Source: Candidatus Gastranaerophilales bacterium (GTDB taxonomy: Bacteria > Cyanobacteriota > Vampirovibrionia > Gastranaerophilales > Gastranaerophilaceae). Taken from it: a stretch of 34,102 nucleotides of DNA. The position numbers and the translations under genes are program-made. Below, piece after piece: positions 1 through 34,102 of this stretch; position 1 is the first letter of the stretch, and each line of letters begins with the position of its first letter. The stretch lies in contig CALUYO010000017.1 of the NCBI GenBank assembly GCA_944325005.1, positions 1 to 34,102 of the forward strand. The letters run 5' to 3'. The notes below the pieces were generated by a model. It was not told where the DNA came from. It saw nothing but the letters and a program-made list of their open reading frames with translations, and did no database searches.

Positions 1-50
1 ACTCCTAAATAATAAACACTAAAAGAGACCATTAGGATGCAGAAAACGAC

Positions 51-76
51 CCACTCAGTAATGAGTGGTTTTTTTT
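51..76 (+). terminator. Rho-independent terminator
   Basis: A perfect 7-bp stem (51-57 with 62-68, loop GTAA) is followed by eight T at 69-76. On the plus strand it would end a gene lying left of the window. A short A run at 43-46 may let it also work weakly for rsmG on the minus strand. Confidence 0.8.
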
Positions 77-80
77 ATAG

Positions 81-677
81 TTATACTACAGGTTTTATAA
101 CAACCAAATTCCTTGTATGGTTTTCTTCCATAGGCAGATCATATTTGATTATATCAACTACTTTTGCATTATATTTTTTTAGTATTTTTTGAGCTTCTTT
201 AATTTCATCTTCTGTACGCAAAGATTTATAAGCAATAAAATATCCATCTTTATTCAAAAGAGGCATAGCGTATTCTGTAATAACTTTTAGTGGTGCAACT
301 GCGCGTGAAGTTATAATATCAAATTTTTCTTTTATATTTTCTGCCCTTTCACAAATAGGATAAAGATTTTTTATGTTAAGTTCAGATTTTATATTTTCTA
401 TTGCATTAATTTTTTTTCTGATGCTGTCCAGAGCATACACATTAATATCCGGATATGCTATTGCAACGGGTAATGCCGGAAAACCCCCGCCGGTTCCGAT
501 ATCGAGGAGAGTTTTATATTTTGAGGAATATTTTTCAAAGAATTTTTCAATAGAAAGGCTGTCAAAAATATGTTTTTCCCACAAAAATTTTTCATCATTT
601 TTAGATATCAAGTTAAGTTTTGCGTTTTGATTTAAGAATACTTTTATATAATTATTAAAAAATTCTCTGTTCTTCAT
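81..677 (-). CDS. rsmG: 16S rRNA (guanine-527-N7)-methyltransferase RsmG
   Basis: RsmG (GidB) methylates G527 of 16S rRNA with S-adenosylmethionine in the cytoplasm. At 198 aa it is close to the usual length of about 205-240. The N-terminal helix pair is followed by the SAM-binding motif LLDIGTGGGFPALP (near residue 58), then the 'ITSRAVAPL' segment and 'AYKS' typical of the family. Its ATG overlaps the stop codon of the upstream ATPase gene as TAATG, so translation is probably coupled and the two genes share one message. I see no broken motif. The family call is firm; the coupling partner is unusual. Confidence 0.95.
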   Translation of the reverse strand: MKNREFFNNYIKVFLNQNAKLNLISKNDEKFLWEKHIFDSLSIEKFFEKYSSKYKTLLDIGTGGGFPALPVAIAYPDINVYALDSIRKKINAIENIKSELNIKNLYPICERAENIKEKFDIITSRAVAPLKVITEYAMPLLNKDGYFIAYKSLRTEDEIKEAQKILKKYNAKVVDIIKYDLPMEENHTRNLVVIKPVV

Positions 678-3004
678 TATATTCCTAGTTTCTGTATGTC
701 ATTAATACGTCTGTCAATTTTAAGTATATTATCAGGTGTAAAATTATTTACTGCAAGTTTTCTGGCACTTTGATAATGTGACAGAGCAGTCCTGTAATCT
801 TTTTTATTATAATAATAATCCCCGAGCGCAATATCTGATGATGCAATATAGAATGTTTCATTTAATTCAACTGCACATGCTTTTGCTTTTTTTAGATATT
901 CAAGGCTTTTTTCCGGTGACTTAAATGAAATGATTTCCGCAAGTTTCATTGATGATACATATATGCCGTTGTAATTAGTTGATAATTCATCAAGTCTCAG
1001 GCTTTCCTGGAGGTATTTAACGGCTAAATCCGATTTATCGTTTTCATCATAAATTGATGCAAGATTTGTAAGTGATGAGGATAAATAGGCATTAATTTTT
1101 GGCTCTTGAGAGGTTTCTACACATTTTTTATAGTATTTTACGGCGTTTTCAATATCGCCTTCTTCGTCACAGTTTAATGCATATTTAAAATACAGTTCGC
1201 ATAGAACGCTTTTTTCAATTCCTGCAACAGATGCCGGAAGTACGTCCTTAACACTTGCACCGGTTATACTTGCAAGGAGAAGTTTTGATTTTATAGTTAA
1301 ATTTATTGAAATATTTTCTTCGAGTATTTCCTTAAGAATTTTTTCTGCACAATCACGTTTAAAAGTAATGTAGTAAATATTTGCAATTTCATATTTGCAT
1401 TCGTTAATTTTTTCGGTATCCCCCGTTGATACGTAAAATTCAACGGCAAGTTCATAATATTTCAATGCATTAAACCAGTCTGACAACCTGTTGAAATTTA
1501 TGGCAAGTTTAGTGTAAAGAACGGGTAAAAATGTATAGTAATCGTCATCAGTATTCATGGTTAAGGCTTTTTGGTAAATCATAATTACTTTTTTGTAGTT
1601 AAATTTTTGTTCTTCCTGCTTGGCGAGATTAATTAAATTAACAAGAGATAAATTTTTTATTTCTTCAAGCGTTTTATTTTTCTGATCGGATATATCTACA
1701 AATTTATTTATAGAATTTGCAATTTTATTCATTATTTCTATTTCATCTTCTTCAGAATCGAATACAAATGATATTTTTTTTATTTTTTCATCTTTTTCCT
1801 TTATTGTTTTCGGGATTTGTTCGGGAATTTTTTGTTCAATAACTTGTGCTTCCGGGATTGCTTTTTGCAGTAATACAGGTTTTCTGGGGATGAAAAGCCC
1901 GTGGTATTCAATCTCTTTACGCATTGTTTGCCGTGAAATAAGTAAATCTCTTTCAAGCGGTTTTAATGGCAGCTGGGTATTGTAAAGTTCTACACAATTC
2001 TTATGAATTTTTACTGCAATATTTTCGGCAATAGAGTTTTCTGCTATCACTTTATAATAGTCCTGAAGATAAATCATAGAACCTTCTCTTGTAAGAACTA
2101 AATTATCCGTAAAATATGCGATTTTATCCGCGTCATAAAGGTTCAACGTCTTTAAAAGCTTTACGCTTACGGGGTGCCGCATAATTGTCAGGAATCTTAT
2201 AAGGTGCCCGCTTACAGGATCAACAAGCGACAAAGCTTCTCGTAAAATAAAGTCATTAAATGAAAGAAAGCTTTTTGTAAACCCCGATAGAAATTCTGTA
2301 AGGCTTAACCTTCTGATTTGCATTATTTTTATTGAAAGTGTTGTATAGAAAAAGTATCCTCTTGAGTATTTATATAATTCATCTGACAACGGTCCTATCT
2401 GTTTAATATCTTCCGATTTGAGATATTTTTCAAAAATTCCTTTGTCAAGAGCTGTTACAGCTGTTTTTTCGTAATCAATCTCAAAGTCTGCGTAGTCAAA
2501 TTTTCTGGAAATAAGAATTATTTTAATCTTTCCTGTTTTTACAATATGTGAAAAGAAATTTAAAATTTCCTGCTTATTATCTTTTAGTATTTGTTCAAAA
2601 GAATTGATTATGATTACTATTGGCTTGCTGATAGACTCGAAATAAGCATTAATTTTCTGTGTAAAATTTTCTGTTCTTGCCTTTGGCATCTGTATTACAT
2701 TCTGAGCGGTAAGTCTTTTAAACGTTTCAAAGAATTCCAGCAGAATGTCATCAAGAATAGTTGTCTCAAAACAATTGTATCTTAATGTAATAACGTTATC
2801 TTTTAAAAAAGATAGAGCCTGATTTACAACATAAATTTTTCCTGTTCCCATAAACCCGTTTAACAGGAATAACTTCTTATCAGAATCAAAAAAATTTATA
2901 ATTTTTTCAATCTGATTAATATTATTTTCAATAAGAAACGGATTAATTCCAATATCTTGCTTTAATATCGTTTTTTTGTCGGCAGCTTCTGCTATAAATT
3001 CCAT
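677..3004 (-). CDS. STAND-like P-loop ATPase with C-terminal TPR repeats
   Basis: A 775-aa protein. Residues 1-370 resemble the AAA/STAND ATPase fold: a P-loop at G50-FMGTGK-I57, a hydrophobic strand 'IVIIINSFE' (129-137) where Walker B should be, and 'IILISRKFD' (162-170) at the sensor strand. The P-loop ends in Ile instead of Ser/Thr and the Walker B acidic residue is Asn134, so nucleotide hydrolysis may be weak or absent. A Lys/Glu linker (about 395-420) leads to TPR-like helix pairs from about 450 to 770 (for example around 'ALKYYELAVEFY' and 'AVKYYKKCVETS'). No signal peptide or membrane segment is seen. It is translationally coupled to rsmG. No function can be assigned; a scaffold or regulatory role is a guess. 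Confidence 0.75.
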   Translation of the reverse strand: MEFIAEAADKKTILKQDIGINPFLIENNINQIEKIINFFDSDKKLFLLNGFMGTGKIYVVNQALSFLKDNVITLRYNCFETTILDDILLEFFETFKRLTAQNVIQMPKARTENFTQKINAYFESISKPIVIIINSFEQILKDNKQEILNFFSHIVKTGKIKIILISRKFDYADFEIDYEKTAVTALDKGIFEKYLKSEDIKQIGPLSDELYKYSRGYFFYTTLSIKIMQIRRLSLTEFLSGFTKSFLSFNDFILREALSLVDPVSGHLIRFLTIMRHPVSVKLLKTLNLYDADKIAYFTDNLVLTREGSMIYLQDYYKVIAENSIAENIAVKIHKNCVELYNTQLPLKPLERDLLISRQTMRKEIEYHGLFIPRKPVLLQKAIPEAQVIEQKIPEQIPKTIKEKDEKIKKISFVFDSEEDEIEIMNKIANSINKFVDISDQKNKTLEEIKNLSLVNLINLAKQEEQKFNYKKVIMIYQKALTMNTDDDYYTFLPVLYTKLAINFNRLSDWFNALKYYELAVEFYVSTGDTEKINECKYEIANIYYITFKRDCAEKILKEILEENISINLTIKSKLLLASITGASVKDVLPASVAGIEKSVLCELYFKYALNCDEEGDIENAVKYYKKCVETSQEPKINAYLSSSLTNLASIYDENDKSDLAVKYLQESLRLDELSTNYNGIYVSSMKLAEIISFKSPEKSLEYLKKAKACAVELNETFYIASSDIALGDYYYNKKDYRTALSHYQSARKLAVNNFTPDNILKIDRRINDIQKLGI

Positions 3005-3010
3005 AAAGCT

Positions 3011-3062
3011 ATATTAATAGATTTTTTAAAATTTTGCAAATCAAATATTTTTATAGTACAAT
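3011..3062. promoter_or_regulatory. Back-to-back promoters sharing a palindromic -35
   Basis: The palindromic hexamer TTGCAA at 3034-3039 can serve as -35 in both directions. Plus strand: 17-bp spacer, then TACAAT at 3057-3062, driving the envelope operon. Minus strand: 17-bp spacer, then TAATAT (read from 3016 to 3011), whose expected start site is the A of the ATPase ATG at 3004. Boxes were matched by eye. Confidence 0.5.
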
Positions 3063-3093
3063 CTTATTACAGTAGTAAACCAAGGGGAAACGG

Positions 3094-3198
3094 ATGGAAT
3101 TTTTCAGAAAACACCAGAAGGCAATAGTTGCAGTAATTGCAGTAACTTTTATTGCTTGGACTGTCGGATTAATGCTACTGCCTCTTATGGTTAAATAG
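3094..3198 (+). CDS. 34-aa single-pass membrane microprotein
   Basis: A short ORF with a good ribosome site (AAGGGGA, 3083-3089) ends two bases before the next start at 3201. The product begins MEFFRKHQKAI, then a hydrophobic span of about 20 residues (VAVIAVTFIAWTVGLMLLP) and a short basic end. 'FFRKHQKAI...FIAW' resembles the N-terminal anchor of PpiD/SurA_N-type chaperones, but no chaperone or isomerase domain follows. It would be an inner-membrane protein with a basic cytoplasmic N-terminus. It is the first gene of the envelope operon. It may be a stand-alone anchor peptide, a leader whose translation feeds the next gene, or a relic. Function unknown. Confidence 0.6.
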   Translation: MEFFRKHQKAIVAVIAVTFIAWTVGLMLLPLMVK

Positions 3199-3200
3199 AT

Positions 3201-4325
3201 ATGGGTATTAGGAAATTTATAAAAAATATATTTATAGTATTTATTGCTCTGCTTATAGGAAATATAAGCCTGTTTGCAAACGCTGATCAGCTTAAAACAA
3301 TTAAGCAGAAACAAAAAGTTACCCATGAAAAAATTAAACGGCTTAAAGTTCTTGAGCACCTTGAAAAAAATAAGCTTTATAAAAACCAGCAGAAACTTGA
3401 ACAGGCATCAAATACTTTACAGCAGTCAAGAAATGAATATTATACTCTGGAAGCTCAGTTGATCCGGATGGAAAAAGAGCTTGCGGCTTCCGTTGCCGAG
3501 TATAATAAAGCCAATGTTGATATGCGAAAACGTATCAGACAGGTTTATAAAAATCAGAGAACAGGAATGTTTGAATTAATTCTGACTGCTAAAGATTTGA
3601 ATTCCCTACTGGATGTCCTATATTTTGAAAAAATTGTTCTAAAGAAAGATTATGCCAAAATTGTATCAGTAAGAGCAAAATCTCAAAAAATTGCAATGAT
3701 GAAAAAAGGTATTGAAGCTAAGAAAATTGCTCTTGCACAGTCTATTCAAGAGATCAATTCGCAGAAGAAAGACATTAAGTATGCTATTGCTCAAAACCAG
3801 AGTATGATTAATAAATATAAAACTGACCGTAGAACTTACGAAAAGGCTGAAAGAGAGCTTGCACGTCAGTCTGCAAATATTCAAAGTATGATAGCACGCA
3901 ATCGTGGCGGTTCAACAGTTAAAATTACATCATCAGGTTTTATTAAACCTATTGGCGGAAGAATTACGTCACCTTTCGGCTGGAGGACACACCCTATTTT
4001 TAATAGCAGAACTTTCCATTCCGGAGTTGATATTGCAGGTCCTAACAGAGGCAGTATAAAAGCTTCTAATTCAGGAAAGGTAATTTATTCCGGATGGTAT
4101 GGAGGATATGGTAAAGTTGTTATTCTTGATCATGGGGTTGTTAACGGAAAGCCAACAACTACGCTATATGCTCATATGTCATCAATCAGGGTAGGTCAGG
4201 GGCAGTTTGTTAATAAGGGAGATGTTGTAGGATATGAAGGAACTACGGGCTATAGCACCGGCCCCCATGTCCATTTCGAAGTTCGTATTAACGGTAAACC
4301 AAATAATCCGTTGAATTATATTTAA
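3201..4325 (+). CDS. M23 murein endopeptidase with coiled coil (EnvC-like)
   Basis: A 374-aa periplasmic peptidoglycan hydrolase or amidase activator. A signal peptide covers residues 1-27 (MGIRKFIKN then a hydrophobic core, cut near 'FANA|D'). A long coiled coil (about 28-235) is followed by a LytM/M23 domain (about 250-374). The zinc and catalytic residues of active M23 enzymes are present: H273 and D277 in HSGVD, H325 in YAHM, and H356/H358 in HVHFE. In enterobacterial EnvC these are degenerate, so this protein may cut peptide cross-links itself rather than only activate amidases. The start lies two bases after the microprotein stop with no strong ribosome site of its own, so coupling is likely. 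It is followed after 17 bp by the LptD-like gene. Confidence 0.88.
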   Translation: MGIRKFIKNIFIVFIALLIGNISLFANADQLKTIKQKQKVTHEKIKRLKVLEHLEKNKLYKNQQKLEQASNTLQQSRNEYYTLEAQLIRMEKELAASVAEYNKANVDMRKRIRQVYKNQRTGMFELILTAKDLNSLLDVLYFEKIVLKKDYAKIVSVRAKSQKIAMMKKGIEAKKIALAQSIQEINSQKKDIKYAIAQNQSMINKYKTDRRTYEKAERELARQSANIQSMIARNRGGSTVKITSSGFIKPIGGRITSPFGWRTHPIFNSRTFHSGVDIAGPNRGSIKASNSGKVIYSGWYGGYGKVVILDHGVVNGKPTTTLYAHMSSIRVGQGQFVNKGDVVGYEGTTGYSTGPHVHFEVRINGKPNNPLNYI

Positions 4326-4342
4326 CCTAAAAGGCAGGGAAT

Positions 4343-6562
4343 TTGAAGAAAAATTTATTGATTACAGCATTAATATTGGCAGTTTCATCTCAGGCAGTAT
4401 TGTCTGCAGAGCTTATCAAATCTCCTGAGGATTTGGAAGACATTTTTACCGACAGTTTTTATGAATCCCCTCTTTCCGCTCCTATGCCTAAAGTTGAGGT
4501 TACTGAGGGCAGCGTTACCAAGCCGGTAAGAGGTATGCCGGTATTTAAAAAAGTTCGTATTAAAATAACTAATCATCTACGTGAAAAAGAATATAAAAAG
4601 ACTTTGGAGCTTCTTGAAAAAGAAGAGCAGGAACGTGAAAAGCAGGAAAAATTAGAGCAGGATGAGTTAAATAAAGAACTTAACATTAACTTTAAAAAGA
4701 CTGATGAAGAACCCCAAAATGTAGAAAAAGAAAATTCAAATGAAGTTAATAATGTTGAACGGCAGGAAAAAACGCTTGAACTTGAAGGCGGCGTAAAACA
4801 GCATGTTACATCTAATGATGTTGTTCTTGATGCCGATAATATTGATTATGACGATAAGACACTTGATATAATTGCTACAGGATCTCCAGTTTTAATATTT
4901 CCCCCGCAGAATGTAACTATTAAAGCTGACAAGATGGTATATAATAATGCATCAAATATTTTGAAGGCGTATGGTAAAGTTGAAGTTATCAGAGATGGTA
5001 AAAGTATTTTTGGCGACTATATGCAGATTAACATGAATGAAGAAAATGCATTCATGGATAATATGAATACAAAGGCTTCTATGCTTACCGTAAAAGCGAG
5101 AAAGTCCGAAATGAAAGATGATAAAATCATAATGTATGACGGTAAGTTATCCTCTGAAGAATCCTACATTTTGGATTTTCATACCAAAATGATCGGCGGG
5201 AATAATTTTAATAGAATGATTATTGACGATGAAGAAAGATCTTCAATAACTGATGAACTGGGTGATACAGCTATTAATATTAAAGCTAAAGATATTATTC
5301 TTAATGCAAAAAGGGATCATGACGTAATAACGTTGAAAAAAGCTCAAATAAGTTATGGGGATACAACTTTGTTTACTATTCCTTCAATAACTGCGCATAC
5401 AAATAAAAAACGGGAATTCTTCGACGCCAATTATCCGGAATTTGGTTCTCGCGGACGATTAGGAATGTTTTTAGGACCGGGTTTTGTATTTGACACCCCG
5501 CTTCAGGGCGGTTCTACTTTAAAAGTAATGCCGATTTTAAATAATAAAAGCGGACTTGGTTTTGGTGGGATGTTGAAATATCGTAGTGCTACTAACTATA
5601 CTGATTTCGCTTATGGGTCTGCTGCAGATGTTTTTATCTTGAAAGGTAAACAATACTTTGATGATAAATTATATATGCAGTACGGTGCGAATTCATATAT
5701 GGATGAATGGTTCTTCGGTCCGCGAATGCCTAAGTATACTGCTGAATTAATTTATCATGACAGGGGAGTAATCCCTTCTACAATAGGCAAGGGGCTAAAC
5801 TTAAATTTTAGACATCGTTTTGGGTTTGGTTATATGCAGAATAATGATGTTAACAGGCATGGTGAAAATATTCCGGCCGCGGATGTCGGTACTATAAGAA
5901 CCAGATATATGGCCGAAGCATCTCAGACTTTATTTAATTATGTTGATAAAGAAAAGCTTACAGCATTAAATCTTGCTCTTGTAATGCAGGGTAGTGCTGC
6001 TTTATATGGAACCGGAGACACTCAATTTGTCGGAAGAATAGGCCCAAGAGTTCATACTCAGTATAAATACTGGATGCAGGATATAGGTTTCTTTGCATCA
6101 GCATATCAGGATGGAACACCTATGCAAATGTATGACATGTATCGTTATGGTCATGCTAATGTTTATATCAGAGAAGCTTTACGACTTAATAAATATCTTA
6201 CGGTTGCCTGGTCAGGCTCACTTACGATGACCGGAGATTCTCCAAATGGCGAAATGTTTCAGGAGAATTCTTTTATAGTTGCGCTGGGACCTGATGATTT
6301 TAAAATAAATATCGGTTATGACTGGGTAAGACGCCAGACTTATTTTGCCTTTGTTGTTGCTATGGATACGAAGGGTTCCTCGGTCGAATTTGACCGTATG
6401 GAAATTAAACACCCTGACAGACTTGCAAAAAGTAATCAGGAAGAACCTGAATTAAAGGTTTATGATATTGAAAATTCTTCAGTCAATAGTAAGCAATCAC
6501 AGAAAAAAATGATGTATGCTGAAGTCATAGATATTGAAGATCCTGATAAGGAACAAATTTAG
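4343..6562 (+). CDS. lptD: OstA/LptD-like outer-membrane LPS assembly protein
   Basis: A 739-aa secreted protein with a TTG start placed 3 nt after an AGGCAGGGA ribosome site. A signal peptide (residues 1-22, 'MKKNLLITALILAVSSQAVL', cut at SA|E) is followed by a Glu/Lys-rich charged segment (about 80-150). An OstA-type beta-jellyroll follows (about 155-245: VVLDADNIDYDDKTLDIIATG, 'ADKMVYNN', 'YGKVEVIRDGKSIFGDYMQIN'). A long Gly/aromatic-rich part (about 365-680) looks like beta-barrel strands. The neighbours lpxI and lpxB support a role in delivering lipopolysaccharide to the outer membrane. About 55 hydrophilic residues follow the last barrel-like strand, which is unusual for an outer-membrane protein. 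The barrel could instead belong to an LptD relative of other function. Confidence 0.68.
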   Translation: MKKNLLITALILAVSSQAVLSAELIKSPEDLEDIFTDSFYESPLSAPMPKVEVTEGSVTKPVRGMPVFKKVRIKITNHLREKEYKKTLELLEKEEQEREKQEKLEQDELNKELNINFKKTDEEPQNVEKENSNEVNNVERQEKTLELEGGVKQHVTSNDVVLDADNIDYDDKTLDIIATGSPVLIFPPQNVTIKADKMVYNNASNILKAYGKVEVIRDGKSIFGDYMQINMNEENAFMDNMNTKASMLTVKARKSEMKDDKIIMYDGKLSSEESYILDFHTKMIGGNNFNRMIIDDEERSSITDELGDTAINIKAKDIILNAKRDHDVITLKKAQISYGDTTLFTIPSITAHTNKKREFFDANYPEFGSRGRLGMFLGPGFVFDTPLQGGSTLKVMPILNNKSGLGFGGMLKYRSATNYTDFAYGSAADVFILKGKQYFDDKLYMQYGANSYMDEWFFGPRMPKYTAELIYHDRGVIPSTIGKGLNLNFRHRFGFGYMQNNDVNRHGENIPAADVGTIRTRYMAEASQTLFNYVDKEKLTALNLALVMQGSAALYGTGDTQFVGRIGPRVHTQYKYWMQDIGFFASAYQDGTPMQMYDMYRYGHANVYIREALRLNKYLTVAWSGSLTMTGDSPNGEMFQENSFIVALGPDDFKINIGYDWVRRQTYFAFVVAMDTKGSSVEFDRMEIKHPDRLAKSNQEEPELKVYDIENSSVNSKQSQKKMMYAEVIDIEDPDKEQI

Positions 6563-7189
6563 ATGAAAAAACTAAAGAAGCTGAAAGAAGAAATAATTGA
6601 ATACGGCAGGCTTGCTGGGTTAAAAAATTTTACCCCCGGATATTCCGGAAATTTTTCAGCAAGGTATGGTGATAAAATCCTTATCACTTCTACAGGTTCT
6701 GCAAACGGCTATCTTTCGGAAGATGAACTGGTATTAATAGATTTTGATGGAAATCTTGTTGAAGATAGTAAAAAACCATCTTCCGAAAAAATGCTCCATG
6801 TTGAATTTTATAAACAGCGTTCTGATGTAAATTATATAATTCATGTGCATTCACCCTATCTGAGCTCTTTTGCCTGCTGTCATATTCCGCTTGATGAGCC
6901 TATAATGGCTGAGAATGTATTTTATTTCGGACAAATTCCGCTTGCAGAGTACGGATTGCCTTCTTCCACGGAACTTGTTGAAAAAACAGCAAAGTATTTT
7001 AAAGATTATGATGCTGTATTAATGGCTAATCATGGTTTTATTGTCGGTGATAAAACTATTAAAGATGCATTTTTGAAATTGGAACTTGCAGAATCTTATG
7101 CGCAGGTCGTATTTAATACAAAAATGTTGGGCGGTGCAGTTTTGTTTAACGACCGTCAGGTTGAAGAGATTAACTCTCTAAAAAAATAG
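6563..7189 (+). CDS. Class II aldolase/adducin family protein
   Basis: A 208-aa cytosolic enzyme of the FucA/AraD/MtnB family, which uses a metal ion to cleave, epimerise or dehydrate phosphorylated sugars. Glycine-rich phosphate-binding parts 'GYSGNFSAR' (26-34) and 'TSTGS' (42-46), the catalytic Glu75 in SSEK and three metal-ligand histidines (H94, H96 in HVHS; H157 in NHGF) are all present, so it should be active. The start directly follows the stop of the preceding gene (TAG-ATG), with AAGGA 10 nt upstream. The substrate cannot be told from sequence; an aldolase inside a lipid A operon is not a standard arrangement. Confidence 0.85.
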   Translation: MKKLKKLKEEIIEYGRLAGLKNFTPGYSGNFSARYGDKILITSTGSANGYLSEDELVLIDFDGNLVEDSKKPSSEKMLHVEFYKQRSDVNYIIHVHSPYLSSFACCHIPLDEPIMAENVFYFGQIPLAEYGLPSSTELVEKTAKYFKDYDAVLMANHGFIVGDKTIKDAFLKLELAESYAQVVFNTKMLGGAVLFNDRQVEEINSLKK

Positions 7190-7192
7190 TTG

Positions 7193-7201
7193 TGATATAA
7201 T
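7193..7201 (+). promoter_or_regulatory. Possible internal extended -10 promoter for lpxI
   Basis: TGA-TATAAT at 7193-7201 is a perfect extended -10 in the 40-bp gap before lpxI. No good -35 is seen. The start site would be near 7208, just ahead of the GAGGA ribosome site. It may add transcription of lpxI-lpxB. Confidence 0.4.
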
Positions 7202-7229
7202 AGTTTGTAGTAAAAGAGGATTTATAAAA

Positions 7230-8045
7230 GTGTCAATAATGTTGGAAAATAAACAGGGATTAATAGCAGGAGACGGTATACTGCCTGTTGAGATGGCGCG
7301 TCATGCTAAAGAAAATGGCTTTGAAATCGTTTGTATTTCTTTAGCAAATGATAATCTGAAAGAATTAAAAAAATATTGTTCAAAGGTCTATTCCTGCCAT
7401 CCGGGAGAAATGACAAAAATTGAAAAAATATTTTGTGATGAAGAAATTAAGCAGGTAACATTTTTAGGTAAAGTCCATAAACGTGTACTTCTACAGTTAC
7501 ACAAATTTGATAAACGTGCTATAGAAATATTAAAGTCTGTTCAAAGACTTAATGATGACGAAGTTATGCTTCTTATTGTTAAAGAATTTGAAAAACATAA
7601 TATTACTGTTTTGGATCAGACTATTTTTATTAAAAATTTAATGATTCCTTCTGGAGTTCTTGGTAAATTAAAACCAACTGAAGCACAGATGGAAGATGTA
7701 AACTACGGTTTCTGGCTCGCAAAAGAAATGGGTAAAGTTGATGTCGGGCAGTCAGTTGTCATTAAGGATAAAATGATTATGGCCGTTGAAGCTATTGAGG
7801 GCACTGATATGTGTATTAAACGAGGTTCTAAATTTGCGAAAAAAGGTGCCGTTGTCGTTAAGGTTTCAAAACCATTTCAGGATAAAAGATTTGATATTCC
7901 GGCTATCGGGTTGCGCACTCTGAAAACGATGAAAAAATACAAAGCAAATTTAATAGCTGTAGAAGCTAATGAGACTATTATCGTAGATCAGGAAAAAGTT
8001 ATCAAATTTGCGGATGACAATAATATTGTAATTATGGCTGTTTAA
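7230..8045 (+). CDS. lpxI: UDP-2,3-diacylglucosamine diphosphatase LpxI
   Basis: LpxI hydrolyses UDP-2,3-diacylglucosamine to 2,3-diacylglucosamine 1-phosphate (lipid X) and UMP, replacing LpxH in many bacteria outside the gamma- and beta-proteobacteria. The length of 271 aa is typical. Family landmarks are 'GLIAGDGILPVEMA' (residues 10-23), 'GKVHKRVL' (80-87), 'DQTIFIKNLMIPSGVLG' and the C-terminal 'MIMAVEAIEGTDMCIKRG' followed by 'VKVSKPFQDKRFDIPAIG'. GTG at 7230 is chosen because GAGGA (7216-7220) lies 9 nt upstream; the in-frame ATG at 7239 would be 18 nt away. The next gene, lpxB, catalyses the following step. Confidence 0.95.
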   Translation: MSIMLENKQGLIAGDGILPVEMARHAKENGFEIVCISLANDNLKELKKYCSKVYSCHPGEMTKIEKIFCDEEIKQVTFLGKVHKRVLLQLHKFDKRAIEILKSVQRLNDDEVMLLIVKEFEKHNITVLDQTIFIKNLMIPSGVLGKLKPTEAQMEDVNYGFWLAKEMGKVDVGQSVVIKDKMIMAVEAIEGTDMCIKRGSKFAKKGAVVVKVSKPFQDKRFDIPAIGLRTLKTMKKYKANLIAVEANETIIVDQEKVIKFADDNNIVIMAV

Positions 8046-8046
8046 T

Positions 8047-9165
8047 ATGAAAAAACTTTTTATTGTTACAGGTGAATATTCAGGGGATATACACGCTTCA
8101 CATGTTGTAGAAGCTTTGCGTTCCATTAATCCTGATATCGAAATTGAAGGAATAGGCGGGGAAAATTTAAGACATGCCGGAGTAAAGTTGTTTTCTGATC
8201 AAAAGAAAATGGGTGCTGTTGGTCTGAGCCCTAAAATAATATTTGACCATTTTACTCTGGGAAAACGTGTTGTTGATTATCTGACAAAAGAATATAAACC
8301 GGATCTGGTGCTTTTAATTGATTATGGTGTTTTTAACCTTAATATTTCAAAGTTTTTGAAGCGTGCGGGAATAAAAGTTTTTTATTATATTCCACCTCAG
8401 GTCTGGGCCAGTCGTAAATGGCGTATAAACACAATAAAGAAAAATATTGACGAAGTACTTTGTATTTTTCCTTTTGAAAAGGAACTGTATGAAAGTTACG
8501 GAATTAAAACGCATTATTGCGGGCATCCTCTTGTCTCTCAACTTTCACAAAAAGCGTCAAGAGATGAATTTTTTGAAAAGCATGGGTTAGATAAGAATAA
8601 GAAGCTTGTTTCTATTTTTCCGGGTTCAAGAGTATTTGAATTAAAATATTTAATGAATGTTTTTATAAAAACAGCAGAAAATCTGCAGAAAAAACATCCG
8701 GATTTGCAGTTTTGTGTTTCTCATGCGCCTAATTTAGCCGATAATGTTTATAATAAATATTTGAAAAATTGCCCGTTTAAAGTTATAAAGGGAGAAAATC
8801 AGGCTTTATTAAGTGTCTCTGATGCCTTAATCCTTGCATCCGGAACCGTTGCACTAGAGGCATGTTTATATCAAACCCCTATGATTATAGCTTACAGAGG
8901 TCCATGGCTCTTTTATTTTATATATCTTCTTGTAAGATGTATTAAGCGTGTATCTCTTCCAAATATAATTGCAGACAAATATATTGTTCCTGAGATTTTG
9001 CAGGGTGACGTAAATGTTAATAAAATCGCCTATGAAATTGAGAAATTATTATTTAACAAGGACTATAGAGCAAAGAACATACAAGAACTCGGCGATGTGA
9101 AGGCTTTATTATCTGATAAGATATCTTCTCAGGAGGTTGCAAAAGTAATTGCAGAAGCTATTTAA
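8047..9165 (+). CDS. lpxB: Lipid-A-disaccharide synthase LpxB
   Basis: LpxB condenses lipid X with UDP-2,3-diacylglucosamine to form the lipid A disaccharide at the inner face of the inner membrane (GT19). The length of 372 aa is normal. Motifs include 'TGEYSGDIHASHVV' (8-21), 'IGGENLRHAGV', 'YYIPPQVWASRKWR' (about 113-126), 'FPGSRVFELKYL' and 'ASGTVALEAC' in the UDP-sugar site. It starts one base after the lpxI stop and is probably coupled to it. The substrate is made by the preceding gene, which supports both calls. No terminator follows before 9238. Confidence 0.96.
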   Translation: MKKLFIVTGEYSGDIHASHVVEALRSINPDIEIEGIGGENLRHAGVKLFSDQKKMGAVGLSPKIIFDHFTLGKRVVDYLTKEYKPDLVLLIDYGVFNLNISKFLKRAGIKVFYYIPPQVWASRKWRINTIKKNIDEVLCIFPFEKELYESYGIKTHYCGHPLVSQLSQKASRDEFFEKHGLDKNKKLVSIFPGSRVFELKYLMNVFIKTAENLQKKHPDLQFCVSHAPNLADNVYNKYLKNCPFKVIKGENQALLSVSDALILASGTVALEACLYQTPMIIAYRGPWLFYFIYLLVRCIKRVSLPNIIADKYIVPEILQGDVNVNKIAYEIEKLLFNKDYRAKNIQELGDVKALLSDKISSQEVAKVIAEAI

Positions 9166-9237
9166 TAGTTAACAATTCTTTAAGAAAAAGGCAATATTTG
9201 CAGGCTTTATGCGTTAATAAATATAGATAGGTAGCGT

Positions 9238-10875
9238 ATGATTAATCAAGTGTTGTCTCCAAATACAGTTCAATCAAGAGCGTTCAGTAATTTTACCCAG
9301 CCTAAAAACGGCTACTTTATAAACACGTCTTTTTACGAGGAAGAAAAGAAAAAAGAAAATCACAGACTTGGCAAAGCTATTGCAATATCTGCTCTTGTAG
9401 TTGGTTTTGGTACGCTTGCTGTATTGAGTGGCGGCTTGAACAAGGGAACAGCAAAGCTTTTAAATAAATGGAAGCTTAATTTAGAGCAAAGAATGGCAAA
9501 GAATAGCAGGTTCAAGAATTTTTACAGGTTTACAGCAGGAAAGATAGATTCATTTATTGCAAAGTGTGAAAGTGTCAATAATTTTACAACATTAAAAGAT
9601 GTTGCCTTTCAGCGTTTAATGTGGGGTAAAGACGGAAGCAGGACTTTTACACGAAAGCTTCATGAATCTGTGACCGGTTTTTTTGATAAAATAAGCAGAA
9701 AAACAGTTAACTCTTCTTATGCAAGAACTTATGGCAAATTTTCCGAGTTGACGGAATATTTTGCATCAGTTAATGACAGAGTATTAAGACAGCATAAAAA
9801 TGACCCTAAGTTTGTAAGAGTTATAAATTCCATAAACGACAGAATTTCAGCAGTTAACTTTAATCTTGATAAAGGTTTTGGTGTTAATGCCCGTAACGAG
9901 CGCTTACAGGAAATTAAAACGGCTTCAGACGGCTTATTTGAGTTTTTCTGGGATGCAAGCTTGCATGACATTAGAAACTTTAAGTCAAAAAATATGTGGC
10001 AATCATTTATTGCGGAAGATTATCTTATTCCGGCTAAACTGCGTCTTGGAAATAAAGCCGGCCGTCTGAGACAGGCTATTACTCATGATATCAATGATAA
10101 TTATAAGGCAACAATTAAAGCTCTTGATAATATTCAAAAATTTGTGAACCCTTCTGATATGTCAACAAATGAAATCTTAAATACTTTAAGAAATAATTTG
10201 AATAAATATAAAAAACTTTCTGGTAATAAAGAAGTAATTGAAAGAGAGACTTTGAATAAAGAAATTATTCAAAATCTTAAAAAACTCGGAGATAATTTCA
10301 ACGGAGAGGCTTCTAAATTTAATTACAGTCCGGATGCCGGAAAAGCTATATCTGCTTATATTGCAGAGGTAGAAGAGATAATCTCAAAGAGTTCGAAAGG
10401 AGAACTACAGGAAATATTAACTCTGTATAAGAATATTTTACCAAGATCTGAATATCTGAAACTTAAATCTAAAGTTCAGTCTGCCATAAAGTCATTAGAC
10501 AAATCAATTGATATTGAAACAGTTCAATATTTTGATAAAGCAAGAGATTTAAAACTTGGTTCTGCTCCGACTGATGTTTTGTCAATTATCGGTGCTGTTG
10601 GCGCAGTTGGTTATTATTTAAATAAAGCGGAAACAAGAGATGATAAATACTCTGTCTCATTAAAATATGGAATTCCTGCAATCGGAGCAATTGCAACCTC
10701 GTTATACTGTACTGCAAGACTTGTCGCTGGCGGAAAAGCATTACTTTTTGGTCTGCTGTCCGGCTGGCTAATGAATAAAGCCGGAGTTATTGTAGATGAT
10801 GCACGTAAAAAATACACACTTGATGTATCTTTTCACAACAGAGAGCTTCTTAAACCTCAACCGGATAAAGTATAA
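9238..10875 (+). CDS. Unknown membrane protein (545 aa)
   Basis: I do not recognise a family. The N-terminus (MINQVLSPNTVQS...FSNFTQP) carries no cleavable signal peptide. A hydrophobic span at about 46-64 (AIAISALVVGFGTLAVLSGG) precedes a long, charged, mostly helical region (about 75-440). Two or three hydrophobic spans lie near the C-terminus (about 447-462 and 480-520, 'YGIPAIGAIATSLY' and 'ALLFGLLSGWLMNKAG'). This N-terminal span, helical middle and C-terminal hairpin plan recurs in the proteins at 16022 and 24342. The ribosome site is weak (AGGTAG). A TTGCAG/18/TATAGA match at 9198-9227 may be its promoter. Probably lineage-specific. Confidence 0.75.
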   Translation: MINQVLSPNTVQSRAFSNFTQPKNGYFINTSFYEEEKKKENHRLGKAIAISALVVGFGTLAVLSGGLNKGTAKLLNKWKLNLEQRMAKNSRFKNFYRFTAGKIDSFIAKCESVNNFTTLKDVAFQRLMWGKDGSRTFTRKLHESVTGFFDKISRKTVNSSYARTYGKFSELTEYFASVNDRVLRQHKNDPKFVRVINSINDRISAVNFNLDKGFGVNARNERLQEIKTASDGLFEFFWDASLHDIRNFKSKNMWQSFIAEDYLIPAKLRLGNKAGRLRQAITHDINDNYKATIKALDNIQKFVNPSDMSTNEILNTLRNNLNKYKKLSGNKEVIERETLNKEIIQNLKKLGDNFNGEASKFNYSPDAGKAISAYIAEVEEIISKSSKGELQEILTLYKNILPRSEYLKLKSKVQSAIKSLDKSIDIETVQYFDKARDLKLGSAPTDVLSIIGAVGAVGYYLNKAETRDDKYSVSLKYGIPAIGAIATSLYCTARLVAGGKALLFGLLSGWLMNKAGVIVDDARKKYTLDVSFHNRELLKPQPDKV

Positions 10876-10900
10876 CATTTATTTCCTTTTCTGTTAAAAT
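10872..10900 (+). promoter_or_regulatory. Promoter for the dGTPase-like gene
   Basis: ATAACA (10872-10877), a 17-bp spacer and TAAAAT (10895-10900) with an upstream TG (extended -10). The -35 overlaps the stop codon of the preceding gene. The start site would be near 10907, followed by an AAGGA ribosome site. Confidence 0.5.
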
Positions 10901-10922
10901 CAAAGAAAAAGGATTTATAATT

Positions 10923-11951
10923 ATGGTAAAAACTGATGATTCTATAAGATACAGACTTGAACAGAGAGAAATAGATACCTTAAGCGAATTTGCAACAAAA
11001 AGTCGTTTTTCAAAAGGTCGCAAGCAGCCGGAAGAACCTTGTTCCCTGAGGACTGATTTTCAGCGTGACAGGGATAGAATTCTTCACTCAAAAGCATTCA
11101 GACGTCTAAAACATAAAACGCAGGTATTTTTGTCTCCGTTTGATGATCATTTCAGAACCCGTTTAACCCATACTCTTGAAGTTTCACAGATAGGGCGTAC
11201 AATTGCCAGAGCTCTTAATTTTAACGAAGATCTTGTGGAAGCGATAGCTCTGGGGCATGATCTTGGGCATACCCCTTTTGGTCATTGCGGAGAAGGTGTA
11301 TTGAATGAACTTGTTAAAGGCGGATTTCATCACAATATTCAAAGTGTAAGAGTTGTTGAAGTTTTAGAGCATCTCAATTTATGTCAGGAAACAATTGACG
11401 GAATATTAACTCACACTTGGGGATATACTCCCAAAACTCCTGAAGCACAGATTGTTCAGCTTGCCGATAAGATTGCATATATAAATCATGATATTGAAGA
11501 TTCTATTCGTGCGGGAATTATTGCAGAAAGCGATTTACCTAAAGATTGTATTAATTATTTTTCATCAATACAGAGCAAGCGTTTGAATAAAATGATTAAT
11601 GAGATTGTCTCAAATTCATTGGGGAAACCTGATGTTGCAATGAGCGAAGAAGGTTGGCATTATACAACAAAGTTACGTCAGTGGATGTTTGAAAATGTTT
11701 ATGAAGACTCTTCTCCAGCAAAACTTGAAGAAAAAAAGGCAAGAAATGTTATAAGAGAATTGTTTTTTCTGTATTGCGATATGCTTAAACCTGTTTGTGA
11801 AGAGGGTAAAATTGAAAGAATTGTGACAGATTATATTTCCGGAATGACAGATAGATATGCAGTTGAAAAATTTAAAGAAAACTTTATCCCTAAAGGATTA
11901 CAGTGTGGTGCTAAAGAAGATTATCTTTTTAAACTCGCAAAAATTTATTAA
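10923..11951 (+). CDS. dgt: dGTP triphosphohydrolase-like HD-domain protein
   Basis: A 342-aa cytosolic HD-domain hydrolase of the Dgt family, which splits dNTPs into deoxynucleoside and triphosphate. Diagnostic parts: 'RTDFQRDRDRILHSKAFRRLKHKTQVF' region (about 40-67), H83 in RLTHTLE, the HD pair H112-D113 in ALGHDLGHTPFGHCGE, and 'LADKIAYINHDIEDS' (about 180-194) with the last metal ligand. The length matches the shorter class of Dgt-like proteins (about 330-380 aa) rather than the 505-aa E. coli enzyme. AAGGA lies 9 nt before the ATG. Substrate preference within the family is uncertain. Confidence 0.93.
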   Translation: MVKTDDSIRYRLEQREIDTLSEFATKSRFSKGRKQPEEPCSLRTDFQRDRDRILHSKAFRRLKHKTQVFLSPFDDHFRTRLTHTLEVSQIGRTIARALNFNEDLVEAIALGHDLGHTPFGHCGEGVLNELVKGGFHHNIQSVRVVEVLEHLNLCQETIDGILTHTWGYTPKTPEAQIVQLADKIAYINHDIEDSIRAGIIAESDLPKDCINYFSSIQSKRLNKMINEIVSNSLGKPDVAMSEEGWHYTTKLRQWMFENVYEDSSPAKLEEKKARNVIRELFFLYCDMLKPVCEEGKIERIVTDYISGMTDRYAVEKFKENFIPKGLQCGAKEDYLFKLAKIY

Positions 11952-11963
11952 ATTGCTTCCGTC

Positions 11964-11992
11964 TATACAAACAGTTCAATATATGTTATAAT
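11964..11992 (+). promoter_or_regulatory. Promoter for the Cys-rich prepilin-like gene
   Basis: TATACA (11964-11969), a 17-bp spacer and a perfect TATAAT (11987-11992) preceded by TG at 11984-11985 (extended -10). The start site is near 11999, giving a leader of about 29 nt with GAGGA before ATG 12028. Confidence 0.65.
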
Positions 11993-12027
11993 AATATTGT
12001 GATACTGTGAGCAATATGAGGATATTT

Positions 12028-13710
12028 ATGAGAAAGATTGATTTGTCTGCTTTTAAGCGTAAAATTATAACTTCTTATTATAATTTACTGCCTTCTTATA
12101 CTTTAGCAGAAATTGTAATTGTAATGCTAATTATAGCAGTAGTAGTTGCTGTTTCTATTGGTATAAATAAAGCCAAGTTAGATAATATAGTATCTTATAC
12201 GTATTATTCGGCTTATTCTTCTCTAAGGTCGATAACGTCTGAGATATTAGCAGAATTTGATTCTAAGTCAACGGACTACACTGATACGGCATTGAATTTT
12301 CACGGGTTAAAGTTTTTTGAAAATTTGAACATAATCACTTACCTGATTTCAAATTCTGTAAGTGCTGAAACTGCAAGGTTATATAAATGTCCGGATTATC
12401 AGGCATCAAGTGGGGCTTATTATTCTCCAGGCGAAAATTTTGCGGTAATGACGGGCAATAATGGTATTGTGGAGGGTAAACCTGATACATCAGGTTTACA
12501 ATGTAGTTATAACGATGTTATTGATTATTTAAAAAATGATTATAATATGAATATATGTACCAGTAAACGTGCTGATGGTTATACAACCTATGGTAATTGT
12601 ACCTGTGATTGTACTCAGCCACTTGGGATAGGTGGTACTGCAACTTGTAAAGTCGTTCAAACCGGTGTTTATACTTGTGGTTCCAGTTCTATAGCAAATG
12701 TACCAAGTTGTCAGGATAGTGGGTATAGTTTGCAAGGTAGTTATTGTGTTCATGAATATGAATGTCCCACTGATACTTATCCATATTATATAGAGCAAAA
12801 TAATGGATGGTATACTTATAGTTGTCAGCAATATACGACATGTCCGGACGGGTCTAAAATTAAACAGGGTGAAACTTGTGCTGATACCTGTACTCCGCCT
12901 AGTGAATTGGAACAGAAGCGGCAATATTGTGCACATGGATATTCTAACTTTAATACTTCTCCGGACATCTGTGATTATATAGAAAAACCTGCAAGTTGGC
13001 CTCCAACATGTCAGGAAGGTTACGTATGGAATAATGATGAAACTGATTGTAAATGTGTACCTACTCCAAAAACTCTGCCTCGTAAAGGTGAAAATTTCTG
13101 TAAGTTATTTGAAGGCAAAGCTAATACTATGTCCGGTGTTCTCGATGATTTTTGTTCAGGAAGTGCTATAACTTCGAGTACCACAGACTTCAGCGATAAA
13201 ACCCCAGATCTTGTTTTACGTAACGGGCTGCGTTTATATAACATGCATGTTAATGCAACCCAGATAGAAGATCTTATAGGAAATACTCAGGGTGGCAGCT
13301 ATGATGGGGTTGATAATACTAATGTTTGGGGATATACTGTTTACGTTGATATCGATGGAGAAAAAGGGGATTCGCTATTATGGTCTGATGTTTATCCATT
13401 CTACATAACTCTTTCTGGGAAAGTAATTCCAGCATATGATACTTCCAATTTACAACAAAGCGGTGGCGACAGTGTTAAACATTTGCAGGTAAGTGTTGAA
13501 CGTGAAACATATGATAGCGGAAAACGACGCATTGATTGGGTCACAAAAAGCGTAAGCTTTAAAGAAGGTGCTTGTCTTGCCGGTTACGTTGGTTCTGCAA
13601 CACAATATTGTAAATCAGGAGATGTATATTCGCTGGCTCCAGAATGCAGTGATGTAGTAACATCCCCCTGTACTTTGAAAAAAATTCAACCGGTTAAATT
13701 TTTCTTTTAA
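12028..13710 (+). CDS. Cys-rich prepilin-like surface protein
   Basis: About 560 aa. A basic leader (MRKIDLSAFKRK...) is followed by 'LPSYTLAEIVIVMLIIAVVV', a type IV prepilin N-terminal helix with Glu at +5, predicted to be cut between Ser and Tyr by a prepilin peptidase; the -1 residue is normally Gly or Ala. After the pilin helix the middle (about 110-355) holds roughly 26 Cys in spaced CxC/CxnC patterns such as 'NCTCDCTQP' and 'DCKCVP', suggesting disulphide-stabilised repeats. The C-terminal third is beta-rich and may be an adhesive domain. ATG 12028 is preferred because GAGGA lies 5 nt upstream; GTG 12007 and ATG 12016 lack one. It is flanked by its own promoter and terminator, so it is monocistronic. 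Likely a minor pilin, adhesin or pseudopilin. Confidence 0.75.
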   Translation: MRKIDLSAFKRKIITSYYNLLPSYTLAEIVIVMLIIAVVVAVSIGINKAKLDNIVSYTYYSAYSSLRSITSEILAEFDSKSTDYTDTALNFHGLKFFENLNIITYLISNSVSAETARLYKCPDYQASSGAYYSPGENFAVMTGNNGIVEGKPDTSGLQCSYNDVIDYLKNDYNMNICTSKRADGYTTYGNCTCDCTQPLGIGGTATCKVVQTGVYTCGSSSIANVPSCQDSGYSLQGSYCVHEYECPTDTYPYYIEQNNGWYTYSCQQYTTCPDGSKIKQGETCADTCTPPSELEQKRQYCAHGYSNFNTSPDICDYIEKPASWPPTCQEGYVWNNDETDCKCVPTPKTLPRKGENFCKLFEGKANTMSGVLDDFCSGSAITSSTTDFSDKTPDLVLRNGLRLYNMHVNATQIEDLIGNTQGGSYDGVDNTNVWGYTVYVDIDGEKGDSLLWSDVYPFYITLSGKVIPAYDTSNLQQSGGDSVKHLQVSVERETYDSGKRRIDWVTKSVSFKEGACLAGYVGSATQYCKSGDVYSLAPECSDVVTSPCTLKKIQPVKFFF

Positions 13711-13727
13711 TTGTCAATTTTTATAAG

Positions 13728-13766
13728 GCGGCCCCGAGAAGCTTTCAAGGGGCCGCTAAATTTTTT
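13728..13766 (+). terminator. Strong Rho-independent terminator
   Basis: A perfect GC-rich 8-bp stem (13728-13735 with 13749-13756), a 13-nt loop that contains AAGCTTT, then T6 at 13761-13766. It ends the prepilin-like gene transcript. Confidence 0.9.
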
Positions 13767-13767
13767 C

Positions 13768-13796
13768 TTTACCAAATAAAATTATTAGTTTATAAT
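13768..13796 (+). promoter_or_regulatory. Promoter giving a leaderless wecG-type mRNA
   Basis: TTTACC (13768-13773), a 17-bp spacer and a perfect TATAAT (13791-13796). Counting seven bases from the -10 end places +1 on the A of the ATG at 13803. There is no G-rich ribosome site in the preceding 25 bases. Confidence 0.6.
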
Positions 13797-13802
13797 TAGT
13801 TT

Positions 13803-14525
13803 ATGGAAAGACATACTGTAAAACTTCTGGGTGTAGAAATCGATACTTTTTCATTTTCTGAAGCTCTTGAATATGCTTCTTTAACTTCCGGACAGGTTGT
13901 GACGATTAATCCGGAAATGCTTTCTTTTGCTTCAAAAAATCCGGATTTTGCAAAACTTATAAATACATCTGAACTTGTTATTCCCGATGGTATTGGAGTT
14001 GAAATAGGTCTGAAAATCATGGGACATAAAGTAAGAAGAATTGCAGGTATTGAATTCGCTCATAAAATGATCGAACAATGTGCAAAGACAAATCAGTCAG
14101 TTGCATTAATAGGGGCAAAACCTGAAATAGTTGAAAAAACTAAAGAAAATCTTCTGAGAGAATTTCCTGCTCTATATATTACTTATGTCCATGACGGATA
14201 TTTTAAAGATGATGAACAAATCATTAATGAGATTAAAATAAGACAGCCACGCTTGGTCTTATGCGCGTTGGGATCTCCAAAACAGGAAGAATTTATTTTT
14301 AAAGTCAAACAACTGCTTCCCGAAACTCTTTTTATCGGAGTTGGCGGCAGCTTTGACGTATGGTCCGGGGTTGTTAAACGTGCACCGCTAATTTATCAAA
14401 AATTAGGACTTGAATGGCTATACAGAACTGTAAAAGAGCCTAAGCGCTTTAAAAGGATTTTTCCTGTCTTGCCATTATTTGTCTTAAAAGTTCTTAGAGA
14501 GAAATTTATACCAAAGGGAGTCTAG
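13803..14525 (+). CDS. WecG/TagA/CpsF-family glycosyltransferase
   Basis: A 240-aa GT26 glycosyltransferase. Relatives transfer N-acetylmannosamine or ManNAcA from the UDP-sugar to an undecaprenyl-linked GlcNAc during teichoic acid, ECA or exopolysaccharide synthesis at the inner membrane. Family signatures: 'VVTINPEMLSFASKNPDF' (32-49), catalytic-region 'VIPDGIGVEIG' with Asp62, 'GIEF', 'ALIGAKPEIV' (101-110), 'LCALGSPKQEEFI' (153-165) and 'GVGGSFDVWSGVVKRAP' (179-195). It lacks a ribosome site and appears leaderless. The transketolase gene follows after 4 bp. The exact donor sugar is not readable from sequence. Confidence 0.92.
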   Translation: MERHTVKLLGVEIDTFSFSEALEYASLTSGQVVTINPEMLSFASKNPDFAKLINTSELVIPDGIGVEIGLKIMGHKVRRIAGIEFAHKMIEQCAKTNQSVALIGAKPEIVEKTKENLLREFPALYITYVHDGYFKDDEQIINEIKIRQPRLVLCALGSPKQEEFIFKVKQLLPETLFIGVGGSFDVWSGVVKRAPLIYQKLGLEWLYRTVKEPKRFKRIFPVLPLFVLKVLREKFIPKGV

Positions 14526-14529
14526 ATTG

Positions 14530-15354
14530 ATGTTAAGTGATAATGATGTTAGAAATTTAGAAAACTTGTGTAAAGAAAACAGAAAAAATATTTTAAAAAT
14601 GGTCTATAATGCTCAATCTGGGCATATTGGCGGAGCAATGTCTGCAGTAGAGTTATTAACTGTTCTTTATCATAAGTGTATGAATGTATGTCCGAAATGG
14701 ACAGATGATCCGAATTTTAATAACAGAGACAGATTTGTCTTGTCAAAGGGGCATGCATCATCTGTTTTATATTCCGTTTTATCGCAACTTGGTTATTTCC
14801 CTGAAGATGAACTAATGACCTTTAGAATATTTGGTTCAAGGCTGCAGGGACATCCAATGCCTGACTGCCCGGGAATTGAAGTAGCGACTGGCTCTCTTGG
14901 ACAGGGATTATCTATTGCCTGTGGTATTGCCATGGGGTTAAGGCTTGATAAAAATCCGGCACATGTATTTTGTCTTATGGGAGACGGTGAATTACAGGAA
15001 GGAAGCGTTTGGGAAGCATTTATGCATTGTGCTCATGAAAAGCTTAATAATATTATTGCAATTATTGACAGAAACAGACTCCAAATTGATGGTTGTACGG
15101 AAGTTGTAAAATCTCTTGATAAACTTGATGAAAAGTTAAAAGCATTTAATTGGGATGTTATTAAAATTAACGGACACGATATTAAGGCTGTTTATGAAGC
15201 AATTGAAAAGGCCGAAAAAGCAGAAAAGCCGGTTGCAATTATAGCTGATACCGTTAAAGGCAAAGGTGTCAGTTTCATGGAAAATAATGCAGGATGGCAT
15301 GGCAAGGCTCCGAATAAAGAAGAATTTGCACATGCTATGGCTGAATTGGAGTAG
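14530..15354 (+). CDS. Transketolase, N-terminal (TPP-binding) subunit
   Basis: About 274 aa, matching only the thiamine-diphosphate-binding half of transketolase. In split enzymes this half pairs with a separate C-terminal subunit to move two-carbon ketol units between sugar phosphates. Motifs: 'SGHIGGAMSAVELL' (about 30-43), 'SKGHASSVLYS' (73-83), 'GQGLSIACGIA' and the TPP/Mg motif GDGELQEGSVWEA (151-163) with 'DRNRLQ'. ATG 14530 (GGGAG 9 nt upstream) and TTG 14527 (6 nt) are both possible. No C-terminal subunit gene follows; the next gene is a YhcH-type protein. The partner must lie outside the window or the enzyme works differently. Confidence 0.9.
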   Translation: MLSDNDVRNLENLCKENRKNILKMVYNAQSGHIGGAMSAVELLTVLYHKCMNVCPKWTDDPNFNNRDRFVLSKGHASSVLYSVLSQLGYFPEDELMTFRIFGSRLQGHPMPDCPGIEVATGSLGQGLSIACGIAMGLRLDKNPAHVFCLMGDGELQEGSVWEAFMHCAHEKLNNIIAIIDRNRLQIDGCTEVVKSLDKLDEKLKAFNWDVIKINGHDIKAVYEAIEKAEKAEKPVAIIADTVKGKGVSFMENNAGWHGKAPNKEEFAHAMAELE

Positions 15355-15356
15355 TT

Positions 15357-15803
15357 ATGATTATCGATAAACTTGAAAATATCTCAAATTATGATGCTGT
15401 TTCAAAAAAGGTTATTGATTTTTTGATGTCTTTAACTCCTGAAATTGAAACGGGCAGATATGAAATAGATGAAACTTCATATGCAAATATTGATGTTTAT
15501 GAAACAAAGCAGCCTGATAATTGCAAATTTGAAGCTCATAAAAAATATATTGATATTCAAATGCTTCTTTCGGGGGTTGAAGAACTTGACTATATGCCTG
15601 TTGAAAATTTAAAAGTTTCTCAAGACTACGATGAAAAAAGAGATATCATGTTTTTTGAAAGTTCAGCTGAACCTGCAGATACTGTAATTTTAGGGAATAA
15701 TAAATTTGCCATAATTTATCCTCATGAAGCTCATAAACCACAGATTACTTTCGGGAATTCTCCGCAGAAGGTTAAAAAAGTTGTTGTGAAAATTCATCTC
15801 TAA
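15357..15803 (+). CDS. YhcH/YjgK/YiaL (TabA-type, DUF386) cupin protein
   Basis: A 148-aa single-domain cupin of the YhcH/EbgC/TabA family. It has the family signature 'CKFEAHKKYIDIQMLLSG' (56-73) with Glu59, His61 and the later 'FAIIYPHEAHKPQI' His pair forming the probable metal site. Family members are linked to sugar anomer or sialic-acid handling and to biofilm regulation (TabA), but the reaction is poorly defined. It starts 2 bp after the transketolase stop and ends the wecG-transketolase-yhcH operon. No terminator is obvious before the next promoter at 15812. Confidence 0.88.
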   Translation: MIIDKLENISNYDAVSKKVIDFLMSLTPEIETGRYEIDETSYANIDVYETKQPDNCKFEAHKKYIDIQMLLSGVEELDYMPVENLKVSQDYDEKRDIMFFESSAEPADTVILGNNKFAIIYPHEAHKPQITFGNSPQKVKKVVVKIHL

Positions 15804-15811
15804 ACTGCTTA

Positions 15812-15844
15812 TTGACATTTTTATTATTACTATGTTAGTATAAT
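15812..15844 (+). promoter_or_regulatory. Promoter of the Trp leader
   Basis: A perfect TTGACA (15812-15817) lies ahead of overlapping -10 options: TAGTAT (15836-15841, 18-bp spacer) or the perfect TATAAT (15839-15844, 21-bp spacer). Transcription would begin near 15848-15851, just before the AAGGA ribosome site of the leader peptide. Confidence 0.6.
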
Positions 15845-15866
15845 TAAACAAAGGAAAAGTAATTTT

Positions 15867-15941
15867 ATGCCAAACTTAAATTTAAACACTCAATCTTGGT
15901 GGCACCTGTTTGATAAGACAGGTCTTTTAAGCTGGCAATAA
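15867..15941 (+). CDS. 24-aa tryptophan-rich leader peptide
   Basis: The ORF has AAGGA (15851-15855) 11 nt upstream of its ATG. It encodes MPNLNLNTQSWWHL followed by FDKTGLLSWQ and stop. Two consecutive Trp codons (15897-15902) and a third near the end (15933-15935) give 3 Trp in 24 residues, extreme for this AT-rich genome. The Trp-Trp pair sits directly before hairpin arm 1 of the attenuator, as in trpL of enteric bacteria. It is inferred to be a regulatory peptide whose translation senses charged tRNA-Trp, not a functional protein. Confidence 0.7.
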   Translation: MPNLNLNTQSWWHLFDKTGLLSWQ

Positions 15942-15992
15942 GCTGATAATTTTAGGATTAAAATGACCTGTCTTTTAAGACGGGTCTTTTTT
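15904..15992 (+). promoter_or_regulatory. Trp-type transcription attenuator
   Basis: Four arms can be drawn. Arm 1 (15904-15911) pairs with arm 2 (15916-15923), 8 bp with one G-U, loop GATA. Arm 2 (15915-15924) pairs perfectly over 10 bp with arm 3 (15965-15974), the antiterminator. Arm 3 pairs with arm 4 (15977-15986) with one G-U, followed by T6 at 15987-15992, the terminator. A ribosome stalled at the Trp codons 15897-15902 would cover arm 1 and favour 2:3; a ribosome reaching the stop would hinder arm 2 and favour 3:4. Pairings were read by eye; folding energies were not computed. Confidence 0.7.
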
Positions 15993-16021
15993 GTTATCAG
16001 ATTATATAAAGGAAATTACTT

Positions 16022-17248
16022 ATGAAAACCAATAACATTAATAATATATCATTTACCAACTCAGGAAATATCGGAATAGGATTAAAAGCGGCAAGTAAAA
16101 TTATAAGTGTACAGGAAGGCGGTGCGGGGCTTTCTAATATAAGATTTATTCAGGACAGTGCAACCGGGCTTGTTCCAAAGGCTGTATTTGCAAGAAGTAA
16201 GGCAGATCTTGGGGAAAATACTTTTCTTGAACTCTCAGAATCTATACTTGTTTATTATTTTCCGGCACTTTTAGGGGAGGGAATTTTTAAAAAACTTTAT
16301 TCGCAAAAACTTCCTGCTGAATTGAAAAAACAAATTTCTACTCCTGCTTCCTGTTTGCTGAAATCTGGTAATCCAGCAAGCAAAAAACTTATGCCTGTAA
16401 AAGCTGCTCTTGCTTTAAGTGCCTTTGCAATTCCGCTTGTAGAATACACTCTTAACTACTTTAAAAATTTAATGACTTTAAAAGTATTTAAGCAGGCTGA
16501 TTTCGAAAATATTGCAAATTTAAATAAAAATAAATCAGAAAATAAAGAGCATGCTGAAAAAGTTGAAAAGAGTGCTAAAAAACATATTAAGCTTGCAGGA
16601 GGAATTTATGCCGGTTGTCTGGCCTTGAGTGCTCTGCTTTTGAGACGCGGCAAAAATTCTAAATTCCTGCAAAACTTATCTGAGATAATTCTTGCTCCGG
16701 GAACTAAATTGTTCAAAAATAATAAAAAGAAAGCAGACTTTTTGAATAAATATTTTAGTATTGATTTTGCAGATAATAACGGAAAACTGGCTTTGAGCAG
16801 AGGTCAGCTTACCTCATGCGTTCTTGTTGGCGGTGCGGGATATTTCGGGGCATCTAAAGATAGAGGAAAACAAAATTTTCTGGAAACATTATTCAGATAT
16901 CCGCTTGTAGGTTTTTACATTATCTGTGGAAATGAGCTTCTAGAAAAAGGGTTTAGAAAACTCCTTTATAAAAACAGAAAATGCAAAGAACTTATTAATG
17001 AAAAGCTGGAAGTCCCGCAGTTAAAAGATTTAAGAAAGATTGCAGAAACTTATGGCGATAAAGCTGATACAATGTATAAAAAACTTTTAAAACAAAAAGT
17101 TTTGATTGCCGGTCTGCCTTTATTATTTGGAATAGGTGTTATGGGCTTTTTTGTCGCAGGTTCATCAAATTTATTTACGAAATTCAGATATAACAGAGAA
17201 GAAAAAATAAAAGAGCAAACTAAAAATAAATCTCTTTCACAAGCATAA
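16022..17248 (+). CDS. Unknown membrane protein under the Trp attenuator
   Basis: A 408-aa protein of no family I recognise. It opens with 'MKTNNINNISFTNSGN', then has about five hydrophobic segments: about 122-145 (LMPVKAALALSAFAIPLVEY), 190-208, 258-272, 286-302 and 358-380 (LIAGLPLLFGIGVMGFFVAG), separated by Lys-rich loops. It contains no tryptophan. AAAGGA lies 8 nt before the ATG. The upstream attenuator suggests it is made when charged tRNA-Trp is scarce, so a transport or salvage role is conceivable, but nothing in the sequence proves it. Its 3' end overlaps the convergent kinase gene by 29 bp. Confidence 0.75.
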   Translation: MKTNNINNISFTNSGNIGIGLKAASKIISVQEGGAGLSNIRFIQDSATGLVPKAVFARSKADLGENTFLELSESILVYYFPALLGEGIFKKLYSQKLPAELKKQISTPASCLLKSGNPASKKLMPVKAALALSAFAIPLVEYTLNYFKNLMTLKVFKQADFENIANLNKNKSENKEHAEKVEKSAKKHIKLAGGIYAGCLALSALLLRRGKNSKFLQNLSEIILAPGTKLFKNNKKKADFLNKYFSIDFADNNGKLALSRGQLTSCVLVGGAGYFGASKDRGKQNFLETLFRYPLVGFYIICGNELLEKGFRKLLYKNRKCKELINEKLEVPQLKDLRKIAETYGDKADTMYKKLLKQKVLIAGLPLLFGIGVMGFFVAGSSNLFTKFRYNREEKIKEQTKNKSLSQA

Positions 17249-18107
17249 GAATCCGGTTTATAAATTGTCTGTATGCTGCTCTGTCAGCTTCGCCGGAAAG
17301 AATAATATCTGCTTTTGATGCTGTCGGATGAATATGTGTTTTTGCTTTATTAGATGCGTTTTCATAAACTTCATCGGCAGAATCTCCAAGACCTCGTTCT
17401 TCTGCTCTTCTGTAAAATCTTTCTTTTTGTATGCCGTGAGAAACATCTACGTAAATTTTGAAATCGAATGCATCCGCAATTTTGTCTGTTAGAGTGAAAA
17501 GCCCTTCCGAAATAATAATTTTTGATGGATAAGCAGGCTTAACATTATCATGTCTTATTGCTGTCCCTGACATATCATATTCGGGTAAAAGTACGGTGTT
17601 TCCGAATAACAGTGCTTTAATATGTTTTTTCATTAATTCTAATTCAAGTGCTTCCGGAACATCGAGGTCGTAGTGTTTGGCAAATTCTGCAAAACTTCCG
17701 GCTTGTTTTACCATATCCGAGCGGTCATAATAATAGTCATCCGTGTTAATTCTTGTAATTGCATTTTTTATACAGTATTTTTCTGCAAAATCCTGAATTG
17801 TATTTATAATATCAAGTGCAATAGTAGACTTTCCGCTGGCTGTTTCTCCTGCAATTCCTACAGAGCAGGATCTTGTAATGCCGTTAGATAAAAATAATGC
17901 CATTTTATGAATGGCGGAATTTTTAACTTTACGAAATATTGAATTATCAGAGTTCATTTCGTTAAAGAAAATCTGGTTTAATCTTTTTTCAATATATAGA
18001 AAACGATTATTTATACAGTCAGAATGAAGAAAACTTTGGCTATTTTTAATTTCTGTGTAATTTTTAGTTATAGTATTTTGCAATGTATAAATCCTTATCT
18101 TATGCAA
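17220..18107 (-). CDS. Uridine kinase-like P-loop kinase
   Basis: Up to 295 aa. Residues 84-95 (GIAGETASGKST) form a uridine kinase/phosphoribulokinase-type Walker A, followed by 'RINTDDYYYDRSDMV' (about 119-133), the 'DDYY' substrate region of uridine kinases, 'YDLDVPEALE', 'ISEGLFTL' (the Walker B-like 'EG' motif) and 'IYVDVSHGIQKERFYRRAEERG', the lid. It probably phosphorylates a nucleoside or similar alcohol with ATP in the cytosol. The first 75 residues are an unusual extension. The start is uncertain: TTG 18107 has no ribosome site, while TTG 18083 has AAGGA 8 nt upstream. The gene end overlaps the opposite-strand gene tail-to-tail. Confidence 0.8.
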   Translation of the reverse strand: MHKIRIYTLQNTITKNYTEIKNSQSFLHSDCINNRFLYIEKRLNQIFFNEMNSDNSIFRKVKNSAIHKMALFLSNGITRSCSVGIAGETASGKSTIALDIINTIQDFAEKYCIKNAITRINTDDYYYDRSDMVKQAGSFAEFAKHYDLDVPEALELELMKKHIKALLFGNTVLLPEYDMSGTAIRHDNVKPAYPSKIIISEGLFTLTDKIADAFDFKIYVDVSHGIQKERFYRRAEERGLGDSADEVYENASNKAKTHIHPTASKADIILSGEADRAAYRQFINRILMLVKEIYF

Positions 18108-18199
18108 TTAACACTCAAACAAAATTTTTTTTGCTGGCTGTTTTTTATATGTTATCAAAAATAAACAAAAAAAGAGCAAATTGTGTATAAATGTTAAAT

Positions 18200-18961
18200 T
18201 TATAATTTTTGATAAACGTGTTTAATAATCCGCATAAAATGATTTTCTTTTAGAAACCTGTCTATAAAAGTGTTTTTAGTATCATGTTCGCCAATTATAA
18301 ACAAGCTTCCTTTTTTCAGTTTATTAGCAGTTATTTTAACAAATCTTTCGACTGCGTCGTTTTCAAAGTAGCCTAAAACATTCCTGCACATCAATATTGT
18401 GTCTGAGTTGTCATTTAGATTTGCCAGTATATTAAACATATCGGCTCTTTCAAATTGAACTCTGTTGCGCAGTATATTTGAAGCCTTTAGAGTCTTTTGA
18501 TTTTGTAATTTTATATCGTCTTTAATATTTAGTTTTTGGGTAGTATCTGTAAAATATTTTGTATAATCGTCAGAATTTATTTGGAGATTCATTCTGTCAG
18601 TAAGACATGTGTTTATATATCCGCTTCTTGCAGCGTTTACAATTTCTTCATCAATGTCATAAGCTTTTATCGGGAAGAATTTCTCTGCGTTTTTTTCAGG
18701 GTAATTTTCTAATAATGAGATAATCTTTGTATAAGCTTCTGAACCGTCTGACGATGCAAACTGTATAATATTAACTCTCTCTTTATTGCAGAAGTGCTGT
18801 TTTTCATATTTCGCAAGCCTTTCCCAATCAACATCATCCCGAAAAAGCCAGCTGTTTGTACCAAATTCTTCACCATTTTCAGATTTATAGTACCTTCCTG
18901 TTGTCCCGAATGAAATTTTGGCTATCTGTGGCTGTATATGTGTAATTGTATTTATTTTCAT
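18200..18961 (-). CDS. CheR-like SAM-dependent methyltransferase
   Basis: A 253-aa protein whose core matches the CheR methyltransferase fold. A glycine-poor motif I 'IQFASSDGSEAYT' (66-78) stands where CheR has CSTGEEPYS. It is followed by 'AYDIDEEIVNAARSGYI' (100-116, equivalent to ATDID...ARAG.Y) and 'ILMCRNVLGYF' (the CRNVLIYF motif), with a C-terminal 'LKKGSLFIIGEHD'. The N-terminal CheR alpha-helical domain is replaced by about 40 residues starting MKINTITHIQ and including 'KISFGTTG'. No other chemotaxis gene is in the window, so a receptor-methylating role is doubtful; it may modify another protein or small molecule. No ribosome site is visible. Confidence 0.75.
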   Translation of the reverse strand: MKINTITHIQPQIAKISFGTTGRYYKSENGEEFGTNSWLFRDDVDWERLAKYEKQHFCNKERVNIIQFASSDGSEAYTKIISLLENYPEKNAEKFFPIKAYDIDEEIVNAARSGYINTCLTDRMNLQINSDDYTKYFTDTTQKLNIKDDIKLQNQKTLKASNILRNRVQFERADMFNILANLNDNSDTILMCRNVLGYFENDAVERFVKITANKLKKGSLFIIGEHDTKNTFIDRFLKENHFMRIIKHVYQKL

Positions 18962-19002
18962 ATAAATACAGAAAACTTAAAAGTAAGTTTTTTTGCTACA
19001 TA

Positions 19003-19039
19003 AGAAAAAATAAAAAGACACCTGATGAGATGTCCTTTT
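19003..19039 (-). terminator. Terminator of tRNA-Leu
   Basis: Read on the minus strand, a 9-bp stem (19031-19039 with 19012-19020, one G-U) with a 10-nt loop is followed by a T-rich tail. It lies 4 bp after the tRNA end. Confidence 0.75.
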
Positions 19040-19042
19040 ATT

Positions 19043-19126
19043 TGCCGAAGGCCGGACTCGAACCGGCACGTGGTTGCCCACACAAGATTTTGAGTCTAGC
19101 ACGTCTACCAATTTCATCACTTCGGC
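19043..19126 (-). tRNA. tRNA-Leu(CAA)
   Basis: An 84-nt tRNA reading UUG. The acceptor GCCGAAG pairs with CTTCGGC, discriminator A. The D-loop has GGTAGAC, the anticodon loop CTCAAAA gives CAA, a class II long variable arm is present, and the T-arm is CCGG-TTCGAGT-CCGG. One U-U mismatch sits in the anticodon stem. CCA is not encoded. Confidence 0.95.
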
Positions 19127-19149
19127 ATAAATTAAATTGTCATATATTT

Positions 19150-19177
19150 ATGATATCAGAAAAATTTCAAATTTCAA
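19150..19177 (-). promoter_or_regulatory. Promoter of tRNA-Leu
   Basis: On the minus strand: TTGAAA (19177-19172), a 16-bp spacer and TATCAT (19155-19150) with an extended TG. The start site is near 19143, about 16 nt before the tRNA. Confidence 0.55.
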
Positions 19178-19238
19178 ATAAAATTTTTAAAATTTTTCTA
19201 ATAATCCTGTTTTTTTTAGGCGGATTAATTAAATAAAA

Positions 19239-19267
19239 TTGTTTAATATTTAAAATACATATATAAA
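19239..19267 (+). promoter_or_regulatory. Promoter of the secreted-protein gene
   Basis: TTGTTT (19239-19244), a 17-bp spacer and TATAAA (19262-19267). The start site is near 19274, just before the GAGGA ribosome site of the gene at 19285. Confidence 0.5.
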
Positions 19268-19284
19268 TAGAGAAAAGAGGATTT

Positions 19285-20067
19285 ATGAAACAATTTCTTA
19301 TTTGTTTGTTTTTATTGCATATTTTCTGTGTCCCAGTGAATTCTGCTGTTATGGAAGGCGGTGTTTCAAAGACAGGTGTCGGCAATTCAAGCAGAATAGT
19401 TGATAATGCTACTAATATGCCCGTTGCGGGTGCAAAGGTAAGCTTGCCTAAAAATAATTATACAACATATTCTGATGCTCAGGGCGGTTTTAATCTCAAT
19501 ACAGAAATTAAGGATCCTACTATTATGTCAGTTGAAAAAGACGGCTACAGGCCTTTTTCACTTACTATTAATGAAAAAATGGCTTCAAAGCCTATTGTTG
19601 TCGGAATTGAAAAAAGTGATATTCAAGATGTAATTATTTCTTCTGAGATGTTTCATTTGGGGGATGATAATTTTTCTGCTTCTTCTGCAAATTCCGGTGA
19701 ATTTAAAGGAAAGTCAATAGGCCCTTTTTTCTCAAAGTCATTTAAAATTGCTGGTAATGCTTTATCAAAAAAAAATTATCTGGTAATTGGTTCGATAATT
19801 GGTATTGATACGCTTATGGCAAAAAAAATGAGGCAAAATTCTATTGTTAACTCTTTTTCAAGCCCGCCTGAGGTTTATTTTAACGGTTCAAAGATTGCAG
19901 AAATACAATTGAATGGAGACGGGCAAAGAATAAAAATCCCTAATCATTTATTGCGCCCCGGACAACTGAATGAAGTTACTATTAAAACGGGACGAAATTT
20001 AAAACAAACTGCTTATATTGATTATGACGACATTGAGTTTATGAATTTGACAATTCAATCAGAATAA
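19285..20067 (+). CDS. Secreted protein with carboxypeptidase-regulatory-like domain
   Basis: A 260-aa protein with a clear signal peptide (MKQFLICLFLLHIFCVPVNSA, cut after about residue 21). Residues about 35-105 look like the beta-sandwich of the CarboxypepD_reg/Cna-B-like group: 'VDNATNMPVAGAKVSLPKN', 'TYSDAQGGFNL' and 'SVEKDGYRPFSLTI' follow the usual 'modification, aGg, F.l, v...GY' pattern. The rest (about 165-260) may be a second beta-domain. Such domains are extracellular adhesion or scaffold modules. AGAGGA lies 5 nt before the ATG. A9 (19767-19775) and A8 runs lie within the coding region. The function is unassigned. Confidence 0.75.
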   Translation: MKQFLICLFLLHIFCVPVNSAVMEGGVSKTGVGNSSRIVDNATNMPVAGAKVSLPKNNYTTYSDAQGGFNLNTEIKDPTIMSVEKDGYRPFSLTINEKMASKPIVVGIEKSDIQDVIISSEMFHLGDDNFSASSANSGEFKGKSIGPFFSKSFKIAGNALSKKNYLVIGSIIGIDTLMAKKMRQNSIVNSFSSPPEVYFNGSKIAEIQLNGDGQRIKIPNHLLRPGQLNEVTIKTGRNLKQTAYIDYDDIEFMNLTIQSE

Positions 20068-20068
20068 T

Positions 20069-20096
20069 AAAAAACGACTTTCGGGTAAAAAGTCGT
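20069..20096 (-). terminator. Rho-independent terminator (minus strand)
   Basis: A 7-8-bp stem (20074-20080 with 20090-20096) followed on the minus strand by a T run (complement of A at 20069-20073). It is 134 nt beyond the stop of the minus-strand gene at 20230 and 1 nt after the stop of the plus-strand gene. Confidence 0.75.
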
Positions 20097-20125
20097 AAGA
20101 TCAAGGAAACAAAATTTTATTTTAA

Positions 20126-20225
20126 ATGCATAGAGATAAGATTTTAAAAACTCGTATGCATAGTATAATGTGTGCTGCAAAGATATATAAATTATTTTAT
20201 TACCATGCTTCTTGACATCTTTGCA
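20126..20225 (-). other. Structured 3' region with two inverted repeats
   Basis: Between the gene at 20230 and its terminator, the minus strand can form a 9-bp hairpin (20217-20225 with 20176-20184, 32-nt loop) and a 7-bp hairpin (20155-20161 with 20126-20132). No convincing ORF lies here. It may be a structured 3' UTR or a small RNA released from it. Confidence 0.35.
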
Positions 20226-20229
20226 TTTA

Positions 20230-21282
20230 TTAGCCGAATGTTTTGAATGTAGATTCAGTGTTCTTTTCAATAACTTTTTGAACTGCATCCATTTCTGTTT
20301 GAATTGCATCCTGTTCAGTATCTAACTGTTTCAAGCGTAATTCAAGATTTTTATCTTCAGCCTGAACTATTTCAATTTTTGCATTAATATTCTGAATTGA
20401 TTGATCATATTCATATTTATCATATTCGTACTGGTTCATTGCATCATCGTAAGCAGCCTGATCCGTTACGGTATTTGTTGTTACTGCATAAGTAACTTCT
20501 GAGTCTTCACCCGGATTAAGTGTGATATTGATGATACGACCTGTTGAATCTTGTTCTAAACGTGCTGTAACTCCTTTAATTTCTTCAGTTTCTTTGGCAG
20601 AGCCCACAGTATATGTAGGAATATTGCTCTGTGAAGCGCCGTTTTCATTATAAATTGCATTATCAAGAACATCTTTTTTTACGAAATACGGAGACCATGT
20701 TCCTGTAGATGTATTTTGAACATATCTTACCATCCATTCTGCATCGCCATATTTGCTGTTTAATTGTTCAATGTATTGGTCTTCTTCTGCTTCAAGGTTT
20801 TTAATTTGTTCAGCAGATAATGTTTTCAGATAGGGGTCTGTACCTGTATATTTTCCTTCAGCGTCAACCGGAATTGTATCCCCTAAGCCGCGTAGTTCTT
20901 GTCCGCCTACATAGTATGTATAGTTCGGAGTATCTTCTGTACCTGTATTAACTCTTGTATAGATAGAAGGTGCAGCTGAAACTACTGCAAAATCATTTGT
21001 CCAGCTTGTTGTGTAACTTATTAAATAAGTACCATCCGGTTGTGCTATAAGAGAGCTGATAGAATTGCTTAATGAGCCGTCAGTAAATGTATAAGTAGTT
21101 TTTGTGTAATCTGCAACTGACGGTGGCACCGGAACTGTCATACCAAGCAGCTGATTATAGTAGTTGGCTGATTGATTTCCCAGAGTAGTTCTTTGTTGGT
21201 TAATCTGTTGCCCTTCATATTCAGTATTTGATTTTCTGGCGGTAAGACCTAAAAATCTTGCCTGAGATGCTGCCATACCCAT
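20230..21282 (-). CDS. Unknown coiled-coil protein with MGMAASQARFLGLTARK N-terminus
   Basis: A 350-aa protein with no signal peptide or membrane span. The N-terminus (MGMAASQARFLGLTARK, then 'EYEGQQINQQRTTLGNQSA', 1-40) is an amphipathic helix. A Tyr/Thr-rich beta-like region (about 60-265) follows. The C-terminus (about 270-345, 'NLELRLKQLDTEQDAIQTEM', 'VIEKNTESTFKTF') is a coiled coil. Helices at both ends around a variable centre recall secreted filament or hook-associated proteins, but I have no firm family and no flagellar genes are nearby. From memory, similar N-termini occur in this lineage; not verified. AAAGGGA lies upstream of the ATG, with its own promoter and a leader of about 60 nt. 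Confidence 0.7.
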   Translation of the reverse strand: MGMAASQARFLGLTARKSNTEYEGQQINQQRTTLGNQSANYYNQLLGMTVPVPPSVADYTKTTYTFTDGSLSNSISSLIAQPDGTYLISYTTSWTNDFAVVSAAPSIYTRVNTGTEDTPNYTYYVGGQELRGLGDTIPVDAEGKYTGTDPYLKTLSAEQIKNLEAEEDQYIEQLNSKYGDAEWMVRYVQNTSTGTWSPYFVKKDVLDNAIYNENGASQSNIPTYTVGSAKETEEIKGVTARLEQDSTGRIINITLNPGEDSEVTYAVTTNTVTDQAAYDDAMNQYEYDKYEYDQSIQNINAKIEIVQAEDKNLELRLKQLDTEQDAIQTEMDAVQKVIEKNTESTFKTFG

Positions 21283-21350
21283 GACGTTTTCCCTTTCGCT
21301 TTGTTTCCTTGTGATTTTGTATACGGCATAACAAAAAGAAATCTTTAATT

Positions 21351-21379
21351 ATTATAACAAAAAACTTAACAATTCTTAA
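21351..21379 (-). promoter_or_regulatory. Promoter of the coiled-coil protein gene
   Basis: On the minus strand: TTAAGA (21379-21374), a 17-bp spacer and a perfect TATAAT (21356-21351) with an extended TG. The start site is near 21344. Confidence 0.6.
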
Positions 21380-21430
21380 TAAAAATCATTCAAATGTACT
21401 ACTAATGAATGGAAAAATCATTAATTTTAC

Positions 21431-22672
21431 CTACTTTAGAAGCTTTTTTAATTTTTCTATTACGTATTCCATTGCACCCTGCTGTGAAGCAAAAACTGTT
21501 TTACAGTCATTGCAACTCTGGATGTAAAACTCTTTATCAGATAGGAGTTTGTGCATATAATCCGTTAATTCCTGCGGTGTTTTTACTACTTTCCCGGCTT
21601 TAGTACGCGATAAAATCCAGTAAATATCCCTGAAATTATGAATTGAAGGCCCTGAAATGACTGGCTTATTATAAACAACAGCTTCAAGAGGGTTATGACC
21701 GCCGGTTTTATTGAAGCTTCCTCCGATAAATGCAAAGTCGCATATTTGATACATTTTGCTCAGTTCTCCAAGAGTATCAAGTATAACTATTTCATTGTCC
21801 GCAAAAGTATTATTCTGGGACCTTAAACCATATGGAAGAGCTGTTTTTTCAGCTAATTCTTTAATGTTATTTACTCTTGTAAGGTGGCGCGGCGCCAGAA
21901 GTAATTTGATATCAGCAAATTCTTGCTTTAATTTTTTGAAAGCTGATAATATTATTTCATCTTCACCTTTATGCGTGCTTCCGGCAATTATTATTCTGCT
22001 CGTACCCTTTCCGATTTCAATATCCGCATCAATTCTTTTTACATCAAATTTAAGATTTTTCATAACATGCGTTTTTTCTGCCGGAGAGCCTATTTTTATG
22101 AATTTTTCTTTATCTTCTTCGCTTTGAGTCAAAACTTCCGTATAATTTTTGAAAAGTTCTTTAAAGAATCCCTTCAGCATACGGTAGCTTTTAAAAGTAG
22201 AATCTGATATTCTACCATTAATAACAAATAGCGGTATGTTTCTTTTTTTACAATAAGCAGAAAAAGTGGGCCATAATTCCGTTTCGGCAATTAACACAAC
22301 AGACGGTCTTATTTTTTTCAAAAAAAGCGTTACGCACAAAGTTGCGTCAAACGGGAAATATGTAATAAAATCTGCAATATTATCATATTTTTTATGTGCT
22401 ATTTCCTGCCCTGTCTTGGTGCCGGTGGTCACAACTATTTTATAATCAGGAAAAATTTCTTTTGTCTTTTTTATAAGATTTTCAAGAGCAATAACTTCTC
22501 CAACAGAAACTCCATGATACATTATTACTTTATCTCCAAGCTGCGGAGCGGTAAATCTTCCGAGTTTTTCCTTCCATCCCGGCAGAAATTTGCCGCGACA
22601 TGCCCTTACAATGGCGTATACTGGTAATATTAAGAAAAATAGAATTGTTGATAATATTCGATAAATAAACAT
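21431..22672 (-). CDS. waaA: 3-deoxy-D-manno-octulosonic acid (Kdo) transferase WaaA
   Basis: WaaA (KdtA) transfers Kdo from CMP-Kdo to lipid IVA on the cytoplasmic face of the inner membrane. 413 aa is the normal length. An N-terminal anchor (MFIYRILSTILFFLILPVYA) is followed by 'GKFLPGWKEKLGRF', 'MYHGVSVGEVIALENLI' (about 51-67) with the catalytic Glu, 'VTTGTKTGQEIA', 'LIAETELWPTF' (about 125-135), 'FVINGRISDSTFKSY' and 'FIGGSFNKTGGHNPLEAV' in the donor site. It confirms the lipid A pathway seen at 7230-9165. No ribosome site precedes the ATG, and the promoter predicts a 5' UTR of about 5 nt. Divergent from folK. Confidence 0.96.
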   Translation of the reverse strand: MFIYRILSTILFFLILPVYAIVRACRGKFLPGWKEKLGRFTAPQLGDKVIMYHGVSVGEVIALENLIKKTKEIFPDYKIVVTTGTKTGQEIAHKKYDNIADFITYFPFDATLCVTLFLKKIRPSVVLIAETELWPTFSAYCKKRNIPLFVINGRISDSTFKSYRMLKGFFKELFKNYTEVLTQSEEDKEKFIKIGSPAEKTHVMKNLKFDVKRIDADIEIGKGTSRIIIAGSTHKGEDEIILSAFKKLKQEFADIKLLLAPRHLTRVNNIKELAEKTALPYGLRSQNNTFADNEIVILDTLGELSKMYQICDFAFIGGSFNKTGGHNPLEAVVYNKPVISGPSIHNFRDIYWILSRTKAGKVVKTPQELTDYMHKLLSDKEFYIQSCNDCKTVFASQQGAMEYVIEKLKKLLK

Positions 22673-22683
22673 AATTTAGTTTG

Positions 22684-22712
22684 ATTATATAATAAAAAAA
22701 TAAGCTATACAA
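22684..22712 (-). promoter_or_regulatory. Promoter of waaA (near-leaderless)
   Basis: On the minus strand: TTGTAT (22712-22707), a 17-bp spacer and a perfect TATAAT (22689-22684). The expected start site is about 5 nt before the ATG (22672), with no ribosome site between. Confidence 0.6.
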
Positions 22713-22726
22713 ATTAAACTTTTATA

Positions 22727-22755
22727 TTGACAATGCATGGCAAAAATTTTAAAAT
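22727..22755 (+). promoter_or_regulatory. Promoter of folK (near-leaderless)
   Basis: A perfect TTGACA (22727-22732), a 17-bp spacer and TAAAAT (22750-22755). The start site falls at 22762-22763, the ATG of folK. This promoter is why upstream in-frame starts were rejected. Confidence 0.65.
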
Positions 22756-22762
22756 GCTGTAT

Positions 22763-23269
22763 ATGGCAATAGTATATTTAAGTTTAGGCTCAAATTTCGG
22801 TGATCGTATAGGGTATGTTCAGCAGGCTACAAGTTTACTTAGTGCCTCAGAAAATATTAACCTGATCAGGACATCTGCTTTTTATGAAACAGAACCGTGG
22901 GGGATGGATTCTGAAAATTGGTTTGTAAATGCTGTAGTTGAAATTAAAACCGGTCTGTCTCCTCAAAAACTGTTAGAAGAATGTCAGAGAATAGAAAATC
23001 AGCTCGGGCGCAAGAGAACTAATGAAACGGCCTACTCAGACAGAACAATTGATATTGATATTCTGTTTTATAACAAAGATATTATTAATGATGAAAATCT
23101 TGTAATTCCGCATAAATTTGTACATTTGAGAGCGTTTACCCTTGTTCCGCTTCTGGAGTTAATCCCGAATTTTGAGCATCCTGTTTTACACAAAACAATC
23201 TCAGAATTGCACAGTGATTTGGAAAATCCGGAAATGGTATTTTTGTATGGTACAAGAGTTGAAATCTAA
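22763..23269 (+). CDS. folK: 6-hydroxymethyl-dihydropterin pyrophosphokinase FolK
   Basis: FolK (HPPK) transfers pyrophosphate from ATP to 6-hydroxymethyl-7,8-dihydropterin in folate synthesis. The protein from ATG 22763 is 168 aa, normal for the family. It starts MAIVYLSLGSNFGDR, the exact family opening, then 'SAFYETEPWGM', 'WFVNAVVEIKTGLSP', 'LGRKR' and 'YSDRTIDIDILFY', the diagnostic DRxIDID motif, with 'IPHKFVHLRAFTLVPLLEL'. The longer reading frame from TTG 22727 is unlikely since that TTG is part of the -35 box. The next gene starts inside its 3' end. Confidence 0.95.
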   Translation: MAIVYLSLGSNFGDRIGYVQQATSLLSASENINLIRTSAFYETEPWGMDSENWFVNAVVEIKTGLSPQKLLEECQRIENQLGRKRTNETAYSDRTIDIDILFYNKDIINDENLVIPHKFVHLRAFTLVPLLELIPNFEHPVLHKTISELHSDLENPEMVFLYGTRVEI

Positions 23270-24365
23270 AATTGCTGTTATAGGCGGAGGCCCCGCAGGG
23301 TGTATTTGTGCATATTTTTTGCAGAATAATTTTGAAGTAACCGTTTTTGATAAAAATGCTCCTTTAATGACTTTATTGCCAACCGGCGGGGGTAGATGTA
23401 ATCTTTGCCATGCAGAATTTGATTTCAGAGAACTTGCTTCAAATTATCCGCGTGGCGAAAAATTTCTATATTCTGTATTTTCAAAATTCGGAACTGCTGA
23501 AACTCTTGAATTTTTTGAGAGTATAGGTATAAAAACCTATGTTCAGGATGATATGCGGGTTTTTCCTGTCTCGAACAGTTCTGCTGAGGTGAGAGATAAA
23601 TTTCTTAATGCGTTGAATAATGTTAAATTTATTAGAGAAAAAGTTTTACGTATCAATGAATGTTTTGATATTGTAACTAATAGTGGCGAATATAAAGCAG
23701 ATTATATTGTAATATCAACCGGCGGTCATTCTTCTTATGATTTTATAAAAAGGCTTGGACATAATATTATTGAGCCTAGACCTGCACTTACCGGTTTAAA
23801 GACGCTTGAGGACTTTTCTTTATTAAGCGGAGTTTCGGTTGGGGGTGTTTTATTCACGCATAAAGGTGTTTCCGGCCCTGAAATTTACAGAATATCATCC
23901 TTGAGGGCAAGAGATAAATTCCCTTATAAATTAACTTTTGATTTTACAGGTGATATTGATTTGCAGACGGAATTGAATGCCAATCCTCATAAAAGTATCC
24001 GTAATCTTCTTGGAAACCATGTGCCGAAATCATTAGCCGAATTTAGCCTAAAGTGTCTGAATATTAATCCGGATCAACAATGTCATTTAATTGATGGCAA
24101 AACTCGTGACAGAATTCTATATAAACTTCAAAAATTTGAAGTTACTGTTACCGGCACAGTTCCTGACGGAGAAGTTGTTACTGCTGGCGGAGTTGATTTA
24201 AACGAGATTAATCCTAAAACTATGGAATCAAAACTTGTCCCGAATATATATTTTTGCGGTGAAGTTATGAATATTGACGGTTTTTGCGGAGGATTTAACC
24301 TGCAAAATTGCTGGTCAACAGGTTTTGTTGCGGCTCAGGGTTTAAATCTTACCCTTGGCGGCTAA
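23247..24365 (+). CDS. BaiN/HI0933-family NAD(P)/FAD-dependent oxidoreductase
   Basis: About 372 aa from ATG 23247, which overlaps folK by 23 bp. The dinucleotide-binding motif 'KIAVIGGGPAGCICAYFL' is near the N-terminus. 'LPTGGGRCNLCHAEFDF' is the hallmark of the YhiN/HI0933 flavoprotein group, and 'VISTGGHSS', 'GVSGPEIYRISS' and the C-terminal 'TAGGVDLNEINPKTMESK' and 'NIDGFCGGFNLQNCWSTG' agree with it. These flavoproteins reduce unsaturated substrates (BaiN acts on bile acids) or have unknown roles; the substrate here is unknown. A gut bile-acid link would be speculation. The 3' end overlaps the convergent gene by 24 bp. Confidence 0.88.
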   Translation: MVQELKSKIAVIGGGPAGCICAYFLQNNFEVTVFDKNAPLMTLLPTGGGRCNLCHAEFDFRELASNYPRGEKFLYSVFSKFGTAETLEFFESIGIKTYVQDDMRVFPVSNSSAEVRDKFLNALNNVKFIREKVLRINECFDIVTNSGEYKADYIVISTGGHSSYDFIKRLGHNIIEPRPALTGLKTLEDFSLLSGVSVGGVLFTHKGVSGPEIYRISSLRARDKFPYKLTFDFTGDIDLQTELNANPHKSIRNLLGNHVPKSLAEFSLKCLNINPDQQCHLIDGKTRDRILYKLQKFEVTVTGTVPDGEVVTAGGVDLNEINPKTMESKLVPNIYFCGEVMNIDGFCGGFNLQNCWSTGFVAAQGLNLTLGG

Positions 24366-25679
24366 TTCTTTTTTTAAATCTTCTTTAACCTGAAAAGCGT
24401 TGTTGTCTTTATCAAGTTTTCTGAATGCAATCATAATTGCAGGTGCAAGTATACCCAGAGCACCAATACATGCACCCATGTTTTTCAGGATTGATTTTCT
24501 TTTCAGCTTCTTGACATTATCTAAGAACGCGTCAAGAGACTTTTCTTTTACATCTGCTTTTTGAAATTCTTCAAATTTATTTTTGAGCTTATCCAGTTTT
24601 TCTGCAACGCCTTTAAAATCATCAAAATCAATAAAACTTCTGTAATCGACGTCATCAGCCTGTGTTGCTTCTTTTAGTACCGGTAGTACATCTGATTTTT
24701 TAGCCATTTTTACGACAAAATCATCCGGGTTGTTGTGAATGAAATCAAGTAATTCTTCATGAGACTTGAGTGCTAGAACTTTTCCGGTACTTTCTTTAAG
24801 TTTACCGTTTTTGAAAGCTTCTTTAAGTTCTTCACTTTCTATAACTCTTGCATCCAAATCAATTGATGCAGGTTTCTTTTTGTTCTTTTCAGCTGCGTTT
24901 TCAAGGAATTTCTGGATAGGTTTGCTCGCAAAATACATAAATAGCCATACAGAACCTTCTTTAATGGTATATCCAAGTAATTCCTGTTTGTTTCTTGATT
25001 CTGCAAGTCTTTCAGCGGTAATAGCTCCGTCAAGTATCATAAGGTTTTTGACCGGATTATACATAAAATCCTGTATGCTTCCGGTAAATGTCGTTTGTTT
25101 TTTCTGTAATTTAAAATTATTAAATGCAGAGGATGTCGGAGAGGTATAAGCAAATGTGTCTTTCTTTTGATTTTCTTTTGCCATTTCTGCTAGAATTTCT
25201 TTTTCAGCATCCTTTCTTGTCTTGTAGTGTCTGTATTTTGTCAACCCTGCATAAGACGCAATTGTAAGAGCTGTAGAAACAACAAATTTTGTCATGGCAA
25301 GATGTTTTGTATATTTAGGATTTTTGCTGGCGTTTTTTATGCTCTCTTTAATTGATGCATCGGCATATTCAATAGTTTTTTCTAAGATTTTGCCTCTCTT
25401 ATTTGAAAGGTTTCTGACATCGAATTTCGGGTCAATTTTTAAAGCTTTGTACATTGTGTAATCCATAAGCTTTTTATAAACGGGAATCCCGAAAAGCCAG
25501 ATGGCTTGGGTTCCAAACTCATCTAAAAATCTGTCTTTCCCCTCTAATTTATCCCCTGTAATATATGAACCTGCTGTTAAGCCTGCACTGTTTGCAACAT
25601 CTTTAATTGCCATGGGTACAAGCGAATTATTATTTCCCAATATTGAATATATACTGCTAGCGCTAATTGCGGGTATCAT
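24342..25679 (-). CDS. Unknown membrane protein (445 aa)
   Basis: No family recognised. ATG 25679 is preferred over GTG 25697 because AAGGA sits just upstream and the GTG lies in a hairpin. The N-terminus is hydrophobic (MIPAISASSIYSILGNNNS). Likely membrane spans are near residues 121-140 (FVVSTALTIASYAGL), 240-255 (GSVWLFMYFASKPI) and 405-425 (MGACIGALGILAPAIMIAF), with long Lys/Glu-rich helical parts between. 'QTTFTGSIQDF' (about 195) echoes the SFT/SFG motif of nearby unknown proteins. Plan and composition resemble the genes at 9238 and 16022. It overlaps the flavoprotein gene tail-to-tail by 24 bp. Confidence 0.72.
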   Translation of the reverse strand: MIPAISASSIYSILGNNNSLVPMAIKDVANSAGLTAGSYITGDKLEGKDRFLDEFGTQAIWLFGIPVYKKLMDYTMYKALKIDPKFDVRNLSNKRGKILEKTIEYADASIKESIKNASKNPKYTKHLAMTKFVVSTALTIASYAGLTKYRHYKTRKDAEKEILAEMAKENQKKDTFAYTSPTSSAFNNFKLQKKQTTFTGSIQDFMYNPVKNLMILDGAITAERLAESRNKQELLGYTIKEGSVWLFMYFASKPIQKFLENAAEKNKKKPASIDLDARVIESEELKEAFKNGKLKESTGKVLALKSHEELLDFIHNNPDDFVVKMAKKSDVLPVLKEATQADDVDYRSFIDFDDFKGVAEKLDKLKNKFEEFQKADVKEKSLDAFLDNVKKLKRKSILKNMGACIGALGILAPAIMIAFRKLDKDNNAFQVKEDLKKELAAKGKI

Positions 25680-25691
25680 TTTTTCCTTTCC

Positions 25692-25709
25692 TGACACTCT
25701 TTGGTGTCA
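25692..25709. repeat. Hairpin just upstream of the ribosome site
   Basis: A perfect 6-bp inverted repeat, TGACAC (25692-25697 as written on the + strand) and GTGTCA (25704-25709), with a 6-nt spacer, directly before the ribosome site of the gene starting at 25679. It could be an operator or an mRNA hairpin affecting translation. Confidence 0.4.
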
Positions 25710-25724
25710 CTCAAAATCTAAAAA

Positions 25725-25808
25725 CTACAAACCCCAAATTAAGTTCATTAATTTGACGATCGGGGCATTCGCCTTGATTGTTGAGTTTCGTCGGATATTA
25801 TTTTTCAT
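25725..25808 (-). CDS. Possible 27-aa ORF upstream of the 24342 gene
   Basis: A short ORF, MKNNIRRNSTIKAN then APIVKLMNLIWGL, with GAAAGG about 7 nt before its ATG. It lies in the leader of the next minus-strand gene, ahead of the hairpin. It is basic with a hydrophobic end. It may be a leader peptide or chance; no second line of support. Confidence 0.3.
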   Translation of the reverse strand: MKNNIRRNSTIKANAPIVKLMNLIWGL

Positions 25809-25889
25809 AATTTAACCTTTCACTTTTTTGATAAATACACTGAATATTTTTTCTTGCCTTATATTGGCATAATTTTAACGATTATTAAC

Positions 25890-25917
25890 AAAAAAAGACC
25901 TTTCGGGGGGAAAGGTC
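25890..25917 (-). terminator. Rho-independent terminator
   Basis: On the minus strand: GACCTTT stem (25911-25917 with 25897-25903), C-rich loop, then seven T (complement of 25890-25896). It ends the candidate small RNA. Confidence 0.8.
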
Positions 25918-26014
25918 AAGTAATAAAAAAATTTTTTATCGACAAATAGTAAACGTCTTATTTTTATAACAAGCCTTTCATAAGTCTTACAATTCGTCGT
26001 AATTGATAATTCAT
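25890..26014 (-). ncRNA. Candidate small RNA or leaderless microprotein gene
   Basis: A transcript of about 125 nt is bounded by a good promoter and a terminator. It begins with ATG at 26014 (start site equals ATG), opening a 16-codon ORF (MNYQLRRIVRLMKGLL, to 25964). Its middle can form an imperfect inverted repeat around 25940-26001. It could be a small RNA, a tiny basic peptide, or a long attenuated leader of the gene at 25679. Confidence 0.45.
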
Positions 26015-26020
26015 AATGAT

Positions 26021-26049
26021 ATTATACATCGCTAAAAAATATTTGTAAA
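26021..26049 (-). promoter_or_regulatory. Promoter of the candidate small RNA
   Basis: On the minus strand: TTTACA (26049-26044), a 17-bp spacer and a perfect TATAAT (26026-26021). Six bases follow before an ATG at 26014. Confidence 0.6.
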
Positions 26050-26198
26050 GTGTTTGTTAACTTTGTTCAAAATTAACTATTATGCTCATATGAATAGTTT
26101 TTGAAGAATTTGTGCATCCCGATTAGTATATTTGTTTTACCACATTCAATTTATGATTCATCAGAAAATAAAGAATATGATTAAGTGGCTCTATTTAA

Positions 26199-26221
26199 AA
26201 AGACGCCTTATTGGCGTCTTT
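26199..26221 (-). terminator. Terminator of tRNA-Glu
   Basis: A 9-bp stem (26199-26207 with 26213-26221) around a 5-nt loop. On the minus strand it is followed by T-rich sequence. It lies just downstream of tRNA-Glu. Confidence 0.75.
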
Positions 26222-26232
26222 CTATTAAATGG

Positions 26233-26305
26233 TACCCCCAAGCGAATTCGAATCGCTGTCTACACCGTGAAAGGGTGTTGTCCTAGGCCTCTAGACGATG
26301 GGGGC
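26233..26305 (-). tRNA. tRNA-Glu(UUC)
   Basis: 73 nt. Acceptor GCCCCCA pairs with TGGGGGT, closing with a G1-U72 wobble; the D-arm has the 'CGTCTAGAGGCCTAGGACA' pattern typical of tRNA-Glu, the anticodon loop CTTTCAC gives UUC, and the T-arm contains TTCGAAT. Discriminator A. The three bases after it (26232-26230) read CCA, unlike the other two tRNAs here. Confidence 0.95.
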
Positions 26306-26326
26306 TTATTTCTTTCGACAATTTCA

Positions 26327-26355
26327 ATTTTACATGAAGCAAAATTAAATGTCAA
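26327..26355 (-). promoter_or_regulatory. Promoter of tRNA-Glu
   Basis: On the minus strand: a perfect TTGACA (26355-26350), a 17-bp spacer and TAAAAT (26332-26327). The start site is about 15 nt before the tRNA. Confidence 0.7.
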
Positions 26356-26364
26356 CTACTTTGT

Positions 26365-27164
26365 TTAATATTTTATAAAATCTTTCCAATATGTTTTTGT
26401 ATTGTCATCTGGATTTACATCTATGTTTGCCCAATATGCACAACCCATACCATTGGAATTGCTAGTGCCAGTTTTTGAACATTCAGTGAAAGGTGAGCTT
26501 CCGTTAGCAGCATCATTGCCGGTTGAAGGGGCCCCTAACGGTATAACTTTTCCATTTTGAGTTGGTCTGAAAGCAAACATGTCCACACCTAATTGGTTTG
26601 GACGCTTATGATATCCGTTTACGTCAACTGTTATTATAGGGCATTTTTTTCTGCTTGGCTCTCCGTATTCAAAGTAAAATGTTCGTTTCCGCAAGTCTGC
26701 AACAGAGCCGTCATCAAAATACGAAGTATGGGCATTCCCGCCAGAGATCGTTTTTACATTGTCAATCCCAAGGTTACTAATATATTCTCCGTTGCCCTGG
26801 TAGTAAGTAATAAACTTTCTGGATAATTCTTTTGATGCAGCCATTACTTCCAACCCCGAATCTACAAGCATCCAGTCATATTCACACATGTTCATTTCTT
26901 CGTCATTGATAAAACTTAAATTTACATGCTGTAATTCACTGTAAGTCTTTTTTAATTCTGTTTTAAGAACTTCTTTTCTATGATTGGATATTAATGACGG
27001 CATTGTCAACGATGCGACAACTCCAATGATTCCAAAGGTAATTAAAACTTCAGCAAGAGTAAAACCAAACGTATAATAATAAAAAAGTTTAAAAATCCTT
27101 ATATATCTTGTTAAAAGGCGCTCTTGCGGGGGGGGGGCACTCTCAAAGCTTCTTGTAATCTCAT
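26365..27164 (-). CDS. Type IV prepilin-like protein split by a G10 tract (frameshifted as given)
   Basis: The expected ATG (27164) has an ideal GGAGG 6 nt upstream and a good promoter, but as written its frame stops after 17 codons (TAA just past the C10 run on the coding strand). With one more C (11), or two fewer, it joins a 266-aa prepilin: leader MRLQEALRVPPPPQERLL..., then G34|F35-TLAE39 'VLITFGIIGVVASL', a canonical prepilin cleavage site and helix. The rest (about 60-266) resembles a pseudopilin or minor pilin head with 'GLEVMAASKELSRKFITYY' and a Gly/Asn-rich end. No ATG, GTG or TTG lies between the tract and the G|FTLAE site; the first, TTG 27009, is beyond it. Either phase variation or a homopolymer sequencing error. 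Confidence 0.75.
27128..27137. repeat. G10 homopolymer within the prepilin leader
   Basis: Ten consecutive G on the plus strand (C10 in the coding sense) between the start codon and the G|FTLAE site. In an AT-rich genome this is the only long G tract in the window. Its length decides the reading frame. Confidence 0.85.
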
Positions 27165-27191
27165 TTTTTACCTCCGTTTTTTATTAATTTT

Positions 27192-27220
27192 ATTATATCC
27201 GATTTTAATCAAATTTTCAA
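27192..27220 (-). promoter_or_regulatory. Promoter of the prepilin gene
   Basis: On the minus strand: TTGAAA (27220-27215), a 17-bp spacer and a perfect TATAAT (27197-27192). The start site is near 27185, giving a 21-nt leader with GGAGG. It argues that the gene is kept rather than decayed. Confidence 0.65.
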
Positions 27221-27244
27221 GTCTGCTTGCCCCTTGAAAGTTTT

Positions 27245-27273
27245 TTGTGTTTTATGTAAAATATATATATAAT
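27245..27273 (+). promoter_or_regulatory. Promoter of clpC
   Basis: TTGTGT (27245-27250), a 17-bp spacer and a perfect TATAAT (27268-27273). No CtsR/HrcA-like operator is evident by eye. Confidence 0.55.
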
Positions 27274-27295
27274 TTGAGAGAGATAGGAGTAATAA

Positions 27296-29791
27296 ATGTT
27301 CGAACGTTTTACGGAGAAAGCTATAAAAGTTATTATGTTAGCTCAGGAAGAAGCGCGCAGGTTAGGACATAATTTTGTCGGAACAGAGCAGGTTCTTCTC
27401 GGTCTAATCGGTGAAGGTACGGGGGTTGCCGCTAAGACTTTAAAGTCTATGGGGGTTACTTTGAAAGATGCCAGAGCAGAGGTTGAAAAGATTATCGGCA
27501 GAGGTTCAGGATTTGTCGCTGTTGAAATCCCTTTTACTCCGAGAGCTAAACGGGTTCTTGAATTATCCTGGGATGAAGCAAGGCAGCTCGGGCATAATTA
27601 TATCGGAACGGAACATCTTCTTTTGGGCCTTATTAGAGAAGGTGAGGGGGTTGCAGCAAGAGTTCTGGAAAATCTTGGTGTTGATTTGAATAAAATCAGA
27701 AGTAATGTAGTTAAAATGCTCGGAGAATCAAAGCCGCAGACGGTTTCATCCGGTTCTTCCGGTTCATCATCTTCTTCCGGCGGAAAAACTAAAACTCCTA
27801 GCCTTGATGAATTCGGCAGGGATTTAACTCTTGCTGCGCAAGAATTAAGGCTTGATCCTGTTGTCGGAAGAGAAAAAGAAATTGAACGTGTTATTCAAAT
27901 TCTTGCAAGACGTACAAAAAATAACCCTGTTCTTATCGGTGAGCCGGGCGTTGGTAAAACTGCTGTTGCAGAAGGTCTTGCAACCAGAATTGTAAATGCG
28001 GAAGTTCCGGATATTCTTGACGGTAAAAAAGTTATTCAGCTTGATATGGGACTGCTTGTTGCCGGTACTAAGTATCGCGGAGAGTTTGAAGAACGTTTGA
28101 AAAAAATTATGGATGAAATTCGTCAGGCTGGAAATATTATTCTTGTTATTGACGAAATGCATACTCTCATTGGAGCAGGGGCGGCAGAAGGTGCTATAGA
28201 TGCTGCAAATATCTTAAAACCTGCGTTATCAAGAGGTGAAATCCAGGTTATTGGTGCAACAACTCTTGATGAATACCGAAAATATGTTGAAAAGGATTCT
28301 GCTCTGGAACGCCGTTTCCAATCAGTAATTATAGACGAGCCGACAGAAGAAGAATCTATAGAAATTATTAAAGGCTTAAAACCTAAGTATGAAGAACACC
28401 ATAAATTAATAATTTCTGATGAAGCTATTGTTGCTGCGGTAAAACTTTCTAATAAATATATTACTGACAGATTTTTACCGGATAAAGCAATTGACGTTAT
28501 AGATGAAGCATCTTCAAAAGTACGCTTGAAAGTTTCTAATCTTTCTCCGGAAGGAAAGGAACTTGAAAAAGAACTCAGAGCTTTAATAAAGGAAAAAGAA
28601 GATGCTATCAGAAATCAAGAATTCGAAAAAGCATCACAATTGAGAGATGATGAGGCTGAATTGAAAGACAAAATTCGCGAAATGGCTCAAAAATACAAAG
28701 AAGAGCATGAAGCGAATAAACCGACTGTTACTGCTGAAAATGTTGCAGAAGTAATCGCAACTATGACAGGTGTTCCTGTCACGAAGCTGACAGAGGGGGA
28801 AAGCGAAAGACTTCTTAAACTTGAGGATACCCTTCATGAAAGAGTTATCGGCCAGCATGATGCGGTTGTCGCTATTTCAAAAGCTATAAGACGCGCTCGT
28901 GTAGGTTTAAAAAGTCCTAACAGACCAATCGGAAGCTTTATCTTCTGCGGTCCTACCGGTGTTGGTAAAACTGAACTTGCAAAAGCTCTTGCAGAGGCAG
29001 TGTTCGGCTCGGAAGATAACATGATAAGAGTTGATATGTCCGAGTTTATGGAAAAACATTCAACTGCAAAACTTATCGGTTCACCTCCGGGGTATGTCGG
29101 TTATGATGACGGCGGGCATTTGACAGAGCTTGTACGTAAAAAGCCTTACAGCGTAATTCTGTTTGATGAAATAGAAAAAGCTCATCCGGATGTATTTAAT
29201 ATAATGCTTCAAATTCTGGATGACGGGCGTTTAACAGATGCTAAAGGCCGTCATGTTAACTTCAAAAATACAATTATTATCATGACTTCAAACGTTGGAG
29301 CAAGCATGATTACAACAACATCAAGATTAGGCTTCTCTACAAGCGATGATGAGTCTAAAGACAAATACGAAAAACTTAAAGATACAGTTACTGAAGAGAT
29401 GAAGAAAGCATTCAGACCTGAATTTCTTAACCGTATTGATGAAACAATTGTATTTGCTCATTTGTCCCAGGAAGAAATTAGACAGATTGTTGACTTAATG
29501 CTTAAGGATTTATTCAAACGCCTTGCAGAAAGAGAACTATCTGTTGAGGTTACTGATGAAGTTAAAGATCATCTCGCTAAAAACGGATACTCGGAAGCAT
29601 ACGGTGCAAGACCTTTAAGAAGATTAATTCAAAGAAAAATTGAGGATATGCTTGCAGAAGAAATTCTTTCAGGTAAATATGCTCCGGGAGATACTATTGT
29701 TATTAAACTCGTTGATGACAAAATTGCTTTTGATAAAAAAAGCAAGCGGAGCAAAAAAGATGCGAATGAAACTTCTGAAGTTGCGCAATAA
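27296..29791 (+). CDS. clpC: ATP-dependent Clp protease ATPase subunit ClpC
   Basis: An 831-aa Hsp100 unfoldase that feeds substrates to ClpP. Two Clp_N repeats (about 3-70 and 78-145) are followed by a Ser/Gly linker (151-163), AAA-1 with Walker A GEPGVGKT (215-222) and 'LVIDEMHTL', a UVR-containing middle domain (about 420-470, '[19 protein letters not shown]'), and AAA-2 with GPTGVGKT (552-559) and '[13 protein letters not shown]' (about 620). The UVR middle domain and length identify ClpC rather than ClpA or ClpB, as in cyanobacteria and Firmicutes. GGAG lies before the ATG. It is monocistronic, with its own promoter and a strong terminator. The C-terminal tail is Lys/Glu-rich. Confidence 0.97.
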
Positions 29792-29827
29792 CTAAAAATC
29801 CCGCTTTTTAAAAGCGGGATTTTTAGT
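29792..29827 (+). terminator. Terminator of clpC
   Basis: A long near-perfect inverted repeat (CTAAAAATCCCGC... with its complement) around a T/A loop, ending in TTTTTAG. It starts next to the clpC stop codon and is symmetrical enough to work in both directions. Confidence 0.9.
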
Positions 29828-29829
29828 GC

Positions 29830-29858
29830 TTGCTATTTTAATAGAAATAGTTTAAATT
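29830..29858 (+). promoter_or_regulatory. Possible promoter of pilC
   Basis: TTGCTA (29830-29835), a 17-bp spacer and TAAATT (29853-29858). Weak boxes, but placed between the clpC terminator and the pilC ribosome site (GGAAG). Confidence 0.4.
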
Positions 29859-29876
29859 ATATATTGGAAGTTGGTT

Positions 29877-31130
29877 ATGGCAAAATATCAATATAGCGCT
29901 TTAAAGAATAATAATCAAATTATAACAGGTGAAATTGAGGCTGCAAATCCTCGTGAAGCACGTGAGAAAATTCGCAAATTAGGTTTTGTTCCGACTAAAG
30001 TTTATACAGAAGCTGCTGTTATTGAGCAAGTAAGTACAGATAATGAGAAATTATACGGAGTTACTTCAGTAAGTTCTTCACGAAAAATCAGTCGTTTGAG
30101 TCTGCAGGAAAAGATTATGTTTACATCTGAACTTGAAGTGCTTTTGTCTTCCGGTATTCCTATAATAGAAGCTTTGCAGACAATAGAACTGAATTCCCCT
30201 AAATGGAAGTTAAAAGAAGTGTGCAGAACTTTAAGAAATAGTATTTTGCACGGGATGACTTTTGCGCAGGCACTTACGTCTTTATACGAAAAAGTTTTTG
30301 GCCCTGTTTATATTGGTCTTGTTAAAACCGGTGAAGATGCAGGAGAACTTGATGCGACACTTCAAAGAATACTAGTCCTTTTACGTAAACAGGATAGAAT
30401 AAAAGGGAAAATTATAAGTGCATCAATATACCCCGCTATTTTGATTTTGATTATGTTTGGTGTGTTAATACTGTTTTCTAAAGTAGTTTTTCCTGCCTTT
30501 ATTGGTATAATGACATTTAATGGGGCAGATTTGCCGTTTATGGCCTCTATTCTGGTCGGAATATGCAGTTTTGTTGAACACTTCTGGTGGTTTATTTTAC
30601 TGGGAATAGGTGCGCTTTGCGGGGCTTTGACTTCTTTATTTAAAAATCCTAAGTTTAAAAGTATGTGGGATGATTTTATTTTAAATGTTCCTGTTCTGTC
30701 TGATTTTATCAGATATATTAATCTTTCTAACTTTATGACTGTATTGCATATTTCTTATGATGCCGGGCTTCCGATAATGTCGGGATTAGAGCTTTCTAAC
30801 AAGACTGTCGGAAATTATACAATAAAAAAACAGATTTATAATGCTGTAAATATTGTGAGAAGCGGAAAAAGTTTAACAGAGGCTTTCCAGAGAACCGGAG
30901 CTATCCCTGGGGCTTTAATGACAATGATTGCAACCGGAGAAAAGTCTGGTTCTCTGGGGAAAATGTTTCATGATGCTGCAGAAGTTATAGATAAAAAAGT
31001 CGATATGACACTTGATGCATTGACAAGACTTTTTGAACCTGCAATAATAATTCTTTTGGGCGGTGTTGTACTGTTTGTTGCGATTGCTTTTTATCAGCTG
31101 TATGTTGGTATGCTTGGATCTTTACTCTAA
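29877..31130 (+). CDS. pilC: Type IV pilus/type II secretion inner-membrane platform protein (PilC/GspF)
   Basis: About 417 aa from ATG 29877, chosen over TTG 29871 because GGAAG lies 6 nt upstream. PilC/GspF is the inner-membrane platform that works with the assembly ATPase to push pilin subunits into the fibre. N-terminal 'YQYSALKNNNQIITGEIEA' (the ARND domain opening), then two T2SSF domains (about 80-205, 'MFTSELEVLLSSGIPIIEAL'; and about 285-408, 'FMTVLHISYDAGLPIMSGLEL') and three membrane spans near 185-205, 235-255 and 385-408. No ATPase or PilD gene is adjacent. It probably assembles prepilins such as those at 12028 and 26365. Its 3' end overlaps the next gene by 4 bp. Confidence 0.93.
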   Translation: MAKYQYSALKNNNQIITGEIEAANPREAREKIRKLGFVPTKVYTEAAVIEQVSTDNEKLYGVTSVSSSRKISRLSLQEKIMFTSELEVLLSSGIPIIEALQTIELNSPKWKLKEVCRTLRNSILHGMTFAQALTSLYEKVFGPVYIGLVKTGEDAGELDATLQRILVLLRKQDRIKGKIISASIYPAILILIMFGVLILFSKVVFPAFIGIMTFNGADLPFMASILVGICSFVEHFWWFILLGIGALCGALTSLFKNPKFKSMWDDFILNVPVLSDFIRYINLSNFMTVLHISYDAGLPIMSGLELSNKTVGNYTIKKQIYNAVNIVRSGKSLTEAFQRTGAIPGALMTMIATGEKSGSLGKMFHDAAEVIDKKVDMTLDALTRLFEPAIIILLGGVVLFVAIAFYQLYVGMLGSLL

Positions 31131-32527
31131 TTCTTATTAAACCACTTCATTATTTTGTCAATGAAGCCTTCTTCTTCCTGCATCTCTATATTGGCTAATT
31201 TTTCGAGTTTATGCTGAATTTTTGCGTAATCAGGACTCCCTTTCCCTATTTCAAGAAATTTTTCATAGCATTCAACAGCTGCCGGTTTGTTACGGAGTTT
31301 TTCGTAAGTTTCTCCGAGTTTTCTTACTGTTGCAGCATTTCTTTTATCAATATGATAAAGCTTTAGAAGATATTCCGCCTGCATTTTGTAGTCTCCTATA
31401 CTTTCTCTAAAGTCTGCCAATTTTTGCAGTGCTTTTTTATCATTCTCGTCAAGCTTTGAAATTTTTTCATAAAATTCCATAGCATGGTTTTTGTCCCCCG
31501 CTTCTTCAAGGAGAACTGCCAGTGTATTTAAAAGATCTATATCATCACCTTTAAGCTGGTATGCATTTAGAAATTCATTAATAGCTATGTCTTTATTTCC
31601 ACGTACAATGTTATATTTACCCCAGTTAAGATGAGCATTGTAATCATTTTTTGTTTCTTCATATATAAGTGCTCTCATCTGGTATGTAAGAGGAGAATTT
31701 TTTTCTAAATTGTCAAATTCGTCGACACATTCAAGGGCTTTGTTAAACTCTTTATTCATATAATAATACTGGGCTTTTAGTGAATAAAATTGTGATATGT
31801 GATTGTACTGTCCTTCCATTTTTGTGAGCTTTTCAAAAGCTTCTGACTTTTCATCCATATCAAGAAGGCATTTTACTTTAGTTAATTCATCTGAAGTTAC
31901 TTCAATGGCTCTTTCTGGATGCCCGTTTTTTAAATACAAATCAGCAAGCTGTTCTTTGATATTTACGGTATCGAAGCCTGCTTTTCTCGCTCTTTCAAGA
32001 ACATCTACTGCGCTGGCGGTGGCATCCTCTTTTACATAAAGTTTAGCAAGTCTTAAATAAACATCTTCATGAGTATCATCATGTTCAATAACTTTCAGGT
32101 ATTCATCAATAGCTTTTAAATTATTTCCCTCCTGCTCATAAAGAGTGCCGAGAACAAATCTTGCAGACAGCATATCTTTATCTTCCTGAGCACAGTTAAC
32201 AGCTTTTTTATAATCATTTATTGCGTGTTCAAACTTGTGTTCAACAGTATGCATGTTACCCCTGTAGATATAATATTTGTATTTGTCCGTTGTGACGTAA
32301 ATATCCATTAATTGTTCATATGCAAGAACATTTGTAGCATCAGCTTCAAGAATTTTTGAATAATATTCTGCGGCTTCTTCTTTGTTGTCAAGCAGCATTG
32401 ACAGATGGCCTAATCTTTCTAAAAGGCTTAAATCTTTCGGATTTCTTTCATAAAGTTTTTTATATTCTTCAAAAGCTTGTGTATACTGTTCATTTTCTTC
32501 AAATTGTTCTGCTGTCTGTAAACTCAT
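31127..32527 (-). CDS. TPR-repeat protein (466 aa)
   Basis: A cytosolic, helical protein built from about 12 tetratricopeptide repeats running almost from end to end, seen as spaced 'A.e.y.k.l...P' units such as 'QAFEEYKKLYERNPKDLSLL' (18-37), 'AINDYKKAV' and 'AAVECYEKFLEI' near the end. The C-terminus 'GFIDKIMKWFNKN' may be an amphipathic helix that touches a membrane. TPR solenoids act as protein-protein scaffolds. Lying tail-to-tail with pilC, a link to the pilus is possible but not shown. GGAG precedes the ATG. No enzyme domain is visible. Confidence 0.85.
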   Translation of the reverse strand: MSLQTAEQFEENEQYTQAFEEYKKLYERNPKDLSLLERLGHLSMLLDNKEEAAEYYSKILEADATNVLAYEQLMDIYVTTDKYKYYIYRGNMHTVEHKFEHAINDYKKAVNCAQEDKDMLSARFVLGTLYEQEGNNLKAIDEYLKVIEHDDTHEDVYLRLAKLYVKEDATASAVDVLERARKAGFDTVNIKEQLADLYLKNGHPERAIEVTSDELTKVKCLLDMDEKSEAFEKLTKMEGQYNHISQFYSLKAQYYYMNKEFNKALECVDEFDNLEKNSPLTYQMRALIYEETKNDYNAHLNWGKYNIVRGNKDIAINEFLNAYQLKGDDIDLLNTLAVLLEEAGDKNHAMEFYEKISKLDENDKKALQKLADFRESIGDYKMQAEYLLKLYHIDKRNAATVRKLGETYEKLRNKPAAVECYEKFLEIGKGSPDYAKIQHKLEKLANIEMQEEEGFIDKIMKWFNKN

Positions 32528-32597
32528 TAAAGGCTCCTTTTTATAATTTTTTATTTTAATTATATATGAAAAACAGGGAAATTACTAACCTGTCAGG

Positions 32598-33143
32598 CTA
32601 GTTATATTGATTTTGTGCTTTCTGAATTCCATTATCCAGATAAAATTCAATAGCTTCATCCGCTTTTTTTAATATGTTTTTTAATTCTTCAAGCTGTTCT
32701 TTGGGAAAATTCTGTAAAACATAGTTTTCTGAGGGAATATTAGGCTGTGGGCCTATACCTATTTTTAACCTGTCAAACTCTTTTGTCCCCGTATGTTTAA
32801 TAATTGATTTAATTCCGTTGTGCCCTCCGTCAGAACCGTTGGCTCGAAATCTTATACGTCCGAGATCAAGTGCAATATCATCGTATACAATCAAAATATC
32901 TTTAACATCAATTTTATAATAATCCATGACTGCCCGAACTGCTTCACCGGATAAATTCATAAATGTTGTAGGTTTAATGAGTATATTTTCTCCCATTTTT
33001 GCAATAAAACATTTTAATTTTTTATCTTCTTTAAAAGATATATTGTTATTTACCGCCCATTTGTCAAGAACCATAAATCCGGCATTATGCCTGGTAAAAC
33101 AGTATTTCTCTCCGATGTTTCCAAGTCCTGCAATTAATTTCAT
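32598..33143 (-). CDS. pth: Peptidyl-tRNA hydrolase
   Basis: Pth cleaves peptidyl-tRNA released from stalled ribosomes to recycle tRNA. At 181 aa it is typical. The active-site residues line up with the E. coli enzyme: Asn9 in GLGN, catalytic His19 in FTRHNAGF, Asn63 in FMNLSG, Asp88 in VYDD and Asn109 in GGHNG. AAAGGA precedes the ATG. The TPR-protein gene follows after 70 bp on the same strand, so the two may be cotranscribed. Confidence 0.97.
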   Translation of the reverse strand: MKLIAGLGNIGEKYCFTRHNAGFMVLDKWAVNNNISFKEDKKLKCFIAKMGENILIKPTTFMNLSGEAVRAVMDYYKIDVKDILIVYDDIALDLGRIRFRANGSDGGHNGIKSIIKHTGTKEFDRLKIGIGPQPNIPSENYVLQNFPKEQLEELKNILKKADEAIEFYLDNGIQKAQNQYN

Positions 33144-33249
33144 TTTTTTATCCTTTTTCCCGATTTTTGTGATATTTAAAAAGTTTTTGTCAGCTGCTAA
33201 AAATTTTAAACGCTTGTCCCCATACTTCCCTTTATATTTCTTATTTTAA

Positions 33250-33288
33250 CGTAAATAAATATTACCACACATGTTTACCATATTTACG
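33250..33288. promoter_or_regulatory. Candidate operator (inverted repeat)
   Basis: CGTAAATA (33250-33257) and its exact complement TATTTACG (33281-33288) are 23 bp apart, with further TTTACC/TTACCA half-site copies between. The right arm abuts the -35 of the HTH regulator gene. It may be the binding site of that regulator. Confidence 0.4.
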
Positions 33289-33289
33289 C

Positions 33290-33318
33290 TTAACAAAAAG
33301 ATAAAAAACTCTTATTTT
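33290..33318 (+). promoter_or_regulatory. Promoter of the HTH regulator
   Basis: TTAACA (33290-33295), a 17-bp spacer and TATTTT (33313-33318). The start site is near 33325, just before the GAGGA ribosome site (33335-33339). Confidence 0.5.
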
Positions 33319-33346
33319 GAGAATGCTTAAAGATGAGGATGTGATT

Positions 33347-33910
33347 ATGAAAAATAAACCTATAATTCAAGAAAAAAGTTCAGAAAAAGTTGCAAAGTTT
33401 TTAGAAAAAAATTCACTGCACAAAAAGGATTTTGCTGAAATGATTGGTGTAACGCTTTCATACGTCTACAATCTGATAGATAATTCTATTCCTTTTTCTA
33501 CCCGCGGGACAACTCTTGAGCGTATCGCAACTGTTATGGAAATAGAACCTGAAGAATTTGAAGAATATAAAATTCCCCAGGAGCCGATTTTGATTGATGA
33601 TTCTGTTGAGTTTTTTAAAGATGTCATGAAGGAAAAAGGCATGACAACTATTAATTTTTTAAAGGCTTTTCCGAGGAAAAAGCGGCTTGACATAGTTGAT
33701 ATGCTTCGAGGTACACTTCCTATCCCTATAGATTTTAAAGAGCTTACTATGATAGCTCAGGTTCTGGATTTGAGTAAAGATGATATATACTCTATGTGGG
33801 AAAAGCGGATGAAACAGGTGTTGGAAGCAAACGGAATGAATATTTATTCCAATGCAGCACTTGTAAACTCAATGTTTGACTGTGCTAAGAAATATATACA
33901 TTTAAAATAA
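33347..33910 (+). CDS. Helix-turn-helix (XRE-like) regulator with two HTH-like units
   Basis: 187 aa from ATG 33347, chosen because GAGGA lies 7 nt upstream; TTG 33317 and ATG 33323 lack a site. The first half matches an XRE-type HTH ('KKDFAEMIGVTLSYVYNLID', about residues 26-45, then 'TTLERIATVMEIEPEEF'). The second half repeats the same plan ('MTTINFLKAFPRKKRLDIVDM', 'DFKELTMIAQVLDLSKDDIY'), so the protein looks like a tandem duplication of the HTH fold. No effector domain is present. An inverted repeat next to its promoter suggests self-regulation. Targets unknown. Followed by a terminator. Confidence 0.82.
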   Translation: MKNKPIIQEKSSEKVAKFLEKNSLHKKDFAEMIGVTLSYVYNLIDNSIPFSTRGTTLERIATVMEIEPEEFEEYKIPQEPILIDDSVEFFKDVMKEKGMTTINFLKAFPRKKRLDIVDMLRGTLPIPIDFKELTMIAQVLDLSKDDIYSMWEKRMKQVLEANGMNIYSNAALVNSMFDCAKKYIHLK

Positions 33911-33918
33911 TGGGAGAG

Positions 33919-33953
33919 AAAAATTACGAGCTAAAAGATCGTAATTTTTTTTT
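33919..33953 (+). terminator. Terminator of the HTH regulator gene
   Basis: An 11-bp perfect stem (33919-33929 with 33939-33949), a 9-nt loop and a T run to 33953. Confidence 0.9.
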
Positions 33954-33962
33954 ATAAACATG

Positions 33963-33991
33963 TTGACATTAGAATTTGTTCTTGCTATGAT
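33963..33991 (+). promoter_or_regulatory. Promoter of tRNA-Lys
   Basis: A perfect TTGACA (33963-33968), a 17-bp spacer and TATGAT (33986-33991) with an extended TG. The start site is near 33998, 32 nt before the tRNA. Confidence 0.75.
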
Positions 33992-34029
33992 AATTTCACT
34001 GACGAAATTGAATAGCGTTAAGTTGATAT

Positions 34030-34102
34030 GCGCTTGTAGCTCAGCAGGTAGAGCACTCCCCTTTTAAGGGATAGGTCGCGCGTTCGAATCGCGCCAAGCG
34101 CA
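34030..34102 (+). tRNA. tRNA-Lys(UUU)
   Basis: 73 nt ending at the last base of the window. Acceptor GCGCTTG pairs with CAAGCGC, discriminator A; D-arm GCTCAGCAGGTAGAGC; anticodon loop CTTTTAA gives UUU; T-arm contains TTCGAAT. Whether CCA follows cannot be seen. Confidence 0.95.

Follow-up and report, generated by a model that had tools for sequence, protein, structure and literature searches.

A candidate tryptophan attenuator before the gene of a tryptophan-free membrane protein in Gastranaerophilales, with methionine-codon counterparts among its paralogues

Why should a leader built like that of the enteric trp operon stand before a gene that is not a trp gene? The question is raised by the window, a stretch of 34,102 nucleotides from a Candidatus Gastranaerophilales bacterium, which is contig C17 of a 2.0-Mb genome (G000). 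A sequence-only reading had listed a promoter, a ribosome site, a 24-aa peptide with a Trp pair and a third Trp, four RNA arms and a T6 tract. All of them were recovered on the forward strand at the positions given there. The promoter (15812-15844) is composed of TTGACA (15812-15817), an 18-nt spacer and a TG-extended TAGTAT (15836-15841). It shows 10 of 12 matches with TG preceding the second hexamer, and TATAAT at 15839-15844 is an alternative -10 element. The ribosome-binding site of the leader peptide, AAAGGA (15850-15855), is kept in the genus orthologues. The peptide MPNLNLNTQSWWHLFDKTGLLSWQ has 24 residues and is encoded from the ATG at 15867 to the TAA at 15941. Its putative regulatory codons are the tandem TGGTGG (15897-15902), and the third Trp codon lies at 15933-15935.

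The four arms follow in the expected order. Arm 1 (15904-15911) pairs with arm 2 (15915-15928), and the partner of arm 2 is either arm 1 or arm 3 (15960-15974). Arm 3 can also pair with arm 4 (15977-15986) in a 9-bp stem, which together with T6 (15987-15992) makes an intrinsic terminator (15977-15992); one terminator was found against 0.1 expected. The energies, each computed for the hairpin in isolation, are -9.8 kcal/mol for 1:2, -19.2 kcal/mol for the antiterminator 2:3 and -13.9 kcal/mol for the terminator 3:4. The leader fold is more stable than its shuffles (z = -3.6). The claimed core of ten perfect 2:3 base pairs is present between 15915-15924 and 15965-15974, and the complement was equalled by none of 200 shuffles. 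As also claimed, TGGTGG ends one nucleotide before arm 1, the position where a stalled ribosome would mask it. One element goes beyond that reading. An outer stem (15943-16000), formed by CTGATAA (15943-15949) with TTATCAG (15994-16000), encloses the terminator; in some relatives the Shine-Dalgarno sequence forms part of this stem. Rfam yielded nothing meaningful, whether searched at gathering or at permissive thresholds, and Trp_leader had no match in the window even at E values up to 10.

In the proposed mechanism, a ribosome supplied with Trp would pass the WW codons into and beyond arm 2, arms 3 and 4 would pair, and transcription would end in the T run. Under a shortage of charged tRNA-Trp, the ribosome would halt at WW and cover arm 1. 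Arm 2 would then take arm 3, the terminator would be blocked and the membrane protein would be made. Judged from its sequence, the window leader is very probably a working Trp-responsive attenuator, and we infer from it that the gene is regulated by Trp in the cell.

The attenuation reading was open to rejection if relatives lacked the Trp codons or the 2:3 pairing. Both were looked for, and the feature survived. Within the genus, family members occur in 12 of 33 genomes, and nine of these (the window genome included) carry a complete orthologue. The relatives' orthologues are 81-88% identical to the window protein, and the 24-aa WW leader with its terminator is present in all nine. The order-wide sample consisted of 80 named loci from a species-level collection. 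The gene start and upstream sequence were available for 79 loci, which split into 61 W-clade loci, like that of the window, and 18 M-clade paralogues. The search of the homologues of the gene at 16022 for the same leader was positive in every W-clade locus: TGGTGG is found in 61/61 across the order, three of them being listed with non-ATG starts. In its long form the leader has about 24 residues, and its reading frame closes past arm 2. The short form ends in WWRL before the stop codon, or nearly so, and stops within or just after arm 1. The arms are CCTGTA/TACAGG in most W-clade lineages, GGCAGC/GCTGCC in L085 and its relatives, GTCTGC/GCAGAC in L086 and GCTTGC/GCAAGC in L108. They differ by lineage yet stay complementary, and therefore the arms change together; within the common CCTGT type, most base pairs never vary. 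Where a terminator is recognised, most W-clade 2:3 complements beat their shuffles (p at most 0.03), the exceptions being L061, L064-066 and L102. A clear intrinsic terminator was not found by the terminator scan in about a third of the W-clade leaders. Codon-position counts on the 24-aa leaders were uninformative, the subclades being mixed.

Three observations were made beside this survey. In L076, L078 and L080, the leader ATG lies a few bases past a TATAAT-like box without a Shine-Dalgarno sequence, and the leader mRNA may be leaderless. A strong W leader lies near a contig end in G249:C37:5870-5976, and the best full-length match of that genome is only M-clade; its W-clade gene has probably been cut by the contig end. 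The L052 contig, FR900481, bears the title Fusobacterium sp. CAG:439, but the W-clade gene on it shares 87% identity with that of the window; the record looks misnamed.

The controlled gene (16022-17248, forward strand) stands alone, and its Shine-Dalgarno sequence is AAAGGA (16008-16013). As the sequence-only reading had it, the gene is not a trp gene and encodes a membrane protein of 408 aa with zero Trp. About six hydrophobic helical segments are seen by eye, whereas a strict hydropathy count gave three. The flanks are a YhcH/DUF386 gene (Pfam) on one side and a convergent kinase-like gene on the other. Across genera, none of the neighbouring genes is conserved, and no conserved transport gene adjoins. 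For all 54 family members searched, Pfam, NCBIfam and PDB sequences yielded no meaningful match, and no profile of the known amino-acid transporter families in Pfam and NCBIfam matched above its curated cut-off. The AlphaFold model is helical and confident (mean pLDDT 84, pTM 0.79); when it was compared with PDB and viral models by Foldseek, nothing reached E<=0.001. A second look with VIA gave Z of at most 5.7, for ABC-exporter chains, a level that unrelated helical proteins reach as well. Elsewhere in the window, at 9238-10875 and 24342-25697, two large proteins without Pfam families have hydrophobic stretches, and profile search gave no relation of these to the W-clade family.

The caution that the lack of Trp could be chance in an AT-rich genome did not stand. 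Trp is absent from 59 of the 61 W-clade proteins, the remaining two having one each, whereas all 18 M-clade proteins contain one to four. Among the 24 membrane-like proteins with lengths of 370-450 aa in the window genome, only two are Trp-free. A protein without Trp can be made under Trp shortage.

The distribution of biosynthetic genes was then compared with that of the family. TrpC was detected in 14/14 control genomes and is absent from the window genome and from 356 of 383 genomes of the host family. The W-clade and M-clade profiles separate cleanly (E at most 1e-158 vs at least 1e-123). The W-clade gene and TrpC occur together in no genome against 8.9 expected (383 genomes, Fisher p = 1e-5), and the M-clade gene and TrpC in 17 against 7.1 expected, in statistics that ignore the kinship of the genomes, many of which are draft assemblies. 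The W-clade gene is absent from 26/26 genomes with confident TrpC, and the exclusion also holds within one mixed genus (p = 0.013). Most genomes of the family lack TrpC anyway, and about two thirds lack the W-clade gene. The window genome also lacks MetH and MetE, and MetE is absent in all 14 genomes tested, the window genome included. The MetH search covered 366 genomes, and its approximate expectations are 8.6 genomes for the M-clade gene with MetH (2 observed, p = 0.002) and 10.7 for the W-clade gene with MetH (6 observed). The absence of the W-clade gene from TrpC genomes fits a role in transport or salvage. Without TrpC the cell cannot make Trp, and a part in obtaining it is therefore the most likely role of the protein.

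How far the leader extends beyond this gene was determined by two scans. The first took in about 98.7% of the window genome, in stretches, with 1134 terminator-like hairpins. It asked for an amino-acid-run leader, an arm-2/arm-3 complement of at least 8 bp and a following gene, and the candidates were then inspected. Only two attenuator-like cases were found, the window locus and a Met paralogue on contig C9; the remaining listed rows were mostly ends of longer genes. The second was a covariance-model search for the W leader over the 383 genomes. In G276:C73 (L256), a match precedes a complete trpEG-D-C-F-B-A operon at a distance of about 30 bp. Its leader, MTKNFKNNLFWWCLY followed by a stop codon, has the same arms, terminator and GTTGTCA tail as the W leader. 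The gene after the leader is thus a Trp biosynthesis gene in this genome. A W-type leader on a trp operon links the module to Trp supply. Together with WW in 61/61 loci and the covarying arms, it supports the trp-type mechanism that the sequence-only reading had proposed. Weak R1 matches in G134 and G128 were assigned to chance, and in the other TrpC-positive genomes inspected (L262-L267) no WW leader lies directly before trp genes.

The sequence-only reading did not include the Met-responsive paralogues. The 18 M-clade loci encode proteins about 40% identical to the window protein. In 17 of them a Met-run leader is found (MMMQMMMQ and MNMMAMMSMQMMMC are examples), and arms 2, 3 and 4 accompany it; only in L122 was no Met-run leader seen. 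In the window genome, the leader MNNITNAMMMNMMMQGSGYGSLYFLLRM at G000:C9:4420-5836 (L014, L209) precedes the Met-clade paralogue with arms and a terminator. No leader was seen before the third family member of G000 (C16, 353 aa). By their sequences, the M-clade paralogues appear to apply the same scheme to Met. Internal Met amounts to 0.67% in M-clade proteins, 1.26% in W-clade proteins and 2.2% in the genome background; the samples in these Trp and Met composition counts are not independent, and the bias is in the direction expected for proteins made during shortage. An extremely Met-rich leader of 50 aa, MMNLTLNQKEMSMPKMPIMQMMQMMMCMMCIMMCMMCIMMCVSFWAGFLR, precedes the M-clade gene at L128:2610-2866. 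Several M-clade leaders have Cys codons near their end and perhaps sense the sulfur amino acids jointly.

Leaders also precede more distant homologues from another family of the class: WW in L271 and L275, WWW in L277, Met in L272, L276 and L279, and aromatic in L274 (YFF...FYWSWYGF). The protein behind the WWW leader has no Trp. Those of L271 and L275 contain 8 and 3 Trp, so that Trp-freeness is not universal. The L274 leader MQLPANSVYFFSQPVSFYWSWYGFSMPPGCCLS (L274:1643-1853) is rich in Phe, Tyr and Trp and could sense all aromatic amino acids. At L271:3668-5101, a small ORF with CGTCPFC lies upstream of a second tandem homologue; it may be a Cys leader but shows no clear T run. In a maximum-likelihood protein tree, whose deep part is unsure because of long branches, at least two changes of leader type are seen, which indicates that specificity switched with the protein subfamily.

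Our preferred reading is that a Trp-type attenuator controls a Trp-free membrane protein for Trp acquisition, probably an importer or part of one; we regard this as rather likely. Import of Trp, or of a Trp-containing peptide, would be the simplest role uniting the leader, the composition, the auxotrophy and the amino-acid versions. More tentatively, since the chance seems to us a little short of even, the proteins may form a new amino-acid importer family of Vampirovibrionia. Its substrate (Trp, Met or aromatic) would be readable from the leader, the sensed amino acid would have been eliminated from the proteins themselves, and the RNA output would switch between termination and Shine-Dalgarno masking.

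The best surviving alternative keeps the attenuator as described and makes the protein a non-transporter for survival of starvation, in dormancy, envelope or proteostasis, produced when Trp or Met is short. The lack of any match to a transporter family or fold, and of a conserved transport gene nearby, speaks for it. However, a general stress protein need not have Trp, Met and aromatic versions that track the protein clades, nor need its W version be missing from TrpC genomes while the Met version is present there. We consider this alternative unlikely, though it deserves attention.

A second alternative concerns the output. Regulation could be mainly translational, an alternative pairing masking or freeing the Shine-Dalgarno sequence and the terminator being secondary. 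A clear terminator is missing in L076-L080, L084, L087, L089, L094, L097, L100 and L117, and in these lineages, L076 excepted, the prediction is mostly that the Shine-Dalgarno sequence stays masked unless arms 2 and 3 pair. The same masking is mostly predicted despite a terminator in L098, L099, L101, L106, L107 and L109. In such lineages the 2:3 pairing would remove the partner strand, and translation would be the step on which the sensor acts. In the window and its genus, on the other hand, no release of the Shine-Dalgarno sequence is predicted (0.64 to 0.35 on 2:3 pairing in the window), and the terminator is strong and kept. Mainly translational control is accordingly rather improbable, and the output in the window's own genus is likely to be termination.

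The leader might also sense a general slowdown of translation by antibiotics, tRNA damage or phage attack. Trp and Met have one codon each, and they would then merely be convenient slow codons. Attenuation of drug-transporter genes by the ribosome is known, for example in bmrCD and mef/mel (PMC4191407, PMC4335068). The strict placement of WW and the loss of Trp from the protein point instead to the amino acid, as do the leader of the same type on a trp operon and the exclusion from TrpC-positive genomes; a general sensor is very improbable. That the upstream gene's terminator and a random small ORF met by chance has a negligible probability: small ORFs are common in this AT-rich genome and its terminator-like hairpins number 1134, but a chance origin is refuted by order-wide conservation with paired change, and both scan cases precede the same protein family.

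The nearest known system is the E. coli trpL leader, which the window leader resembles in its tandem-Trp peptide, its four arms pairing as 1:2 and 3:4 or as 2:3, and its U-run terminator. The E. coli trpL peptide ends in WWRTS, and the short W-clade leaders ending in WWRL are much like it. The differences are that the window leader controls a membrane protein rather than trp genes, in a genome without TrpC, and has a 24-aa form with a third Trp, an outer stem around the terminator and no match to the Rfam Trp_leader. In some W-clade lineages, moreover, masking of the Shine-Dalgarno sequence seems to take the place of termination. Strictly speaking, the window leader does not count among the trp operon leaders, since the gene that follows it is not a trp gene.

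Trp leaders have been described for Proteobacteria and Actinobacteria (PMC1262725). The actinobacterial candidates, found by comparison, combine a leader containing two or three UGG codons in a row with a terminator and an antiterminator; they precede trp operons and trpS2, and no Met leader is reported in the available part of that article (PMC1262725). An analysis of premature terminators covers leader peptides, including His leader peptides in Firmicutes, and ABC-leaders (PMC2965389). It is similar in that a membrane family of several paralogues carries different attenuators. In the available part of that article, however, Met transport is under T-box control, Met-codon leader peptides are not reported and Cyanobacteria are not mentioned (PMC2965389). 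In bmrCD, translation of a leader peptide likewise controls a transporter gene, the transport role of the window gene being our inference, but the response is to antibiotics and not to the matching amino acid (PMC4191407). Biosynthetic enzymes are described as low in their cognate amino acid (Alves and Savageau 2005, as cited in PMC4209129); the same avoidance is seen here in a membrane protein, at zero Trp.

No earlier account of this system was found in a literature search, and a search of an open-access paper library gave no Met-codon leader-peptide attenuator. To our knowledge, the M-clade leaders are the first candidates of that kind. With this finding, leader-peptide attenuation reaches non-photosynthetic relatives of cyanobacteria and an unannotated protein family. 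The leader would tell which amino acid is at stake, and may thus offer a handle on the import needs of hundreds of uncultured gut species.
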